NCBI GenBank assembly: GCA_029008875.1
Contig: JAQXJP010000003.1
Coordinates: 70,710-134,709, forward strand
Direction: 5' to 3'
DNA from: Lachnospiraceae bacterium
GTDB lineage: Bacteria; Bacillota; Clostridia; Lachnospirales; Lachnospiraceae
Length of the DNA stretch: 64,000 nucleotides
Shown piece after piece: positions 1 to 64,000 of the stretch (positions within the stretch are counted from its first letter, which is position 1; each line of letters opens with the position of its first letter). A model generated the notes under the pieces. The model worked only from the letters and a program-made list of their open reading frames with translations. It did no database searches and was not told the DNA's origin. A program made the translations under genes and the position numbers.

Positions 1-9
1 GTCTGTTTG

Positions 10-38
10 TTGAAACGTTTTTGGCTATGTATTATACT
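10..38 (+). promoter_or_regulatory. Candidate sigma-A promoter for the AraC-family gene
   Basis: TTGAAA at 10-15 and TATACT at 33-38 are separated by 17 nt. The predicted start near 45 gives a leader of about 95 nt before the ATG at 139. Confidence 0.45.
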
Positions 39-138
39 GCTATTATAGGGCGCAGAAAAAGGAAATTCTTGCAATATATTTTCATTGTATAACACAAAAC
101 TGCTCTTTTTATAATTTCCATTATTTGAGGATGAGGTT

Positions 139-1023
139 ATGAAAAAATTACATTCGTTGGCTTTGGAACAAAAAGAGGATGCAAAGCACGGAGAAGCTTT
201 TTTTCCGGTGCAAAAATACATAACCAGATTAACGCCGGATTATCCCGTGGTGACCACGCATTGGCACGAGGAAGCGGAATTGACCATGATTACCAAGGGG
301 AGTTGCCTCTACCAGATTGACTTGGTGGACTACGAGGTGAAGGAGGGGGATATATTGTTTGTTCCGCCTTTGTTTCTCCATTCCATTTCACTGGGGACCG
401 GTGAGGAGGTGCTTTCCGAAACCTACGTGTTTCATCTGAATTATCTGGGCGGAAATTCCACTGATATCTGTTCCACAAGATATCTGGTTCCTATGATGAA
501 CCAGGAATTTTCCATGCCCTGCCTGATCACGCCAGAGCACCCTGCGTATGCTTCCCTGCGCAAAGTGTTTTGCCAGATTGGCTCCCTGTATGATGAAGCC
601 GTTGTGGGGTATGAACTTGTCATTAAGGCTTTGCTGTTGCAGGCGGTATTCCTATTGCTGCAGTACAGTGAGAAAACCACTTCCCCCGACACGGGAACGC
701 CCTCCGACAAGTTGAAAAATGTGCTGGATTACATCGAACTTCACTATCCGGAGCCGATTCCCATTTCCGCGCTGGCGAAGCTGTGCTATTTTAGCGATTA
801 CCACTTTATGCGTTTTTTTAAAAAGCACATGAACATGACCTGCGTGGAATACATTAACAATTTGCGGCTGGAAAAAGCGGTGGAACTCTTTGAGCAGGGG
901 AACACCTCCATCCTGGATGTGTCCCTGTCGGTGGGATTCCACAACCTTTCCTATTTTCACAGGGCGTTCCGGAAAAAATATCATATGACACCGCTCTCTT
1001 TCATCAAGGAGCTTGGGAAGTAG
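139..1023 (+). CDS. AraC-family transcriptional regulator with cupin sensor domain
   Basis: A 294-aa protein. The first half holds a cupin-like fold (HWHEEAELTMITKG near residue 41 and a GDILFVPP turn), which in this family usually senses a small molecule such as a sugar. The last 100 residues are a standard double helix-turn-helix of the AraC/XylS class (LAKLCYFSDYHFMRFFKKH and SVGFHNLSYFHRAFRKK). The start follows an AGGATGAGG stretch. No sugar catabolic gene lies next to it, so the ligand and targets cannot be inferred. A REP-like repeat begins at its stop codon. Confidence 0.9.
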   Translation: MKKLHSLALEQKEDAKHGEAFFPVQKYITRLTPDYPVVTTHWHEEAELTMITKGSCLYQIDLVDYEVKEGDILFVPPLFLHSISLGTGEEVLSETYVFHLNYLGGNSTDICSTRYLVPMMNQEFSMPCLITPEHPAYASLRKVFCQIGSLYDEAVVGYELVIKALLLQAVFLLLQYSEKTTSPDTGTPSDKLKNVLDYIELHYPEPIPISALAKLCYFSDYHFMRFFKKHMNMTCVEYINNLRLEKAVELFEQGNTSILDVSLSVGFHNLSYFHRAFRKKYHMTPLSFIKELGK

Positions 1024-1077
1024 GGACGGTCCCCCCCGAGCCAAAGGGCGATGGCCGTGACAAGAGGAACGTCCCTA
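1021..1077. repeat. REP/MITE-like inverted-repeat element, copy 1
   Basis: 57 bp bounded by TAGGGACG (1021-1028) and its exact inverse CGTCCCTA (1070-1077). The inner sequence, including AAAGGGCGATGG, recurs in the element at 3112-3165. It starts on the stop codon of the AraC gene. No transposase is near, so it is a non-autonomous repeat. Confidence 0.75.
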
Positions 1078-1179
1078 TAAACATTTTGCTATGAGGTGCC
1101 GATAGAACAGATAGACAATATTTTTTCATAGTATGCATGGTCGAAAAGGATTTCGGCCGATACCGGAAAGGAGTCCAAT

Positions 1180-2361
1180 ATGAAAATTACAAACAGTTCT
1201 ATCACTATGGCATCTGCGCATCAGGAGTCTTTCTTCGCATACAAGGAATCCATGACTATGGAGGCGGCCAAGAGCAAGGATGCGGCAGGAACAATTCTTA
1301 CATTATCATCACAGGGGGTAGGAAAAACCCTCAAAGAATCCATGACAGAGTACCAAAAGAATCAGGAAGAGCAGGCAAAAAGGCGGCAGCAGGAGAACGC
1401 TGCGCGCTCCGTGGAGCAGATGGCAGAGCATATGAAAACTGCCAACACAGACAATCAGTTTGAGATGTCGGATGAGTACGATATCAAGATCAAAATGCTG
1501 CGCCGGATGCTGGCGGCTCTGCGGGGCGAGAAGGTCCCGGAGGATTGCAAGATGAAGCCCACAAGGGAACACGGAGTTTTGGATTTAAGGTCGGCCGGGT
1601 ACAGACGGATGGAGGAGATTTCCCTCCGGTTTCAAACTGGTACGGCGGTGAGCCTGGGGACCATGGAGAGAGGTACCACCGGTGTGGGAACAACATGGCA
1701 GAGAATTACCGCCACCTCCGGGTTTGCAACGGAGACGGAGAGCACCACCTTCGCTTCCGCCGGAATCGTGAAGACCGCGGATGGCAGAAGCATTGATTTT
1801 AATATCGAAGTATCCATGTCCAGGGCATTTATGAGTCGGATTGATACGCTTGAGGTTCAGGAATACATTAAGACGGACCCGCTCATGATCAATCTGGATA
1901 CCAATATTGGTTCCGTGAGCGACCAGAAATTTTTCTTTGATTTGGATTCCGACGGTCGGGAGGAGGAGATTTCCTTCGCGGGAAAAGGCTCCGGATTCTT
2001 GGCGCTGGATGAGAATGGCGACGGGAAAATCAATGATGGTTCGGAATTATTCGGGACAAAGAGCGGAGACGGATTCCGGGATTTGGCTGCCTACGACGAG
2101 GATAAAAACGGGTGGATCGATGAGAACGACAGTGTTTTTTCCAAGCTGAAGGTGTGGACAAAGGACGAAAATGGCAACGATTATTTGATGGATCTCAAGA
2201 AAGCGGATGTCGGTGCCATCTATCTGGGAAATGCGGACACCCAGTTTTCCCTGAAAGATGAGGAAAATCACCTGAACGGCGAGATTAAAAAGACGGGGAT
2301 TTACTTGAGGGAGAGCACCGGCGCAGTGGGAACCCTCAATCATGTGGACCTTGTGCTTTAG
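1180..2361 (+). CDS. Hypothetical protein with EF-hand-like calcium-binding loops
   Basis: A 393-aa protein of unknown function with a good ribosome binding site (AAAGGAG) before the ATG. The N-terminal third is polar and predicted helical, rich in Lys/Gln/Glu. Residues about 250-330 carry Asp-rich loops of the DxDxDG kind: FDLDSDGREEE, LDENGDGKINDG and YDEDKNGWIDEND. Such loops bind Ca2+ in dockerins, EF-hands and some cell-surface proteins. No signal peptide or membrane segment is visible, so location is unclear. It stands alone between two REP-like repeats and immediately precedes the polyphosphate kinase remnant. The calcium call rests on the motifs; no role is claimed. Confidence 0.75.
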   Translation: MKITNSSITMASAHQESFFAYKESMTMEAAKSKDAAGTILTLSSQGVGKTLKESMTEYQKNQEEQAKRRQQENAARSVEQMAEHMKTANTDNQFEMSDEYDIKIKMLRRMLAALRGEKVPEDCKMKPTREHGVLDLRSAGYRRMEEISLRFQTGTAVSLGTMERGTTGVGTTWQRITATSGFATETESTTFASAGIVKTADGRSIDFNIEVSMSRAFMSRIDTLEVQEYIKTDPLMINLDTNIGSVSDQKFFFDLDSDGREEEISFAGKGSGFLALDENGDGKINDGSELFGTKSGDGFRDLAAYDEDKNGWIDENDSVFSKLKVWTKDENGNDYLMDLKKADVGAIYLGNADTQFSLKDEENHLNGEIKKTGIYLRESTGAVGTLNHVDLVL

Positions 2362-2399
2362 AAACTGCTGCTCTTTTAGATGGATTTTACATAAAACGG

Positions 2400-3110
2400 T
2401 AAGTAGAAACTCTGCCGCGATTGACACCAGAGCCAATGTTATGGGGCAGATTGAGAAGAAGGATGTCTTGTTATCCTATCCCTTTGAGTCCATGAAACCG
2501 TTTATCCGATTGTTGGAGGAGGCGGCAGAGGATGACCGGGTTGTCTCCATCAAGATGACACTCTACCGGGTTGCGGAGCGGAGCAAAATCATCGATGCCT
2601 TGGTGGAGGCAGCGGAAAACGGAAAAGAAGTAGTGGTTCTTGTGGAACTGCGGGCCAGATTTGACGAGGGCAGACAAGGTGTTGATTAACAAATTGATAG
2701 AAGCCAGCCAGGCGAAAGTGAAAATCGATCTGATTGTCCGCGGAATCTGCTGCCTGCGCCCGAAGGTGGAGGGATTGACAGATAATATTAATGTCATAAG
2801 TATTGTGGGCAGATTTCTTGAGCATTCCAGAATCTATATTTTCGGGCCTGTCTCAAGGCAAAAAATATACATTGCTTCTGCAGATTTCATGACCCGCAAC
2901 ACGGTGAGAAGAGTGGAAGTGGCAGCGCCAATCTATGACAGGTCGATTCAAAAGAGAATTCGTGAAATGTTCCGCGTGATGCTGCAGGACGACGAAAAAG
3001 GCAAGGAGCAGGATTCCGAGGGCATATATCACAGCCGCAGCATCAACGAGGCTCCCGTCGACTCGCAGGAATATTTCTATGAGCAGGCTTACGCAAACAC
3101 AAGGGAATAA
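2400..3110 (+). pseudogene. ppk1: Polyphosphate kinase (PPK1) remnant, truncated and internally deleted
   Basis: Two pieces of the C-terminal half of PPK1 lie in different frames. The first (to about 2670) reads LLSYPFESMKPFIRLL through VVVLVELRARFDE. The second resumes at about 2671 with DKVLINKLIEAS and runs through SRIYIFGPVSRQKIYIASAD to the natural C-terminus at 3110. Intact PPK1 has roughly 110 residues between these points, including the autophosphorylated His in a KVHSK-type motif; they are absent. The N-terminal half of the enzyme (some 300 residues or more) is also missing, the sequence being cut just after the preceding gene's stop. The product cannot be a functional kinase. A REP-like element abuts its 3' end. 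Confidence 0.88.
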
Positions 3111-3111
3111 G

Positions 3112-3165
3112 TAGGGACAGTCCCCGTGCCAAAGGGCGATGGTCGTGCCAAAAGGAACGTCCCTA
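3112..3165. repeat. REP/MITE-like inverted-repeat element, copy 2
   Basis: 54 bp from TAGGGAC to CGTCCCTA, in the same orientation as the copy at 1021-1077 and sharing most of its interior (CCAAAGGGCGATGG, AGGAACGTCCCTA). It ends one base before the -35 box of the blaI promoter. Confidence 0.75.
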
Positions 3166-3207
3166 TTGACAAAATGGTTTATTTGGAGTAGACTAAAGAT
3201 AGGTCTA
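3166..3207 (+). promoter_or_regulatory. blaI promoter with overlapping operator dyad
   Basis: TTGACA (3166-3171), 17-nt spacer, TAGACT (3189-3194). The inverted repeat TAGAC (3189-3193) / GTCTA (3203-3207) covers the -10 box and the predicted start, where a BlaI-type repressor would block polymerase. The dyad is seen directly; the link to BlaI is inferred. Confidence 0.65.
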
Positions 3208-3246
3208 TTCCGGATAAACCATATTTTTTTGAAAGGAGACATTATT

Positions 3247-3609
3247 ATGGAGATAGAATTAGGAGAAGTTCAGGAGCAGTTTGCGGACATTATTTGGGAG
3301 AAGGAGCCGGTTGCTTCCGGGGAATTGGTGAAGATTGCAGAGGCGCAATTGGGATGGAAAAAATCCACAACCTACACCGTCCTTCGGAAGCTGTGTGAAA
3401 AAGGGTTATTTCAAAATGTGGACGGAGTGGTGACTTCCATCGTTTCCAAGAGCGAGTTTGCGGGGGAAAAAAGCCACAAGTTCGTGAACGATAATTTTGC
3501 GGGCTCGCTTCCGTCATTCATTGCAGCCTTTGCAGCAGGGAAGAAGCTTACGAAAAAAGAGGTGGATGAGATTCAAAAAATGATTGATGAATTTCGGGAG
3601 GAGGCGTGA
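3247..3609 (+). CDS. blaI: BlaI/MecI/CopY-family transcriptional repressor
   Basis: A 120-aa winged-helix protein. The ATG at 3247 follows GAAAGGAG; an upstream in-frame ATG at 3139 lies inside the repeat element and before the promoter, so it is rejected. The motif TTYTVLRKLCEKGL in the recognition helix region is typical of the family, and the C-terminal dimerisation helices end in EIQKMIDEF. Such repressors leave DNA when cleaved by the partner membrane peptidase, encoded three bases downstream. It probably represses its own promoter through the dyad at 3189-3207. Confidence 0.92.
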   Translation: MEIELGEVQEQFADIIWEKEPVASGELVKIAEAQLGWKKSTTYTVLRKLCEKGLFQNVDGVVTSIVSKSEFAGEKSHKFVNDNFAGSLPSFIAAFAAGKKLTKKEVDEIQKMIDEFREEA

Positions 3610-3612
3610 TTT

Positions 3613-5352
3613 ATGAATGAAGTATTCATTGGGGTCTTAAATAGCGCCCTGGTTTCCGGCTTTCTCATTCTGGCGGTAATCCTGGCGAGATTCCTCATAA
3701 AAAAGGCACCCAAATGGATTTCCTGTGCCCTGTGGGGGCTTGTGGCAATCAAGCTGATGCTTCCGATTCGGGTGGAGAGTATTTTTAGTTTGGTGCCAAG
3801 TTCTAAGCCGATTCCCAGTGATATCGAATATTCCGCGGCACCGCAGATTGACACGGGGATTCGCGCAATCAACCAGGCGGTGAACCCTGTGTTGATGGAC
3901 AGCTATGCCCCGCGCCTGGAATACTCTGTGAATCCTCTTCAGGTTGTAATTTCTGTGTGCGCAAAAATATGGATTGTGGGGATGGCCATTCTGTTTTTCT
4001 ATCTGCTGATTTCCTATCTGGCCATGCAAAAAAAGGTGGCGGCGTCAGAAAAAATCCAGGACAATATATATGTGTGTGACCGGGTGGAAAATCCGTTTAT
4101 ACTGGGAATCCTCAAACCGGGAATTTATCTTCCGTCCGGGCTTTCCACAGATGCGGAGGAGTGCATTTTGGAGCATGAGAAAACCCATCTTAAGAGGAGG
4201 GATTATCTGTGGAAACCTCTGGGGTTTCTCATTTTGACAGTGTACTGGTTTGACCCGCTTTGCTGGGTTGCATATCTGCTTTTTTGCAAGGATATGGAGC
4301 TTGCCTGTGATGAGAGAGTGACTCGGGATAAGGACAAAAAATGGAAGGCGACCTACTGTCAGGCACTTCTCGATTGCAGCGCACAGAGAAAAATGGTTGC
4401 GGCCTGTCCGGTGGCCTTTGGCGAGGTGAGCGTAAAGGAGCGTATCAAATCCATTTTAAATTACAAAAAACCGGCGTTTTGGATGATCCTGTTGGCAATC
4501 GTCATCGGCGCAATCACAGGGATCTGTTTTTCCACCAGCCCGATTTCTGACCATTCGGGTACCGTGATAGAATTGAAAAATCCGGGTGACGAATCCCGGG
4601 GGGCTGCGGAAGATGCCGCGGTCTTGGAAAAATGGGATGATGAGGCGGCAAATGCTGCCCAAGAGTGGGCGCAGGCGATTGTCCAGGGAGATGGCCGGAC
4701 CATCCGGTCCATGGCAACGCAAGAGGTGATTCAGGACTTTGAAAACCGGGAACTCTTCATTGAGAACGGGGAGGATATTTACTTTAGTTTTGGATCCAGC
4801 CCCATGCTGTATTGGGGAGAGGAAGTAACGCCCTATATCATTGCAAGCCAGGATGCGGAAAGCCGCACGGTTGACATTCTGTATTATGTGTGGACCTCCG
4901 ACCCCCACGTCACTGTCTGGCGGGAACAGATTACCTATACATGGGAGGGTTCCAAGTTCTTGGTTTGTGGAGAGTCCATGGTGACCTACGACCGGATTGC
5001 TTCTGCCGTGGAATTTTTCCAGGCATATCCGATTGCACTGCAGGGCAGCCTGATGGATTACTATGAAGGAAACGGCTTTGGAACTGCGTTAAACGAGCAT
5101 GCAGTATTGGCAAGCAGTGGGGCGTATCTGGAACTTTTCGATCCGCAGACGGCGGCGCTGTCTCTGCTCAACATCGCAAAAGATGCGGGAATTGACACAG
5201 AGAAGGTAACCTATGGGGACTCCGATGTATGTACCGTGATCTTGCATTTTCCTGATGGGGATGTGGAAGTGGAGATGATTCATCCATATGAAAGTGTGGG
5301 GATATGGGTTCCCTGTAATATCCCAAAGGAGGAAAACAGATGGCAGAGATAA
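3613..5352 (+). CDS. blaR1: BlaR1-type M56 membrane metallopeptidase with unusual sensor domain
   Basis: A 579-aa membrane protein. Transmembrane segments lie near residues 9-29, 36-55, 110-135, 202-222 and 285-310. The zinc site HEKTH (188-192) and the ELACDE segment (229-234) are the M56 signature. In BlaR1/MecR1 the C-terminal extracellular part is a penicillin-binding domain; here the roughly 265 residues after the last membrane segment show no SxxK or KTG and instead resemble two alpha/beta lipoprotein-like modules. The inducer may therefore not be a beta-lactam. It forms an operon with blaI (3-nt gap) and overlaps the next gene by 13 nt. Confidence 0.88.
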   Translation: MNEVFIGVLNSALVSGFLILAVILARFLIKKAPKWISCALWGLVAIKLMLPIRVESIFSLVPSSKPIPSDIEYSAAPQIDTGIRAINQAVNPVLMDSYAPRLEYSVNPLQVVISVCAKIWIVGMAILFFYLLISYLAMQKKVAASEKIQDNIYVCDRVENPFILGILKPGIYLPSGLSTDAEECILEHEKTHLKRRDYLWKPLGFLILTVYWFDPLCWVAYLLFCKDMELACDERVTRDKDKKWKATYCQALLDCSAQRKMVAACPVAFGEVSVKERIKSILNYKKPAFWMILLAIVIGAITGICFSTSPISDHSGTVIELKNPGDESRGAAEDAAVLEKWDDEAANAAQEWAQAIVQGDGRTIRSMATQEVIQDFENRELFIENGEDIYFSFGSSPMLYWGEEVTPYIIASQDAESRTVDILYYVWTSDPHVTVWREQITYTWEGSKFLVCGESMVTYDRIASAVEFFQAYPIALQGSLMDYYEGNGFGTALNEHAVLASSGAYLELFDPQTAALSLLNIAKDAGIDTEKVTYGDSDVCTVILHFPDGDVEVEMIHPYESVGIWVPCNIPKEENRWQR

Positions 5353-6308
5353 GATGGGCAGTTTTGGGAACCGGAGTGATTGCAAACGAGATGGCCGTGG
5401 CCCTTGCGAAAAACGGGAGAAAAATCAGTGCGGTGGGAAACCGAACCTATGAAAAGGGGGTGGCTTTCGCACAAAAGTATGGGATTGAAAAAGTGTATGA
5501 CGATTTTCATGAGATGTTCACAGATCCGGATATTGATGTCATCTACATTACGACACCTCACAACACCCACAAGCAATATATGATGGAGGCACTGGCAGGT
5601 GGCAAGCATCTTCTTGTGGAAAAATCCATCACGCTAAACAGCGATGAGTTGGATGAGGTAAAGGCACTGGCAGAGGAAAAGAATTTGATTGTTGCGGAGG
5701 CCATGACCATTTTCCATATGCCCATCTACCGAACATTGAATGAAATTTTGGCATCCGGCAAATTAGGAAAAGTGAATCTGATTACCGCAAACTTCGGAAG
5801 CTATAAGGAATACGATATGAAGAACCGCTTCTTCAATCGCAACCTAGCCGGTGGAGCCATGCTAGACATCGGAGTGTATGCCCTGTCCTTTATCCGCTGG
5901 TTCTTTGCATCCAAGCCGGAGATTGTGGCATCCCAGTATCTTCCGGCTCCCACAGGAGTGGATGAATCCTCTGTGATTCTGTTGAAAAACAAGGAGGGGC
6001 AGATGGCTACGGTAGCCTTAAGTCTCCATTCGAAGCAGCCAAAGAGGGGAATGGTCTCCTGCGAAAAGGGATTTATTGAAATCATGGAGTATCCCAGGGC
6101 GTGGGAGGCAAAGATAGCCTACGTGGACGGAACGGAAGAACTGGTGGAAACCGGAGCTCATGAGGGCGCTTTGCTCTATGAATTGTTGGATATGGAGGAC
6201 GCCGTGCGGGGAAATTCCGAACATATCTATGCAGAATACACGAAGGATGTCATGGATTTGATGACAGCCCTCCGCAGGGAATGGGGAATTGTCTATCCGG
6301 AGGAATAA
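5340..6308 (+). CDS. Gfo/Idh/MocA-family NAD(P)-dependent oxidoreductase
   Basis: A 322-aa protein. The N-terminal Rossmann motif is LGTGVIANEMAVAL (residues 9-22). The usual EKP of the family is EKS here (LLVEKSITLNSDE, about residue 97). The C-terminal domain has GGAMLDIGVYAL. Members oxidise or epimerise sugars and related compounds; the substrate cannot be told. Translation starts inside blaR1 with AAAGGAGG ahead of the ATG, so it is co-expressed with the blaI-blaR1 pair, suggesting that the sensor may respond to a metabolite or cell-envelope sugar. Confidence 0.9.
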   Translation: MAEIRWAVLGTGVIANEMAVALAKNGRKISAVGNRTYEKGVAFAQKYGIEKVYDDFHEMFTDPDIDVIYITTPHNTHKQYMMEALAGGKHLLVEKSITLNSDELDEVKALAEEKNLIVAEAMTIFHMPIYRTLNEILASGKLGKVNLITANFGSYKEYDMKNRFFNRNLAGGAMLDIGVYALSFIRWFFASKPEIVASQYLPAPTGVDESSVILLKNKEGQMATVALSLHSKQPKRGMVSCEKGFIEIMEYPRAWEAKIAYVDGTEELVETGAHEGALLYELLDMEDAVRGNSEHIYAEYTKDVMDLMTALRREWGIVYPEE

Positions 6309-6312
6309 TTCG

Positions 6313-6396
6313 TTTGGGGACGTATCTTTTTCGCTCCGGGGACGTATCTTACGCGCGTAAGATACGTCCCCGGAGTGAAAAAGATACGTCCCCAAA
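6313..6396. repeat. 84-bp near-perfect palindrome of GGGGACGTATCTT modules
   Basis: A palindrome centred between 6354 and 6355 (ACGC/GCGT). The 42-nt arms pair throughout except for one G/T position, which still pairs as G-U in RNA. Each arm contains two GGGGACGTATCTT modules. No T-run follows, so it is not a simple intrinsic terminator, although it lies between two convergent genes and could act as a transcript end. The same module occurs inside the LtaS-like gene near 28.0 kb. Confidence 0.88.
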
Positions 6397-6401
6397 GTAA
6401 A

Positions 6402-6623
6402 TCACGGCAGCATTTTGCTATAGAAATGAAGGGAATCCAACAGAACCATAGCATCCAGAGATTTGCGTGCAGTGAGGAAAAATTCCAATTGGGATGTTTT
6501 CTTCTGGCGAATCATATGCTGGATATTATCCACAGAGTATGCCGTTATCATGTCTGCATTTGATTTGTTAAAATGTCTCGTAATGTATTGATGAATCGCT
6601 GTACATAAATCAAAGAAATTCAT
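6402..6623 (-). CDS. Small hypothetical protein (73 aa)
   Basis: An ORF on the minus strand with a strong AAGGAGGGAG ribosome binding site 7 nt before its ATG, which is the main reason to call it real. The product starts MNFFDLCTAIHQYITRHF, is predicted mainly helical and has no membrane segment or recognisable motif. It converges on the oxidoreductase gene across the 84-bp palindrome. Function unknown. Confidence 0.6.
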   Translation of the reverse strand: MNFFDLCTAIHQYITRHFNKSNADMITAYSVDNIQHMIRQKKTSQLEFFLTARKSLDAMVLLDSLHFYSKMLP

Positions 6624-6833
6624 AAAACTCCCTCCTTTCTTTTATTCCCTTGATAATAACACCTTTTTGTAAAAAATAAAGAGAAAAAATGTGAAGATTT
6701 CCTTAAAGTTGTGTGTAATGGCGGAAATTTCCGCATTTTTATTGGATTTTACAGTATGCAGAAAATACATTTTACAAAAGGTTGCTACCATATCCGGAAA
6801 AGAGAATATCAATGAAAAAGGAGATGTCGGCGA

Positions 6834-7060
6834 ATGAAAAAACTGGACGAAAAGAGGATGCAGCAGTTTCTGGTACAGGATGGAAAAAAGGGAAAAAAAT
6901 CTCTGGGATTATTTGATTACAGATATGGTATTTACTGTACCGGAGAGCATGGAAAAACAGGAGGCGCTGCAGCTGGCAATGAGGAGGGAGGAGAACCCGT
7001 ACCTTCCCATCGTTGTGCTGAGAAAGGAGCGTTTCGGTTCGGGATGTTTTCGAAAAAGAG
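6834..7060 (+). pseudogene. Frameshifted ORF remnant upstream of the flavodiiron gene
   Basis: An ATG with AAAGGAG in front begins a frame reading MKKLDEKRMQQFLVQDG. Across a run of A residues near 6885-6900 the plausible coding moves to another frame that reads NLWDYLITDMVFTVPESMEK and ends in PYLPIVVLRKER by about 7025. Beyond that no frame looks coding until the flavodiiron gene. This looks like the start of a lost gene; I do not recognise its family. It is not part of FprA, although one frame stays open into it. Confidence 0.45.
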
Positions 7061-7080
7061 GCTCAGATGCTCGACGTCCG

Positions 7081-7109
7081 TTGACTTTTCAACCGTGGGA
7101 TGCTATATT
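7081..7109 (+). promoter_or_regulatory. Promoter of the flavodiiron/redox genes (extended -10)
   Basis: TTGACT (7081-7086), 17-nt spacer, TGC-TATATT (7101-7109), a good extended -10 sigma-A promoter. The start is predicted near 7116, giving a leader of about 48 nt to the ATG at 7164. Confidence 0.7.
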
Positions 7110-7115
7110 GTGTTT

Positions 7116-7129
7116 ATGTCATGTGACAT
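7116..7129. promoter_or_regulatory. Candidate operator palindrome at the transcription start
   Basis: ATGTCA-TG-TGACAT, a perfect 6-bp dyad with a 2-bp centre, lies on the predicted start of the fprA transcript, where a bound protein would repress. The regulator is unknown; a redox-responsive factor or the DUF134 protein encoded downstream are candidates. Confidence 0.5.
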
Positions 7130-7163
7130 TAACTTGCAATCGTTTTTACAGGAGGATAACAAA

Positions 7164-8321
7164 ATGTTTATTTCAGATTCGATCAAGTATGTGGGCGTGG
7201 ATGATAAAACCATCGACTTATTCGAGAGCCAGTATGTTGTGGAAAACGGAGTTTCCTACAATTCCTCTGTAAGCCTGGACGAGAAGATCGCCATTATGGA
7301 TACCGTGGATGCCCGCGGACAGGAGGAGTGGAGCAAGAACGTGGAGGAGGCTTTGGACGGACGCAAGCCGGACTATATTGTGGTGCAGCACATGGAGCCG
7401 GATCACGCAGGTTCCCTGGCCTATGCCATGGAGAAGTATCCGGAAGCGGTTATTGTGGGAACTGCCAAGACCTTTGTGTATATCAACCAGTTCTTCGATG
7501 TGGACATCGCAGACCGCAAACTGGAAGTGAAGGAGGGGGATGCCCTGACGCTGGGAAGCCATACCCTCACTTTCGTCATGGCACCCATGGTTCACTGGCC
7601 GGAGGTTATGGTCACTTACGAGAGCACAGAGAAGGTTCTCTTCTCCGCCGACGGATTCGGAAAATTCGGTGCGCTTGATGCGGACGAGGATTGGGCTTGC
7701 GAAGCCAGAAGATATTATTTTAATATCGTGGGAAAATACGGAGCATCCGTGCAGGCTTTGTTGAAGAAGGCGGCGAATCTGGAAATTAATAAAATACTTC
7801 CCCTTCACGGACCGATTCTTGATGAGAATCTGGGGTATTACATAGATTTGTATGACAAGTGGTCCAGCTATACTCCGGAGAATAAGGGGGTATTCATCGC
7901 GTACGCATCCATCCACGGCAACACAAAGAAGGCAGCGGAGGCTCTTGCGGAAAAAATCCGCGCTCTGGGTGAGGAAAAGGTTGTGGTATCCGACCTGTGC
8001 AGAGAAGATATTGCAGAGTGCGTGGAGGACGCGTTCCGCTACGACAGAATGATTCTGTGTGCAGCGACCTATGACGGCGGAGCATTTGTCCCCATGGAGG
8101 ACTTTTTACATCACCTTCAGATTAAGACCTATCAGAACCGTACCGTTGGGCTCCTGGAGAACGGAACATGGGCACCTATGGCGGCAAAGTCCATGCGCAC
8201 CTATCTGGAGAGCATGAAGAATATAACGATTCTGGATGAGATGGTTTCCATTAAGTCCACCTTGAAACCGGAAAACGATGAGGCGATGAACCAGCTGGCG
8301 GCCGCGATTGTAAACGCGTGA
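7164..8321 (+). CDS. fprA: FprA-type flavodiiron protein (oxygen/NO reductase)
   Basis: A 385-aa A-type flavoprotein. Its ATG at 7164 follows AGGAGG; the frame is open far upstream to 6834, but that stretch precedes the promoter and is excluded. The N-terminal beta-lactamase-like domain carries the di-iron ligand motif HMEPDH, with further ligands in MVHWPE and LPLHGP. The C-terminal flavodoxin domain starts at VFIAYASIHGNTKKAAE and binds FMN. Such enzymes reduce O2 to water or NO to N2O in anaerobes, fed by rubredoxin or related carriers. Together with the downstream superoxide reductase it forms an oxidative defence set. Confidence 0.94.
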   Translation: MFISDSIKYVGVDDKTIDLFESQYVVENGVSYNSSVSLDEKIAIMDTVDARGQEEWSKNVEEALDGRKPDYIVVQHMEPDHAGSLAYAMEKYPEAVIVGTAKTFVYINQFFDVDIADRKLEVKEGDALTLGSHTLTFVMAPMVHWPEVMVTYESTEKVLFSADGFGKFGALDADEDWACEARRYYFNIVGKYGASVQALLKKAANLEINKILPLHGPILDENLGYYIDLYDKWSSYTPENKGVFIAYASIHGNTKKAAEALAEKIRALGEEKVVVSDLCREDIAECVEDAFRYDRMILCAATYDGGAFVPMEDFLHHLQIKTYQNRTVGLLENGTWAPMAAKSMRTYLESMKNITILDEMVSIKSTLKPENDEAMNQLAAAIVNA

Positions 8322-8339
8322 GAAGCAGGGGGGATGATC

Positions 8340-8675
8340 ATGGCCAGACCGGAGAGAGTAAAGAGAGTATGCAAGGAACCCGGTTACACCTGTTTTGTCC
8401 CGCAGGGCACAAAGAGCAAGAACGATTGGATTACCCTTACGGTGGAGGAATATGAGGCCCTCCGACTCATTGATCTGGAGGGCGTAAGCCGTCAGGAGTG
8501 TGCCGCCCGCATGGACATTGCAAGAACAACTGCCCAGGGAATATACAACAGCGCCAGGGCAAAGATGGCGGAGTGCATTGTGAAAGGAATGGAACTGCAT
8601 ATCGAGGGAGGAACTTTCTCCATTTGTGACGGCTCCGCGGGGTGCCCGGATTGCACCAGAACTGCCGGAATATAA
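8340..8675 (+). CDS. DUF134-family putative DNA-binding protein
   Basis: A 111-aa protein opening with MARPERVKRVC, the usual start of DUF134 proteins. The ATG at 8340 sits 7 nt after an AGGGGGG site; an ATG two codons earlier is too close to it. The middle contains a sigma-70 region 4-like helix-turn-helix (VSRQECAARMDIARTTAQGIYNSAR). The C-terminus has three Cys (CDGSAGCPDC), a possible metal or redox site. It lies 18 nt after fprA and before dfx, so it could regulate this redox group. Function is not established for the family. Confidence 0.85.
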   Translation: MARPERVKRVCKEPGYTCFVPQGTKSKNDWITLTVEEYEALRLIDLEGVSRQECAARMDIARTTAQGIYNSARAKMAECIVKGMELHIEGGTFSICDGSAGCPDCTRTAGI

Positions 8676-8742
8676 GAAGTAAAAATTATTGGCAAAACTA
8701 CAAAAAACGACAAACAAAAAGAGGAAAGAGAGGTAATTTAGT

Positions 8743-9129
8743 ATGGAACAGAAGTATTATATTTGTGAGCATTGCAAAAATATGGTGGAGGTTGTAAAAG
8801 ATTCCGGCGTACCCATGATGTGCTGCGGTCAGAAGATGACCGAAGTGATTCCGGGAACCACAGATGCAGCAGTGGAGAAGCATGTGCCGGCATTTGAGGT
8901 GAAGGACGGCAAGGTACTTGTAAAGGTGGGAGAGGTCGAACACCCTATGGTAGAAGCACACTATATTGAGTGGGTGTCCATTCAGACGAACCAGGGAATG
9001 CAGAGAAAGAACCTGAAGGCAGGAGATAAGCCGGAGGCTGTTTTTGCTCTCTGTGAGGGGGAAGAAGTGGAGGCAGTATATGCATACTGCAATCTTCACG
9101 GGCTCTGGAAGGCGACCAATACGAAATAA
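8743..9129 (+). CDS. dfx: Desulfoferrodoxin (class I superoxide reductase)
   Basis: A 128-aa protein that reduces superoxide to hydrogen peroxide without making oxygen, a cytoplasmic defence in anaerobes. All ligands are visible: the rubredoxin-like FeCys4 centre with C8, C11, C27 and C28, and the active His4Cys iron site with H47, H67, H73, C116 and H119. The start follows AGAGGTAATTTAGT. It is 67 nt after the DUF134 gene and probably shares regulation with fprA. Confidence 0.95.
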   Translation: MEQKYYICEHCKNMVEVVKDSGVPMMCCGQKMTEVIPGTTDAAVEKHVPAFEVKDGKVLVKVGEVEHPMVEAHYIEWVSIQTNQGMQRKNLKAGDKPEAVFALCEGEEVEAVYAYCNLHGLWKATNTK

Positions 9130-9195
9130 TCGGGCTGAAATATTATCCCATAAAATGCCATCATGAATGCATGATTCAGAAGGGAGCACGGTAAC

Positions 9196-9594
9196 ATGGA
9201 TAGATCAGGCAAGAGGACAAAGCATTTTGTTTTTGCTATGATTTTATCTGTGTTACTGTGCTCTTTTTTGGAGGTAAACACAGAGAATATCGTCTCGAAT
9301 GCGGCAAATCACCTCGGAGGTCAACTTGGGTATGTCACCCAGGTGAATGATTTTGACGAGCTCATCAGCCCGGAGGAAATCCTGGGGCACACTTCCCAAT
9401 CTGCCATCGTGCGGCAGATTGGTGTTCGCAGATACGCAGACCATTCCTTCGGCACCGATTTGGCGGTAGGACTTTTGGTGCTTGTACCGGTCTGCATAGC
9501 TTTTCTGTACAGGACTTTTGGCTATTCCTGCCTGAATTGCAGCCAGAAGTTCATCCTGCGATTTATTCACAATAAGGACGGACAAAAAGCATAA
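9196..9594 (+). CDS. Hypothetical membrane protein
   Basis: A 132-aa protein with a hydrophobic segment near residues 11-26 (a signal anchor or signal peptide) and a second at about 92-107 (LAVGLLVLVPVCIAFLY), so the roughly 65-residue middle probably faces outside. The tail has CLNC. A GGGAG ribosome binding site precedes the ATG. No known family is recognised. It follows dfx by 66 nt. Confidence 0.65.
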   Translation: MDRSGKRTKHFVFAMILSVLLCSFLEVNTENIVSNAANHLGGQLGYVTQVNDFDELISPEEILGHTSQSAIVRQIGVRRYADHSFGTDLAVGLLVLVPVCIAFLYRTFGYSCLNCSQKFILRFIHNKDGQKA

Positions 9595-9607
9595 TTTTTC
9601 TCTCGGA

Positions 9608-9634
9608 ACCTATGCAAAGGCATAGGTCTATTTT
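9608..9634 (+). terminator. Weak intrinsic terminator
   Basis: ACCTATGC-AAAG-GCATAGGT stem (9608-9627) followed by CTATTTT, after the hypothetical membrane protein gene. Confidence 0.5.
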
Positions 9635-9667
9635 GCGTGCAAAAATAAAGAAAATAGAGAGGGAAAT

Positions 9668-9808
9668 ATGTTAGAGAAAATAATCATTATAGGTTCGGTA
9701 GTCATCGTAATTGCTGCTGCTGTCTGGGTATGGTGGTTTGAAAACGGACCACAGAAGGATATCCCGGGAAATGATACGGAAGAAATGACGAGAAAGACGG
9801 AGGAATAA
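9668..9808 (+). CDS. Small single-pass membrane protein (46 aa)
   Basis: An ORF starting MLEKIIIIGSVVIVIAAAV with AGAGAGGG ahead of the ATG. One membrane segment covers residues 4-23, followed by a charged tail ending KTEE. It lies two bases before a second micro-membrane gene. Function unknown. Confidence 0.55.
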   Translation: MLEKIIIIGSVVIVIAAAVWVWWFENGPQKDIPGNDTEEMTRKTEE

Positions 9809-9810
9809 TC

Positions 9811-9939
9811 ATGAGCACAGAACTGTTGGGAATTTTGATTGGAGTCGTCTTTTTGGCGGCGCAGGCAATACTTATATTGGGACTTGCAAAAATCATGTCC
9901 TTCTTTTCTGACAAGATATTGCCGGACGAGGAGGAGTAA
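9811..9939 (+). CDS. Small single-pass membrane protein (42 aa)
   Basis: An ORF starting MSTELLGILIGVVFLAAQ, with one long hydrophobic helix and an acidic end (LPDEEE). Its ribosome binding site lies in the end of the previous gene (GACGGAGG). It ends just before an intrinsic terminator, so the two small genes form a short unit. Such pairs may be subunits or regulators of membrane complexes; no partner is evident. Confidence 0.55.
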   Translation: MSTELLGILIGVVFLAAQAILILGLAKIMSFFSDKILPDEEE

Positions 9940-9951
9940 GACCACAAATTC

Positions 9952-9989
9952 AGCCCCCCATGCCATTTTTATGGCAAGGGGGCTTTTTT
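9952..9989 (+). terminator. Intrinsic terminator after the small membrane gene pair
   Basis: AGCCCCC ... GGGGGCT outer stem with an inner TGCCAT/ATGGCA stem, followed by TTTTTTA. Confidence 0.85.
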
Positions 9990-10039
9990 ACATTCTTTTT
10001 ACAGGGGAGAGATAGTGCAATTTACACCTCCTTTTTACA
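9987..10039 (+). promoter_or_regulatory. PhoP/PhoB-box-like TTTACA array upstream of the 78-aa membrane protein
   Basis: Four TTTACA hexamers start at 9987, 9998, 10021 and 10034 (steps of 11, 23 and 13 nt). Firmicute PhoP boxes are TT(A/C/T)A(C/T)A hexamers with an 11-nt period. A phoB-phoR pair is encoded just downstream. Confidence 0.55.
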
Positions 10040-10066
10040 ATGTAAGTAGAAAGGGAGGCTGGTAAG

Positions 10067-10303
10067 ATGTATAAAATGATTTGGAATCATATTCAAAAGA
10101 GCAGTTTGGCAAAGGACAAAAAAGTGATTCTCTTTTTGTTCTGCTGCGTTATCACATTTTCCCTGCTGGGAGCCTTGGTCTGGGCGGCTGCTGCAAGGTT
10201 CTTTTTGCCGGGCGTCATTTGGCTTATCTGTTTTGCCGGCTATCCGGGATGCTTTGCCGGCTATTTCGGAGGAGTTCTCTTCCTCTGGAGGCAGGAAGTC
10301 TGA
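10067..10303 (+). CDS. Small membrane protein, putative Pho regulon member
   Basis: A 78-aa protein with two hydrophobic segments (residues about 20-45 and 47-72), the second Gly/Phe-rich (FAGYPGCFAGYFGG). The ATG follows AAGGGAGG. No family recognised. Its upstream region carries TTTACA boxes like those in front of the phosphate transporter operon that follows, which is the only clue to its role: expression under phosphate starvation and possibly a partner of the transporter. Confidence 0.65.
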   Translation: MYKMIWNHIQKSSLAKDKKVILFLFCCVITFSLLGALVWAAAARFFLPGVIWLICFAGYPGCFAGYFGGVLFLWRQEV

Positions 10304-10331
10304 CGATTGCGAGAAAAATTGTATAGAATAA

Positions 10332-10390
10332 TTTTACATAGATTTTAAATTTTACACAGATTTTACATTGACACCACCGCAGATTTTACA
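10332..10390 (+). promoter_or_regulatory. PhoP/PhoB-box array upstream of the Na/Pi cotransporter operon
   Basis: TTTTACA-type repeats begin at 10332, 10343 (TTTTAAA), 10350, 10361 and 10384. They form two pairs with the 11-nt period expected of Pho boxes, plus one more box. A TACTAT hexamer at 10400-10405 could serve as -10. This predicts activation by the PhoB encoded in the same operon. Confidence 0.7.
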
Positions 10391-10449
10391 TTGTGCACAT
10401 ACTATGTACGTGACGCAAATTTTGAGGATAATCATAGGAGTGTGAATGT

Positions 10450-12258
10450 ATGGATATTTTCAATTTACTTACAATGATCGGAGGCCTGGCACTGTTTTTG
10501 TACGGAATGACGGCTATGGGAAACGGGCTCTCCAAAATGGCGGGAGGAAAGCTTGAGTCGATTTTGGAAAAATTGACCTCAAAGCGTATTTTCGCAGTAA
10601 TTCTCGGTGCTGCCGTGACGGCGGTGATTCAATCTTCCTCCGCCACAACGGTGATGGTTGTAGGTTTTGTCAATTCCGGTATTATGCATCTGTCCCAGGC
10701 GGTTGGCATTATCATGGGAGCCAACGTGGGTACCACAATCACATCATGGCTTTTGTCCCTCACCGGAATCGAGGGAAGCACATTGTGGCTGCAACTGCTG
10801 AAGCCATCATCTTTTTCCCCCATACTTGCCGCAATCGGCATCATCCTTACAATGACTTCGAAAGAGGAAAGCAGAAAGAAAGACATCGGAAATATTCTCC
10901 TAGGCTTTGCAATCCTGATGTTCGGAATGGAGACCATGAGTGATTCCGTTGCACCTCTTGCGGACAACCCTCAATTTGCGGGAATCTTGACTGCATTTTC
11001 CAATCCGATTTTGGGAATGCTCGCCGGCGCAGTCCTCACAGCAGTGATTCAGAGCTCCTCCGCATCTGTGGGTATCCTGCAGGCTCTTTGCTCCACCGGG
11101 GCGGTGAGTTACGCCACAGCAATCCCTATCATCATGGGACAGAACATCGGAACCTGTGTTACCTCCATTATCTCCTCCTTTGGAGCGAACAAGAATGCGA
11201 AAAGGGCGGCGACCATCCACTTGCTGTTCAACCTCATCGGCACAATTTTATTTATGATTGTGTTCTATGGATTGAACGTATTTATCGACTTTGCATTTTT
11301 AAAGGATTCCGCCAATGCTGCCGGAATTGCGGTGATTCATAGCCTGTTCAACATCGGATGCTGTCTGGTTTTGTACCCGTTTGCCAATACGATGGTGAAG
11401 CTTGCCGCCATTATCATCCCGGAGAAAGGGGAAGCGGGGCAGGAGGAGCAACAGAAGGAAATTCCCGACAACATCTCCATCGACGAGCGGTTTATGGAGC
11501 GCCCGGCTTTCGCCATGGAAATATGCAGGAACAGGACGCAGATGATGGCGGAGGAGACGGTGCTTGCCATCAAAAATGCTCTCTCCGTGCTGGATGTGTA
11601 TGACCGGAAGAAATGCGAAAAGGTATATGAACTGGAGGAGAGGACGGACCGGTATGAGGATGTGTTGGGATCCTATCTGGTGAAACTCTCCAGCAAGAAT
11701 CTGTCCAAGCAGGATAGCCAGAGCATGTCGTTGATGCTTCACAGTATCAGCGACCTGGAGCGCATTGCGGACCACGCTGTGAATATCGTGGAATTGGTGG
11801 AGGAGATGCATAAGAAAGAGCTTGTCTTTTCCAAAACTGCCACGGAGGAAGTCCGGACGCTCTGTGAGGCGGTATGTGATATTGTCGTGGGGACGGTGAA
11901 TTCCTTCAATGGCGGGGATGTGGCGCAGGCTATGCACACGGAACCTCTGGAACAGGTGATTGACGGGCTGACCAAGGAGATCAAGAAAAATCATATCAGG
12001 CGATTGCGCAAGGGAAAATGTACCATTGAGTTGGGAATTATCCTGGAGGATATTCTCTCCAATCTGGAAAGAGTGTCCGATCACTGCTCGAATATTGCAG
12101 TGGAACTAATCGCTATCAACGAGGACGGATACGATACTCACGAATATTTCAACATGCTCTCCCCGGATGACTTGGCAGTGTTTGAAGCGGATTACGAAAA
12201 AATGAAAATCAAGTACAGCATTTCCAAACAAAATGATAAAATGAAGAAGAAAAAGTAG
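10450..12258 (+). CDS. Na+/phosphate cotransporter with C-terminal PhoU domain
   Basis: A 602-aa protein that brings inorganic phosphate into the cell with sodium. The membrane part (residues 1-315) shows the two inverted-repeat QSSS signatures, QSSSATTVMVVGF and QSSSASVGILQAL. Residues about 350-590 form PhoU-like helical bundles (HSISDLERIADHAVN and SNLERVSDHCSN), which bind metals and link transport to phosphate signalling. It is the first gene of an operon with phoB and phoR and lies behind a Pho-box array, so it is likely induced by phosphate limitation. Confidence 0.92.
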   Translation: MDIFNLLTMIGGLALFLYGMTAMGNGLSKMAGGKLESILEKLTSKRIFAVILGAAVTAVIQSSSATTVMVVGFVNSGIMHLSQAVGIIMGANVGTTITSWLLSLTGIEGSTLWLQLLKPSSFSPILAAIGIILTMTSKEESRKKDIGNILLGFAILMFGMETMSDSVAPLADNPQFAGILTAFSNPILGMLAGAVLTAVIQSSSASVGILQALCSTGAVSYATAIPIIMGQNIGTCVTSIISSFGANKNAKRAATIHLLFNLIGTILFMIVFYGLNVFIDFAFLKDSANAAGIAVIHSLFNIGCCLVLYPFANTMVKLAAIIIPEKGEAGQEEQQKEIPDNISIDERFMERPAFAMEICRNRTQMMAEETVLAIKNALSVLDVYDRKKCEKVYELEERTDRYEDVLGSYLVKLSSKNLSKQDSQSMSLMLHSISDLERIADHAVNIVELVEEMHKKELVFSKTATEEVRTLCEAVCDIVVGTVNSFNGGDVAQAMHTEPLEQVIDGLTKEIKKNHIRRLRKGKCTIELGIILEDILSNLERVSDHCSNIAVELIAINEDGYDTHEYFNMLSPDDLAVFEADYEKMKIKYSISKQNDKMKKKK

Positions 12259-12272
12259 AAGAGGGAATTATC

Positions 12273-12941
12273 ATGGCATTGATTTATATTGTGGAAGACG
12301 ACGAAAGCATACGGGAGATAGAGGAATTCGCTCTGAAAAATTCGGGCCATAAGGTGGTGGGCTTTGCGGATGCCAGAAGCTTTTATGCGCAGTTGGATGA
12401 GATTATTCCGGACCTGCTGCTGGTGGATGTTATGCTGCCGGACGAAAGCGGAAATGAGATTGTCAAAAAGTTGCGGAGAAACCCGGCCACCAAGAAGCTT
12501 CCCATCATCATGGTAACTGCAAAGACCACGGATCTGGATCTGGTGAAAGGTCTGGAGGACGGGGCAGACGATTACATCAAAAAGCCCTTCTCCGTGATGG
12601 AGTTGATCTCCAGAGTGAAGGCGATTCTACGCAGAACCGTGACGGAGGAAGTGAAGTGCCTGGAACTGGACGGCCTGGTGCTGAACAATGAAAAGCATGA
12701 GGTCACTATAGACGGCGTCAGCACAGAGTTGACTTTTAAAGAGTATGAGCTACTACAGCTATTGATGATAAACCGCGGAATTGTCTTAAGCCGTGACGTG
12801 ATCATGGATCGAATCTGGGGTGTCATGTACGAGGGGGAATCCAGAACCCTGGATATGCACATAAAAACCTTGAGACAAAAACTGGGAGAATACGGAAGCA
12901 GGATTCGAACCGTTAGGAATGTAGGATATATTATCGAATGA
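12273..12941 (+). CDS. phoB: PhoB/PhoP-like OmpR-family response regulator
   Basis: A 222-aa protein. The receiver domain has the acidic pair at EDDE (residues 8-11), the phospho-acceptor Asp in LLVDVMLPDESG and the conserved Lys in YIKKPF. The C-terminal winged helix ends in RIRTVRNVGYIIE. It starts 14 nt after the transporter gene and overlaps the kinase gene by 4 nt. It is expected to bind the TTTACA repeats upstream of the operon. Confidence 0.93.
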   Translation: MALIYIVEDDESIREIEEFALKNSGHKVVGFADARSFYAQLDEIIPDLLLVDVMLPDESGNEIVKKLRRNPATKKLPIIMVTAKTTDLDLVKGLEDGADDYIKKPFSVMELISRVKAILRRTVTEEVKCLELDGLVLNNEKHEVTIDGVSTELTFKEYELLQLLMINRGIVLSRDVIMDRIWGVMYEGESRTLDMHIKTLRQKLGEYGSRIRTVRNVGYIIE

Positions 12942-14260
12942 AGAGAAAGATCAATACAAGGTTGGTGCTCATTGCGATTATCGCAGTCGCAGCCACCATG
13001 GTGAGTATTACAATTGTATATTACGGCATGTTCCAGAGACAGATTCGAAGCGATCTGGAAGTGAGTGCGAAACTGCTGAAGGACACCCATTACTTTGAGT
13101 CCATCGATGACTACGAGGACGCCATCGATATGTCCACAGACATCGAGGATCTTCGCGTTACTTGGGTGGCTGCAGACGGTACAGTCCTCTACGATAACGA
13201 TGCCAGTGCGAGCAATTTGGAAAATCATGCGAATAGACCGGAAATACGGGAGGCATTCGAGACGGGAAGCAGTGAGACGGTGAGAAGATCGGATACCATG
13301 AATAAGAACACCTTCTACTATGCGGTGCTCCTGGACAACGGCACCGTATTGCGTGTGTCCACGGAGGCGGAGAGTATCTGGTCGGTATTCTTCACTTCCA
13401 TGCCATTGATCCTTTTGATTATTCTGGTAAACATTATCGTCTGTGTGGTGCTCTCCCACATGCTGACCAAACAGTTGATTCGCCCTATTGAGACCATGGC
13501 GGAGAGAATTGAGGACACAAGCCTGGAACCGCCCTACAAGGAATTGGTTCCCTTTGCCAACATGATACGCAAGCAGCATGCGGACATTCTATCCTCTGCG
13601 AAGGTGAGGCAGGATTTCACTGCCAATGTGTCCCATGAATTGAAAACTCCTCTCACCGCCATTTCCGGATACGCCGAACTGATCGAGAATCACATGGTGG
13701 ATGAGGAACAGCAGATTCGTTTTGTCCGTGAAATCAGAAAGAACGCGGAGAGATTGCTCTCCCTGATCAACGATATCATCCGCCTCTCCGAACTGGACAG
13801 GAGTGAAAAACACCCGGCATTTGAAAGCCTGGATTTGTATGATGTAGTGAGCGAGGGAATGGATGCACTGAAGGTGAACGCGGCAAAGCGGCAGGTGACC
13901 GTACATTTTTCCGGAGAGCATTGCAACATCAGGGGCAACCGGGAAATGATCCGGGAACTGACGGATAACCTGGTGCAGAATGCAATCCGCTACAACCGTG
14001 AAAACGGACAGGTATGGGTAACGGTGCAAAGGGATGGTTCTCCCACCCTTGTGGTGAAGGATTCCGGCATCGGAATTCCCAAAGCGGAGCAGGAGCGAAT
14101 CTTTGAGAGATTTTACCGGGTGGACAAGAGTAGATCCAAAGAGACCGGCGGAACCGGGCTTGGGCTTGCCATCGTAAAACATATTGTGGAGATTCACGAT
14201 GCGAAAATTGAACTGGACAGTGAACCGGAAAAGGGAACGGAGATTCGCATAATCTTCTAA
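12938..14260 (+). CDS. phoR: PhoR-like sensor histidine kinase
   Basis: A 440-aa membrane kinase with membrane helices at about residues 8-30 and 150-172 flanking an extracellular sensor of about 120 residues. The HisKA motif is FTANVSHELKTPLTAI (His near residue 234), followed by the ATPase boxes NLVQNAIRYN, KDSGIGIP and GTGLGLAIVKH. It overlaps phoB (ATGA). With the transporter it makes a self-contained phosphate-sensing operon. Confidence 0.93.
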   Translation: MKRKINTRLVLIAIIAVAATMVSITIVYYGMFQRQIRSDLEVSAKLLKDTHYFESIDDYEDAIDMSTDIEDLRVTWVAADGTVLYDNDASASNLENHANRPEIREAFETGSSETVRRSDTMNKNTFYYAVLLDNGTVLRVSTEAESIWSVFFTSMPLILLIILVNIIVCVVLSHMLTKQLIRPIETMAERIEDTSLEPPYKELVPFANMIRKQHADILSSAKVRQDFTANVSHELKTPLTAISGYAELIENHMVDEEQQIRFVREIRKNAERLLSLINDIIRLSELDRSEKHPAFESLDLYDVVSEGMDALKVNAAKRQVTVHFSGEHCNIRGNREMIRELTDNLVQNAIRYNRENGQVWVTVQRDGSPTLVVKDSGIGIPKAEQERIFERFYRVDKSRSKETGGTGLGLAIVKHIVEIHDAKIELDSEPEKGTEIRIIF

Positions 14261-14268
14261 CAGACATC

Positions 14269-14300
14269 CGGGCATGGGATTTTCCCATGCCCGTTTTTTT
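14269..14300 (+). terminator. Strong intrinsic terminator of the phosphate operon
   Basis: An 11-bp perfect stem CGGGCATGGGA/TCCCATGCCCG with a TTT loop, followed by seven T. Confidence 0.95.
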
Positions 14301-14373
14301 AAGGTTAGTTTAATGCACTTTTCTCTTGATTGGTGCTAAAATGGAAAAACAAAAAATGAGAAGAGGAGAAATT

Positions 14374-15732
14374 ATGAAAAGGATAGGAAAATTTATCGGA
14401 CGCCTGGTGAACGCAGCGATTGTATTTGCGGCGGCAAATGTGATTGTGGTAAGCCGCGCAACCCACAGTGTTCTAGTGATTTTTTTGTTGTATGCGCTGT
14501 TTGTGGTGGTCAATGTGGTGCCATCCTGGTTCAATTTATCATATAAGACCATGAAAATCAGAAATTGCGCCAACGGGTGCGAATTGCTGTACATTTTTTT
14601 GCTGTCCACCGCTACCTGTTGTGTGGTGGGAATCATGACCCTTGCACACAGGTTCCCCGGAATCGAGGAGGCGGCAAAACTCACCACGGCGGTGAAAATC
14701 TGGGATGTTGTGGTCATTTTCCTGGTGGAATGTGTGGTGTTTTGGAATGGGATGATCCGCATCTACATTTCTTCCACACAGTTGGGAGTGAGATACCGTG
14801 TGCTGGGAGCAATCTGTGGAATGATCCCCATTGTCCATTTGTTTGTTCTCGGCAAGCTTCTCTGCGTGGTATCCGCGGAAGTGGAGGAGGAGAATGACAA
14901 GTATCTGTTGGATGAGCAGAGAAAAACGGAACAAATCTGCAGGACCCAATATCCCATTTTGATGGTGCACGGTGTGTTTTTTCGGGATTTCCACTATTTG
15001 AATTACTGGGGAAGAATCCCGGGTGAACTGGAGAAAAACGGTGCCACAGTATTCTACGGAAATCATCAGTCGGCAGCGGGAGTGCCGGAGAGCGGACGGG
15101 AGATTGCCAATCGAATCGAGCAGATTTGCCGGGAGACGGGATGTGAAAAGGTCAATATTATCGCTCACTCCAAGGGAGGGTTGGACAGTCGTTATGCCAT
15201 AGCGATGCTGGGAGCGTCTGAAAGGGTTGCTTCGCTAACCACGATCAACACACCCCACAGAGGCTGCGAATTTGCGGACTATCTGCTGTCCAAAATTCCC
15301 GCAAAGCAGCAGGAGATGGTGGCAAAAGCGTACAATACCGCCCTCCATAAATTGGGGGACCCCAACCCGAATTTCCTGGCGGCAGTGTACGATCTGACGG
15401 CTGCGCGCTGTGCGCAGATGAACGAGGAAGTGAAGGATGCGGAAGGGGTATATTATCAGAGCATCGGCTCCAAGCTAAACAAGGCCACCGGTGGCAGATT
15501 CCCACTCAATTTTTCCTACCAATTGGTGAATTACTTCGATGGGGCAAACGACGGCCTGGTAGGGGAACAGTCCTTCCCATGGGGGAGCAACTACCGCTTT
15601 TTGACCGTGTCCGGGAAACGGGGAATCTCCCACGGAGATATGATCGACTTGAACCGCGAGAACTTCAAGGGCTTTGATGTCCGCGAGTTTTATGTACAAC
15701 TTGTGGCAGATTTAAAAAAACGTGGGATGTAG
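14374..15732 (+). CDS. Membrane-anchored lipase-like alpha/beta hydrolase
   Basis: A 452-aa protein. The ATG at 14374 follows AGGAGAA; an extended -10 (TGCTAAAAT, 14334-14342) places transcription start after the earlier in-frame starts. Four hydrophobic segments fill residues 1-160. The hydrolase domain has the oxyanion segment YPILMVHGVF and the nucleophile elbow IIAHSKGGLDSR, AHSKG in place of the common GxSxG. It resembles bacterial lipases and EstA-type esterases that act on acylglycerols or phospholipids. A His in ISHGDMIDL near the end may complete the triad. Substrate is unknown. Confidence 0.83.
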   Translation: MKRIGKFIGRLVNAAIVFAAANVIVVSRATHSVLVIFLLYALFVVVNVVPSWFNLSYKTMKIRNCANGCELLYIFLLSTATCCVVGIMTLAHRFPGIEEAAKLTTAVKIWDVVVIFLVECVVFWNGMIRIYISSTQLGVRYRVLGAICGMIPIVHLFVLGKLLCVVSAEVEEENDKYLLDEQRKTEQICRTQYPILMVHGVFFRDFHYLNYWGRIPGELEKNGATVFYGNHQSAAGVPESGREIANRIEQICRETGCEKVNIIAHSKGGLDSRYAIAMLGASERVASLTTINTPHRGCEFADYLLSKIPAKQQEMVAKAYNTALHKLGDPNPNFLAAVYDLTAARCAQMNEEVKDAEGVYYQSIGSKLNKATGGRFPLNFSYQLVNYFDGANDGLVGEQSFPWGSNYRFLTVSGKRGISHGDMIDLNRENFKGFDVREFYVQLVADLKKRGM

Positions 15733-15741
15733 GTGTGACTG

Positions 15742-15770
15742 TTGTATTTTGTGCCTGAAGTTGGTAAAAT
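15742..15770 (+). promoter_or_regulatory. deoD promoter
   Basis: TTGTAT (15742-15747), 17-nt spacer, TGG-TAAAAT (15762-15770), an extended -10 promoter. Confidence 0.6.
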
Positions 15771-15814
15771 AAGACATATCAATTTGATTTCTTTAGGAGA
15801 CAGGAGGGGGAAAT

Positions 15815-16531
15815 ATGCCAACACCACATAACGACGCGCACAAGGGAGACATTGCAAAAACCGTGCTGATGCCGGGGGACCCGCTGCGCGCGAAATTTAT
15901 CGCAGATACTTTTTTGGAGAATGTTGTCCTATTCAATAATGTGAGAGGAATGCTCGGATTTACCGGTACCTACAACGGCAAGAGAATCAGTGTCATGGGT
16001 GGGGGAATGGGGATGCCCAGCATCGGAATATATTCCTATGAATTGTTTACGGAGTACGATGTGGATCGCATCATTCGAATCGGAAGTGCCGGCAGTTACA
16101 GCGAAAAAGCCAAAGTCTACGATGTGATTCTGGCAACGTCCGCAGTCAGCGAGTCCAGCTATGCAAAGACCCAGTCCGGGTACGACAAGGATGAGACCTT
16201 CCCAAGTGAGGAGTTGAACGATGCGCTTCGCGCGGCGGCGAAGAAATTGAACATTCCTCTGCAGGAGGGGGCAATTCATTCCAGCGATGTATTTTATCGG
16301 CAGACAGGAGATGAAAAGCCCACCTATTGGGAGAGGCTTCGGGACGAGAGAGGGTGTCTTGCGGTGGAGATGGAGAGCTTTGCGCTGTTCCACAATGCCA
16401 ATGTGACGGGAAAGCAGGCGGCGTGCCTTTTGACCATTTCCGACAGCTTTGTGACACCGGAAATCACCACGGCAGAGGAGAGACAGAATTGCTTTACCAA
16501 CATGATGAAGATTGCTCTTGAGATGGCATAA
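15815..16531 (+). CDS. deoD: Purine nucleoside phosphorylase, DeoD type
   Basis: A 238-aa cytoplasmic enzyme that splits purine (deoxy)ribonucleosides with phosphate into base and (deoxy)ribose-1-phosphate. Family features are MPTPHNDAHKGDIA at the start, the phosphate-binding MPGDPLRAKFIA, GGGMGMPSIGIYS and the nucleoside-binding EMESFALF. Its length equals that of hexameric DeoD. It has its own promoter and terminator, so it is a single-gene unit for nucleoside salvage. Confidence 0.95.
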   Translation: MPTPHNDAHKGDIAKTVLMPGDPLRAKFIADTFLENVVLFNNVRGMLGFTGTYNGKRISVMGGGMGMPSIGIYSYELFTEYDVDRIIRIGSAGSYSEKAKVYDVILATSAVSESSYAKTQSGYDKDETFPSEELNDALRAAAKKLNIPLQEGAIHSSDVFYRQTGDEKPTYWERLRDERGCLAVEMESFALFHNANVTGKQAACLLTISDSFVTPEITTAEERQNCFTNMMKIALEMA

Positions 16532-16542
16532 TCGCATTTTTA

Positions 16543-16590
16543 TAGCGGCATTTGTCGGCACCAATCGACAAATGTCGCTATTTTGTTTTG
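16543..16590 (+). terminator. deoD intrinsic terminator
   Basis: A 15-bp stem (16543-16557 with 16566-16580) containing one G-U pair, with an 8-nt loop and then TTTTGTTTT. Confidence 0.85.
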
Positions 16591-16702
16591 GTATAGTTTG
16601 ATAAGACTTATTTCCTATGCTTTTTTGTGGAAATATGTCGATACTTTATGTATATTAGTGGGGGTGCTTTTTAGGGCACGCAATACACTTTAAGGAGAAA
16701 GT

Positions 16703-18190
16703 ATGTCAAGGCATAAGGCAAGTAGTTTTGGAATGTTGTGGCCATCGCTGAGTGCACTTATCATGGCTGCCGCATCAGCCGTAGTGTTATTTGTCCAAGA
16801 TTTGGAATTGGTGCACGGCGCCAAAGAGAAATTTAATTGGGACATGCTGATGGACAACATAGGAACAATCAGTGCGATATTGATTATTGTAGTTGTGGGA
16901 ATTATCTGCATCGTGCAGGGGATTATTTTTATGTTGCGAAAGATCTACGACATGAGGCTTCCCTGGATGGGTGGCTTGTTGCTGTTGGTTGCCCTGTGGG
17001 CTTACAACGATTCCACGTTGGTACAGTTGTTTGATCTGGGACCGAAATCCACCAGAGTTGTGGAGTATGTCTGTCTCATGGGTATGTCGATTCCGATTAT
17101 CTATTTTACCTGGCATACTTGCCATCGCAAGGCGAGAATTTTGCCGTGGCTGGGAATTGTGGGATACTTGAATATTTTTGTCCAGTGTACGTTGGCCATA
17201 AACGGAGTGATTGCCGTTGACGGGTTGAGAATTGTTACACATGCAATGTTGCTGGTTAGCGTTGTGGTATGCATGGTGTGCCTGCTGAAACGCCGCAAGA
17301 GGGCAGTTCATCCCAGACACCTGGTGCAGTTGTTTTGGGGCTTTGTGATATTGACAGGCTTTGCACTGGCTTCCGCAGGCCTGTATTGGATGGGCAATTT
17401 GCAGTTCTATCGCATTATCGCGTTGACCGGATTGGTGATTTTCTCCATTTTCATGGAGAGCGTCATTATCCTTTCTTACATTGAATCCCTTCAGAGGAAC
17501 CGGGCCCGGGTGGAGGAACTTCGCACATTTGAAGCTCTGTCCCAGGCGAAGGGGCGCATGATGGAGCAGTTGATTGACTGCATCGTGTCCGCAATGGAGG
17601 CAAAGGATTCCTACACGGCGGATCATTCCAACCGCGTGCGGGAACTGGCGGTTATGATTGCGCAGGAGGCTAATTATACCGCCTCGGAATTGGAGGACAT
17701 CGATCGTGCAGCGAACCTTCACGACATTGGAAAACTGGGAATTCCGGATCGCATTCTGTTGAAGCCGGAGTCCTTGACCGCAAGCGAGAGAAAAGTGATG
17801 TGTGAGCATGCTTCACTGGGAAGCCAGATCATCTCCCAGGTTGAGGGAATGTACCGCATCTCCAAAATTATCCTTCATCACCACGAACGATATGACGGAA
17901 AAGGTTATCCGGACGGAATTGCGGGGGAGGAAATCCCCACCAGTGCAAGAATTATTGCAATTGCGGATTCCATTGACGCCATGACATCGGATCGGTGCTA
18001 CCGGCAGGCTCTGGGATTGGAAAAGTGCCGGGAGGAGATTGAGAAGAATCTCGGGGTGATGTATGACCCGGTTCTGGGTCGATTGACCTTGGACAATTGG
18101 GAGAAGGTGGAGGAGATTGTCCTCTCACCCACAAAGCGCAAAGCACAGCTTTCCTGGATGGCGGAGGTTATGCACAGCTTCCAGGGGTAG
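16703..18190 (+). CDS. Membrane HD-GYP domain protein, putative c-di-GMP phosphodiesterase
   Basis: A 495-aa protein with about seven hydrophobic segments between residues 10 and 270, then a cytoplasmic HD-GYP domain. The metal site HDIGKLGIPDRIL (near 340), an HHHERYDGKGYPDG motif (near 395-405) and IADSIDAMTSD are all present, so it should hydrolyse cyclic di-GMP or a related dinucleotide. The membrane part is a probable sensor. The ATG follows AAGGAGAA. It precedes a hybrid histidine kinase, which suggests a joined signalling role, though a terminator and promoter lie between them. Confidence 0.88.
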   Translation: MSRHKASSFGMLWPSLSALIMAAASAVVLFVQDLELVHGAKEKFNWDMLMDNIGTISAILIIVVVGIICIVQGIIFMLRKIYDMRLPWMGGLLLLVALWAYNDSTLVQLFDLGPKSTRVVEYVCLMGMSIPIIYFTWHTCHRKARILPWLGIVGYLNIFVQCTLAINGVIAVDGLRIVTHAMLLVSVVVCMVCLLKRRKRAVHPRHLVQLFWGFVILTGFALASAGLYWMGNLQFYRIIALTGLVIFSIFMESVIILSYIESLQRNRARVEELRTFEALSQAKGRMMEQLIDCIVSAMEAKDSYTADHSNRVRELAVMIAQEANYTASELEDIDRAANLHDIGKLGIPDRILLKPESLTASERKVMCEHASLGSQIISQVEGMYRISKIILHHHERYDGKGYPDGIAGEEIPTSARIIAIADSIDAMTSDRCYRQALGLEKCREEIEKNLGVMYDPVLGRLTLDNWEKVEEIVLSPTKRKAQLSWMAEVMHSFQG

Positions 18191-18219
18191 CAAAAAGTGA
18201 GTGCATTCATGGAAAAGAT

Positions 18220-18228
18220 TGGTATAAT
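18220..18228 (+). promoter_or_regulatory. Extended -10 element for the hybrid kinase gene
   Basis: TGGTATAAT is a perfect extended -10. It overlaps the entrance of the terminator hairpin at 18231-18258, so a transcript begun here would not contain the full stem. Confidence 0.45.
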
Positions 18229-18230
18229 AT

Positions 18231-18258
18231 AGGCAGGTCCTTTCAGACCTGCCTTTTA
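18231..18258 (+). terminator. Intrinsic terminator after the HD-GYP gene
   Basis: AGGCAGGTC-CTTTCA-GACCTGCCT stem followed by TTTTAT. Confidence 0.8.
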
Positions 18259-18319
18259 TATTGGTGTCCCGAAGGACATGGGAAGAACTTCGGGAAAAGG
18301 ATAAAAATGGAGAAATATT

Positions 18320-21103
18320 ATGCTTCATGAAAAAAACAGAGACAATTGGATAAACTGCACATTCTATGTTGTGGTAATTGCATGGTTCATTCTGATGCTG
18401 GTGGGGGAGATTGTGCTCCCTGCGGAGAAGGCATCCTTTACGAACACCATTCCTTTGTATCAGGGAACATGGGTACAGGTGTCGGGGGAGAATCGCACCC
18501 GGGTTGAGGTGCCGAGCCACTTCGATGTGGAACCGGGCGATATGATGATTTTGGAGACCACCATCCCCACGGATGTAAACGGGGGAAAGGTATTCTGCTT
18601 CCGCGCATCACAGCAGACCGTACACATGTATGTGGACGGGGAGCTGCGCCTGGAATATGATACCTCCGACAGCAGGCCTTTCGGGAAAAACAGTACCAGC
18701 AGTTTTGTATTCTGCCCCCTAACCACAGAGGATGCGGGTAAGATCCTTCGCGTAGAGTGCTGGAGTGATTCGGTGTACAGCGGCGTAATGAACGAGGTAT
18801 ACTACGGCAGTCCGGTGGATATCTACAGCATGATTGTCCGACAAAATCTGCCGGAGATGGCTATCGCGGCACTCATGTTTTTAATCGGTTTAACGGTGCT
18901 GATTATTTGTTTTGTGATTCGCATCGGCCTGGGGAAGAAGCTGCCGTTGGAGTACCTGGCAATCTGTATTATTTTTGCGGCAATCTGGATTATGTCGGAG
19001 TCGAAGATTCGGCAATTTCTGGTGCCCAACAGTTCCATTATCGGAATCAGTTCGTTTTACGTGATCATGTTCATCCCCTTCGCAGCGGCACTGTATTTGG
19101 ACAAGCTGCAGGAGGAGCGTTATCACAGATTCTACACATTTGTAAATTGCCTTTTGATTGCGGATGCGCTGGTCTGCACATTCCTTCAGGTATCCGATAT
19201 CATGGATCTGTTGGAAACTATGTATTTCACTCATGCCATCTGTATCCTGCTGATGGTGGGGGCATTTGTCTGCATGTTCCGGGATATACAGACCGGGATG
19301 ATTAAGCGCTATGGTCAGGTTGCCATCGGATTCGTTTTTTTTTCTCTCTTTGCCATTCTGGAGCTGCGGTTGGTCTACGCAAAGACCTACAAATGGGTTG
19401 GATTATCTCTGAATGTGGGCATTTTGATTCTCCTTGCCACCGCTGCGGTGAAGACGGTGCAGGATATTGTCCAGGAGGAGCGGAAAAGGCAAAAGGCTGT
19501 GGTGGCCGGGGAGGCGAAGGATGAGTTTTTGACAAGAATGTCCCATGAGATTCGGACTCCGATTAACAGCATGCTGGGTATGAACGAGATGATTTTGAGG
19601 GAAAATACGGATGCCACCATCAATGAGTACGCGCTGAATGTGGAGCGGGCAGGGAGAATGTTGCTGGATCTGGTGAATGATATACTGGACCTCTCGAAAA
19701 TCCAATCCGGAAAAATGGAATTGGTCCTGCACTCCTATGCGGTGGCTCCTATGATTATGGATCTGGCAAATATGTTCACGGAGCGGGCGGAAAATAAGGG
19801 GCTGGAGTTTGTGCTCCAGGTGGAGGAGTCCCTCCCTACGGAACTTGTGGGGGATGAAATTCGCATTAAGCAGATTGTGAGCAACCTTCTGTCCAACGCG
19901 GTGAAATACACGAAAACCGGTTCCGTGAAACTGAAAGTGGAAGGGGTGCTGGACGAGTTTGGCGTATATATGCTGTGCTTTACCGTGGAGGATACCGGGC
20001 AGGGAATCAAACAGGAAAACTTTGATATGCTCTTTCACAAATTCACACGCCTGGAGGAGAGCAACAACCAGGCGATTCAGGGAACCGGTCTGGGACTCAG
20101 CATTACACAGATGTTGGTAAACCTGATGAACGGAACCATCCGTGTCACCAGTGAGTATGCTTCGGGGAGCACCTTCGTCGTGGAAATACCACAGGAAGTA
20201 TTTGACATTACGCCCATCGGAGAAATCGGGAACTATAAGAGTGTGAAACCGATTGTGGAATATCGGGAGAAACTTCATGCGGATGGGGCCCACATACTGT
20301 CGGTGGATGACAACGAAATGAACCAGGCGGTGCTTAGAACTTTGCTGAAAAAAACCGGAATCAAGGTGGATACGGCCTTCAGTGGGATGGAGTGTCTGAA
20401 AAAGTGTGAGGTTGAGCGATATGACTTGATTTTTATGGACCACATGATGCCCGAGATGGATGGAATCGAGACCTTCCATAAATTGAGGGAAGAATCCGGC
20501 CTGAATGCCAAGACCAAAGTGATTGCGCTCACCGCCAATGCCATTTCAGGGATGAAGGAAATGTATCTGCGGGAAGGATTTTCCGGGTACCTTACCAAGC
20601 CCATAGACTATGCAAGCCTGCAGGAAATCCTGGTGGACAATCTGCCGGGGGACCTGATTTTCTGGAAGGATGAAGGCTGGGAAGAGGAAAGCGGAAAAGA
20701 AGATACGGGGAAAGTGGAAAGCTTTGAGGAGAAAGGCGGAGAGGAGAACGACCGTCAGGATTATATTCAGGTCGACCGCAAAATGGGCTTGTCCTACTGC
20801 GCGGATGATGAGAGCTTTTATCAGGAAATGCTTGTGATGTTCCATGAACAGGGGACGGAGAACCGGAGCAAATTGCAGGAATATTTGCAGGCGGAGAACT
20901 GGAAGGAATACGCTACCATTGCCCACGCAATCAAAAGTACCGCGCTGTCTATCGGAGGAAAGAACTTTTCGGAGTTGGCCAAGGAGCACGAGCTGAAAGG
21001 CAAAGCGGGGGATGGCGAGTTCATCCGCAAGGAATTTGATACATTTATGAGTGTATATGATGCCTTTCTGCAGGAAGTGGGCAGACAGGCAAAGTTGAAG
21101 TAA
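18320..21103 (+). CDS. Hybrid sensor histidine kinase with receiver and Hpt domains
   Basis: A 927-aa multidomain kinase. After a signal anchor comes an extracellular beta-rich sensor (about residues 40-170), then seven hydrophobic segments (about 175-375), the 7TMR-DISM-like layout. HisKA is FLTRMSHEIRTPINSML (His near 410), the ATPase has NLLSNAVKYTK and GTGLGLSI, the receiver has DLIFMDHMMPEMDG (Asp near 706), and a C-terminal Hpt domain has AHAIKSTALSIGG (His near 869). All phosphorelay stations are in one chain, so a separate output regulator, not seen here, should receive the phosphate. The start follows GGAGAAATATT. Confidence 0.92.
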   Translation: MLHEKNRDNWINCTFYVVVIAWFILMLVGEIVLPAEKASFTNTIPLYQGTWVQVSGENRTRVEVPSHFDVEPGDMMILETTIPTDVNGGKVFCFRASQQTVHMYVDGELRLEYDTSDSRPFGKNSTSSFVFCPLTTEDAGKILRVECWSDSVYSGVMNEVYYGSPVDIYSMIVRQNLPEMAIAALMFLIGLTVLIICFVIRIGLGKKLPLEYLAICIIFAAIWIMSESKIRQFLVPNSSIIGISSFYVIMFIPFAAALYLDKLQEERYHRFYTFVNCLLIADALVCTFLQVSDIMDLLETMYFTHAICILLMVGAFVCMFRDIQTGMIKRYGQVAIGFVFFSLFAILELRLVYAKTYKWVGLSLNVGILILLATAAVKTVQDIVQEERKRQKAVVAGEAKDEFLTRMSHEIRTPINSMLGMNEMILRENTDATINEYALNVERAGRMLLDLVNDILDLSKIQSGKMELVLHSYAVAPMIMDLANMFTERAENKGLEFVLQVEESLPTELVGDEIRIKQIVSNLLSNAVKYTKTGSVKLKVEGVLDEFGVYMLCFTVEDTGQGIKQENFDMLFHKFTRLEESNNQAIQGTGLGLSITQMLVNLMNGTIRVTSEYASGSTFVVEIPQEVFDITPIGEIGNYKSVKPIVEYREKLHADGAHILSVDDNEMNQAVLRTLLKKTGIKVDTAFSGMECLKKCEVERYDLIFMDHMMPEMDGIETFHKLREESGLNAKTKVIALTANAISGMKEMYLREGFSGYLTKPIDYASLQEILVDNLPGDLIFWKDEGWEEESGKEDTGKVESFEEKGGEENDRQDYIQVDRKMGLSYCADDESFYQEMLVMFHEQGTENRSKLQEYLQAENWKEYATIAHAIKSTALSIGGKNFSELAKEHELKGKAGDGEFIRKEFDTFMSVYDAFLQEVGRQAKLK

Positions 21104-21118
21104 AGGATTTTATGTAGT

Positions 21119-22216
21119 ATGTCAAGAAAGAAAAAGGTACCCCGTTGGAAAAAGGTACTGAGGATTCGAAAGACCATGGCAACACTGATACTGATTGGGG
21201 CTGTGGCGGCCGTGGCAATCGCCGTGGCAAATTCCCGGAGAACCCCCATTGCCAGGGAGGATACCCAGATGACCCCGCAGGATGTGGTGGATTTGCTCCC
21301 GCCGGAGGAAGAGGAGGAATCTCAGCAGGAGGAGACCGTTGGAATCGGATGGAACTATCCGGATGCACAGGGGTGGTATACTGTGGGGGATGCAAAAATC
21401 TTGAGCGGGTATACCGCCATCCCCAGTACCAATGTGGTTGCACCGGGCGAGGACGATGTCAACAGCACTTATATGGTGTTGATTAATGAGAGCAACAATG
21501 AGATCGTGTCACAAAAAAATGCAACCGCAAGAATCAGTCCGGCATCCATGACCAAGATTATGACGGTGCTTGTGGCGGCGGAGCATGTGAGCAATTTGGA
21601 TGACACGGTCACAATTTCCATTGAAGTCACGGACTACGCGTACAGTCATGACTGCAGTTCGGTGGGATATTTGGACGGTGAGGTAACCACGGTGAGGGAT
21701 CTGTTCTATGGGACGATTCTCCCCTCCGGGGGAGATGCTGCACTGGCGCTTGTGAATTATGTGGCAGGATCGGAGGAAGCCTTTGTGGAAATGATGAACG
21801 ACAAACTGGAGGAGCTGGGGTTGTCGGAGACCTCCCATTTTACCAACTGCATCGGCCTGTATGACGAGAATCATTACAGCACCGTCTACGATATGGCCAT
21901 GATACTCAAAGCTGCGGTGGAGAATGACTGGTGCAGGGAAGTGCTGTCGGCCCATGTGTATATCACAACGCCATCGGAGCAACATCCGGATGGAATCACA
22001 ATCTCAAACTGGTTTTTGCGTCGCATCGAGGACAAGGACAGCGACGGCCTGGTGCTCTGCGCCAAGACGGGATTTGTGAACCAGTCCGGGAATTGCGCAG
22101 CCAGTTATGCCATTATGAATGACGGAACCCCGTATATCTGTGTGACGGCAGACGCATACAGCAGTTGGCGGTGCATCTATGATCACGTGGCAGCATACAG
22201 TAAATATACTCCGTGA
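21119..22216 (+). CDS. D-alanyl-D-alanine carboxypeptidase (S11 family)
   Basis: A 365-aa exported peptidase that trims the terminal D-Ala of peptidoglycan stems. A basic N-terminus and hydrophobic segment (residues about 17-37) form a signal anchor, followed by an acidic Glu-rich linker. The active site is SMTK in ARISPASMTKIM (near residue 142) and KTG in CAKTGFVNQSGNCA. The usual SxN triad member reads SGG (ILPSGGDAA), lacking the Asn of E. coli PBP5; related clostridial enzymes may share this. It starts 15 nt after the kinase gene and is probably co-transcribed. Confidence 0.9.
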   Translation: MSRKKKVPRWKKVLRIRKTMATLILIGAVAAVAIAVANSRRTPIAREDTQMTPQDVVDLLPPEEEEESQQEETVGIGWNYPDAQGWYTVGDAKILSGYTAIPSTNVVAPGEDDVNSTYMVLINESNNEIVSQKNATARISPASMTKIMTVLVAAEHVSNLDDTVTISIEVTDYAYSHDCSSVGYLDGEVTTVRDLFYGTILPSGGDAALALVNYVAGSEEAFVEMMNDKLEELGLSETSHFTNCIGLYDENHYSTVYDMAMILKAAVENDWCREVLSAHVYITTPSEQHPDGITISNWFLRRIEDKDSDGLVLCAKTGFVNQSGNCAASYAIMNDGTPYICVTADAYSSWRCIYDHVAAYSKYTP

Positions 22217-22232
22217 GGAGAGGAGACAAAAA

Positions 22233-23432
22233 ATGGATTTGACAAAAGAAATGAAGGAAACCATCCGCCTGTATGACGAGGATGCCTATGGGGTGGAGTT
22301 TGACGCGAGGGTTATCGGTTGTCGGAGGAAGGCGGATGACGCAGATAACCTCTACGAGTTGGAACTGGATCGGACACTGTTTTTCCCGGAGGAGGGAGGA
22401 CAAAGCCCGGACAAGGGAAGGATTGACGGCGCGGATGTGCTGGATGTGCAGATCAGAAATGGCGTGATTATCCACACAGTGAATCAGCCTATTGAAGTGG
22501 GGATGCAGGTACACGGAGAAATTGATTGGAATCACCGGTTCAGCAATATGCAGCAGCATTCCGGGGAACATATTTTTTCCGGATTGGTTCACAGCCGGTT
22601 TGGATTTGACAATGTGGGATTCCATCTCAGTGACCAGATTGTGACCATGGACTTTAACGGAGTGTTGACGGCAAAGGACGTGGAAGAAGTGGAGGATGCG
22701 GTCAACGAAGCAATCGCAAAGAACGTGGAGATTGTGGTGACCTATCCGTCGAAGGAGGAACTGAAGAATCTGGAATATCGCAGCAAGATTGAGATTGAGG
22801 GGCAGGTGCGAATCGTAACGGTAACCGGCTATGATGTGTGCGCATGCTGTGCTCCCCATGTGCGCAGAACCGGAGAGATCGGAATGCTCAAGGTCATGAG
22901 TGTCCAAAACTATAAGGGCGGCGTACGCATCAGTATTCTCTGTGGGTTCCGGGCGCTCATGGCATTCCGCGAGAAGGCGGCGGTCATCGATGAACTGACA
23001 TCCATGTTCACCTGCGGACAGGAGATGCTGGTGGACAATATCGCCAAACAGAAAAGCTTGAACCAGACTCTGAAATCGGAATTGGGAAGTGCCAAGATGC
23101 AGTTGATGGATTACAGGCTGGCGGAGATCCCGGAGGACATGCAGGATGTGATCTTGTTTGAACGGGACCTGGATATGAATGTGGTCCGTGCAGCAGTGAA
23201 TAAACTGACAGAGACCCGCGAGGGCGTAGTTGCTCTGTTTGTGGGTGATGATGAGAGCGGATACAATTACATTGTGGGGAGCAAAACCGTAGATTGCAGG
23301 GAGATTGCTGCGGGCATGAAAGAAGAACTTGCCGCCAGAGGTGGCGGAAGCAACCGTATGATACAGGGCTCTCTTGGCGCAACGAGAGAAAACCTGAAGC
23401 AGTTTTTGAAAAAGTTTACAGAATCACGTTGA
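22233..23432 (+). CDS. AlaX-like alanyl-tRNA editing protein with DHHA1 domain
   Basis: A 399-aa free-standing relative of the alanyl-tRNA synthetase editing domain, expected to hydrolyse Ser-tRNA(Ala) or Gly-tRNA(Ala). It begins with a beta-barrel segment (FFPEEGGQSPDKG). The zinc-binding editing motifs are HSGEH and CACCAPH, and the C-terminal DHHA1 region has RGGGSNRMIQGS. The ATG at 22233 follows AGGAGAGGAG; an earlier in-frame ATG at 22179 lies inside the carboxypeptidase gene. Its 3' end overlaps the convergent small gene by 17 nt. Confidence 0.92.
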   Translation: MDLTKEMKETIRLYDEDAYGVEFDARVIGCRRKADDADNLYELELDRTLFFPEEGGQSPDKGRIDGADVLDVQIRNGVIIHTVNQPIEVGMQVHGEIDWNHRFSNMQQHSGEHIFSGLVHSRFGFDNVGFHLSDQIVTMDFNGVLTAKDVEEVEDAVNEAIAKNVEIVVTYPSKEELKNLEYRSKIEIEGQVRIVTVTGYDVCACCAPHVRRTGEIGMLKVMSVQNYKGGVRISILCGFRALMAFREKAAVIDELTSMFTCGQEMLVDNIAKQKSLNQTLKSELGSAKMQLMDYRLAEIPEDMQDVILFERDLDMNVVRAAVNKLTETREGVVALFVGDDESGYNYIVGSKTVDCREIAAGMKEELAARGGGSNRMIQGSLGATRENLKQFLKKFTESR

Positions 23433-23967
23433 TGCGACCGCCATTCCCGGTCATCTGGGTATAGATGGAATCGTAAGCTTGGCGAAACATGTTGCGTGAG
23501 ACACGTCTGGTAGAGCTCAATATATCGGAACTGTCTGATGAGAACACGGACTTTAGCGTATCCATGCTGGCTGAGGTCAGGAGACTCTCGGACACGGACA
23601 GACTTCCGTCTTCACTGACTTTTATGCCAACATCTTCCAATTCGTCCTTGTGGTCCTGAATGATTTTTTTGAGCTGCTTGGAATAGCGGGCAAGCTCGGA
23701 GGAACCTTCCCCGGAGGACAGGGCATTATTGTATGTGGTGGCAAAGGCAGTGATGGAATTCTTGATGTTTTTCTCACTGTCGTCGTTGCTGTAATCATTG
23801 GAAGACAGGGTCTTTACGGCGCGCCTGAGCGCACGGGAATCCTCGTAAGCCAATTCCGCTTTGGTCAGCTCGGAGCGTCCGGCTTTCTTATAGGCACCGG
23901 TGTTGGCGCGATAAAAACTATTCAGATAAAAATTTGTACTTAAGGTGATGCTGGATGATGATGCCAT
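23416..23967 (-). CDS. Hypothetical protein with FliD-like C-terminal pattern
   Basis: A 183-aa protein rich in Ser and charged helices, with AGGAGGC before its ATG. The middle segment AFATTYNNALSS and the later GIKVSEDGSLSVSESLL resemble the helix and short turn near the C-terminus of flagellar cap protein FliD, where DG-LSLD-type sequence is common. There are no flagellar genes nearby and it lacks the filament domains, so it may be a small export chaperone or surface-filament relative. Function unknown; the family link is weak. Confidence 0.65.
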   Translation of the reverse strand: MASSSSITLSTNFYLNSFYRANTGAYKKAGRSELTKAELAYEDSRALRRAVKTLSSNDYSNDDSEKNIKNSITAFATTYNNALSSGEGSSELARYSKQLKKIIQDHKDELEDVGIKVSEDGSLSVSESLLTSASMDTLKSVFSSDSSDILSSTRRVSRNMFRQAYDSIYTQMTGNGGRINVIL

Positions 23968-24017
23968 AATTGCCTCCTGTCCTATATGAAAATATATCGT
24001 CAGGAGAGCAATATTTC

Positions 24018-24046
24018 TTTACATTTTCCGGAAAAAGCCTTAAAAT
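24018..24046 (+). promoter_or_regulatory. galM promoter
   Basis: TTTACA (24018-24023), 17-nt spacer, TAAAAT (24041-24046). Confidence 0.6.
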
Positions 24047-24085
24047 TCTTTTTATGAAATAAGCCTTACTTGGAGGAGGAGACAT

Positions 24086-25132
24086 ATGGGCGATAAGAGT
24101 TTCGGGAGAGTTGGATTGTTTGGAAAAAGCGCGACGCTTTTTTCGATTAAGAATAGCAAGGGAATGGAAGTGCTGGTGACGGATTACGGTGCAACCACGG
24201 TATCCATCTTTGTCAGAGACCGTCAGGGAGAGTTGCGCGATGTGATTCTCGGCTATGACAATGCGAAGGATTACGCGGAGCATTGGAGCTATTTCGGGGC
24301 AACCGTGGGAAGAAATGCAAACCGTATTGCCGGTGCACAGATCTCCATCGATGGGGAAGTATACCATCTTGAGAAGAACGATAGGGGCAACAATCTACAT
24401 AGCGGTTCCAAATCGCTGACGAAAGTTTTCTGGGATGTGAAGAGCAGGGAGGACAATTGTATTACGTTCGTGTACAACAGCCCGGACCTTGAGGAGGGAT
24501 ATCCCGGGAACGCAACTGTGGAGGTTACCTTCGAGGTGACGGAGGACAATGACTACCTGATTCGGTATCATGCACTGTCCGACAAGAAGACCGTGTTCAA
24601 CATGACCAATCACTGCTACTACAATCTGAATGGAGCAGGAAATGGGACGGTTCTTGAACATGTGCTCCAGATTAACGCTTCCCACTATACACCCTGTATT
24701 GATCAGAAATCTATCCCAACCGGAGAGATTGCGCCGGTGGAGGGAACACCGTTTGACTTTACCGTTGCAAAACCCATCGGGCAGGATATCCACGCGGATC
24801 ATCCGCAGATTGCATTGGCAAACGGATATGACCACAACTTTGCCATCGATAAGACCATGGATGGGGTGGAGAAGGCTGCTGTCATTTACTCTCAGGAATC
24901 CGGGATTCAGATGGAGGTGTTCACGGACACTCCGGGAATTCAGCTGTATACTGCAAACGGAGTCAAGGGAGAAGTGGGAAAGGGCAACACGGCTTACGAG
25001 AATTACGGTGCGTTCTGCCTGGAGACCCAGTATTTCCCCAACGCCATCAATGAACCTAATTTCTCCACTCCCGTGACGGATGCGAATGTCCCTTATGAGA
25101 GCACCACGAGATATCATTTTTCGTTAATATAG
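24086..25132 (+). CDS. galM: Aldose 1-epimerase (galactose mutarotase)
   Basis: A 348-aa enzyme that interconverts alpha and beta anomers of hexoses such as galactose and glucose. Family signatures are GRNANRIAGA, NNLHSGS, the catalytic His in MTNHCYYNLNG and the catalytic Glu in CLETQYFPNA. The length is normal. A strong GGAGGAGGAG site precedes the ATG. No other Leloir pathway gene is near. The next gene starts one base after its stop. Confidence 0.95.
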   Translation: MGDKSFGRVGLFGKSATLFSIKNSKGMEVLVTDYGATTVSIFVRDRQGELRDVILGYDNAKDYAEHWSYFGATVGRNANRIAGAQISIDGEVYHLEKNDRGNNLHSGSKSLTKVFWDVKSREDNCITFVYNSPDLEEGYPGNATVEVTFEVTEDNDYLIRYHALSDKKTVFNMTNHCYYNLNGAGNGTVLEHVLQINASHYTPCIDQKSIPTGEIAPVEGTPFDFTVAKPIGQDIHADHPQIALANGYDHNFAIDKTMDGVEKAAVIYSQESGIQMEVFTDTPGIQLYTANGVKGEVGKGNTAYENYGAFCLETQYFPNAINEPNFSTPVTDANVPYESTTRYHFSLI

Positions 25133-25133
25133 T

Positions 25134-26072
25134 ATGATGAAGATTGTTTTTTTGGATGTAAAAACCATAGGAGAAGATATTGATTTGTCCCGGTTTGATG
25201 CATTTGGCGAGGTTGTGAAATATGATTTTTCCACCACCGAGGAGACCAGGGAGCGAACGAGGGACGCGGATATTATCATTTTGAATAAAGTGCGCGTCGA
25301 CGAGGAATCTATCGGGGAGGCACGGAAGCTGAAGCTGGTTTGCGTCACAGCCACAGGAACCAACAATCTGGACAAAGAGTATCTGGCGCAGCGAGGAATA
25401 CAATGGCGCAATGTTGCGGGGTATTCCACAGAGTCCGTGGCGCAGCACACCTTTGCCATGCTTTTTTATCTTCTGGAGCATTTGAATTACTACGATAATT
25501 ATGTGAAGGAGGATAGATATGTGGGGGATGTTTCCTTCACACATTTCGACCATGTGTACCACGAACTTTGGGGGAAGACATGGGGAATTGTGGGCCTTGG
25601 CAATATCGGAAGACGGGTTGCGGATATTGCGAAAATGTTTGGCTGCCGGGTTATCTACTATTCCACTTCCGGGAAAAACACCCAGCCGGGGTATGAGCGC
25701 GTGGGCTTTGAGGAGTTGCTTCAGACATCGGATATTGTTTCCGTGCATGCGCCGCTGACTCCAATGACGGCGAACCTGATGAATGCGGAAGCTTTTTCCA
25801 AAATGAAAGGAACCGCTGTTTTCCTGAATTTGGGAAGGGGCCAGATTGTGGATGAACAGGCCCTCTGCGACGCTTTGACCCGAGGAAAGATTGCGGCGGC
25901 GGGGCTGGACGTATTGGTGCAGGAGCCCATGAGTCCGGGAAACCCTCTCCGGGCCATTAAGGATAGTGAGAAACTGCTCATCACTCCCCACATTGCATGG
26001 GCCAGCGTGGAGGCGAGAACCAGACTGATGGAGATTATCGCCGGTCAGATTGAGGAATATTTGGAAATGTAA
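25134..26072 (+). CDS. D-isomer-specific 2-hydroxyacid dehydrogenase
   Basis: A 312-aa NAD-dependent enzyme reducing 2-oxoacids to D-2-hydroxyacids. Seen are the Rossmann loop GLGNIGRRVADIAKMFG, the NLGRGQIVDEQAL segment with the substrate-binding Arg region and the catalytic His in ITPHIAWAS. The substrate cannot be fixed. It starts one base after galM with no clear ribosome binding site, so it probably depends on translational coupling; the start could also be the ATG one codon later (25137). Confidence 0.92.
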   Translation: MMKIVFLDVKTIGEDIDLSRFDAFGEVVKYDFSTTEETRERTRDADIIILNKVRVDEESIGEARKLKLVCVTATGTNNLDKEYLAQRGIQWRNVAGYSTESVAQHTFAMLFYLLEHLNYYDNYVKEDRYVGDVSFTHFDHVYHELWGKTWGIVGLGNIGRRVADIAKMFGCRVIYYSTSGKNTQPGYERVGFEELLQTSDIVSVHAPLTPMTANLMNAEAFSKMKGTAVFLNLGRGQIVDEQALCDALTRGKIAAAGLDVLVQEPMSPGNPLRAIKDSEKLLITPHIAWASVEARTRLMEIIAGQIEEYLEM

Positions 26073-26076
26073 ACAG

Positions 26077-26117
26077 AAAACGGATATTTCAGGTGTTATC
26101 CTGAAATATCCGTTTTT
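26077..26117. terminator. Bidirectional intrinsic terminator
   Basis: A 17-bp stem AAAACGGATATTTCAGG / CCTGAAATATCCGTTTT with a 6-nt loop has A-run and T-run flanks, so it can serve both the dehydrogenase gene and the convergent gene. Confidence 0.92.
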
Positions 26118-26120
26118 ATA

Positions 26121-27074
26121 TTACAGTGGTTTGCCGCTTAAGAATGAGAGGTTACCGTAGTCCTCCAGAAATACATTGCAATCAGTGGCCAGATAGCCGC
26201 CCTGCACCAACCGGTAATAGGAGCTGATTCTCCGGTCGTAGACTTGGCCGGCCTTTTGGTATAGGTCAAGAAAGGATTCGTCGGTGGTTTCGCCGGTCCA
26301 AGGGTGATGCCAGGTGCGATGCATCTCATTGAGGGCGTCCTCCACAAAACAGTAACGGTCGCTGGGGATCATGGCGGAGATCAGAGGCCGTTTTAATATT
26401 TTTTGCTCCAGCCAACGCACCATAACTTTTTTCTGGCCGGAGGGGTCGTTCACCAGTTTGGCTCCCGTGCGCATCCACTTTGCCGCGCTTTTCACCATGT
26501 GCTCGGTGGCCTTGTATTCCGGGAACACAGTGCGATATGCGTACGTCAAAACATGGGCGATGGCATCGGACTCCTTTTTGGTGAGATAGATGGTGGAATC
26601 CTCGTGGAACTGTGAGGGGGACATGTGTTTGCGAAGCCAGAGCAGTTCGATATCCAGTTCGGTCTCCAGATATGCATGCTGGCCAAAATAATCCGTGCCG
26701 CGCTTGGGAGCTGCAGGATTGTGGCCGGTAAAGGCGTATACAAAGGGGTGGGATATGGTATCCAAAGTGTAGTGTCCCACAAAACCGCAGATGTAAGCGT
26801 CTGCGACGGCGAGCTGCTCGGGGTCGTGGCAGAGGGTCTGGCGGCCCTGCATCAGTGCTTTGAAAAATTCGCCGGTGCGATTGTGGTGGGCAACATTTCC
26901 GATATTTTGGGGATTGATAAAATACGCCGGGACATAATAAAAGAACAAATCCGGTCCCTGCAATCCCAGAGAGAAGGCACTGTGATGGTTGCGAATGCTC
27001 CCCCTTATACTGCTGTCTGCAATTCTCTTGTAGGCGTCTACGCCAAACAGATAGTGTGTGATAAATCCCGGCAT
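26121..27074 (-). CDS. Zinc-dependent phospholipase C-like protein
   Basis: A 317-aa protein starting MPGFITHYLFGVDAYKRI; the ATG at 27074 follows AGAGGA, while the open frame upstream crosses the promoter region. The spread of His/Asp residues (FITHYLFG, QGPDLFFYY, HHNRTGEFF, GFVGHYTLDTISHP, ETELDIELLW) matches the trinuclear zinc site of phospholipase C/S1-P1 nuclease-like proteins. These hydrolyse phospholipid head groups. No signal peptide is seen, so it may act inside the cell. It diverges from the LtaS-like gene. Confidence 0.85.
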   Translation of the reverse strand: MPGFITHYLFGVDAYKRIADSSIRGSIRNHHSAFSLGLQGPDLFFYYVPAYFINPQNIGNVAHHNRTGEFFKALMQGRQTLCHDPEQLAVADAYICGFVGHYTLDTISHPFVYAFTGHNPAAPKRGTDYFGQHAYLETELDIELLWLRKHMSPSQFHEDSTIYLTKKESDAIAHVLTYAYRTVFPEYKATEHMVKSAAKWMRTGAKLVNDPSGQKKVMVRWLEQKILKRPLISAMIPSDRYCFVEDALNEMHRTWHHPWTGETTDESFLDLYQKAGQVYDRRISSYYRLVQGGYLATDCNVFLEDYGNLSFLSGKPL

Positions 27075-27110
27075 GGTGTTTTCCTCTTTGGTATTGTAGT
27101 AGATAACGTA

Positions 27111-27119
27111 AGTATAGCA
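27111..27119 (-). promoter_or_regulatory. Extended -10 for the phospholipase-like gene
   Basis: On the minus strand TGC-TATACT (27119 to 27111) is a strong extended -10 about 37 nt before the ATG; no good -35 is seen. Confidence 0.45.
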
Positions 27120-27131
27120 TAAAAAGTGCGG

Positions 27132-27160
27132 TTGCTTAAAGAGGCAAATTGATGTATGCT
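27132..27160 (+). promoter_or_regulatory. Promoter of the LtaS-like gene
   Basis: TTGCTT (27132-27137), 17-nt spacer, TATGCT (27155-27160), just ahead of the ribosome binding site. Confidence 0.4.
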
Positions 27161-27178
27161 TAACTATCAAGAGGTTAC

Positions 27179-29182
27179 ATGAAAATGAGGATTCGTCTGG
27201 ACTTTCATTGGAAGAATTTTATATGGTTTGCCATCATCTTCGGACTGGCGCTGGTGATGTATTTCACCATCGGATTTGCATGGTGGGTGTTGCCGGTCTA
27301 CGGATTGGCGTACCTGGCAATCAGGAATACCAAGTTCGAACTCTCGGAAAAACTGCCATGGCTCTGGACCGCGATTTTGTTTGTGGGAGGAGCGGCACTG
27401 AATACTTTTTCCGTGCAGTACCTCCTGCTGGATGCGGAGCTTTTCGCAAGGACGACGACGCTCAAGCTGATTTTGAACGTGCTGGTCTGCCTGGTGCTGT
27501 ATTTGCTGATGTTGCTTTTTTCCAACCGGGTGACATTGAGCTGCATTACAGCCAATGTGTTTTGGCTGATTTTTGGGTTTGTCAATTATTTTGTCTATCT
27601 GTTTCGGCAAAACGAATTCTATTTTGCCGATATTCGGTCCATCGGGACAGGCCTCAGCGTTGCAGGTCAATATCAGCTGAGGCTGAATGATAAGGGCTGT
27701 TATGTGATTTTGGCCTGCGCCCTGTATATTACCCTGGTGCGCAGAATGAACGTGGAGTTTGGGAAACGCTGGCAGATGAGCATCATTTCCATGCTGGCGA
27801 TGGTGCTGTGCTGCGTGGCCGTGGGCGTTGAGACCATGGAAGTGAATACGGAGACCTGGGAGCAGAAGGGAACTTACCGCAACGGATATTTCCTGAATTT
27901 TGTCCTAAGCGTTCGGGACAGCTTTGTGGGAAAGCCGGAAGGCTACTCCAGGGAGTCAGTGGAAGCGCTGGAGGAGGAATACGGGAGCAGGGAAGATGCG
28001 TCTCTTGACGAAAAGGATACGTCCCTGAACGAAAAAGATACGTCCCCGGGCGAAAAAGATACGTCCCCGAACGAAAAGTCCCCGACGATTATCGTGATTA
28101 TGAATGAATCCTTTGCGGATTTGTCGGTGATCGGACCCATGGAGACCAACAGTCCGGTGACACCATTTATCGATTCCCTTTCGGAGAATACGGTCAAAGG
28201 GTATGCGCTGTCCTCCGTTTTTGGGGCCAAGACGCCCAACTCCGAGTGGGAGTTTCTGTCCGGCGGAACCATGGCGTTTTTGCCGGGGGGCTCTGTGGTG
28301 TATCAGCAGTATATCAGCGAGACGCCCACCACCCTGGTGTCTACCTTGAAGAACGAGGGTTACACCTGTGTGGCGATGCATCCCTATTATGACACGGGGT
28401 GGAGCCGCAATTTAGTCTATCCGGATATCGGATTCGATGAGATGTATTTTATCGAAGATTTTGACAAGACCCAGGTTTACCGGGAATATATTACGGATCA
28501 GGAAATGTATCGCAAGGTGATTGACCGGTTTGAAAACCGCAAGCGTAATGAGAAACTGTTCATCATGGGCATCACCATGCAAAACCATGGCGGTTACACC
28601 ACGGAATATGATAATTTCCCGGAACCGATATACAAGATCGGGCGTTCCTACACGGATGCCAATCAGTATCTGTCGCTGATTAATGCCAGCGACAAGGCGG
28701 TGGAGGAATTGATTCAGTATTTTTCCCAGGTGGAGGAACCTGTGGAGATTGTGTTTTTCGGGGATCATCAGCCCAGCCTGACCACCGAGTTCTATCCGAT
28801 CCTGAATGGAAAAGGAACGGTCAATTTGTCGGAGGAGGAGATGGAAAATCTCTACAAAGTTCCCTTTTTCATCTGGACCAACTATGACAGCCCGGAGGAG
28901 GCGGTGGAGATTACCAGCTTAAATTATCTGTCCACCATGACTCTGGAGCGGGCGGGGATAGACCTGCCGCCCTACAATCAGTTTTTGGCGGATTTGAGGG
29001 AACAGATTCCGGCAATCAATGCAAGAGGATATTATTCTTTGAATAATGAAACCTATCTGGCGGTGGAGGATGCGTCCGGCAAGGAGGCAGAGTGGTTGCG
29101 CCGCTATGAAATTTTGCAGTACAATGCCATGTTTGATGAAAAGGACAGAAGCAATCTGTTTTTTCCATACATCGAGGAGTAA
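27179..29182 (+). CDS. LTA synthase-like membrane sulfatase (glycerolphosphate transferase family)
   Basis: A 667-aa membrane enzyme with about five N-terminal membrane helices (residues 15-225) and a C-terminal extracellular sulfatase-fold domain starting IIVIMNESFADLSVIGP. Key features of LtaS-type enzymes are visible: the Glu in MNESF, the nucleophile Thr region FGAKTPNSEWEFLSGG, the GHW-like MHPYY and the metal site VFFGDHQPS. They build lipoteichoic acid or modify surface glycans with glycerol phosphate. The linker (residues 278-302) is made of REP-derived repeats (EKDTSPG type), described separately. It heads a forward gene run through cls. Confidence 0.9.
   Translation: MKMRIRLDFHWKNFIWFAIIFGLALVMYFTIGFAWWVLPVYGLAYLAIRNTKFELSEKLPWLWTAILFVGGAALNTFSVQYLLLDAELFARTTTLKLILNVLVCLVLYLLMLLFSNRVTLSCITANVFWLIFGFVNYFVYLFRQNEFYFADIRSIGTGLSVAGQYQLRLNDKGCYVILACALYITLVRRMNVEFGKRWQMSIISMLAMVLCCVAVGVETMEVNTETWEQKGTYRNGYFLNFVLSVRDSFVGKPEGYSRESVEALEEEYGSREDASLDEKDTSLNEKDTSPGEKDTSPNEKSPTIIVIMNESFADLSVIGPMETNSPVTPFIDSLSENTVKGYALSSVFGAKTPNSEWEFLSGGTMAFLPGGSVVYQQYISETPTTLVSTLKNEGYTCVAMHPYYDTGWSRNLVYPDIGFDEMYFIEDFDKTQVYREYITDQEMYRKVIDRFENRKRNEKLFIMGITMQNHGGYTTEYDNFPEPIYKIGRSYTDANQYLSLINASDKAVEELIQYFSQVEEPVEIVFFGDHQPSLTTEFYPILNGKGTVNLSEEEMENLYKVPFFIWTNYDSPEEAVEITSLNYLSTMTLERAGIDLPPYNQFLADLREQIPAINARGYYSLNNETYLAVEDASGKEAEWLRRYEILQYNAMFDEKDRSNLFFPYIEE
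27995..28084 (+). repeat. In-frame 21-nt repeats derived from the GGGGACGTATCTT module
   Basis: Three consecutive 21-nt units (28010-28030, 28031-28051, 28052-28072) each contain GATACGTCCC and encode EKDTSLN, EKDTSPG and EKDTSPN. Partial units flank them. The 17-mer GAAAAAGATACGTCCCC is identical to the arm of the intergenic palindrome at 6313-6396. Confidence 0.9.
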
Positions 29183-29199
29183 AGTAAGGGAGAACAAAA

Positions 29200-31422
29200 G
29201 TGAAATTACATGAGTTACTGAAATTTCATGACATTGTGATTCAGTGTCATGACAATCCGGATGCGGATGCATTGGCCAGCGGTTTTGCGGTCTATATGTA
29301 TCTGAAGGAGAAAGGAAAGAACCCGCGGTTTATCTACGGCGGGAGAACCGCAGTGCGGAAGAGCAATCTGGTGATGATGATCCAGGAGTTGGAGATTCCG
29401 GTTGAACATGTGAGGGAGTTAGATCCGCCGGAACTGTTGGTGACCGTGGACTGTCAATACGGGGAGGGGAACGTCACCTATTTTGAGGCGAAAAACGTTG
29501 CCGTTTTTGACCACCATCGTGTGAACGGGAAACTCCCGGCCATGAATGAGGTGAGAAGCTCCCTGGGCGCATGCTCCACCCTGATTTGGCAGTTGCTCAA
29601 GGAGGAGGGATTCGAGGTAAACGAGAACCCAAAACTGGCAACCGCTCTGTACTATGGGCTGTATACGGACACCAATGAGTTTACCGAAATCTATCACCCG
29701 CTGGACAAGGACTTGCGGGATATGGCGGATTTTTCCCCGCACTATATCACGAAGTTCCGCAATGCCAATTTATCCATCGAGGAGTTGGAGGTGGCGGGCT
29801 CCGCGCTGTTGCGCACGGACTATATCGAGGAGTTCCGTCTGGCCATTGTGAAAGCCGGTCCCTGTGACCCCAATATTCTGGGAATCATCAGCGATCTGGT
29901 ACTTGAGGTTGACGCGGTTGATATCTGCCTTGTATTTAATGTAAACCCTCACGGGGTGAAATTGTCCTTGCGCAGCTGTGTCAAGGAAGTGCAGGCCAGC
30001 GAGTTGGCGGAGGAGATATGTAAGGGTCTGGGATCCGGAGGCGGTCATCACGTCAAGGCCGGAGGCTTTTTGGATATGGAGCGGGTCATCCCGGAATACA
30101 CAGAATTTTGTAAGACCCACAACATTATTCCCAGAATGGTTTATGGGCAGGATGGGGAGACCCAGCGTCCGTCCGATTCCGCAATCAAGGCCGTGATCGA
30201 GCGAAGACTTGTAGATTATTTTGAACATTCCCAGATTATCAATGCCAAGGATTCGGATCTGGATACCAGCGATATGGAGCTTTATTTCCGGAAGCCGCTG
30301 CCGGTGGGATATGTGAAGGGTACAGATATTTTTAAGGCGGGGACACCCATTACCCTCCGTACCATGCAGGGCGATATCGATACGAAAATTGAGGAAGATA
30401 CCATTATTATCATAGGAATCAAAGGGGAGATTTTCTTAAGCCGGGAAAACAATTTCCGCAACCGGTACCGTACCTACCAGTGGCCCTTCAGCCTCAAGCA
30501 TGCGGAATATAACCCCACGGTAAAGGAAAATTCCACCGGGGTTTCCATTCCGCTTATGCAGTATGCAAATGTATGTGTTCCTACGGGACAGATCAAGGTG
30601 CGAGCAAAGAAATTGGATCACAATGTAAAATTGTTTACCGAGTGGGATGAGACAAAATATATGAGAGGACATGTGGGAGATTACTTGATTCAGAGAAGTG
30701 ATGACAATCATGATATCACCACCATGGACGGAAAACTGTTTGAGGAGTGCTACGCCAAGGTTAGCGATTTGGAGGAGGAAAACGTTCAGGCCGTTGTCTT
30801 CGATTTGGACGGAACACTGCTTGACACCCTGGAGGATCTGACCAATGCGGTGAACTTCGGCCTGACTTCCCGGGGACTTCCTCCCCGCACCATCGACGAG
30901 GTTAGACAGTTTGTGGGAAACGGGGTGGAAAAACTCATGGTTCGCGCGGTGCCGGAGGGGAGAGATAATCCTGCCTTTGAGGGTGCCTTTGCAGATTTCC
31001 GCCGGTACTATCAGGAGCACTGTTTGGATTGTACCAAGCCGTACCCCGATATTTTAAATATGATGAGAGAGTTGAAGGTGCGGGGAATCAAGATGGCCAT
31101 CGTATCCAACAAGATGGACAGCGCGGTCAAGGAATTGAGCAGGGGATTTTTCCAGGATTACGTCTCTGTTTCCATCGGAGACAGGGAGGGCATGAAGCGC
31201 AAACCTGCGCCGGATGGCGTCAATAAGGCTTTGGAGGAGTTGGGGATTGCCCCGGAAAAAGCGTTGTATGTGGGAGATTCCGATGTGGATATCGAGACGG
31301 CGAAAAATGCGGGGCTCAAGTGTATCTCTGTCTCGTGGGGATTCCGGGATGCGGATTTCCTGAGACAGCACGGTGCCACCGATATTGCGGATAAGCCGAT
31401 TGAACTTTTATATATGATATAG
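29200..31422 (+). CDS. DHH-family phosphoesterase fused to HAD phosphatase
   Basis: A 740-aa fusion with a GTG start at 29200 after AAGGGAG. Residues 1-320 are a DHH/DHHA1 phosphoesterase like NrnA (DNPDADALAS, FDHHRVNG, GSGGGHHVKAGG), a class that degrades short oligoribonucleotides, pAp or cyclic dinucleotides. Residues about 330-525 are a linker domain I do not recognise, of PGDYL-like fold (ETKYMRGHVGDYLIQR). Residues 530-740 are a HAD hydrolase of the phosphoglycolate phosphatase class (VFDLDGTLLDTLEDL, IVSNKM, GDREGMKRKPAP, VGDSDVDIETA). Both catalytic centres look intact. It ends 11 nt before aroE. Confidence 0.9.
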   Translation: MKLHELLKFHDIVIQCHDNPDADALASGFAVYMYLKEKGKNPRFIYGGRTAVRKSNLVMMIQELEIPVEHVRELDPPELLVTVDCQYGEGNVTYFEAKNVAVFDHHRVNGKLPAMNEVRSSLGACSTLIWQLLKEEGFEVNENPKLATALYYGLYTDTNEFTEIYHPLDKDLRDMADFSPHYITKFRNANLSIEELEVAGSALLRTDYIEEFRLAIVKAGPCDPNILGIISDLVLEVDAVDICLVFNVNPHGVKLSLRSCVKEVQASELAEEICKGLGSGGGHHVKAGGFLDMERVIPEYTEFCKTHNIIPRMVYGQDGETQRPSDSAIKAVIERRLVDYFEHSQIINAKDSDLDTSDMELYFRKPLPVGYVKGTDIFKAGTPITLRTMQGDIDTKIEEDTIIIIGIKGEIFLSRENNFRNRYRTYQWPFSLKHAEYNPTVKENSTGVSIPLMQYANVCVPTGQIKVRAKKLDHNVKLFTEWDETKYMRGHVGDYLIQRSDDNHDITTMDGKLFEECYAKVSDLEEENVQAVVFDLDGTLLDTLEDLTNAVNFGLTSRGLPPRTIDEVRQFVGNGVEKLMVRAVPEGRDNPAFEGAFADFRRYYQEHCLDCTKPYPDILNMMRELKVRGIKMAIVSNKMDSAVKELSRGFFQDYVSVSIGDREGMKRKPAPDGVNKALEELGIAPEKALYVGDSDVDIETAKNAGLKCISVSWGFRDADFLRQHGATDIADKPIELLYMI

Positions 31423-31433
31423 AGGAGGACAAG

Positions 31434-32306
31434 ATGGAGAAGAGAATTTCAGGACACACAGGCCTGCTGGCATTAATCGGGTCACCGGTGGGACACTCCG
31501 GGTCACCGGCCATGTACAATTACAGCTTTGAGCGGCTGGGATTGGACTATGCGTATGTGGCGTTTGACATCCGGGAGGATGAGGTAAGGGATGCGATTGC
31601 CGCCATGAAACTCTTCAAGATGAAGGGCGGAAACGTGACCATGCCGGATAAGACGGAGGCTGCAAAATATATGGATGAGTTGTCACCGGCAGCACAGATT
31701 ATCGGAGCCATCAATACCATTGTGAACGAGGATGGAAAACTGGTGGGACATATCACGGACGGAGAAGGTTTTGTCAATAATCTGAAGGACCACGGAATTG
31801 ACATAAAAGGGAAGAAAATCTGTGTGGCGGGAGGCGGCGGAGCGGCCACCGCGATTCAGGTCCAGTGTGCGCTGGACGGAGCCAGAGAGATTACCATATT
31901 CAACAAGAAGGATGCCTTCTTTGAGAGAACCCTGGAGACCGCGGAAAAAATTCGAAATGCAGTTCCGGGAATCGTTGTCAACGTATATGATATTGACGAC
32001 ACCGGGAAAATGACGGAGGAGATACAATCCGCGGACATTTTTGCAAACGCCACAATCGTGGGGATGAAGCCGAATCTGGAGGATCAGAGTGTTGTCAAGG
32101 ATTTAAGTGCATTCCGACCGGGGCTTGTGGTTGCGGACGCGGTGTACAATCCGGAGGAGACCAAGATGCTCCGCGAGGCCAAGGCGGCGGGCTGCATCTG
32201 CGTCGGGGGCAAAGGAATGCTGCTGTGGCAGGGAGTATCCGCTTTCAAGTTGTTCTCGGGTCACGATATGCCGGTAGATGAAGTAAAGGAGAAATTCTTT
32301 TCATGA
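31434..32306 (+). CDS. aroE: Shikimate dehydrogenase
   Basis: A 290-aa NADP-dependent enzyme reducing 3-dehydroshikimate to shikimate in aromatic amino acid synthesis. Substrate-binding serines are in IGSPVGHSGSPAMYN, the catalytic Lys is in GGNVTMPDKTEAA (commonly NVTxPxK) and the Asp is in HITDGEGF. The dinucleotide motif is VAGGGGAATAIQ. GAGGAGG precedes the ATG. It overlaps aroK by 4 nt, so both enzymes are translated together. Confidence 0.95.
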   Translation: MEKRISGHTGLLALIGSPVGHSGSPAMYNYSFERLGLDYAYVAFDIREDEVRDAIAAMKLFKMKGGNVTMPDKTEAAKYMDELSPAAQIIGAINTIVNEDGKLVGHITDGEGFVNNLKDHGIDIKGKKICVAGGGGAATAIQVQCALDGAREITIFNKKDAFFERTLETAEKIRNAVPGIVVNVYDIDDTGKMTEEIQSADIFANATIVGMKPNLEDQSVVKDLSAFRPGLVVADAVYNPEETKMLREAKAAGCICVGGKGMLLWQGVSAFKLFSGHDMPVDEVKEKFFS

Positions 32307-32806
32307 GTAACAATATTTTTTTGATTGGGTTTATGGGTTCCGGGAAAAGCACTATCGGGCGTTTCCTGCAGAAGGAACTGAACATGGAACTGGTGGAGAT
32401 GGATGCCCGTATCGTGGAGGAGCAGGGAATGTCCATTAATGACATTTTCGCGGAGAAGGGGGAGGATTATTTCCGTGATCTGGAGAGCCGCCTGGTGCTG
32501 GATTTGAACAATGAGGGAAATACGATTGTATCCTGCGGGGGCGGGGTTGTGATTCGCCTGGAGAATGTGGAGAACATGAAAAAGAACGGGAAAATTGTGT
32601 TTTTGTCCGCAACTCCGGACACCATATACGAGCGGGTAAAAAACAGCACCGAGCGTCCCATTTTGAATGGACATATGAACGTGGAATACATTGCCGGGCT
32701 GATGGAAAAACGTCGGGCCCTGTACGAAAATGCAGCTGACATCCGCATTGAGACGGACGGAAAGACCAGGGATGAGATATGTAAGGAGATTATCGACAAG
32801 CTATGA
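32303..32806 (+). CDS. aroK: Shikimate kinase
   Basis: A 167-aa kinase making shikimate-3-phosphate from shikimate and ATP. Walker A is GFMGSGKSTIGR (residues 8-19), the shikimate-binding Asp is in EMDARIVE, and the Gly-rich SCGGGVV and lid Arg in ERPIL are present. Start and stop overlap its neighbours by 4 nt each (ATGA), placing it in the aroE-aroK-yesL unit. Confidence 0.95.
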   Translation: MSNNIFLIGFMGSGKSTIGRFLQKELNMELVEMDARIVEEQGMSINDIFAEKGEDYFRDLESRLVLDLNNEGNTIVSCGGGVVIRLENVENMKKNGKIVFLSATPDTIYERVKNSTERPILNGHMNVEYIAGLMEKRRALYENAADIRIETDGKTRDEICKEIIDKL

Positions 32807-33450
32807 AATTCAATTTTGATAATGTAGTGTTTCGCGCATTGGGAAAAATGGTAGATTGTATCGTGGTCAGCTTTCTGTGGTTTCTGTTTTCGCTGCCGAT
32901 TTTTACCATAGGTGCATCCACAACCGCACTGTATTACACGGTACATAAGTCAATCCGAAGAAGTAGGGGATACATATACTCCAGCTTTTGGCATGCATTT
33001 AAGACCAATTTCAAACAATCAACCATCATGTGGCTGATTATGATGGTCATCTATGGGGTGCTCTATTTTGATGCTTATGTGATGAATGGGTTTTTGATGA
33101 ATGAGGAGACCATAGGATATTTGTTTTATCTGTTCCTGATTCTCTTCGTGCTGGTGCTTGTGTGGAGCTTTTACGTGTTCGCCTACACCGCCAGATTCGA
33201 GAATACCAAGCTGGCCATTTTCAAAAACTGTGCGGTTATCGCGCTGGTTAACTTTCCGTCCACCTTACTGGTGCTTGTGACGGTTTTGGTTTCCTCGTTC
33301 CTAATCTATCTTATTCCGATTCTGTTGTTCTTGGTTCCGGCATGTTCCTTCATCAGCCTGGATTTGATACTGGAACGGGTGTTTCGGAAGTACATGTCCC
33401 CGGAGGATCTGGCTGCTGAGGAGGAATCCGACAAGCTGGACAGGGATTAA
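32803..33450 (+). CDS. YesL-family (DUF624) integral membrane protein
   Basis: A 215-aa protein with five to six hydrophobic segments and the DUF624 start NFDNVVFRALGKMVDCIVVSFLWFLFSLPIFTIG region (residues 4 onward). Its relatives lie near carbohydrate transport genes in Firmicutes, but their role is unknown. The C-terminus is acidic. Its start overlaps aroK by 4 nt. Confidence 0.85.
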   Translation: MKFNFDNVVFRALGKMVDCIVVSFLWFLFSLPIFTIGASTTALYYTVHKSIRRSRGYIYSSFWHAFKTNFKQSTIMWLIMMVIYGVLYFDAYVMNGFLMNEETIGYLFYLFLILFVLVLVWSFYVFAYTARFENTKLAIFKNCAVIALVNFPSTLLVLVTVLVSSFLIYLIPILLFLVPACSFISLDLILERVFRKYMSPEDLAAEEESDKLDRD

Positions 33451-33513
33451 CGTGATACGGAAAGGATAGGATAGCCCAACCCAGAGTCTGCTCATATAAA
33501 TAGAGGTGGTACA

Positions 33514-35076
33514 ATGAAAAAAGACAAACATAAGAAGGGCGTTCGCTTTCGGGAGAACAGTCTGCAAAGAATCGTTCTGGCAGCACTTGCGGTATTGCTT
33601 CAAATAGGATGGCTCCTGTTCGCAGTGATAAAACTGAATTCTCATTTTGTGGAGATTGAGACGGTCATTCGTGCGATTGCACTTATCACTGCGCTTCTGA
33701 TCTTGGGAAACCGGACGAACACCACATTTAAGGAATCCTGGCTGTTTTTGATTTTGGCGGCTCCGGTGTTCGGAATGACCATCTATTTTCTGTTTGGCAA
33801 TTCTTTTCCTCTGAACAGGGAACGCAAGATTTACAACAAGCTGAATTATGCGGTGCGCAAGCATATGCCCAGCAACGATGGCGTGCTGGAGCACTTGAAG
33901 GAGCAGGATGACAATTGGAGCGCCCAGGCGGATTATCTGGCCAACTATATGGGTTTTCCAATCTATGACGACTCCGAGATTACTTTTTTCGGGGATACCA
34001 ATGAAGCACTGGAGGCGCAGCTTGCGGCAATTAAATCCGCAAAAGAGTTTATTTTTATGGAATACTTTGCAGTGGAAGATGCGGAAGCTTTTTCCAGAAT
34101 GAAGGAACTCTTGATTCAGAAAGCCGCAGAGGGCGTCAATGTGCGCATTATGTATGATGACGTGGGAAGCGTGGGTTTTGTAAATCCCAAATTTGGGCGC
34201 GAACTGGAAGGGAAGGGGATTGAGTGCCGGATTTTCAACCGTATCATTCCGCTTGTCAAGCTCTTCCTCAACAACCGGGATCATCGAAAACTGATGATTG
34301 TGGACGGAGAAATCGCCTTCACCGGAGGGTACAATATCGCGGATGAGTATTTTAATATCACCCACCCCTATGGTGTGTGGAAGGATTCCGGCGTGAGAAT
34401 CCGGGGAAATGCGGTAATATCCGTCACAGGAATGTTTCTTGAGATGTGGAATTCCATCAATCCCACAGACAAGGATTACGGGGTATATATGAAGTCTGCA
34501 AAAACCGTTGTGGCCGATGCGCCAGGCAATGTCCTTGTACAGCCTTTCTGCGATACTCCGCTGGATGACGAATATGTAGGCGAGAATGTCTACTTGAATA
34601 TGATTGCGCTGGCAAGGGAGTACCTGTACATTTCCACGCCATATGTTGCGGTGACGGAGGAGATGGTTCGCCAGTTGGGACTTGCGGCTCGCCGGGGCGT
34701 GGATGTGAGAATGGTGATTCCCGGAATTCCGGATAAGAAGGTCGTGTATGAATTGACCAAATCCTATGTTCCGAAGCTTCTGGAAAACGGAGTGCGGATA
34801 TATTGCTACACCCCTGGCTTCAACCACGCAAAACAATTCTGCGCGGATGGGAAAGCCGCGGTGGTGGGAACCATCAACATGGATTTCCGAAGCTTTTGCC
34901 ATCATTTTGAGGACGGCGTGTTCTGGTACGGCGGGGATGCGGTGGAGCAGGTATCCAGAGACTTTGAGGAAATGTTTGCCGTGTCGGATGAACTGACCCC
35001 GGACAGCAAGGTGGGAAGAATGCGCAGACTTGGAATCTGGCAGAGCCTGCTTCGCCTATTGGCGCCATTATTATAA
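33514..35076 (+). CDS. cls: Cardiolipin synthase
   Basis: A 520-aa membrane enzyme of the phospholipase D superfamily that joins two phosphatidylglycerols into cardiolipin. Two N-terminal membrane segments (about 18-38 and 45-65, with a third hydrophobic stretch up to 92) precede two catalytic motifs: HRKLMIVDGEIAFTGGYN (near 258) and HAKQFCADGKAAVVGTINMD (near 438), the standard HxKxxxxD pair. AGAGGTGG precedes the ATG. The length is typical. Confidence 0.93.
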   Translation: MKKDKHKKGVRFRENSLQRIVLAALAVLLQIGWLLFAVIKLNSHFVEIETVIRAIALITALLILGNRTNTTFKESWLFLILAAPVFGMTIYFLFGNSFPLNRERKIYNKLNYAVRKHMPSNDGVLEHLKEQDDNWSAQADYLANYMGFPIYDDSEITFFGDTNEALEAQLAAIKSAKEFIFMEYFAVEDAEAFSRMKELLIQKAAEGVNVRIMYDDVGSVGFVNPKFGRELEGKGIECRIFNRIIPLVKLFLNNRDHRKLMIVDGEIAFTGGYNIADEYFNITHPYGVWKDSGVRIRGNAVISVTGMFLEMWNSINPTDKDYGVYMKSAKTVVADAPGNVLVQPFCDTPLDDEYVGENVYLNMIALAREYLYISTPYVAVTEEMVRQLGLAARRGVDVRMVIPGIPDKKVVYELTKSYVPKLLENGVRIYCYTPGFNHAKQFCADGKAAVVGTINMDFRSFCHHFEDGVFWYGGDAVEQVSRDFEEMFAVSDELTPDSKVGRMRRLGIWQSLLRLLAPLL

Positions 35077-35150
35077 AATAGAAAAAATAAGAATAAAAAA
35101 ACATATCCGGTAGAAAATAATACCATTAGTGAACATATGGAGGATTGCGT

Positions 35151-35696
35151 ATGAAAGCGACTGGTATTGTACGAAGAATAGATGATTTGGGCAGAATTGT
35201 GATTCCGAAGGAAATCCGCAGAACATTGCGGATTCGGGAGGGCGATCCTTTAGAGATATTTACAGATCGGGAAGGGGAAATCATGCTCAAAAAATATTCC
35301 CCTATCGGAGAACTACGGGATGTTGCGGTCAGCTATGCGGAGAGTCTGGCCCAGACCACGGGTGAACTTGTGTGTATCACGGACCGGGATTGTGTGGTGG
35401 CAGCATCAGGACCCAAGAAAAGAGAGTACGAAGGCAAGAATCTGTCCAAGGCCATGGAGGAACTGATCGAGCGGAGAGCAACGATTGCGGCGAACCTTGG
35501 GGAGAAGGATTTCGTCAAAGTGACCGAGGACGACGAAAACGAGTTCCAGACCCAGACAATTGTGACCATTATCTGCAATGGGGACAGCATCGGCTCCGTG
35601 GTGTTGTACGGAAGGGACTCCGCAAAATATTCCGCCGAGGACGTAAAACAGCTGGTGCAAACCGCAGCACAGTTCTTGGGAAGACAGATGGAATAG
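35151..35696 (+). CDS. spoVT: Stage V sporulation protein T-like regulator
   Basis: A 181-aa protein. The ATG at 35151 lies 7 nt after GGAGG; a TTG two codons earlier overlaps that site. The N-terminal AbrB/SpoVT swapped-hairpin DNA-binding domain reads GIVRRIDDLGRIVIPKEIRR. The C-terminal domain (residues about 60-180) is GAF-like, as in B. subtilis SpoVT, which tunes forespore gene expression. This marks a spore-forming lineage, or a retained regulator in one that no longer sporulates. Confidence 0.92.
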   Translation: MKATGIVRRIDDLGRIVIPKEIRRTLRIREGDPLEIFTDREGEIMLKKYSPIGELRDVAVSYAESLAQTTGELVCITDRDCVVAASGPKKREYEGKNLSKAMEELIERRATIAANLGEKDFVKVTEDDENEFQTQTIVTIICNGDSIGSVVLYGRDSAKYSAEDVKQLVQTAAQFLGRQME

Positions 35697-35740
35697 AAAA
35701 CCCGGTCACAAAAAAACGGAAAAAAACGAAAAACTTTATT

Positions 35741-35776
35741 CCGTGTGACCGCCGTGTGACCAAAAGGTACTATAGT
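35741..35776 (+). promoter_or_regulatory. Direct-repeat activator site and -10 of the surface protein gene
   Basis: CCGTGTGACC occurs at 35741-35750 and again at 35752-35761, an 11-nt step. A TATAGT -10 (35771-35776) lacks a fitting -35, as in promoters activated by response regulators that bind tandem direct repeats. An inverse copy of the core, GGTCACA, lies at 35704-35710. Confidence 0.55.
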
Positions 35777-35825
35777 AGTTACAGAAATAGGAGAAACGTA
35801 CTGTTGTTTGTAAGGAGGAACTGCT

Positions 35826-37532
35826 ATGGTAAACAAAGGATTGATTCGCAAGATTGTGGCATTTGCACTTGCAGCCACCATGATTGTGGGAACAGGAATA
35901 AGCGTATACGCTGACGAAGTAGTCAATGAAGAAAACGCAAAATATTATGTTTTGAAGGATGCAGACCAGATGCCTTCGGATCTGCATGAGTCCGACAGCT
36001 CAAGCAAGTATGTGGGCGTTGGGAATGGAAGTATCGATACCGCGGACATCACTGCCACAGAGGGAAGCAAGCCTTCGGTTGCAGATGGGGATATCGTGAA
36101 TGAGGAGCCGGTTGAGGTAGAAGACTTCATTTTGTCAGCACCCTCCGCAGAAGAGATTGCCGCACAGCTTTCCAACGGAGATGCCGCAACTGCACTGTAT
36201 ATTGACTGGTATCGAATCATCAAGGAAGCAGATGGTTGGCATGTGGACGGAACCGCCGTACCTGTCATTGACTTGACAGAAGCCGCACAGGTGAAGGCTG
36301 ATAGCCGTTATTATAAGGCAGCCGCTTACGGAATCGCTGATTTCAATATCTCCGTAACCTACGGTGATACCGTTTTGACAGAGGGAACGGATTATGAAAT
36401 CGTCGGTGTGACCGAGGATCTCACCAATCCGGGAACTAAGAGCGCCACTGTACAGTTTAAGGGAAAGTATTCCGGAAGCAAAGCGGTAACCTTTGCAATT
36501 CTTGGCGAAAAGGTTCGCTTCTATCTGCAGGGCGCAGATGGCAAGAGTTATACCTCTCTCGGAGATGGAGCTTTCTCTGCTGCTGTATACGAGTTGTTGG
36601 CAGCGGCAGACAGCAAGGTAATCTCTCAAGACAACGCTGAAATCGCAGGATATATGGACGGAGCAGTGCTCTCCGATGCATTCAAAGCAGCACTTGGCGA
36701 CGGGGTTCAGTACATCAAGCTCTGCAAAGAGGCAGACGGATACCATGTGGATGTGAGATACAGTGATTCCGCAAACTATGCGGTAAATGCTACTTTCTAT
36801 CTGAGAAAAATGAACGTTGCCAGACCGGAGGGAACCGTCGGCGATGTGGATAGCAACTATGTTACTGTTGCAGAGGGAGAAAAAGTATTGGCTTCTCTTC
36901 CGGTTGCAATTGCAGAGACAGAAGATGACGGAACCATAGAAAGCATGATCCTCGAGGGTAAGATGCCCACCGAAGAGCAGATTCAGGCAGCAATCGTTGC
37001 GATAGGATACACCGAGGAAGAGGCACAGTATCTTACCATTAACTGGTATCGAATTGTCGTTCCGAACAAGACCGTTCACATTGACGGAGAGGTTGTGGAA
37101 AAGGAAGTGGAAGAGCAGCCGGAAGAAGAGGAGCCGGTAGTACCGACCACACCGGGAACCACACCGGGAACTACACCGGGAACCACACCGGGAACCATAC
37201 CGGCAGCTGCACCAACCGCAACACCGGAAACCACTCCTGCAGCAGATGAGCAGGCAGCACCGGCAGCGCAGGTGGCAGTGGCAGATCAGCAGACTCCTGC
37301 AGCAGCACCTGCAGAGGATGAGGAGCAGGATGAGGAAGAAAATGTTATCTTGGATGAGGACACTCCGCTGAATTCCGGCGAGGACGTTGAGATTGAAGAT
37401 GCAGCAGCTCCGCTTGCACCGGCGGCACACAATTGCTTTATCCACTGGATTGTCTTCCTCCTCACACTTGTTTGCGGCGCTTACAGCATTGTGAGAGTGT
37501 TCGCAAGAAGAAATGCACAGAAGGAAGCATAA
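35826..37532 (+). CDS. Secreted, membrane-anchored surface protein with WYRI repeats
   Basis: A 568-aa protein with a clear signal peptide (residues 1-29, cleavage near VYA-DEV) and AAGGAGG before the ATG. Three related segments recur: LYIDWYRIIKEADGWHVDG (about 120), YIKLCKEADGYHVDV (about 298) and LTINWYRIVVPNKTVHIDG (about 400). Then come a Thr/Pro-rich stalk of TPGT repeats, an acidic stretch and a C-terminal hydrophobic helix (CFIHWIVFLLTLVCGAYSI) with a basic tail, but no LPXTG. It probably sits in the membrane facing out through the wall. No enzyme motif; function unknown. Confidence 0.85.
   Translation: MVNKGLIRKIVAFALAATMIVGTGISVYADEVVNEENAKYYVLKDADQMPSDLHESDSSSKYVGVGNGSIDTADITATEGSKPSVADGDIVNEEPVEVEDFILSAPSAEEIAAQLSNGDAATALYIDWYRIIKEADGWHVDGTAVPVIDLTEAAQVKADSRYYKAAAYGIADFNISVTYGDTVLTEGTDYEIVGVTEDLTNPGTKSATVQFKGKYSGSKAVTFAILGEKVRFYLQGADGKSYTSLGDGAFSAAVYELLAAADSKVISQDNAEIAGYMDGAVLSDAFKAALGDGVQYIKLCKEADGYHVDVRYSDSANYAVNATFYLRKMNVARPEGTVGDVDSNYVTVAEGEKVLASLPVAIAETEDDGTIESMILEGKMPTEEQIQAAIVAIGYTEEEAQYLTINWYRIVVPNKTVHIDGEVVEKEVEEQPEEEEPVVPTTPGTTPGTTPGTTPGTIPAAAPTATPETTPAADEQAAPAAQVAVADQQTPAAAPAEDEEQDEEENVILDEDTPLNSGEDVEIEDAAAPLAPAAHNCFIHWIVFLLTLVCGAYSIVRVFARRNAQKEA
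37149..37196 (+). repeat. 12-bp coding tandem repeat (TPGT)
   Basis: Four units of ACACCGGGAACC with single-base changes encode the Thr-Pro-Gly-Thr stalk of the surface protein. Such arrays can change length by slippage without loss of frame. Confidence 0.9.
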
Positions 37533-37550
37533 TCAACGGGAGGAGAAATC

Positions 37551-37733
37551 ATGAAGGTATTAGATAAAATTATATTTGCAGTATTTGTCATTGCATTGAT
37601 TATCCTGTGCTTTTTCCAGAATTGCAGCCGGGACATCTACTTTCTGATTGCAGGATTTGTTGTGGCGGCAGTTACCCTCGTTGCGATGATCGTGCAGGGC
37701 AAGAAGAAAAACAAGCAGGAAGAACAACAGTAA
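37551..37733 (+). CDS. Small two-helix membrane protein (60 aa)
   Basis: MKVLDKIIFAVFVIALIIL begins a protein with two hydrophobic helices (residues 7-24 and 29-48) and a basic/Gln tail (KKKNKQEEQQ). GGGAGGAG precedes the ATG. It lies 18 nt after the surface protein gene and before a terminator, so the two form one operon; it may be an assembly or anchoring partner. Confidence 0.75.
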   Translation: MKVLDKIIFAVFVIALIILCFFQNCSRDIYFLIAGFVVAAVTLVAMIVQGKKKNKQEEQQ

Positions 37734-37746
37734 TTTGTAAAATATA

Positions 37747-37773
37747 GGGCGACCGTTTTGGTCGCCCCATTTT
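37747..37773 (+). terminator. Intrinsic terminator of the surface-protein operon
   Basis: GGGCGACC-GTTTT-GGTCGCCC stem followed by CATTTTA. Confidence 0.85.
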
Positions 37774-37839
37774 ATAGTTCCGCGGTCAAAAATATCTCTC
37801 GTGATTGCATATGACCGGGAAAAAGTATAGAATACACAT

Positions 37840-40035
37840 ATGAGTGAGAAGGTATTTGTGGAGTCCGATTTGGATGAGGAGGACAAGCGTCCCAGGAAGG
37901 TAAAAAAAAGAAAAAAGCATCGCTTATTCTGGTTCATCGTAAAACTACAAATCTTTTTAATGATTCTGGTGGTTGGGGCTGTTGCCTATTACTATCTGGG
38001 AGGATATGCGGCGGAGGTAAAGGCACTCAAGGAGGAAGCGGTGGCGATTGTTGCCGCGTCCGACGAGAAAACCTTTATGCCGGGACAGACCAGCGCGGTT
38101 TATGATGTGAACGGGGAACTGATTTCGGAACGCAACGGGGAAAAGGTTGCGGAGTATGTCCGGTACGAGGATATTCCGGCGAAATTTATCGTGGCGATTA
38201 TCAGTATTGAGGACAAGAAGTTCTACAGTCACAACGGAGTGGATTTCCGGGCGGTATTTCGAGCCGCAAAAGCTATGTTGGAGAACGGGAAGGTGACCCA
38301 GGGTGGGAGCACCATCACCATGCAGCTGGGGAAGCTCATGTTCATGGAACACGGCCAATCCTGGCAGTACAAGGTGCAGCAGATGTTTATCGCCACGGAG
38401 CTGGAGAAGAAATATACCAAAAGCCAGATTCTGGAGTTCTACCTCAACAATATTTATTTTGCAAATGGGTACTATGGGATTGAGGCGGCCTGCCACGGAT
38501 ATTTCGACTGTGAACTGAACGAGCTTGACATGTCGCAGATTGCTTTTTTGCTCTCCATACCCAACAGTCCCAGCTATTATGATCCGCTGGTCAATTACAG
38601 TAATACCATGAGCAGACGGAATCTGATATTGGACAACATCTATGCGGACGGCAAGATGGGCGAGGAAGAATATCTGTCTGCGAAGAGGGAGGATGTGGTT
38701 CTCAACCTCCCACAGAAGGGCTCAACCCTGTGGAATAACTATGTGGATACCTATGTCTACCATTGTGCCACAAAAGCAATGATGGAAAAGGAAGGCTTCG
38801 AGTTCCGTTACTATTTTGACAGCGAAGAACAGAAGCAGGAATACAACGAGGAATATGACGAGCGGTACGCAGCGTGCCAGAAGAAGCTGTATACCGGCGG
38901 ATACAAGATCTATACATCCATTGACATGGAGAAGCAGAAATGGCTGCAATCGGCGGTGGACAATGAACTTGCCTATTTCATGGAGCAGAATGAAGAGGGG
39001 GTTTACGCCATGCAGGGCGCTGCGACCTGCATTGACAACGAAACCGGATATGTGGTGGCAATTGTGGGAGGAAGAAGCCAAAATTTCTCCGGCTACACGT
39101 TGAACCGGGCATATCAGAGCCATCGACAGCCGGGAAGCGCCATAAAACCACTGATTGTATACACGCCTTGCTTTGAGAGGGGATATACGCCGGACAGTAT
39201 CGTGGATGACCATGAGCTGGAGGATGGGCCCGCGAATTCCGGCGGAAGCTATGCCGGGCAGGTGACAATCCGCACGGCGGTGGCCAAATCCTTGAATACG
39301 GTAGCCTGGCAGTTGTATGAGGAACTCACCCCGGAGGTGGGATTGGAGTACCTCAAGAATATGAATTTCAGTGCCATTGTGGATGAGGATTACGTGCTGC
39401 CCACAGCGTTGGGGGGATTTACTAATGGAGTCTCCACCGTGGAGATGGCAGCGGCATACGCAACCATAGAAAACGACGGAGTCTATCGAAATCCCACCTG
39501 CATCCTGTCCATCGTAGATTCTTACGAGAACACAGTCTATGTGTCCGAGCAGCTATCCTGTGTAGTATACAAAGAAACGGCAGCCCGCATGATGACCGAT
39601 GTACTGACTTCCGTTATGACGGAGGGAACGGGGAGAAAGCTGGCGTTGGAAAACATGCCCTGCGCCGGCAAGACCGGGACCACCAATGACCACAAGGACG
39701 GATGGTTTGTGGGATTTACCCGCTACTATACCACCAGTGTGTGGGTTGGATATGATATGCCGCGGGAAGTGGAAAACCTGATGGGAAATACATACCCGGA
39801 GCAGATTTGGCAGCGCTATATGGAGATGGTACACCAGGATCTGACGCCCCTTGATTTTCTTCCCTACGCAAAATTGTCGGAGGAGTTCGTGGAAGAGCAG
39901 GAAAACCTGGAACAGGAAATGCAGGAGCGCAGGAACGGCGGCTCGAATTCGGAAGAGACACCGGATGAGAACCCGGCCGCAGAAAATGAGCAGGGGGACC
40001 CGGCAAGCCCCGAGGAACAGGTTGGCATCGAATAA
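37840..40035 (+). CDS. Class A penicillin-binding protein (PBP1A-like glycosyltransferase/transpeptidase)
   Basis: A 731-aa enzyme that polymerises and crosslinks peptidoglycan. A basic cytoplasmic start precedes a membrane anchor (about residues 32-53). The GT51 domain shows EDKKFYSHNGVDF and QGGSTITMQL. The transpeptidase has SAIK (near 433), SLN and KTGTTND (near 611). The acidic, low-complexity tail is typical of clostridial PBPs. The ATG has no ribosome binding site; a TATAGA at 37826-37831 would start transcription near the ATG itself, so the mRNA may be leaderless. No better internal start is visible. Confidence 0.92.
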   Translation: MSEKVFVESDLDEEDKRPRKVKKRKKHRLFWFIVKLQIFLMILVVGAVAYYYLGGYAAEVKALKEEAVAIVAASDEKTFMPGQTSAVYDVNGELISERNGEKVAEYVRYEDIPAKFIVAIISIEDKKFYSHNGVDFRAVFRAAKAMLENGKVTQGGSTITMQLGKLMFMEHGQSWQYKVQQMFIATELEKKYTKSQILEFYLNNIYFANGYYGIEAACHGYFDCELNELDMSQIAFLLSIPNSPSYYDPLVNYSNTMSRRNLILDNIYADGKMGEEEYLSAKREDVVLNLPQKGSTLWNNYVDTYVYHCATKAMMEKEGFEFRYYFDSEEQKQEYNEEYDERYAACQKKLYTGGYKIYTSIDMEKQKWLQSAVDNELAYFMEQNEEGVYAMQGAATCIDNETGYVVAIVGGRSQNFSGYTLNRAYQSHRQPGSAIKPLIVYTPCFERGYTPDSIVDDHELEDGPANSGGSYAGQVTIRTAVAKSLNTVAWQLYEELTPEVGLEYLKNMNFSAIVDEDYVLPTALGGFTNGVSTVEMAAAYATIENDGVYRNPTCILSIVDSYENTVYVSEQLSCVVYKETAARMMTDVLTSVMTEGTGRKLALENMPCAGKTGTTNDHKDGWFVGFTRYYTTSVWVGYDMPREVENLMGNTYPEQIWQRYMEMVHQDLTPLDFLPYAKLSEEFVEEQENLEQEMQERRNGGSNSEETPDENPAAENEQGDPASPEEQVGIE

Positions 40036-40089
40036 TAATAGAAACAAAACTATACATAACGATTACAAATTAATTTAGGAGGAGCAATT

Positions 40090-41028
40090 ATGAAAAAATA
40101 TGGTTTTGGCGTAGACGTAGGAGGAACCACAATCAAAGTTGGATTCTTCGAGACCAGCGGTAAGCTGATTGACAAGTGGGAGATTAAGACAAACACGGAA
40201 AATCACGGCGAAAATATCTTGTCCGACATTGCGCAGGCTGTGGACAACAGACTGGCACAGGAGGGAATCAGCAAGAGTGACGTTCAGGGTGTGGGAATTG
40301 GTGTTCCGGGCCCGGTTCGAAACGACGGCGTTGTCAACAACTGTGTGAATCTCGGCTGGGGTGTCATCAATGTAAAAGAGGAACTCGGCAAATTGACAGG
40401 ACTTGAGGTTGCTGTGGGCAATGACGCCAATGTTGCCGCACTCGGTGAGATGTGGCAGGGCGGTGGAAAAGGCTCCAGGGATGTGGTAATGGTCACACTG
40501 GGAACCGGCGTTGGCGGCGGAATCATCTGTGACGGCAAGATGGTGGCAGGCTTTAACGGAGCCGGCGGAGAAATCGGACATATCACGGTAAATGAGGATG
40601 AAATCGAGCCTTGTAACTGCGGGCAGTACGGATGTCTGGAGCAGTATGCTTCTGCTACCGGTATCGTTCGCATGGCAAAGAGAAAGCTTGCAAAGAGCGA
40701 GCAGGAGACAACCCTTCGAGCATTCGGCGAGTTGACCGCGAAGGATATCTTTGACGAGGCAAAGGCCGGAGATGCAATGGCGAAGGAGCTGGTGGATGAG
40801 CTTGGAACAATTCTGGGATCAGCCCTCTCCAACATCGCCTGTGTGGTAAACCCGGAAATTATTGTCATCGGTGGCGGTGTATCAAAAGCGGGACAGATTT
40901 TGATCGATACCATTCAGAAACATTACATTGAGACTTCCTTCCATGCGTGCAAGGATGCGAAGTTTGCGCTTGCCTCCCTGGGCAATGACGCAGGAATGTA
41001 CGGATGCATGCAGCTTCTGCTGGGATAA
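40090..41028 (+). CDS. glcK: ROK-family glucokinase
   Basis: A 312-aa kinase that phosphorylates glucose with ATP. The phosphate-binding motif is VDVGGTTIKVGFF (residues 7-19). The substrate and catalytic segment is GAGGEIGHITV, and the zinc-binding ROK motif is CNCGQYGCLEQYAS. No helix-turn-helix is present, so it is a kinase rather than a ROK repressor. TTAGGAGGAG precedes the ATG. It has its own terminator. Confidence 0.93.
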   Translation: MKKYGFGVDVGGTTIKVGFFETSGKLIDKWEIKTNTENHGENILSDIAQAVDNRLAQEGISKSDVQGVGIGVPGPVRNDGVVNNCVNLGWGVINVKEELGKLTGLEVAVGNDANVAALGEMWQGGGKGSRDVVMVTLGTGVGGGIICDGKMVAGFNGAGGEIGHITVNEDEIEPCNCGQYGCLEQYASATGIVRMAKRKLAKSEQETTLRAFGELTAKDIFDEAKAGDAMAKELVDELGTILGSALSNIACVVNPEIIVIGGGVSKAGQILIDTIQKHYIETSFHACKDAKFALASLGNDAGMYGCMQLLLG

Positions 41029-41056
41029 TATTCCAATAAAATGGGAAATGAAATAC

Positions 41057-41096
41057 AAAAGACCTTCGTCGTAAAGAGACGAAGGTCTTTTCGTTT
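41057..41096 (+). terminator. glcK intrinsic terminator
   Basis: AAAAGACCTTCGTC / GACGAAGGTCTTTT stem with a 7-nt loop, followed by CGTTTTC. The A/T flanks make it usable on both strands, including for the convergent thiT gene. Confidence 0.9.
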
Positions 41097-41110
41097 TCGC
41101 AACTTAATTA

Positions 41111-41677
41111 TTATTCTTCCGATACAAAGAGCTTCGGGGTGGCGAATGCCAGGACTCCCACAACGACAGCCAGAATCAGGATATCGGGAACCATATAAGC
41201 TCCGTTATACACTAAGCTGTAGTAAGCAGGATGCATTCCTTCCGGTGCGTAGCTGCCCCAGAGAAGCCATCCTGACAGGAAGCTGCAGAGGAAACGGAGC
41301 AATCCGGCAATGACAGCGCCCAGAATATATCCGATTTTCGTCTGGTTCTTGCAAATCAGGGCAAAAACCGGTGCGAGACCGAGCACGGTAAAGGCCAGCA
41401 GGTAATCCAGCAAAATACAGCCGATCTGTGCCAGAAGGGTTGCGCAGTACAATACATTTGAGAAACCGATAATCATCTGGAGAAGTCCGTGAACAAATCC
41501 GGTGAAACATCCCCATTTTGGACCGTTGCGGAGCGCCATGATGACAAGGGGCAGCATCTCTAAGGTGATGGAGCCTCCCATGGGCATCTCAAAAATCTTG
41601 AGGTAAGATAACACGGTAGCAAGAGCAATAAGCATAGCGCCTTCTACCAAGGTACGTGTGTTTGATTTTTTGGACAT
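41111..41677 (-). CDS. thiT: Thiamine ECF transporter substrate-binding protein ThiT
   Basis: A 188-aa membrane protein with six hydrophobic segments that captures thiamine for the shared ECF ATPase module, which is not in this window. It contains GGSITLEMLPLVIMALRNGPKWGC, here starting near residue 34, typical of ThiT, and the aromatic thiamine-binding region near YAPEGMHPAYYSLVYNGAYM. AAGGAGG precedes the ATG. A TPP riboswitch lies in its leader, which fixes the substrate with good confidence. Confidence 0.94.
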   Translation of the reverse strand: MSKKSNTRTLVEGAMLIALATVLSYLKIFEMPMGGSITLEMLPLVIMALRNGPKWGCFTGFVHGLLQMIIGFSNVLYCATLLAQIGCILLDYLLAFTVLGLAPVFALICKNQTKIGYILGAVIAGLLRFLCSFLSGWLLWGSYAPEGMHPAYYSLVYNGAYMVPDILILAVVVGVLAFATPKLFVSEE

Positions 41678-41683
41678 AAAAAA

Positions 41684-41712
41684 TCCTCCTTCGTATTATG
41701 CGCTAGGAGGGA
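41684..41712 (-). promoter_or_regulatory. Ribosome-binding-site sequestering hairpin downstream of the riboswitch
   Basis: On the minus strand TCCCTCCT (41712 to 41705) can pair with the AAGGAGGA ribosome binding site (41691 to 41684) of thiT. This is the expected output switch for translational control by TPP. Confidence 0.6.
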
Positions 41713-41727
41713 CTTAAAAGATATGAA

Positions 41728-41818
41728 TTCATGCTTCCTTACGCCGGTACTAACCGGGTCAAGTGATGAGGGTCAATCCGTTTGGATATTCTCAGCAATA
41801 AGCTCCCCTAGCTTTTGT
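41728..41818 (-). ncRNA. TPP (THI-element) riboswitch
   Basis: The minus strand shows the conserved THI blocks in order: CTAGGGGAGC, GCTGAGA, GACCCTC, ACTTGACCCGG and CCGGCGTAAGGAAGC. It precedes thiT and follows a promoter, so thiamine pyrophosphate should shut off the transporter. Confidence 0.93.
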
Positions 41819-41833
41819 TAATTTGTCGTAGAC

Positions 41834-41862
41834 AGAATAATGCTTTTCGCTCACGATGTCAA
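41834..41862 (-). promoter_or_regulatory. thiT promoter
   Basis: On the minus strand TTGACA (41862 to 41857), 17-nt spacer, TATTCT (41839 to 41834). Transcription would start just before the riboswitch. Confidence 0.75.
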
Positions 41863-41874
41863 CAACAATCAAAC

Positions 41875-41910
41875 AAAATAGTTGGATAATCAAACTATTT
41901 TTGCTATAAT
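41875..41910 (+). promoter_or_regulatory. marR-type gene promoter with FabT-like operator
   Basis: TTGGAT (41882-41887), 17-nt spacer, TGC-TATAAT (41902-41910). The inverted repeat AAAATAGTT (41875-41883) / AACTATTTT (41893-41901) covers the -35 box and spacer. Its centre, TAGTTGGATAATCAAACTA, resembles FabT operators (TTTGATTATCAAA type). Confidence 0.7.
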
Positions 41911-41938
41911 CGGAACATAGAAAGAGAGAGGTGCAAAA

Positions 41939-42427
41939 ATGACACTGGAAGAAACGCTAAATGATTTGCTGGTAAACTTGTTTAAGGATTTGGTGGAGAT
42001 AGAGGGCCGATGTCTGATTACCGACGAGTTCGAAGATATTACCGTAAACGATATGCATGTGATTGAGGCTGTCGGTGTGGATACCCCTCGCAATATGAAA
42101 ACGGTAGCCGGGCTCATGAATGTGACCATGGGAACCCTTACAAAGTCGGTGGATGGATTGTGCCGCAAGGGCTATGTGATGCGCGAGAGAAGTCAGGAGG
42201 ACAAGCGGGTGATACGCTTGAAGTTGACGGACCGTGGGCGGCACGCCTTCTACCACCACGAAGCTTTTCACAGACAGATGATAGAGAATGTAATGGCCCA
42301 ACTCTCCGAGCAGGAATCAGACCTCTTGATTCGAACCTTGTCAAAGCTTGCGGATTATTTCAGAGACAGCTATTCTGATGGTTCGGAGGATTCACAATTC
42401 CTGGATTGGAAAGAGGTAATTGAATAA
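41939..42427 (+). CDS. MarR-family transcriptional regulator
   Basis: A 162-aa winged-helix protein. The recognition region TVAGLMNVTMGTLTKSVDGLCRKGYVMRERSQEDKR is spread over residues about 58-93 and ends in the wing motif DKRVIRLKLTDRG. AGAGAGGTG precedes the ATG. The operator on its own promoter resembles that of FabT, the fatty-acid synthesis repressor, but no fab gene is in the window, so the regulon is unknown. Autorepression is likely. Confidence 0.88.
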   Translation: MTLEETLNDLLVNLFKDLVEIEGRCLITDEFEDITVNDMHVIEAVGVDTPRNMKTVAGLMNVTMGTLTKSVDGLCRKGYVMRERSQEDKRVIRLKLTDRGRHAFYHHEAFHRQMIENVMAQLSEQESDLLIRTLSKLADYFRDSYSDGSEDSQFLDWKEVIE

Positions 42428-42582
42428 CTTGCATAAATTAAGCTTGTTTTTATAAGGTAACAAGTTAATATAATAAAGTTTTTGCAATTTTTTAGAAAAT
42501 AACTTTCAAAAGTTTTGTGCACTACTTATAAAAATAGGCGTTTACTTAAAAATTATGAAAATTCTGTTGTATAAAAATTCAT

Positions 42583-44007
<1,425 letters not shown>

Positions 44008-44027
44008 GCATTGAACACTTAATGAGA

Positions 44028-44118
44028 ACGAGTGTAAGCGAAGTTCGAATTTAGTGAGAAAGCCCATCCCGAGACTAAGCAAAAACGAGTCGGAGACGAA
44101 GTTCGAGCGCTAGTCGAG
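44028..44118 (+). repeat. Pair of imperfect direct repeats in the gdhA 3' region
   Basis: Unit 1 (44028-44058) and unit 2 (44085-44118) both begin ACGAGT and share CGAAGTTCGA and a TAGT(C)GAG end. They fill most of the 44008-44149 gap. No ORF with a start signal is present here. Confidence 0.6.
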
Positions 44119-44149
44119 TGGATGATAATGAGGAATAAATGATATGGAG

Positions 44150-44187
44150 AAGTCCCGGAAATGCTGAATTTCCAGGGCTTTTCTTTA
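44150..44187 (+). terminator. Intrinsic terminator after gdhA
   Basis: A 13-bp stem (AAGTCCCGGAAAT with ATTTCCAGGGCTT, one mismatch and one G-U) with loop GCTGA, followed by TTCTTTAT. Confidence 0.75.
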
Positions 44188-44264
44188 TGTGTTGAAATGA
44201 CAGATGTGGTGATGTAAGACCTGTTCCATATTCCACTATATTTTGTGCTTTTTCCCGTAAATAA

Positions 44265-44293
44265 TTGCATGAAAACCGCCGATATAGTATAAT
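44265..44293 (+). promoter_or_regulatory. Promoter of the capsule/exopolysaccharide operon
   Basis: TTGCAT (44265-44270), 17-nt spacer, TATAAT (44288-44293), close to consensus and 47 nt before the first gene. Confidence 0.75.
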
Positions 44294-44339
44294 AATCTAG
44301 ATTATAGGTCGAAGTCTGCCCAAAAGGAGATACATAAAA

Positions 44340-45038
44340 ATGATAGATATCCATTGTCATGCGCTTTTTGGTGTGGATGACGGTTCCCAAAGCTACGAAG
44401 AGTCCGTAGAAATGCTGAAAGAGGCGAAAAGCCAGGGGATAGAGGCAGTGATACTCACTCCCCATTACCGCCACGGGATGTTTGCGTATCCCCAGGAGCA
44501 GATCGAGGAGAATTTCGCCCGGTTGCAAAAGGCGGGGGAACAGATGGGAATGGCCCTTTATCTGGGATGTGAATACCACGTGAACAGCCTAATCTGCGAG
44601 GCATTTTCCACGGGGAGGTGCCATAGGCTTGCGGACAGGCGATACGTGCTGACGGAGTACTCCCATGTGACGGAATATCCTTATATCGTCCAGATGACAC
44701 GGGACGTGATGATGCACGGATACATTCCGGTGATTGCCCACGTGGAGCGATACGGATGCCTGGCGGAGAATCCGGAGAGAGTTGCCGCGCTTCGGGAGAT
44801 GGGCGCGTGGATTCAGGTAAATGCGGACGCGGTGTTGGGAATGGAAGGACGCGGTCCCAAAAAGTTCTGCAAGATCCTGCTCCAGGAGGACTGGGTCGAC
44901 GTGGTGGCAAGCGACAGCCACGGAATCAGGAACCGGGCGTGCCATATGCGCAAATGCTACGATTACATTGGGAAAAAATATGGTGCGGATTACGCCGCGC
45001 AGTTGATGTGTGACAATCCGGCAGAAATTTTGCGATAG
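44340..45038 (+). CDS. CpsB/CapC-type manganese-dependent tyrosine phosphatase
   Basis: A 232-aa PHP-fold phosphatase that removes phosphate from the CpsD tyrosine kinase and so sets capsule polymerisation. Metal ligands are in MIDIHCHALFGVDDGS (residues 1-16), TPHYRHG, CEYHVN, AHVERYG and ASDSHGIRNR. AAAAGGAGA precedes the ATG. It heads the locus, as in streptococcal cps clusters, and is followed by the chain-length and kinase genes. Confidence 0.94.
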   Translation: MIDIHCHALFGVDDGSQSYEESVEMLKEAKSQGIEAVILTPHYRHGMFAYPQEQIEENFARLQKAGEQMGMALYLGCEYHVNSLICEAFSTGRCHRLADRRYVLTEYSHVTEYPYIVQMTRDVMMHGYIPVIAHVERYGCLAENPERVAALREMGAWIQVNADAVLGMEGRGPKKFCKILLQEDWVDVVASDSHGIRNRACHMRKCYDYIGKKYGADYAAQLMCDNPAEILR

Positions 45039-45054
45039 ATTAAGAGGATTAGGA

Positions 45055-45807
45055 ATGGCAAATCCATATGAAACAGACAACGAAATAGAGATAGACCTGA
45101 AAGACCTGGTGTTTGAACTATTGTCACACTGGAAGTCCATCGTCCTTGTGACAATTCTGGCCGGTGCCATCGGCTTTTTTGTGAGCGAGTTCCTCATGAC
45201 ACCGAAATATGAGTCCACATCCGAGCTGTATGTTCTCTCCAAGAGCACATCCATTACGAGCCTTGCGGACATCCAGATGGGCACCAGTCTGACCAATGAC
45301 TATATGGTGGTGGTGAAGGGACGACCGGTCTTGGAACAGGTGATTGCGAACCTGGGGCTGGAGGAAACGTACGCCTCCCTGTATAACCGGGTCTCTCTGA
45401 ACAACCCTACCAATTCCCGTATTCTGGAGATTACGGTGACGGATACCAACCCGCAGCGGGCGAAGGCCATCGCGGATGAGATTGCGAAGGTGGGCTCTGC
45501 GTTCATCGCGGAGAAGATGGATCAGGATCCCCCCACAATTATTCAGAGCGGATATGCGGACGGGTTGCCGGTGAGCCCCAACGTGATCAAGAATGCGTTT
45601 CTCGGCGCGGTTGTGGGAGCGTTCCTTGTGGTTGCACTTATTTTGGTTACCTACATCTTCAACGACACCATCACCACGCCGGAGGATATCGAGCGCAAGC
45701 TGGGTATGAACATCCTGGGCACCTTGCCGCTTGAAGAAGCGGAGGATGACGGAGAACGCAGGACAAGCAAGGGAAAGAGAAAGCCGGTTAAGAAAGGGAA
45801 GAAGTAA
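45055..45807 (+). CDS. Wzz/CpsC-type polysaccharide co-polymerase
   Basis: A 250-aa membrane protein that activates the CpsD kinase and sets polysaccharide chain length. Two membrane helices (about residues 27-47 and 181-203) frame an extracellular domain. The ATG at 45055 follows AGAGGATTAGG; an earlier in-frame ATG at 45010 is inside the phosphatase gene. The tail is Lys-rich. It abuts the kinase gene with a 1-nt overlap. Confidence 0.92.
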   Translation: MANPYETDNEIEIDLKDLVFELLSHWKSIVLVTILAGAIGFFVSEFLMTPKYESTSELYVLSKSTSITSLADIQMGTSLTNDYMVVVKGRPVLEQVIANLGLEETYASLYNRVSLNNPTNSRILEITVTDTNPQRAKAIADEIAKVGSAFIAEKMDQDPPTIIQSGYADGLPVSPNVIKNAFLGAVVGAFLVVALILVTYIFNDTITTPEDIERKLGMNILGTLPLEEAEDDGERRTSKGKRKPVKKGKK

Positions 45808-46538
45808 TGGAAACGGTTCAGTTTGGCAAGATAAAAGAACAAAGTTATACCATGAAGGAATCCTTGCGCGCGCTCAAGACCAATATTCAGTTCTGCGGTG
45901 ACGATGTCAAGACCATCCTCATTACAAGCGCCATTCCCAACGAAGGGAAGAGCACGGTGGCCATGGATCTGGCACGATCCTTGACCGAATCCGGAAAGCG
46001 CGTGCTGCTGATCGATACGGATATGCGGAAATCCGTCTTTGTGGGGCGACTTCGCGCCACTACAACTACGGGGGGAGAGATTCACGGGCTGTCCCATTAT
46101 CTCTCCGGACAGAAAAGGCTGGAGGAAGTGCTCTACGGGACGGAAATTCCCCGACTGTTTATGATTTTTGCGGGGCCGGCGGTTCCGAACCCGACGGAAA
46201 TCTTGGAAAAGAAATATTTTGAGGAACTCCTGAGATTCGGCAGAGAGCACTTCAATTACATCATATTGGACTGTGCACCTGTGGGGGCGGCAATCGATGC
46301 GGCGGTGGTGGCAAAGCATTGCGACGGAGCGATTGTTGTTATTGCCCAGGGAATGGCAAGCGGTCGATTGATACTCAGCGTAAAAAAGCAGCTTGAGGCA
46401 TCCGGTGTTCGCATTTTGGGCGCGGTGCTCAACAAGGTGAAGAAAAAGAAGAGCAGCTATGACGGCGGCTATTACGGCGGCTACTACGGCAGTTACTATG
46501 GCAGTTATTATGGAAGAGGAGACAGCAGAAAAGGATGA
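45807..46538 (+). CDS. CpsD/CapB-type bacterial tyrosine kinase
   Basis: A 243-aa cytoplasmic BY-kinase. Walker A is SAIPNEGKSTVAMDLA, Walker A' is VLLIDTDMRKS, and Walker B is YIILDCAPVG. The C-terminal tail is a Tyr/Gly cluster of four-residue repeats (YYGG, YYGS) with nine tyrosines, the autophosphorylation site. It is the target of the phosphatase encoded upstream and works with the Wzz-like protein. Its stop overlaps the next start. Confidence 0.94.
   Translation: METVQFGKIKEQSYTMKESLRALKTNIQFCGDDVKTILITSAIPNEGKSTVAMDLARSLTESGKRVLLIDTDMRKSVFVGRLRATTTTGGEIHGLSHYLSGQKRLEEVLYGTEIPRLFMIFAGPAVPNPTEILEKKYFEELLRFGREHFNYIILDCAPVGAAIDAAVVAKHCDGAIVVIAQGMASGRLILSVKKQLEASGVRILGAVLNKVKKKKSSYDGGYYGGYYGSYYGSYYGRGDSRKG
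46458..46517 (+). repeat. 12-bp coding repeats of the kinase tyrosine tail
   Basis: Consecutive codons TAT/TAC TAT/TAC GGC GGC/AGT repeat about four times, encoding YYGG/YYGS. Length changes would alter the number of phosphorylatable tyrosines. Confidence 0.8.
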
Positions 46539-47602
46539 GGGGCAGAGGTTCCGGAATGTCACAAAAACTGAATAACATCCTGTTTTTCCTGTCGGGCGTA
46601 CTGTGTGTGGTTGTGGTCGGAATTTTGGTGATGGCTGTGCAGACGAAGGCCAGTCAGAGACAGAACAATTACGAGGAATTTACATACAACGAGCAGAGCA
46701 ATTCGGTAGGACTCGGCAACAGCGCGGAAAAATGGCAGGAGGGGGACATCCTCTATCAGGGCGAGTATTATCGGTACAATAAGAATATTCGCACCTACCT
46801 GCTGATGGGAATTGACAAGGACGGACCTGCGGAATCCGTGGAGAGCGGAACAAACGGAGGACAGTCCGACGCAATGTTCCTTCTGGTGGTGGACTCCGAG
46901 AATCAGAAATTGTCGGTGATATCCATTCATAGGAATACCATGACAGAGATAGAAATGTATGACCAAAATGGCATATATCTGATGACCGCCGAAGGGCAGA
47001 TTTGCTTACAGCATGCCTACGGGGACGGAAGAAAACTCAGTTGTACGAGAACCGTGGACGCGGTGGAAAAATTATTTACCAACATTCCAATCAGCGGATA
47101 TATTGCCATCAATATGGGGGCGATTCCAACCCTGAATGATTCCATCGGAGGTGTGGAGGTGGAGGTGCTTCAAGATCTCTATTATCCCAACAAGAACGTC
47201 AATCTGACACAGGGCGAGACGGTGACCTTAAGCGGCAACGAGGCGTACTGTTATCTGAGGGGACGGGATGTCAATGATTTCGACAGCGCATCCGATCGCC
47301 TGAGAAGAGAAGAGCAGTATATTGTGGCGTATATGAATCAGTTAAAACAATACGCATCGGGCAGTGCTTCCGCCATTGTGAACCTGTACGATGAGGTGGA
47401 TGAATATATCGTGAGCAGTGTGGATTTCGCATCCCTTGCGGAGGAACTGTTGGACTACGAGTTCAGCGATTCCATTATGTATACGGTTCCCGGACACACC
47501 CAGATGGGTGAGAAATATGAAGAGTACATCGTGGACGAGGATGCTTTTGAAGATTTGTTGATGGAAGTGTTCTATCTCCCAGTGGACGTCCAGACAGAAT
47601 GA
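46535..47602 (+). CDS. LytR-CpsA-Psr (LCP) family glycopolymer transferase
   Basis: A 355-aa membrane protein that links capsule or teichoic polymers to peptidoglycan. A single membrane helix (about residues 14-33) precedes the extracellular LCP domain with TYLLMGIDKDG, the Arg/Asp site VISIHRNTM, GYIAINMGAIPTLNDSIGGVEV and CYLRGRDVNDFDSASDRLRREEQYI broken over about 235-260. The start may instead be the ATG at 46556, which has a better-spaced AGAGG. It completes the regulatory part of the capsule locus. Confidence 0.92.
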   Translation: MRGRGSGMSQKLNNILFFLSGVLCVVVVGILVMAVQTKASQRQNNYEEFTYNEQSNSVGLGNSAEKWQEGDILYQGEYYRYNKNIRTYLLMGIDKDGPAESVESGTNGGQSDAMFLLVVDSENQKLSVISIHRNTMTEIEMYDQNGIYLMTAEGQICLQHAYGDGRKLSCTRTVDAVEKLFTNIPISGYIAINMGAIPTLNDSIGGVEVEVLQDLYYPNKNVNLTQGETVTLSGNEAYCYLRGRDVNDFDSASDRLRREEQYIVAYMNQLKQYASGSASAIVNLYDEVDEYIVSSVDFASLAEELLDYEFSDSIMYTVPGHTQMGEKYEEYIVDEDAFEDLLMEVFYLPVDVQTE

Positions 47603-47608
47603 TATTAG

Positions 47609-47622
47609 ACGCCGCAAGGCGT
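47609..47622 (+). terminator. Short GNRA-loop hairpin after the LCP gene
   Basis: ACGCC-GCAA-GGCGT followed by TTGAT. The T-run is poor, so it may only reduce read-through or protect an RNA end. Confidence 0.35.
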
Positions 47623-47664
47623 TTGATATACCACATGTATTTTTAAAGAAAGGAGGAGATGCCA

Positions 47665-48426
47665 ATGAAGAAGACACTTGTAGGAATTCTCGCAGCTCTC
47701 ATGGTGCTTACCATGGGAACAACGGTGTTTGCTGCATCATCACCGGATGGTAACGGCGCAAACTCTTCGCAGCTGAAAGAGGTTGTGACCAACATCCAGA
47801 ATACCGGCTCCATCCAAGTAACAGCGGATCCGGTTTCTGATACTGCAGTAGCGGACGCGAATACCAAGGCGAAAGAGATTTCCACAGAAGCAACATTGCT
47901 TGCAGCAGTTGATTTGAACTATAGCGGGACCATTCCTGCCGGAGGCGTCCAGATTAAACTGACAGTCTCCAACATCAGTGCAGGGGACAAGTTGGTTGTA
48001 CTTCATAAGACGACAGCAGGTAGTTGGGAAAAAATTCAGCCGGACAAGGTTGGAAACGGATATGTTATATTCACAATGACAAGCTTTTCTCCGGTTGCAA
48101 TTGCAAAGGTTCCCGGATCGACAACCGTATCTTATGATAAGACTGCATCATCATCCATTGATTCTACATTGTCAGAGGCGGGAAACAGTACAGGCACAAC
48201 ACCGGTAGTGAATAATTACTATTATGCAGCGCCGGTTAACGTTACGCTCAATCCGTCCAACAATCAGACCAACAGCCAGAGCAATAATCAGACAGTGACA
48301 AGTGGCAATGGTGCGGGAAGCGCAACATCTCCAAAGACCGGTGCCGGAATGCCGGTTTGGCCAGCAATTGCATTATTCTCAGTGGTGGGAATAGCAGTGT
48401 GCGGTAAAAAAATGCATAGCCTTTAA
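47665..48426 (+). CDS. Cell-surface protein with SPKTG sortase-type sorting signal
   Basis: A 253-aa protein. The ATG at 47665 is 8 nt from AGGAGG; another ATG at 47659 is only 2 nt away. A signal peptide covers residues 1-24 (cleavage near VFA-ASS). A compact domain (about 30-155) is followed by an Asn/Gln/Ser-rich stalk (NNQTNSQSNNQT). The C-terminus is SPKTG, a hydrophobic helix and a short basic tail (CGKKMHSL), the layout of a sortase substrate. The next gene encodes a class B sortase, a likely partner. Function unknown. Confidence 0.85.
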   Translation: MKKTLVGILAALMVLTMGTTVFAASSPDGNGANSSQLKEVVTNIQNTGSIQVTADPVSDTAVADANTKAKEISTEATLLAAVDLNYSGTIPAGGVQIKLTVSNISAGDKLVVLHKTTAGSWEKIQPDKVGNGYVIFTMTSFSPVAIAKVPGSTTVSYDKTASSSIDSTLSEAGNSTGTTPVVNNYYYAAPVNVTLNPSNNQTNSQSNNQTVTSGNGAGSATSPKTGAGMPVWPAIALFSVVGIAVCGKKMHSL

Positions 48427-48438
48427 AGGAATAAAGGT

Positions 48439-48499
48439 AGATTCGAATCTAATGTAACATGTGGTTTGCATATTTGCTCCTGCCAATTCGGCAGGGGCA
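48439..48499. other. Two hairpins between the surface protein and sortase genes
   Basis: AGATTCGAATCT (48439-48450) is a perfect 12-bp palindrome. TGCTCCTGCC-AATTC-GGCAGGGGCA (48475-48499) is a 10-bp stem. Neither is followed by a T-run, so they may be processing or stability elements rather than terminators. Confidence 0.45.
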
Positions 48500-48524
48500 G
48501 TTATGCATTATACGGAAAAGGATT

Positions 48525-49430
48525 ATGACAGAGAAAACAAAGAAAAAGACTCACAAAAACCGGAGCATATCCACCGAAAGCCAGCTCAATATTTTTCGGT
48601 TTATCACCATCCTGCTTCTTGGAATATTGATTGTGGTGCTTGTGGCATGGGCAATGAAATACTTCCGGGAGGAACGGGCCGCAGAGCAATATGACGGACT
48701 GCAGGAGCAGGTGAACAATTATGATTTTTCCAACGACATCGTGCAGGAGACGGAGACAGAGACGGAACAAATCGACATCTTGACTCAGCTTGGCATCGAG
48801 GTGCCGGACAAAAATCTGGATTGGGATTCGCTGCATGCGACGAACCCGGATATCTACGCCTGGATATACATTCCGAACACCAATGTGGATTATCCGATTC
48901 TGCAGCATCCTACGGATGACAATTATTACTTGGAACACAATTTGGACGGGTCCAAAGGGTATCCGGGCTGTATCTATACACAGACCCTGAACCGCAGGGA
49001 CTTTACCGATTTTAATACCGTAATATACGGACATAACATGAAAAACGGATCCATGTTTAAGACGCTGCACTATTTTGAAGATGCAGACTTTTTTGAACAG
49101 AATCCATACGCTTACATTTACACGGAGCAAGGGGCGCTGGTTTACCACATATATGCGGCTTACGAGACGGACAATTCCCATATCCTCAACACCAATGATT
49201 TTACCTCGGAGGAAGGAATTAATGCTTACCTTAAGAAAGCATACGCAGGAAAAGCCTGGAATGGAAACTACCGCGAAGGTGTGGAAGTATGTGCCCAGAA
49301 TCGCATTATTACACTGTCCACCTGCATCTCCGGGAAAGCGTCCAAGCGATATGTGGTGCAGGGCGTTTTGATTAACGCACCGTACACCGACGGGGCGCAG
49401 ACATTGGAGACGCAGGCGGAAGAGACTTAA
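48525..49430 (+). CDS. srtB: Class B sortase
   Basis: A 301-aa membrane transpeptidase with an N-terminal anchor (about residues 24-45) and a catalytic domain containing the His in VIYGHNMKNGSMFKTL, the Cys in ITLSTC and the Arg in SKRYVVQGVL. The spacing and the extra N-terminal helices fit class B. The ATG at 48525 follows AAAAGG; the open frame upstream runs through the hairpin region. The SPKTG protein just upstream is its probable substrate, and both are embedded in the capsule operon. Confidence 0.93.
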   Translation: MTEKTKKKTHKNRSISTESQLNIFRFITILLLGILIVVLVAWAMKYFREERAAEQYDGLQEQVNNYDFSNDIVQETETETEQIDILTQLGIEVPDKNLDWDSLHATNPDIYAWIYIPNTNVDYPILQHPTDDNYYLEHNLDGSKGYPGCIYTQTLNRRDFTDFNTVIYGHNMKNGSMFKTLHYFEDADFFEQNPYAYIYTEQGALVYHIYAAYETDNSHILNTNDFTSEEGINAYLKKAYAGKAWNGNYREGVEVCAQNRIITLSTCISGKASKRYVVQGVLINAPYTDGAQTLETQAEET

Positions 49431-49480
49431 TCTCACAAGCGGGCCACAGAAGATTTTTGAGAGGGGAACTTACGACAAGC

Positions 49481-50842
49481 ATGGAAAGGAAGAATATTAC
49501 TAATACAGCAAAATTGGTGATCAGTGTATGGAATATCGGACTTTTCGCGCTGGTGTGGATTGGGTTTTATAATAAATTCGCATTCGACAGATATCGTGTT
49601 CTGGGTGCGATTATGTCGATTATCATCTATGGCTTTATCTATTTTATGATGTGCAATGTCTATAAGGCATTCCGCATCGCTTCCACAAATATTGGAGAAG
49701 TCGTTTTTGCACAGATTGTTGCTTACGGTGTGGCGGATTTGATATTGTATGTGGAATGCTGTTTGATTAACAATAATTATCGAAATGTTTTCCCGGGATT
49801 GTTTGTTGCAATTCTTCAAGGAATAGGCACATCTGTGATTGTCACAATCACGAAAAGGGCATTTTGTAAATATGTCGAGCCGAAACCAACACTTTTGGTA
49901 TTTGGAAAAAATGTTTCTGACAGACAAGTGCAGGATTTTTCAGAAAAACTACTGGAAAAATATAAGCATTTATTTTCTATAAGAAAGCGATTGAGTGAGG
50001 AAGAACAGGAGGAATATATCCTAGAGGAAATCGAGCAAAACCACACGATAATTGCATATGAAGTATCGCAAGAGAATCGAGGAAAATTATTAAAAAGATG
50101 CAGTGAACTTCACAAGCGTATATATTTTACTCCAACAATTGAAGATATACTCTGCCAGGGATCTTCCTATAAACAATTGTTGGATACGCCATTGATGAAA
50201 TATGACTACCGTTATGAAGATAAACCGGAGTATGCCGCAAAAAGAGCCTTCGATATTGTCGCATCGGTGCTGTTGCTTATTATTACAAGTCCTTTATTTG
50301 CAATTATCGCTATTGCAATCAAAGCGGAAGACGGCGGTCCGGTCTTTTTTCGACAATTGAGATGCACAAAAAACGGAGTTCCCTTTGAAATTATTAAGTT
50401 TAGAAGCATGATTGTAGATGCGGAAAAGAATGGGGTGCAGCCATGCACCGGGGATGATCCGAGGGTGACAAAAGTCGGAAAGTATATTCGGAAGAGCCGT
50501 TTGGATGAGATTCCGCAATTGATTAATATTCTAAAGGGTGAAATGAGCCTTGTGGGACCGAGACCGGAACGGATTGAGCATGTCGAAAAATATACCAAGG
50601 AGATGCCGGAGTTCGCATATCGTCTTCGAGTGAAGGGTGGACTGACAGGATATGCGCAAATCTACGGAAAGTATAATACGTCAGCGTATGATAAATTGCG
50701 ATTGGACTTGATGTATATTGAGAATCAATCTCTGCTTGTGGATTTAAAAATTGTGATGTTGACATTCCGAACAATGTTCCAAAAAGAGCGTACGGAAGGG
50801 TTTATGCTTCCATCGGATTCAGGACGAGCGGAGGAAGAATAA
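49481..50842 (+). CDS. Polyprenyl-phosphate sugar-1-phosphate transferase (priming glycosyltransferase)
   Basis: A 453-aa enzyme that puts the first sugar phosphate on undecaprenyl phosphate. Four N-terminal membrane helices and a CoA-binding-like domain precede the bacterial sugar transferase domain: KRAFDIVASVLLLI, the catalytic EIIKFRSMIVDAE, KSRLDEIPQLINIL and GEMSLVGPRPE. The ATG at 49481 is 14 nt from GAGGGG; a TTG at 49457 is an alternative start. From about 49.8 kb on the DNA becomes clearly AT-rich, so this gene straddles the edge of the variable region. Confidence 0.92.
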   Translation: MERKNITNTAKLVISVWNIGLFALVWIGFYNKFAFDRYRVLGAIMSIIIYGFIYFMMCNVYKAFRIASTNIGEVVFAQIVAYGVADLILYVECCLINNNYRNVFPGLFVAILQGIGTSVIVTITKRAFCKYVEPKPTLLVFGKNVSDRQVQDFSEKLLEKYKHLFSIRKRLSEEEQEEYILEEIEQNHTIIAYEVSQENRGKLLKRCSELHKRIYFTPTIEDILCQGSSYKQLLDTPLMKYDYRYEDKPEYAAKRAFDIVASVLLLIITSPLFAIIAIAIKAEDGGPVFFRQLRCTKNGVPFEIIKFRSMIVDAEKNGVQPCTGDDPRVTKVGKYIRKSRLDEIPQLINILKGEMSLVGPRPERIEHVEKYTKEMPEFAYRLRVKGGLTGYAQIYGKYNTSAYDKLRLDLMYIENQSLLVDLKIVMLTFRTMFQKERTEGFMLPSDSGRAEEE

Positions 50843-50853
50843 AGGTTGGTAGA

Positions 50854-51999
50854 ATGAAAAAGGTTCTAATGCTTGCAACCACTGCAGCGATGATAGAACA
50901 ATTTAATAAGAACAATATAGAAATCCTACGTGACATGGGGTATGTTGTTGACGTTGCGGGGAATTTTGAGACCGGAAACCCTATTTCGGATAAGAAAATT
51001 GATGAATTTAAGTATTGGATTGAAATGGGAAATGGGAAGTGGATACAGATTCCTGCAACCCGTAATCCGTTAGATATCAGGGGACTTTTTCAATCTGTTC
51101 GTATTTTGATTAGAGAGAATAAAAAGAACAAATATGAGTTTTTACATTGTCATACTCCGGTAGGCTCTGTGATTGGAAGAATTGCAGGGCATAACATGAA
51201 TATACCTGTAGTATATACCGCACATGGCTTTCACTTTTTTAAAGGTGCACCACTTAAAAACTGGATGATCTATTATCCAATAGAGAAAATTCTGAGCAGA
51301 TGGACAGATACATTAATTTTATTAAATCAAGAAGATTATGGCATTGCCCAAAAAAAATTTCATTCCAAAAGAGTTGAGTATATTCCGGGTGTTGGTGTAA
51401 ATTGTGAAGAAATCAGAAAAGCAGTAATTGATAGAAATGCAATGCGAAAGACATTGGGGCTTAATCAGGATGATTTTGTAATAATATCAGTCGGAGAATT
51501 AATTAAGAGAAAAAATCAGGGGATTATTGTGGAAACTTTGGCTGAAATTAGTAATCCCAAAGTGAAGTGTATTATTTGCGGAAAAGGGAACCAGAAAGAG
51601 TATTTGGAAAAACTGATCGTAAAGAATAATTTGCAAGATCGGGTGTTTTTGCTGGGATTTCGTGAGGATATCGCTGCATTATGTAAAATGTCAGACGCTT
51701 TTTTCTTCCCGTCAAAACAGGAGGGATTATCAATGGCAATGATGGAAGCAATGGCTGCGGGCATGCCAATCATTGCAAGCGATATAAGAGGAAACCGAGA
51801 CCTTATTCAGGACGGATTTGGTGGAATTTTGGTGGGACCGGACGATAAACAGGGATATGTTAATGCAGTAAAATGTTTGGTGGACAATTCAGACATTAGG
51901 GAAAAAATGGGTAAGAATAATATTGTGGAAAGCGCAAAATACGATAGAAAAATTATTGAAGAAAAAATGAAGAAGATATATGAAGATCTTATAGATTGA
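50854..51999 (+). CDS. GT4-family glycosyltransferase
   Basis: A 381-aa GT-B enzyme similar to EpsD-type transferases. The N-terminal half has LHCHTPVGSVIGRI and YTAHGFHFFKGAPL. The C-terminal nucleotide-sugar site has IISVGELIKRKNQGI and the EX7E region FPSKQEGLSMAMMEAMA. It probably adds the second sugar of the repeat unit. The ATG follows AAAGGTTGG and lies 11 nt after the priming enzyme. Confidence 0.92.
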   Translation: MKKVLMLATTAAMIEQFNKNNIEILRDMGYVVDVAGNFETGNPISDKKIDEFKYWIEMGNGKWIQIPATRNPLDIRGLFQSVRILIRENKKNKYEFLHCHTPVGSVIGRIAGHNMNIPVVYTAHGFHFFKGAPLKNWMIYYPIEKILSRWTDTLILLNQEDYGIAQKKFHSKRVEYIPGVGVNCEEIRKAVIDRNAMRKTLGLNQDDFVIISVGELIKRKNQGIIVETLAEISNPKVKCIICGKGNQKEYLEKLIVKNNLQDRVFLLGFREDIAALCKMSDAFFFPSKQEGLSMAMMEAMAAGMPIIASDIRGNRDLIQDGFGGILVGPDDKQGYVNAVKCLVDNSDIREKMGKNNIVESAKYDRKIIEEKMKKIYEDLID

Positions 52000-52008
52000 G
52001 GTAATAAT

Positions 52009-53118
52009 TTGGGTAATTTGTTGAGTGGTGTGTTTTATATAATCTGCTTCGGATTAAGCTACATTTTATATAAAACGGCGGATAAGTATAAAAATACAAA
52101 TAGACTCATGGCGAATGTGGTTAAGATGATGGCAATATTAATCCCCGTTGTGTTAGCCGCTTTTCGCTACAATGTAGGAACCGATTTTCGAAATTATAAC
52201 TTTGCAATAACATATGAAAGAAACCATGGTTGGAATTATTTTTCCTACCCTGCCAGAGTGAAACTGGAGATTGGCTTTTGGTTTGTGGTTAAAGTTGCTG
52301 CGACACTATTTCAATCTAATGTAGCTGTTTGGTTTGTGTTATATCTCATTATGTTCTTTTTTCTCGAAAGAGGTTTTGCGTTTTATGCACAAACCCAGAA
52401 GTATTCTGTGGAAATAGGATACTTCATTTTTTTGATTTATTATTATTCCTCCAGTCTAAATATAACGAGACAAATTATAGCCTTATCGATAATTTTCTAT
52501 GCTTCAAGGTTTGTGTTCGAGAACAAAAAAAGGTTTTTTGTTTTCGTTATTCTGGCTACATTGTTCCATTATACTGCAATTATTTCTGTGGTAATGTGGG
52601 TACTGTGGGATCACAAGAACAATCGTCCGCAAAGAAAGCAGGTCATGATGGTGATTGATTCCATCTTGATAGTATTCTTTTTAACCTACAAATGGATATA
52701 TAAATTACTTTGCAGAATTCCATTTTTAGATTTCTTGAGAAGATATGAGTATGCTCTATTTAATAATCCGGGAAAAAATAGAACATATATATTGACGGTT
52801 TTTATTTCAGTGCTGATTATTGTACTATGGAAACGCTTGGTGAGGTTGAACGAGAAAAATGAATTTTGTTTGCAAATGGTTCTTTTCAATTTAATTATTG
52901 GATATGGAGCGTTGTCAAACAAAATTATTTTTCGATTATCGCTATATTTTGAAATCTTTTATCTTATTCTATTTCCACAAATTCCGTATTTATTTACGAA
53001 AAACTCAAGAAATTTTGCAAGGGCGGGAATTGTACTATATTGGTTAATTTATTTTATTGGGGTATATGTGATAATCGGAAATGGAGAAATTGTTCCTTAT
53101 ATGTCAATATGGAGGTGA
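52009..53118 (+). CDS. EpsG-family polysaccharide polymerase (Wzy-like)
   Basis: A 369-aa integral membrane protein with about ten to eleven helices, starting at TTG (52009) after GAGGT. The early FRYNVGTDFRNYNFA motif is the EpsG hallmark, and SSSLNITRQIIALSIIFYASRF fits too. It is the only polymerase candidate in the locus and should join repeat units outside the membrane. Confidence 0.88.
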   Translation: MGNLLSGVFYIICFGLSYILYKTADKYKNTNRLMANVVKMMAILIPVVLAAFRYNVGTDFRNYNFAITYERNHGWNYFSYPARVKLEIGFWFVVKVAATLFQSNVAVWFVLYLIMFFFLERGFAFYAQTQKYSVEIGYFIFLIYYYSSSLNITRQIIALSIIFYASRFVFENKKRFFVFVILATLFHYTAIISVVMWVLWDHKNNRPQRKQVMMVIDSILIVFFLTYKWIYKLLCRIPFLDFLRRYEYALFNNPGKNRTYILTVFISVLIIVLWKRLVRLNEKNEFCLQMVLFNLIIGYGALSNKIIFRLSLYFEIFYLILFPQIPYLFTKNSRNFARAGIVLYWLIYFIGVYVIIGNGEIVPYMSIWR

Positions 53119-53121
53119 AGA

Positions 53122-54126
53122 GTGAGCAAACTTTTATCAATTGTTGTTCCTTCCTACAATACATCTCAATACATAGAAGAGTGTATTCCCAAAATGCTTG
53201 TTGATGGATTGCTTGATGAATTAGAAATTATATTAATTGATGATGGAAGTGTGGATGATACTCTTCCAAAATTGCGTCGATTTGAAAGAAAATATCCGAA
53301 CACCGTTCGTGTTGTTACAAAAGAAAATGGAGGACATGGTTCCACAATTAATTATGGGATAAAAATTGCAACGGGAAAATACTTTAAAGTAATTGACGGA
53401 GACGATTGGGTCAATACTGCAAATTTGTTCAGACTCTTGACAGATGTTCGCAATGAGGAGGTAGATTTGATTATTAATCCATACATGCGAGTTTATGAAG
53501 GAACCCAAAAGCATATTCCAATTATGTACAATCTTCCGTCAGGAATCTACTCCTTTGAGGAATTGGCCCCAAATCTCTCTGAAATTTCAATTCATGCAAT
53601 TACTTACCGCACACAACTTTTGCAAAAAAATGAATTGCACGTGAGAGAAAAATGTTATTATGATGACGCGGAATATGTGCTGTACCCATTGATGTATATG
53701 GAGAAAGTGCTGATATTAGATTATCCTGTGTACAATTACCGGGTCGGAACTGTAGAGCAAAGTATTAATCCTCAAAAAGTATATAAAAACAGAGATATGC
53801 ACAAGCAGATTGTTTTGGATTGTATTAATTTCTGGAACGAGGAAAGAGAATTTATCATAGGGAATAAAAAAAATTATTGCAAAAAATTTGTAATAAAAAA
53901 GATTATGACACAGTACAGTATCTATTTAAAAGCACCCTTTGGCAGAGAACACCTGATAGAATTCAGAGAGTGGGATGCACAGTTAAGGGAGAAGGATAAA
54001 GCGTTATATAAGCTCTGCGATAAAAGCGTTGTTTGGGTTGTTCGCAGGGGTGGAATTGTAGCTTATTTGCTAGTTTGGCTATTCTTTCAGGTATATCAAA
54101 GGAGCGTACATAGAGGATGGAATTAG
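53122..54126 (+). CDS. GT2-family glycosyltransferase
   Basis: A 334-aa GT-A enzyme with a GTG start after GGAGGTG. Motifs are LSIVVPSYNTSQYIEECI, LIDDGSVDDTL, GGHGSTINYGIKIATGKYFKVIDGDDWV split over residues 68-96 with the metal-binding DGDD. The C-terminus has a hydrophobic segment, so it may lie on the membrane. It overlaps the next gene by 10 nt. Confidence 0.9.
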   Translation: MSKLLSIVVPSYNTSQYIEECIPKMLVDGLLDELEIILIDDGSVDDTLPKLRRFERKYPNTVRVVTKENGGHGSTINYGIKIATGKYFKVIDGDDWVNTANLFRLLTDVRNEEVDLIINPYMRVYEGTQKHIPIMYNLPSGIYSFEELAPNLSEISIHAITYRTQLLQKNELHVREKCYYDDAEYVLYPLMYMEKVLILDYPVYNYRVGTVEQSINPQKVYKNRDMHKQIVLDCINFWNEEREFIIGNKKNYCKKFVIKKIMTQYSIYLKAPFGREHLIEFREWDAQLREKDKALYKLCDKSVVWVVRRGGIVAYLLVWLFFQVYQRSVHRGWN

Positions 54127-54995
54127 TTTCCGCTGTTATTATTACACATAATCGCCTCGACTTACTCAAGAAGGCTATTGGAAGCGTATTTAAGCAAACA
54201 TATAAAAAAATGGAATGTATTGTCGTTGATGATGCGTCTTCCGATGGTACATATCAGGCAGTGAGAGATCTACAGGAACAATATGACATAGAGTATATTT
54301 ATATCTCACCGCAAGAGTCAAAAGGCGCGAATTATGCAAGAAATATAGGCTGGCAAAGGGCAAAAGGAAGCTACGTTGCCTTCTTGGATGATGATGATGA
54401 GTGGTTTGAGAATAAAATAGAAAAACAAATGTCGCTGGCTTCAAATGAAACTCCAATCGTGTATTGTGGAAGGACAATTGAACGGAACTTTAGTAGGAGA
54501 AGGAGTGAGTCTCAAAGTAGAGTTTTATTATGTGGTGATTTACATAAGGAAATATTAATTAGGAGCATTTGTGTTTCCTCAACCATCCTGATGAAGAAAG
54601 AGATTTTGCAAGAAATAGGTGGGTTTGACGAGAACATAAATTTTTGGCAAGACTATGAACTGTGTATGCGAGCTTTTCAGGGACGCAACGTGGCTGTTGT
54701 TAAAGAGGACCTTGTCCTTTATAGAGAGAATATATCGGATAGAGCACGTAAGACGAATAACGTAGTGGATTGGGAAAAAAGTGTCCAATATATACAAAAG
54801 AAGCATGCGGTACTCTTTGGCAAGCTGAAAAATGACGAGCTTGCAAGGCAAAGTTTTTATATATGTTGGGATGGTATTTTAAGAGCTAGGAATTGTAAAA
54901 ATATCTATTACTTTCTAAAATATTTTTACTTAATTATGAGAATGAAGGATACACGTAGAATCTTTTGGGGAAAAGTAATGAAAAAGATTCGATGA
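54117..54995 (+). CDS. GT2-family glycosyltransferase
   Basis: A 292-aa GT-A enzyme. Nucleotide-sugar motifs are SAVIITHNRLDLLKKAI, VDDASSDGTYQAV and the DDDDEWF metal site at AFLDDDDEW. GFDENINFWQDYELCMRA fits the acceptor region. It is close in type to the preceding enzyme but clearly different in sequence. Sugar specificity is unknown. Confidence 0.9.
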   Translation: MELVSAVIITHNRLDLLKKAIGSVFKQTYKKMECIVVDDASSDGTYQAVRDLQEQYDIEYIYISPQESKGANYARNIGWQRAKGSYVAFLDDDDEWFENKIEKQMSLASNETPIVYCGRTIERNFSRRRSESQSRVLLCGDLHKEILIRSICVSSTILMKKEILQEIGGFDENINFWQDYELCMRAFQGRNVAVVKEDLVLYRENISDRARKTNNVVDWEKSVQYIQKKHAVLFGKLKNDELARQSFYICWDGILRARNCKNIYYFLKYFYLIMRMKDTRRIFWGKVMKKIR

Positions 54996-55032
54996 ATGAG
55001 AGAAGCAGTACTTTACGAAAGGGGGGGATTAA

Positions 55033-57069
55033 TTGAAAAGAACGGTTAACATTAGTATCATTATTCCTGTCTACAATGTGAGCAGCTATTTGACGGAGTG
55101 TGTGGAAAGCGTATTAAAAAAAACAAAAATTAGCGTAGAGATACTAATGGTTGATGACGGTTCTACGGATGGAAGTGAAAAAATATGTGATGAATATGCT
55201 TCTAAAAATGAAAATATAAAAGTTATACATAAAAAAAACGGAGGATTGGGAAGCGCAAGGAATGTTGGCCTAGATGCAGCTTCAGGGGAATATGTTTTGT
55301 TTTTGGATAGTGATGATTATGTTGATATTTTTGCTATCGAGGCATTATACAATGAAGCTCATGAAAAGAAATTGGACATCATCCTGCTTGGTGCAACAAC
55401 AATATTTGAAGATGAAGAATCTGCCCAAAAAATGCCCAAGAATAATTATTTCAGAAAATATGGAATAGAAAAGATTTGTTCCGGACTGGATTTGATTGAG
55501 GAAGAACAGAAGCATGACCAATATATAACTTCTGTATGCTTAAGATTGTACCGAAGAGACTATTTAGAAAATGGAGGGTATAGATTTAACGAGACAATTA
55601 TTCATGAGGATGTGGACTATTCTTTTTTCACACTTATAAATGCAAAGAGGGTAGAAGCACTAGACAGAAATTGTTACTTCCGCAGATACAGAAAAGGATC
55701 CATAATTATGGATTCTCAATTGCAAAAGAAATTTGAAGGATACGAATATGCCTGGAATGAATTTGTGAAATATATTGATTCCAAAGGCTTGGACAGCAGA
55801 AAAAGGAATGTTACAATCGTGCAATCGGAAACTTGCGTGCAGGAAATTTTGGCTGTAGTGTCAAAAATGAGTGCGTCAGAAAGAAAAAGATTTAAAGCAC
55901 GATTAAGAAATATTCTTAGAACAGCGAAAGGATATAAAGAGCAATATAAGAAAAAAACAGTAGGAAAAATTTATTTTCCCCGTTTATATAGACATTTTTT
56001 GGAATTGAAAAAATTCATGGGATCCATGAGAAAAATAGCAATTCTTTTTTATTCGGAGCCTCTTTTTTTTATTAAATTGTTGAAATTATGTATTCCATCA
56101 AATAAAGGAAGGATTGTCCTATTTGGGACGCCAATTCATGGAAATTCAGGCGACCATCTGATTGCTTTAGCAGAAATGCAGTTTTTAAAGAAACATTATC
56201 CGAACAAGGTTATAATAGAGTGCACATTGTTTTTTTCCGTATTGTTTGATAAGTTTCTGAAAAAGCATATATTGAAGGAAGATTTACTATTCATATCCGG
56301 AGGCGGGTGGCTAGGTACAGAATGGCCACATGATGAAATATATGTAAGGGAAATGTTGAGAGCTTTTCCGAATAACTGTATTACGATACTTCCACAAACA
56401 ATTTTTTATTCATTTAAGAATACCTTTTTTGAAGAGGGCAAAAAAGCATATATGTGTCATGAGCATTTATTGTTCTGCCTGCGTGACAAAAAATCGCTAG
56501 AATTTGTGGAGGAAAATGGGTTGGCAGAAAACACTAAAACAGTTCTTTTGCCGGACTTTGCCATGATATTTCAGGAACAAGGGAAAAAAGAAATCGTCAG
56601 AGGAAAAGAAATAAAATTGTGTTTTCGAAGCGATGTTGAAAAAAATCTGACAGAGAAAGAAATTGACTATGTGCGTAAGGCGGCTCTGACAAAGGATGGT
56701 TCGTATGTAGAGTTTGATACTGTTAAGCAGTGTGTTATTCCGTTAAGCAGAAGAAAAAAGTACGTAGGACAGGTGTTACGTGAAATAAAAGAAGCAAAGC
56801 TTGTATTGACAGACCGATTGCACGCAATGATTATGTGCGCATTAGTCGGAACGCCTTGTATTGCCTATGATAACACCACTCATAAGGTTAGGAATGTATA
56901 TCACTGGATTCAGAATTTGAGTTATATTCATATCATGAATAAAAAAGATGATTTATTAAGTATAATGACGGAACTATCAGAGAAAGATAGAAATGATAAT
57001 ATGACCGAATATCAAAACCTAAATTTGGAATATCACTTTGAACAACAAATTAGTAGGATAAGTGAGTAG
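55033..57069 (+). CDS. GT2 glycosyltransferase fused to polysaccharide pyruvyl transferase
   Basis: A 678-aa two-domain protein with a TTG start after GGGGGG. Residues 1-340 form a GT2 enzyme (ISIIIPVYNVSSYL, VDDGSTDGSEKICDEYA, GGLGSARNVGLDAASG, LDSDDYVD). Residues 355-678 are a pyruvyl transferase of the CsaB/EpsO class (GNSGDHLIALAEM, FISGGGWLGTEW, LTDRLHAMIMCALVGTP), which adds a pyruvate ketal and a negative charge to a sugar. The fusion suggests that one sugar is transferred and pyruvylated in sequence. It overlaps the radical SAM gene by 8 nt. Confidence 0.9.
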   Translation: MKRTVNISIIIPVYNVSSYLTECVESVLKKTKISVEILMVDDGSTDGSEKICDEYASKNENIKVIHKKNGGLGSARNVGLDAASGEYVLFLDSDDYVDIFAIEALYNEAHEKKLDIILLGATTIFEDEESAQKMPKNNYFRKYGIEKICSGLDLIEEEQKHDQYITSVCLRLYRRDYLENGGYRFNETIIHEDVDYSFFTLINAKRVEALDRNCYFRRYRKGSIIMDSQLQKKFEGYEYAWNEFVKYIDSKGLDSRKRNVTIVQSETCVQEILAVVSKMSASERKRFKARLRNILRTAKGYKEQYKKKTVGKIYFPRLYRHFLELKKFMGSMRKIAILFYSEPLFFIKLLKLCIPSNKGRIVLFGTPIHGNSGDHLIALAEMQFLKKHYPNKVIIECTLFFSVLFDKFLKKHILKEDLLFISGGGWLGTEWPHDEIYVREMLRAFPNNCITILPQTIFYSFKNTFFEEGKKAYMCHEHLLFCLRDKKSLEFVEENGLAENTKTVLLPDFAMIFQEQGKKEIVRGKEIKLCFRSDVEKNLTEKEIDYVRKAALTKDGSYVEFDTVKQCVIPLSRRKKYVGQVLREIKEAKLVLTDRLHAMIMCALVGTPCIAYDNTTHKVRNVYHWIQNLSYIHIMNKKDDLLSIMTELSEKDRNDNMTEYQNLNLEYHFEQQISRISE

Positions 57070-58219
57070 AAAGGGACAAAAGTTGAGGCACGATAATCAA
57101 GAAGCGAAGCAGTATCAGTTTAAGAAAATGATTGCAATAAATGTGCCGATTTCTAAGTGTAATTTGCGATGTCATTATTGCTATTTGACTCAATTAAATG
57201 AATGGGGAGAGGGTGATCCTGTCCTGAAATACAGCCCGGAATATATTGGACAAGCCCTGTCTAGTAGGAGATTGGGGGAGGTATGCCTTATTAATATAAC
57301 AGGCAAAGGTGAGACCCTCATTCCGCCAGAAATGCCACAGATTATCTGGGAGCTTCTGAATCAGGGACATTTTTTGGAAATAGTTACAAATGGTACCTTA
57401 ACTCAAAGGTTTGAGGAATTGGCACAATTACCACACGAATTTTTGGAAAGGCTGGAACTTAAATTCTCTTTTCATTATTTAGAACTTAAGGAAAGAGAAC
57501 TGATTGATGTCTTTTTTGATAATGTTATTAGAATGAGGGATGCAGGTGCATCTGTTACGGTTGAATTGATGCCGAATGATGAGATAGTTGATGAAATCCC
57601 TGTAATAAAAGAGCTATGCATGGACAGAATGGGCGCGTTGTGTCATTTAACAATAGGAAGAGATGATCGTCATGGCAAAAAGGTTCTAACCCAAATGCCA
57701 CTTGAGAAATATATTGAAGTGTGGTCGCAGTTTGATTCTCCGATGTTTCAGTTCAAACTTGAAATGTTGAACCAAAAGAGAACGGAATTTTGCTATGCGG
57801 GAATGTGGTCGCTGTATGTAAATTTGTATACCGGTGAGGCTCGTCAATGCTATGGATGTTATTGCAATCAAAATATCTACAAAAACCTTGATAAGCCGAT
57901 TGTCTTCCGACCAATAGGAAGAAAATGTAAACAGCCATATTGTTATAATGCCCATGCATTTCTAACCTTGGGGATGATTCCGGAATTGGAGACACCCTCC
58001 TATTTAGAGATGCGAGATCGCACTGACAGTTCCGGAAAACATTGGTTTAGTGATGCAGGGGTTGAAGCGTTTCAAAAAAAACTGGGAGAAACGAACCCAA
58101 AATATGGGGCAGGAGAGATGATAAAATATCGGATTTCTGCACCAGTACATTGTATTAAGATTTTGCAGATGAACTACAAAAAAGGGATATCTTCAATAAA
58201 AAGGAGATTAATGACTTAG
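57062..58219 (+). CDS. Radical SAM protein with Cys-rich C-terminal domain
   Basis: A 385-aa protein with a GTG start inside the preceding gene. The [4Fe-4S]-SAM motif is CNLRCHYC (C33, C37, C40), followed by the GKGE segment (ITGKGETL) that contacts SAM. The C-terminal part holds further Cys (FCYAGMW, CYGCYCNQN, CKQPYCYN), like an auxiliary cluster SPASM/twitch domain. SPASM enzymes usually modify peptides, but no precursor peptide is seen and the gene is embedded in the polysaccharide operon, so a sugar or lipid-linked substrate is possible. Substrate unknown. Confidence 0.88.
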   Translation: MSRKGQKLRHDNQEAKQYQFKKMIAINVPISKCNLRCHYCYLTQLNEWGEGDPVLKYSPEYIGQALSSRRLGEVCLINITGKGETLIPPEMPQIIWELLNQGHFLEIVTNGTLTQRFEELAQLPHEFLERLELKFSFHYLELKERELIDVFFDNVIRMRDAGASVTVELMPNDEIVDEIPVIKELCMDRMGALCHLTIGRDDRHGKKVLTQMPLEKYIEVWSQFDSPMFQFKLEMLNQKRTEFCYAGMWSLYVNLYTGEARQCYGCYCNQNIYKNLDKPIVFRPIGRKCKQPYCYNAHAFLTLGMIPELETPSYLEMRDRTDSSGKHWFSDAGVEAFQKKLGETNPKYGAGEMIKYRISAPVHCIKILQMNYKKGISSIKRRLMT

Positions 58220-58222
58220 TTT

Positions 58223-59629
58223 ATGGGCAGAGGAAAAGAATTAGCAAAAAATACTGGCATAATCGCAATGGGGAAATTATCAACGCAGCTGATCAGTTTT
58301 CTGCTTTTACCACTGTATACATCGATTCTCACAACCTCAGAATATGGGATTGTGGACCTATTCACAACATATGTACAGCTTCTTTTGCCGGTTGCTACTT
58401 TGATGATTAGCCAGGGGGCGTTTCGCTATCTTGTTGATAGCAAAAATGATAGCGAGAGAAAGAAGATTTTGACAAACGCAGTGGCAGTTATAGTAGTTTT
58501 ATTGTTTTTTACCACCACTGTTTTTTGTGGGATATTTTTATTTTGGCCAAACAAATATAAGATATATTTATTGGTTGTACTAATTACGGCGGCTCTATCA
58601 GATTTTGTAATGCAAATTGCGCGGGGCTTTCGCAAATTGCATTTGTATGCTGTCGGGGGAGTGATAACTTCAACAATTCAGATTATTCTTAACGTATTAT
58701 TTATTGCGGTATTAAAGCTCGGTCCACAGGGGATTTTTTTGGCGACCATAATCGGAAATTGCAGTTGCCTTTTGGTGATAGGAGGAAGACTAAAACTATA
58801 TAAGTATTTGGAGTTGTCGTCGCTTAGTAGAGGAGCGATAAAAGACATGTTCCGGTATAGTATTCCTTTGATTCCTAACCAACTTTCATTTTGGATTGTA
58901 AACTCATCCGATCGTTCCATCGTAAAATTGTTTTTGGGGTTAGAGGCGAATGGGTTACTTGCGGTTGCCCACAAATTTCCTAATATTTTTGCTTCTCTTT
59001 TTCATGTTTTCCAACTTTCCTGGCATGAGGTTGGGACGGTACATTTTGATGATTCCGATCGTGATGAATTTTTTTCCGAAGCTTTTCACAAGGTATTTTT
59101 GCTATTTGCATCCTTGTGTATCGGAATCATTGCATTTTTACCCCTTGTTTTTGACTTGTTAGTCAATCAACAATATGAAAGCGCATATACCATAATTCCG
59201 ATTTATATGGTGGCTGCTTTGATAAATATGGTTGTTGGTTTTTTGGGTGTAATCTATGTGGCAACAAAGAAAACACTTGAAATTTCAAAAACGACAATAA
59301 TTGCAGGCGTTGTTAATGTGGTTATTCATATGGCACTTGTCAATCATATCGGGCTGTATGCGGCAGCAGTTTCAACACTTGTTTCCTATTTGACTGTAAT
59401 GATATACCGATTGTATGATACGAGAAAATATGTAAAGATTCGTTTTGATATAAAGAGTTTGAGCTATACAGCGATTACTTTATTTGTTGTAATTGGTACA
59501 TATTATTCCAAACAAATAATATCGCAAGTAATTGGGGCAATATGTGCGGTGGTTTTTGCCTTGACCGCAAATAGAGATACAATATTACAATTATTTATGG
59601 AGTGTAGACGATTTATCAAGAAAGATTGA
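58223..59629 (+). CDS. Wzx-type polysaccharide flippase
   Basis: A 468-aa membrane protein of the MOP/MATE-like oligosaccharidyl-lipid flippase family with about 14 helices. The start GKLSTQLISFLLLPLYTSIL and TSEYGIVDLFTTY are characteristic, as is IPLIPNQLSFWIVNSSDR. It moves the lipid-linked repeat unit across the membrane for the EpsG-like polymerase. It is the last recognised gene of the polysaccharide locus. Confidence 0.92.
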   Translation: MGRGKELAKNTGIIAMGKLSTQLISFLLLPLYTSILTTSEYGIVDLFTTYVQLLLPVATLMISQGAFRYLVDSKNDSERKKILTNAVAVIVVLLFFTTTVFCGIFLFWPNKYKIYLLVVLITAALSDFVMQIARGFRKLHLYAVGGVITSTIQIILNVLFIAVLKLGPQGIFLATIIGNCSCLLVIGGRLKLYKYLELSSLSRGAIKDMFRYSIPLIPNQLSFWIVNSSDRSIVKLFLGLEANGLLAVAHKFPNIFASLFHVFQLSWHEVGTVHFDDSDRDEFFSEAFHKVFLLFASLCIGIIAFLPLVFDLLVNQQYESAYTIIPIYMVAALINMVVGFLGVIYVATKKTLEISKTTIIAGVVNVVIHMALVNHIGLYAAAVSTLVSYLTVMIYRLYDTRKYVKIRFDIKSLSYTAITLFVVIGTYYSKQIISQVIGAICAVVFALTANRDTILQLFMECRRFIKKD

Positions 59630-59657
59630 TAGTATTCAATGCTATAAGGGTAAGGAT

Positions 59658-60344
59658 ATGATGCCACAGCGGATATTACATAGTCTTTGCACCTTCATTC
59701 CCACCCACATCAGCAACCAAACCGTAACCATGGTATTGGAGTGGATGTGTAGGTTTGAAGGGGTGAAAAAAGCAAAATATCAACAGCAGATGTCGCGTAT
59801 GGAAGCATGTGTAACACACATGGAACTTGCCACGGCGCAGGGTGGGTATATTGAAGACCAAAACAAGTGGACCGATGTCCCCTTTGGCATTTGCACCATG
59901 CAATATTCCGGGTGTGAAGTGATTGCAACCTACAATGCCCTGAATTACCTAATGGGGAATGCTGTTCCAAACATTTGGGAAATAATTGCCGCCTTTGAGC
60001 GGGATGGAATTCTCCGGGCAGGGAAATTTGGAGTTTCGCCCAAAGCCATTGCCCGTTATGTGAAAAAGCAGGGTTTTAGGGTGATTTTTTCTGCAAAACA
60101 GAATCGGATATTGGAGATTGCGAAGGAAGCGGATACTTCCATATTGACTTTTTACAATGACAGGGTAGACTTGGCAAAACAGATACACACCATCAGCATC
60201 ACGAAGGAAAAGGGTGGTTTTGTCGCGCATAATGTATGCGGCAATGGAGTGGCGGAAGGGCCGTTTGACAGCGTTGCGGAACTCATGCAAACAATCAGAG
60301 GGGGGAACGCAGGAGCAATTGCCATATCAGGGATATACCGATAG
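59658..60344 (+). CDS. C39/papain-like putative cysteine peptidase
   Basis: A 228-aa protein with no signal peptide. The segment MQYSGCEVIATYNALNYL (Cys86 in place of the papain nucleophile, with Gln82 as possible oxyanion residue) and IHTISITKEKGGFVAHNVCG (His177, Asn192) match the catalytic order Cys-His-Asn of C39-like peptidases. The N-terminal 60 residues are Cys- and Met-rich and unassigned. GTAAGGAT precedes the ATG. It lies 28 nt after the flippase. Substrate unknown; the fold call is moderately sure. Confidence 0.65.
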   Translation: MMPQRILHSLCTFIPTHISNQTVTMVLEWMCRFEGVKKAKYQQQMSRMEACVTHMELATAQGGYIEDQNKWTDVPFGICTMQYSGCEVIATYNALNYLMGNAVPNIWEIIAAFERDGILRAGKFGVSPKAIARYVKKQGFRVIFSAKQNRILEIAKEADTSILTFYNDRVDLAKQIHTISITKEKGGFVAHNVCGNGVAEGPFDSVAELMQTIRGGNAGAIAISGIYR

Positions 60345-60422
60345 CAAAGACTCTTGGGAAACAATATGAGACAAACACAAGTGATTGTCCTGCATGAGTG
60401 CGACATTATTCCGGGAAGTGTA

Positions 60423-60451
60423 TTGCACCGAATAGCCGCATTCTATATAAT
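60423..60451 (+). promoter_or_regulatory. Promoter of the Hsp90-like gene
   Basis: TTGCAC (60423-60428), 17-nt spacer, TATAAT (60446-60451). Confidence 0.7.
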
Positions 60452-60480
60452 TGGATTATATTGGTTTGGATGATTGAGAT

Positions 60481-62385
60481 ATGAAAAGTGTTAACGTAGA
60501 TTTTAACAGTTCCAATATGATATCAACCTTCATCAGCGAACAGTTCTACGATTCCTGGGATGTATTTTTGCGGGAACTCTTGCAAAACGCATACGACGCC
60601 TGCTATACCAGACAGGCGCTGGAATGGAGCTGGGGGACGGAATTCCTGGAGTTGGAGGAAGCGGAAAAGGTTGCGTCCATACGCCGCGGTTTTTCCCCGC
60701 GCATTGTGGTGTCCTACAATTCGGAAAACGGGATGCTTTTTGTGGAGGATAACGGCATCGGAATCAATGCCAGCGATTTGGAAAAATATGTTGCGAAAAT
60801 CGGCAGCAGTTTCTATACCAGCGATGCATTTGAACAGCAACGATTAAAGTATGAGCCCATCTCGCAATTCGGGATTGGTTTATGCTCCTGTTTTCGTGTG
60901 TCCCGGGCCGTGTTGATTGAGTCCAAGAAGGATAAATCCATCAATACGGCGTGGAATGTCATGAATCCGGAGGAGCTGGAGCCCATTGCGGCAAAGTGGT
61001 TTAACGGGGCGGAGAATATTGAGTTTATCACCTCCAACCGCAAACTGGTGGGGACCAGGGTTACCTTGGCCCTTTTGCCGAAGTACGCCATGAACATCAC
61101 GTTGAAGCTTTTGGTTCAGACTATCCAGAAATACATGGTGTGTCAGCCCATTCCCATCGATGTGTATTTTGACCGCAAGAAGGTGATTTTGGACCAGCCC
61201 GGTATACCCAGCAGTCCCACCTCCTACGTGGTGGGTGTGACCACGCTTCAGATTGACAATGAACTGTTGGAGGGATATATCACGCTCTTCAATTCGAAGC
61301 ATCAGGATCTCGTGGCCAAGTCCGAGCTTTTTCAGCAGGGCTTTCGCATCTGCGACCACGCGGATGAGGTGGGGCTTAAGCCGGAGTGGATTCGCCACAT
61401 GGCGTTCCGCCTGAATGTGAAGAAGCGTTTTTTGAATTTGAAGATGACAAGGAATGGGGTTGCGGAGGATGATAACCTCAAGCAGCTTCGGGAGATGATC
61501 GGACAACTGATTATCACCTATTATCAGAAGAACCCTATCGGCCTGTCCCAGTATTTGAACGATGGCAGGCTCAATGTTTTGTCGGAGTATGAAAATGAGA
61601 TGTCCATGGTCATGAAGGCGCTTTTCATTCCGGTATACCTCAAGGGGCAGGAAGTGGAGCTGACGGTGGAGACCATTCTGAACGGCTTTTTGGGACAGAT
61701 TATCCGGATTGCGTTCATGAACCGGGAACTCTTTGATTTTTATCGTCGACAGTATCCCACGGAATTCAAGACCTTTTTGGGGAGATACAATCTGATTGCT
61801 TTTGAGAAGAACCGGGAACTGTTTACTCAGTTTCTTGCGCCGTACAACAAAGGCTATCGCTATGTGGTATCAGATCTGCCGGGGATTACATATATTGAAA
61901 TGGTGGCGGATATTCATATGAAGAAAAGCATTTCGCCCTATCGGAAGGGGTTCCAGCCCTATCCCCCGGAGGAAATCGACGATATGGTGTTTTGCTTTGT
62001 GGCCAATGAACAGAGCGGCCCCTTTCACATTATACTCAACAAAAATCACCGCAATGTGAAGCTTCTGGAGAGTTGCATTGACCATCCGAAGGTGAACAAT
62101 CTGCGGGAGGTTATCATTGAGAATATCAAGCAGAGGATTATTAATTCCCAAAACCATTGGAACAAAATTATTGATTTCGGGGGCTCCTTTGTGGATGAGT
62201 GGAGTTCAGATTCCCCTATGACGGTTCAGGCAATCTGGTGCCTGGAGAGGGATTTTGCGGATTCCGTGAATCAGTTTATCCAATTGAAGTTGACATCGGA
62301 TGAGCGAATTCAACTGGGCTTGGAAGGACTTGTGTTCCATGAGGAGGATTTCCTGAGTTGGTGGTACATGCCGCGGACAAAGTAG
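60481..62385 (+). CDS. Divergent Hsp90/HtpG-like GHKL ATPase
   Basis: A 634-aa protein of HtpG size. The N-terminal ATPase box VFLRELLQNAYDAC (E32, N36, D39) corresponds to FLRELISNASDA of Hsp90, VEDNGIGIN to its DNGIGM loop, and FGIGLCSCF to FGVGFYSAF. The middle and C-terminal parts (RLNVKKRFLNLKMTRNGVAED and beyond) are weakly like Hsp90. Sequence distance from canonical HtpG is large, so this is a separate subfamily with unknown client. It has its own promoter but a weak ribosome binding site. GC content returns to the level of the core genome here. Confidence 0.8.
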   Translation: MKSVNVDFNSSNMISTFISEQFYDSWDVFLRELLQNAYDACYTRQALEWSWGTEFLELEEAEKVASIRRGFSPRIVVSYNSENGMLFVEDNGIGINASDLEKYVAKIGSSFYTSDAFEQQRLKYEPISQFGIGLCSCFRVSRAVLIESKKDKSINTAWNVMNPEELEPIAAKWFNGAENIEFITSNRKLVGTRVTLALLPKYAMNITLKLLVQTIQKYMVCQPIPIDVYFDRKKVILDQPGIPSSPTSYVVGVTTLQIDNELLEGYITLFNSKHQDLVAKSELFQQGFRICDHADEVGLKPEWIRHMAFRLNVKKRFLNLKMTRNGVAEDDNLKQLREMIGQLIITYYQKNPIGLSQYLNDGRLNVLSEYENEMSMVMKALFIPVYLKGQEVELTVETILNGFLGQIIRIAFMNRELFDFYRRQYPTEFKTFLGRYNLIAFEKNRELFTQFLAPYNKGYRYVVSDLPGITYIEMVADIHMKKSISPYRKGFQPYPPEEIDDMVFCFVANEQSGPFHIILNKNHRNVKLLESCIDHPKVNNLREVIIENIKQRIINSQNHWNKIIDFGGSFVDEWSSDSPMTVQAIWCLERDFADSVNQFIQLKLTSDERIQLGLEGLVFHEEDFLSWWYMPRTK

Positions 62386-62417
62386 CGGAATTTTTGAAAA
62401 TGTAAGGAGACAGTTTG

Positions 62418-62993
62418 ATGGATAAGGATTTGAAAACGGAAGATTTGAATCGGGAGGAAGAACCTTCCGTGCTCCACGAGGTGGTTAGCTGGATTATGAC
62501 GTTCGCCGTTGCAATCGTTGCGGCTCTTTTGCTTAAGAACTTTGTGATCATCAATGCCACCGTTCCTACCGGCTCCATGGAGAATACCATTTTGCCGGGG
62601 GATGATTTGCTGGGATTTCGCCTCGCCTATCTGTTTTCGAAACCGGAGAGGGGAGATATCATTATTTTCAAATTCCCCGATGATGAGTCCCAGAAGTTTA
62701 TCAAGCGAATAATCGGACTGCCCGGAGAGTTGGTGCAGATTACGGACGGGCAGATCTATATCGATGGCTCCGAGGTGCCTTTGGAAGAAGACTATCTGAA
62801 AGAGGAATGGGTGGTAAGTACCGGACCTTATGAATTTGTGGTGCCGGAGGGCTGTTATTTCGTGATGGGGGATAACCGCAATAATTCCAAGGATTCCAGA
62901 TACTGGGAACAGCCATTCGTTACGGAAGATGAAATTATCGGAAAAGCGGAGTTCATCTATTTCCCCTTTAACCGGTTTACAAAGCTGAAATGA
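62418..62993 (+). CDS. lepB: Type I signal peptidase
   Basis: A 191-aa membrane protease that removes signal peptides of exported proteins. One membrane helix (about residues 24-45) is followed by the catalytic Ser in PTGSMENTILPGD and Lys in FIKRIIGLPGE, then the GDNRNNSKDSR box. The ATG at 62418 is 8 nt after AAGGAG; a TTG directly before it is unlikely. It sits 32 nt after the Hsp90-like gene, probably co-transcribed. Confidence 0.95.
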   Translation: MDKDLKTEDLNREEEPSVLHEVVSWIMTFAVAIVAALLLKNFVIINATVPTGSMENTILPGDDLLGFRLAYLFSKPERGDIIIFKFPDDESQKFIKRIIGLPGELVQITDGQIYIDGSEVPLEEDYLKEEWVVSTGPYEFVVPEGCYFVMGDNRNNSKDSRYWEQPFVTEDEIIGKAEFIYFPFNRFTKLK

Positions 62994-63003
62994 TGGAGGC
63001 CAT

Positions 63004-64000
63004 ATGATTACATTACTATCGAAAATCTTCATCCCCAAAGAGTTGAATGAAAATGAAAAACGTGGTGCGTACGGTGTGCTGTGCGGAGTTGTTGGTATCC
63101 TGCTGAACAGTTTATTGTTTGTGGGCAAATTTTTTGCCGGGTTGATCAGCGGCTCCATCGCCATCACCGCCGATGCGTTTAACAATCTGTCGGATGCGGG
63201 ATCGTCCGTGGTCACGCTGGTAGGCTTTAAGCTGGCGGGGCATAAACCGGATTCGGAGCACCCTTTTGGGCACGGCAGAATGGAGTATTTGGCCGGGCTC
63301 GGGGTTTCCGCGATGATTATTGTCATGGCGGTAGAGTTGATTCGCGATTCTATCGGCAAAATACTGCATCCGGCGGAGACGGAATTTTCTCCGCTGATTT
63401 TGGGAATACTGATTGCATCCATACTGGTGAAGATGTACATGGCTTTTTACAATAACCGGGTGGGGAAAAAGCTGAATTCCGCAACCATTCGCGCAGTGGC
63501 GACGGACAGTCTCAGCGATTGCGTCACCACATCCATTGTAATTGTCTCACTTCTGGTACAGCATTACTCCGGCCTGCAAATTGATGGATACTGCGGGGTC
63601 GCGGTGGGCGTCCTGATTTTTGCTGCAGGAATCGGGGCTGCCAAGGATACCATCAATCCCCTTTTGGGAACACCTCCCTCCGAGGAGTTTGTGAAGCAGA
63701 TTGAGGATATTACCCTTCATTTTGATGAGCGGGTGGTTGGCATCCACGACCTGATTGTGCACGACTACGGACCGGGAAGAAAGTTTATCTCCCTGCATGC
63801 GGAGGTTCCGGAGGAGGGCAATATTGTGGAACTCCATGAGGTGATTGACCAATTGGAGAAGCATCTGGGGGAGACACTGGATTGCATGGTGACCATTCAC
63901 ATGGATCCCATCGCAACTCAGGATGAGTTCGTGGCCGGCTTGAAGAAGCGGGTGGCCCACATTGTAAAAATCATGGATGAGAATATGGCAATCCATGATT
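63004..64000 (+). CDS. Cation diffusion facilitator family metal transporter (partial)
   Basis: 332 codons are visible; the gene runs off the window end. Six membrane helices are predicted. Metal sites are visible as ITADAFNNLSDAGSS (D-N/D motif in helix 2), HPFGHGRMEYL and ATDSLSDCVTTS (helix 5). The C-terminal cytoplasmic domain begins near GTPPSEEFVKQIEDI. Such proteins export Zn2+, Fe2+ or Mn2+ in exchange for protons. It starts 10 nt after lepB with GGAGG ahead of the ATG. Confidence 0.93.
   Translation, partial: MITLLSKIFIPKELNENEKRGAYGVLCGVVGILLNSLLFVGKFFAGLISGSIAITADAFNNLSDAGSSVVTLVGFKLAGHKPDSEHPFGHGRMEYLAGLGVSAMIIVMAVELIRDSIGKILHPAETEFSPLILGILIASILVKMYMAFYNNRVGKKLNSATIRAVATDSLSDCVTTSIVIVSLLVQHYSGLQIDGYCGVAVGVLIFAAGIGAAKDTINPLLGTPPSEEFVKQIEDITLHFDERVVGIHDLIVHDYGPGRKFISLHAEVPEEGNIVELHEVIDQLEKHLGETLDCMVTIHMDPIATQDEFVAGLKKRVAHIVKIMDENMAIHD

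Follow-up and report, generated by a model that had tools for sequence, protein, structure and literature searches.

A catalogue of intragenic REPs covering several species was published in 2013 (PMC3733652), and in its text the authors suggest that such REPs form flexible linkers of neutral effect and describe intragenic REP clusters that encode 43–82 amino acids in Thauera and R. conorii. The intragenic GTAG/CGTC REPs, as that text presents them, resemble the locus reported here in that REP units lie in frame in known proteins and are read as linkers, whereas the gene described below contains units of the same direction only, without a palindrome, and its host belongs to the Lachnospiraceae; the words 'Firmicutes' and 'Clostridium' do not occur in the main text of PMC3733652. 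The Rickettsia palindromic elements, as summarized in a review (PMC10969869), likewise constitute an in-frame repeat that adds a peptide to unrelated genes, but they are about 150 bp in length and are reported to occur many times per genome, whereas the present insert is 63 nt in length and lies in one gene body. The REP/REPIN–RAYT systems, as outlined in PMC3116915, share with the present family the high-copy short palindromes and a RAYT gene flanked by the repeat, whereas here the arms are arranged in multi-unit arrays of 21–22 nt, one of which is coding. Since REPs inside genes and the Rickettsia elements are already on record, the remark in the first-pass annotation of this DNA that coding REP repeats are rarely described calls for correction. 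The present case was not found in print in the open-licence literature: none of the eight papers containing the letters of the core, GATACGTCCC, is about REPs as judged from its title or the start of its abstract, and the two papers naming both Lachnospiraceae and a REP-associated tyrosine transposase mention each of them once. Intragenic REPs are already known but uncommon, and the insert in an LTA-synthase-like gene of a member of the Lachnospiraceae is clearly a new case.

The window, i.e. the whole 64,000-nucleotide stretch of DNA that was analysed, belongs to a 2.63 Mb draft genome of 43 contigs, and the contig that carries the gene is 142 kb in length. The 667-amino-acid protein consists of a helical membrane part followed by a Pfam Sulfatase domain (PF00884) at residues 302–593 (E = 1.9e-33), and its relatives in the PDB are GacH (5wcx), the LTA primase (4uop) and LtaS (2w5q). 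As in the phosphoglycerol transferases LtaS and GacH, the sulfatase-type domain is extracellular and the catalytic-type residues are conserved; in contrast to LtaS, the protein scores 42.6 bits against the LtaS equivalog model (NCBIfam NF053595), the cut-off of which is 970 bits. Because this score is far below the cut-off, the protein is named LTA-synthase-like. In an alignment of 32 sequences (A1, which omits L048, L066 and L070), Glu310, Thr352, His470, Asp529 and His530 (E310, T352, H470, D529 and H530) are invariant, and E310, T352, D529 and H530 are predicted to be catalytic, by analogy with LtaS.

As had been proposed from the sequence, three 21-nt units lie in frame in the linker between the membrane and catalytic domains (28010–28072), where they encode residues 278–298 of the open reading frame as EKDTSLN-EKDTSPG-EKDTSPN. 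The accompanying claim that the 17-mer of these units is identical to the arm of the palindrome at 6313–6396 holds for units 2 and 3, whereas unit 1 carries two mismatches. When up to three mismatches are allowed, the 17-mer has seven matches in the window, of which the palindrome accounts for four and the gene for three; shuffled sequence yields 0.16 on average. The in-gene array (score 112) is at the top of the 33 rows given by Tandem Repeats Finder for the window. Both in-gene junctions are 21 nt, which by itself is not improbable, and the reading frame that is used has the lowest hydropathy among the six frames of the array (GRAVY −2.10). No inverted arm was found in the in-gene array, which consists of three direct units and lacks a palindromic organization; as all units are direct, the gene holds the REP arm unit and not the palindrome. 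As expected of an intragenic REP, the REP-derived DNA lies wholly within the gene, in frame, and is absent from the orthologues examined. The stretches on both sides of the units may be native hinge, and EKxP is found at the position of the downstream EKSP in 11 of 64 distinct orthologues.

Table. Coordinates in the window of the LTA-synthase-like gene, its in-frame units and flanks, and the extragenic cluster of the same family.
Feature	Positions	Strand	Remarks
LTA-synthase-like membrane sulfatase/phosphoglycerol transferase gene, intact, 667 aa	27179..29182	+	ORF, Pfam, PDB relatives
Upstream flank EDASLD	27992..28009	+	Weak unit likeness; native hinge or decayed unit
REP-derived unit 1, EKDTSLN, GAAAAGGATACGTCCCTGAAC	28010..28030	+	Core GATACGTCCC; 17-mer with 2 mismatches
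REP-derived unit 2, EKDTSPG, GAAAAAGATACGTCCCCGGGC	28031..28051	+	17-mer exact
REP-derived unit 3, EKDTSPN, GAAAAAGATACGTCCCCGAAC	28052..28072	+	17-mer exact
Downstream flank EKSP, GAAAAGTCCCCG	28073..28084	+	Weak unit likeness; native hinge end or shortened unit
Extragenic REP cluster of this family; hairpin with two arms in each direction	6313..6396	.	Between scored ORFs (L011)

The REP origin of the array is borne out by counts across the host genome, in which the core occurs 105 times (48 + 57) against two (0 + 2) for a reversed-pattern control, the longer pattern GAAAARNNNACGTCCC has 64 matches against none, and paired cores occur 56 times against none. While eight of the 105 cores are lone, all of them located in scored ORFs and lacking REP context, the other 97 form 26 REP clusters; 96 cores fall in 25 of these, the LTA-gene cluster among them, and the 26th consists of an arm at C43:3425 and, next to it, two units with a variant core (3377 and 3398). 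Only the LTA-gene cluster is located in a gene body and the other 25 lie outside gene bodies, so that the genome-wide count called for in the first-pass annotation shows the repeat to be plentiful and, elsewhere in the genome, almost always outside genes. By ORF and codon scoring, which used a simple codon model and not a gene finder (the C43 clusters were checked separately by open frames), the other clusters are located between ORFs or at ORF ends, several of them touching or overlapping these ends. The clusters L012 and L034:7278–7374 each extend over the 5' portion of a predicted ORF, and because a purine-rich AAGGAGG stretch lies 3' of the array in both, the true ORF starts are probably downstream; in L034 two arms are spanned by a low-scoring 112-amino-acid ORF.

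The extragenic palindrome of the window folds as RNA into an almost perfect hairpin at −75.9 kcal/mol, and inverted arms are present in many extragenic clusters, i.e. the family has a palindromic organization genome-wide. CGTC is present in each core but lies within the paired arm, whereas the GTAG or CGTC tag of that superfamily is an unpaired one at one end, and the present family is not assigned to the superfamily. Direct-only extragenic clusters exist too, for example at C6:55864, C13:98067 and C18:28830. The 54 extragenic direct junctions are of 22 nt in 35 cases and 21 nt in 19; as 22 nt is the usual period, the frame-neutral 21-nt unit is not general in the family. At L016:3187–3325 and L025:3006–3208 a second, different palindrome lies between facing REP arms and gives nested inverted repeats; this palindrome, AAAGGACACATTTT, was set aside as a repeat family, having just three copies.

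The genome encodes a RAYT of 263 amino acids at C38:87967–88755 (L033:3068–3856), which scores 85.4 bits against the cut-off of 80 bits of NCBIfam NF047646 and contains HAH at residue 71, as found in a search for the HUH motif. The gene is flanked by arms of its own family, at C38:87928–87981 (minus strand, overlapping the 3' end of the gene) and 88851–88945 (plus strand). The C-terminus of the RAYT is EKDTSPE, followed by the stop; it is read from the left arm, and the frame is the one used in the LTA-gene insert, so that the repeat supplies the last codons of the RAYT gene as well. A second Y1/RAYT-like gene (L035; G000:C10, about 62000–63160) is located between 43-nt inverted arms (L035:1163–1205 and 2273–2315) with a related core, GGAACGTCCC. 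This second repeat family, represented by AAAAGGAACGTCCC, has 23 copies against one in the control, with some facing pairs about 560–580 nt apart (C10, C19) and one copy in the window at 3150–3163 (G000:C3:73859–73872).

Focusing on the 61 nt in the gene, these were compared with all 25 extragenic clusters on both strands. The smallest edit distance, 5, is to the array that lies to the right of the RAYT gene; seven further clusters share the next best value of 8, so that the match has a margin of just three edits, and blastn also favours the RAYT-side array (89.7 versus 82.4 bits). The translation of this array runs EKDTSLR EKDTSPE before the frame is lost, its second spacing being a frame-breaking 22 nt, whereas the corresponding spacing in the gene is 21 nt, one base fewer. 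This difference points to the copying of an array that was already assembled, with preservation of the frame. The DNA family match, the in-frame position in the hinge, the absence in orthologues and the arm-flanked RAYT together argue for insertion of a RAYT-linked array, and it is highly likely that the insert is a three-unit direct REP array of this kind, copied into a tolerant hinge with the frame kept by selection. In the favoured mode, a ready-made array of the RAYT-associated family would have been copied into the phosphoglycerol transferase gene at the hinge that joins the sulfatase domain to the final membrane segment, a region in which neither length nor sequence would matter much. 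The copy was presumably made by the activity of the RAYT, and the RAYT-side array or a sister of it may have been the donor, as judged from sequence likeness. The orientation and frame of the insert are those giving the most hydrophilic peptide; a frame-shifting copy would kill the enzyme, leaving as the survivor one of 63 nt, a multiple of three, and either the loss of one base or a donor already short of that base would have kept the frame at the second junction. The effect of the insertion was presumably near neutral, and a tolerated hinge insertion is the most economical reading. No sign of a useful role, as the term 'domesticated' of the first-pass annotation would imply, was seen.

A mode with the same origin, which overlaps with the copying of an array and is judged unlikely, is that a single REP arm was captured via short identity with a hinge already reading like ACGAAAA(A/G)...CCG, and was then duplicated on site as 21-nt in-frame tandem units. 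The in-gene junctions TGAAC and CGGGC, as well as CGAAC after unit 3, have no counterpart among the 54 extragenic direct junctions, and because these letters are private, local duplication after the capture of one arm would also fit. In addition, the native hinge DNA of the orthologue L041, TCGAACGAAAAAGAGCCGACG, encodes NEKEPT and is similar to the arm, and the downstream flank, GAAAAGTCCCCG, holds both arm ends. However, the order of the junction types, first T-type at 21 nt and then CGG(A)GCG, is best matched by the RAYT-side array, and local duplication would not predict this RAYT-like order. We favour the copying of a ready-made array over one-arm capture with duplication.

Orthologues without the insert had been expected from the first-pass annotation, and EKDTS is indeed absent from all 86 orthologue rows, including that of G018, the only further species in the genus in which this repeat was detected. 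The peptide was not found in distant orthologues with unrelated DNA, nor was the 17-mer absent elsewhere in the genome, the two outcomes that had been named in advance as speaking against the first-pass interpretation. The 86 rows comprise 83 rows (65 distinct sequences; the 34-locus set overlaps the genus set) and L168–L170, and the orthologue was read in 52 of the 61 genus genomes other than the host (L072–L120, L168–L170); G001, G012, G014, G022, G025, G027, G037, G042 and G054, with no close orthologue across the hinge, were left out. Many of the orthologue loci share the gene neighbours (18 of 33 on the downstream side, 20 of 33 on the upstream side), which marks the gene as a genuine orthologue and not the product of a misjoined assembly. 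The named orthologues are mostly from the Lachnospiraceae, e.g. Roseburia and Agathobacter; the nearest are at most 67% identical to the 667-amino-acid protein, and for this reason the empty site and the exact ends of the insert are not readable from them. One of the best hits, L037 (JAMPCA010000001.1), titled as a Muribaculaceae MAG, contains a 64%-identical orthologue with conserved neighbours, and this label looks wrong.

The hinge is 45–116 amino acids long (median 49) in 82 orthologue rows (L070, which has no hinge, is excluded, L168–L170 are outside the length figures and L112 has ambiguous residues), and six rows with hinges of at least 68 amino acids are unrelated in sequence. The hinge of the host is 68 amino acids, or 47 without the three units; as the latter is in the common range, three units are the simplest insert size. 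In the AlphaFold2 model, used here for hinge confidence, residues 274–298 have a pLDDT of <50 and no secondary structure and are bordered by a helix on one side and the first catalytic strand on the other (the model, with a mean of 78.3, is also weak at, for example, 142–166 and 221–236), and the hinge around the insert is predicted to be disordered. It is rather improbable that the number of units varies among strains and sets the distance between the catalytic domain and the membrane, as a selected form of the variable spacer proposed in the first-pass annotation. The number of direct 21-nt units can rise or fall with the frame intact, and the length of the hinge does vary among orthologues, but the other long hinges are unrelated to the insert and no benefit is evident. 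L118 (G047) has by far the longest hinge, of 116 amino acids; a repeat origin for it, the sole one tested, is ruled out because its DNA is single copy in that genome. A slightly less probable version still is that the RAYT-linked REP array is a length-adjustable spacer stepped by 21 nt, a selfish-repeat contingency locus for surface polymer synthesis.

Paired cores were detected in two of 62 genus genomes (the host and G018) and in one of 397 genomes of the family sample (the host). G018 has the same arm core in two hits (L157, L158) with a spacing of 23 nt, and no RAYT relative was found in this 68%-complete genome; RAYT relatives at E ≤ 1e-10 are present in six of the 62 genus genomes, including the host. 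The 21-amino-acid peptide was found in one of 392 genomes of the order sample (the host), at eight places, of which only that in the LTA gene has a long frame (672 amino acids); the other frames are of 35–163 amino acids, and those at C33, C40 and C6 look non-coding by eye. The coding insert was seen in no other species of the genus, family and order samples, in searches that require near-exact cores and that diverged REPs would therefore escape, and viral contigs contained no exact 17-mer. On these sequence comparisons the REP family in its exact form appears close to private to the host species, and the insertion into the LTA gene is thus probably recent on the species scale.

Some REP clusters of the 43-contig draft are at contig ends (L009, L010, L018, L027), but an assembly or binning artefact at the repeat is very improbable, as the sequence on the two sides of the array reads as a single uninterrupted orthologous protein, the neighbouring genes are conserved, the contig is 142 kb in length and the array is just 63 nt. 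The last alternative, a protein-level low-complexity expansion of the acidic/lysine hinge with a chance likeness to the REP, finds a parallel in the lengthened hinges of other orthologues, which are unrelated in sequence and often S/T- or G-rich, but is ruled out by the two exact 17-mers and the genome counts of the core and of GAAAARNNNACGTCCC.

In conclusion, a transposase-linked short repeat has added codons to a conserved gene of a gut member of the Lachnospiraceae; the array from which it came can probably be named, the constraint of the reading frame is visible, and the hinge of a surface enzyme can evidently absorb REP DNA. If strains do differ in the number of units, this would provide testable length variation by a mobile repeat in an envelope enzyme.
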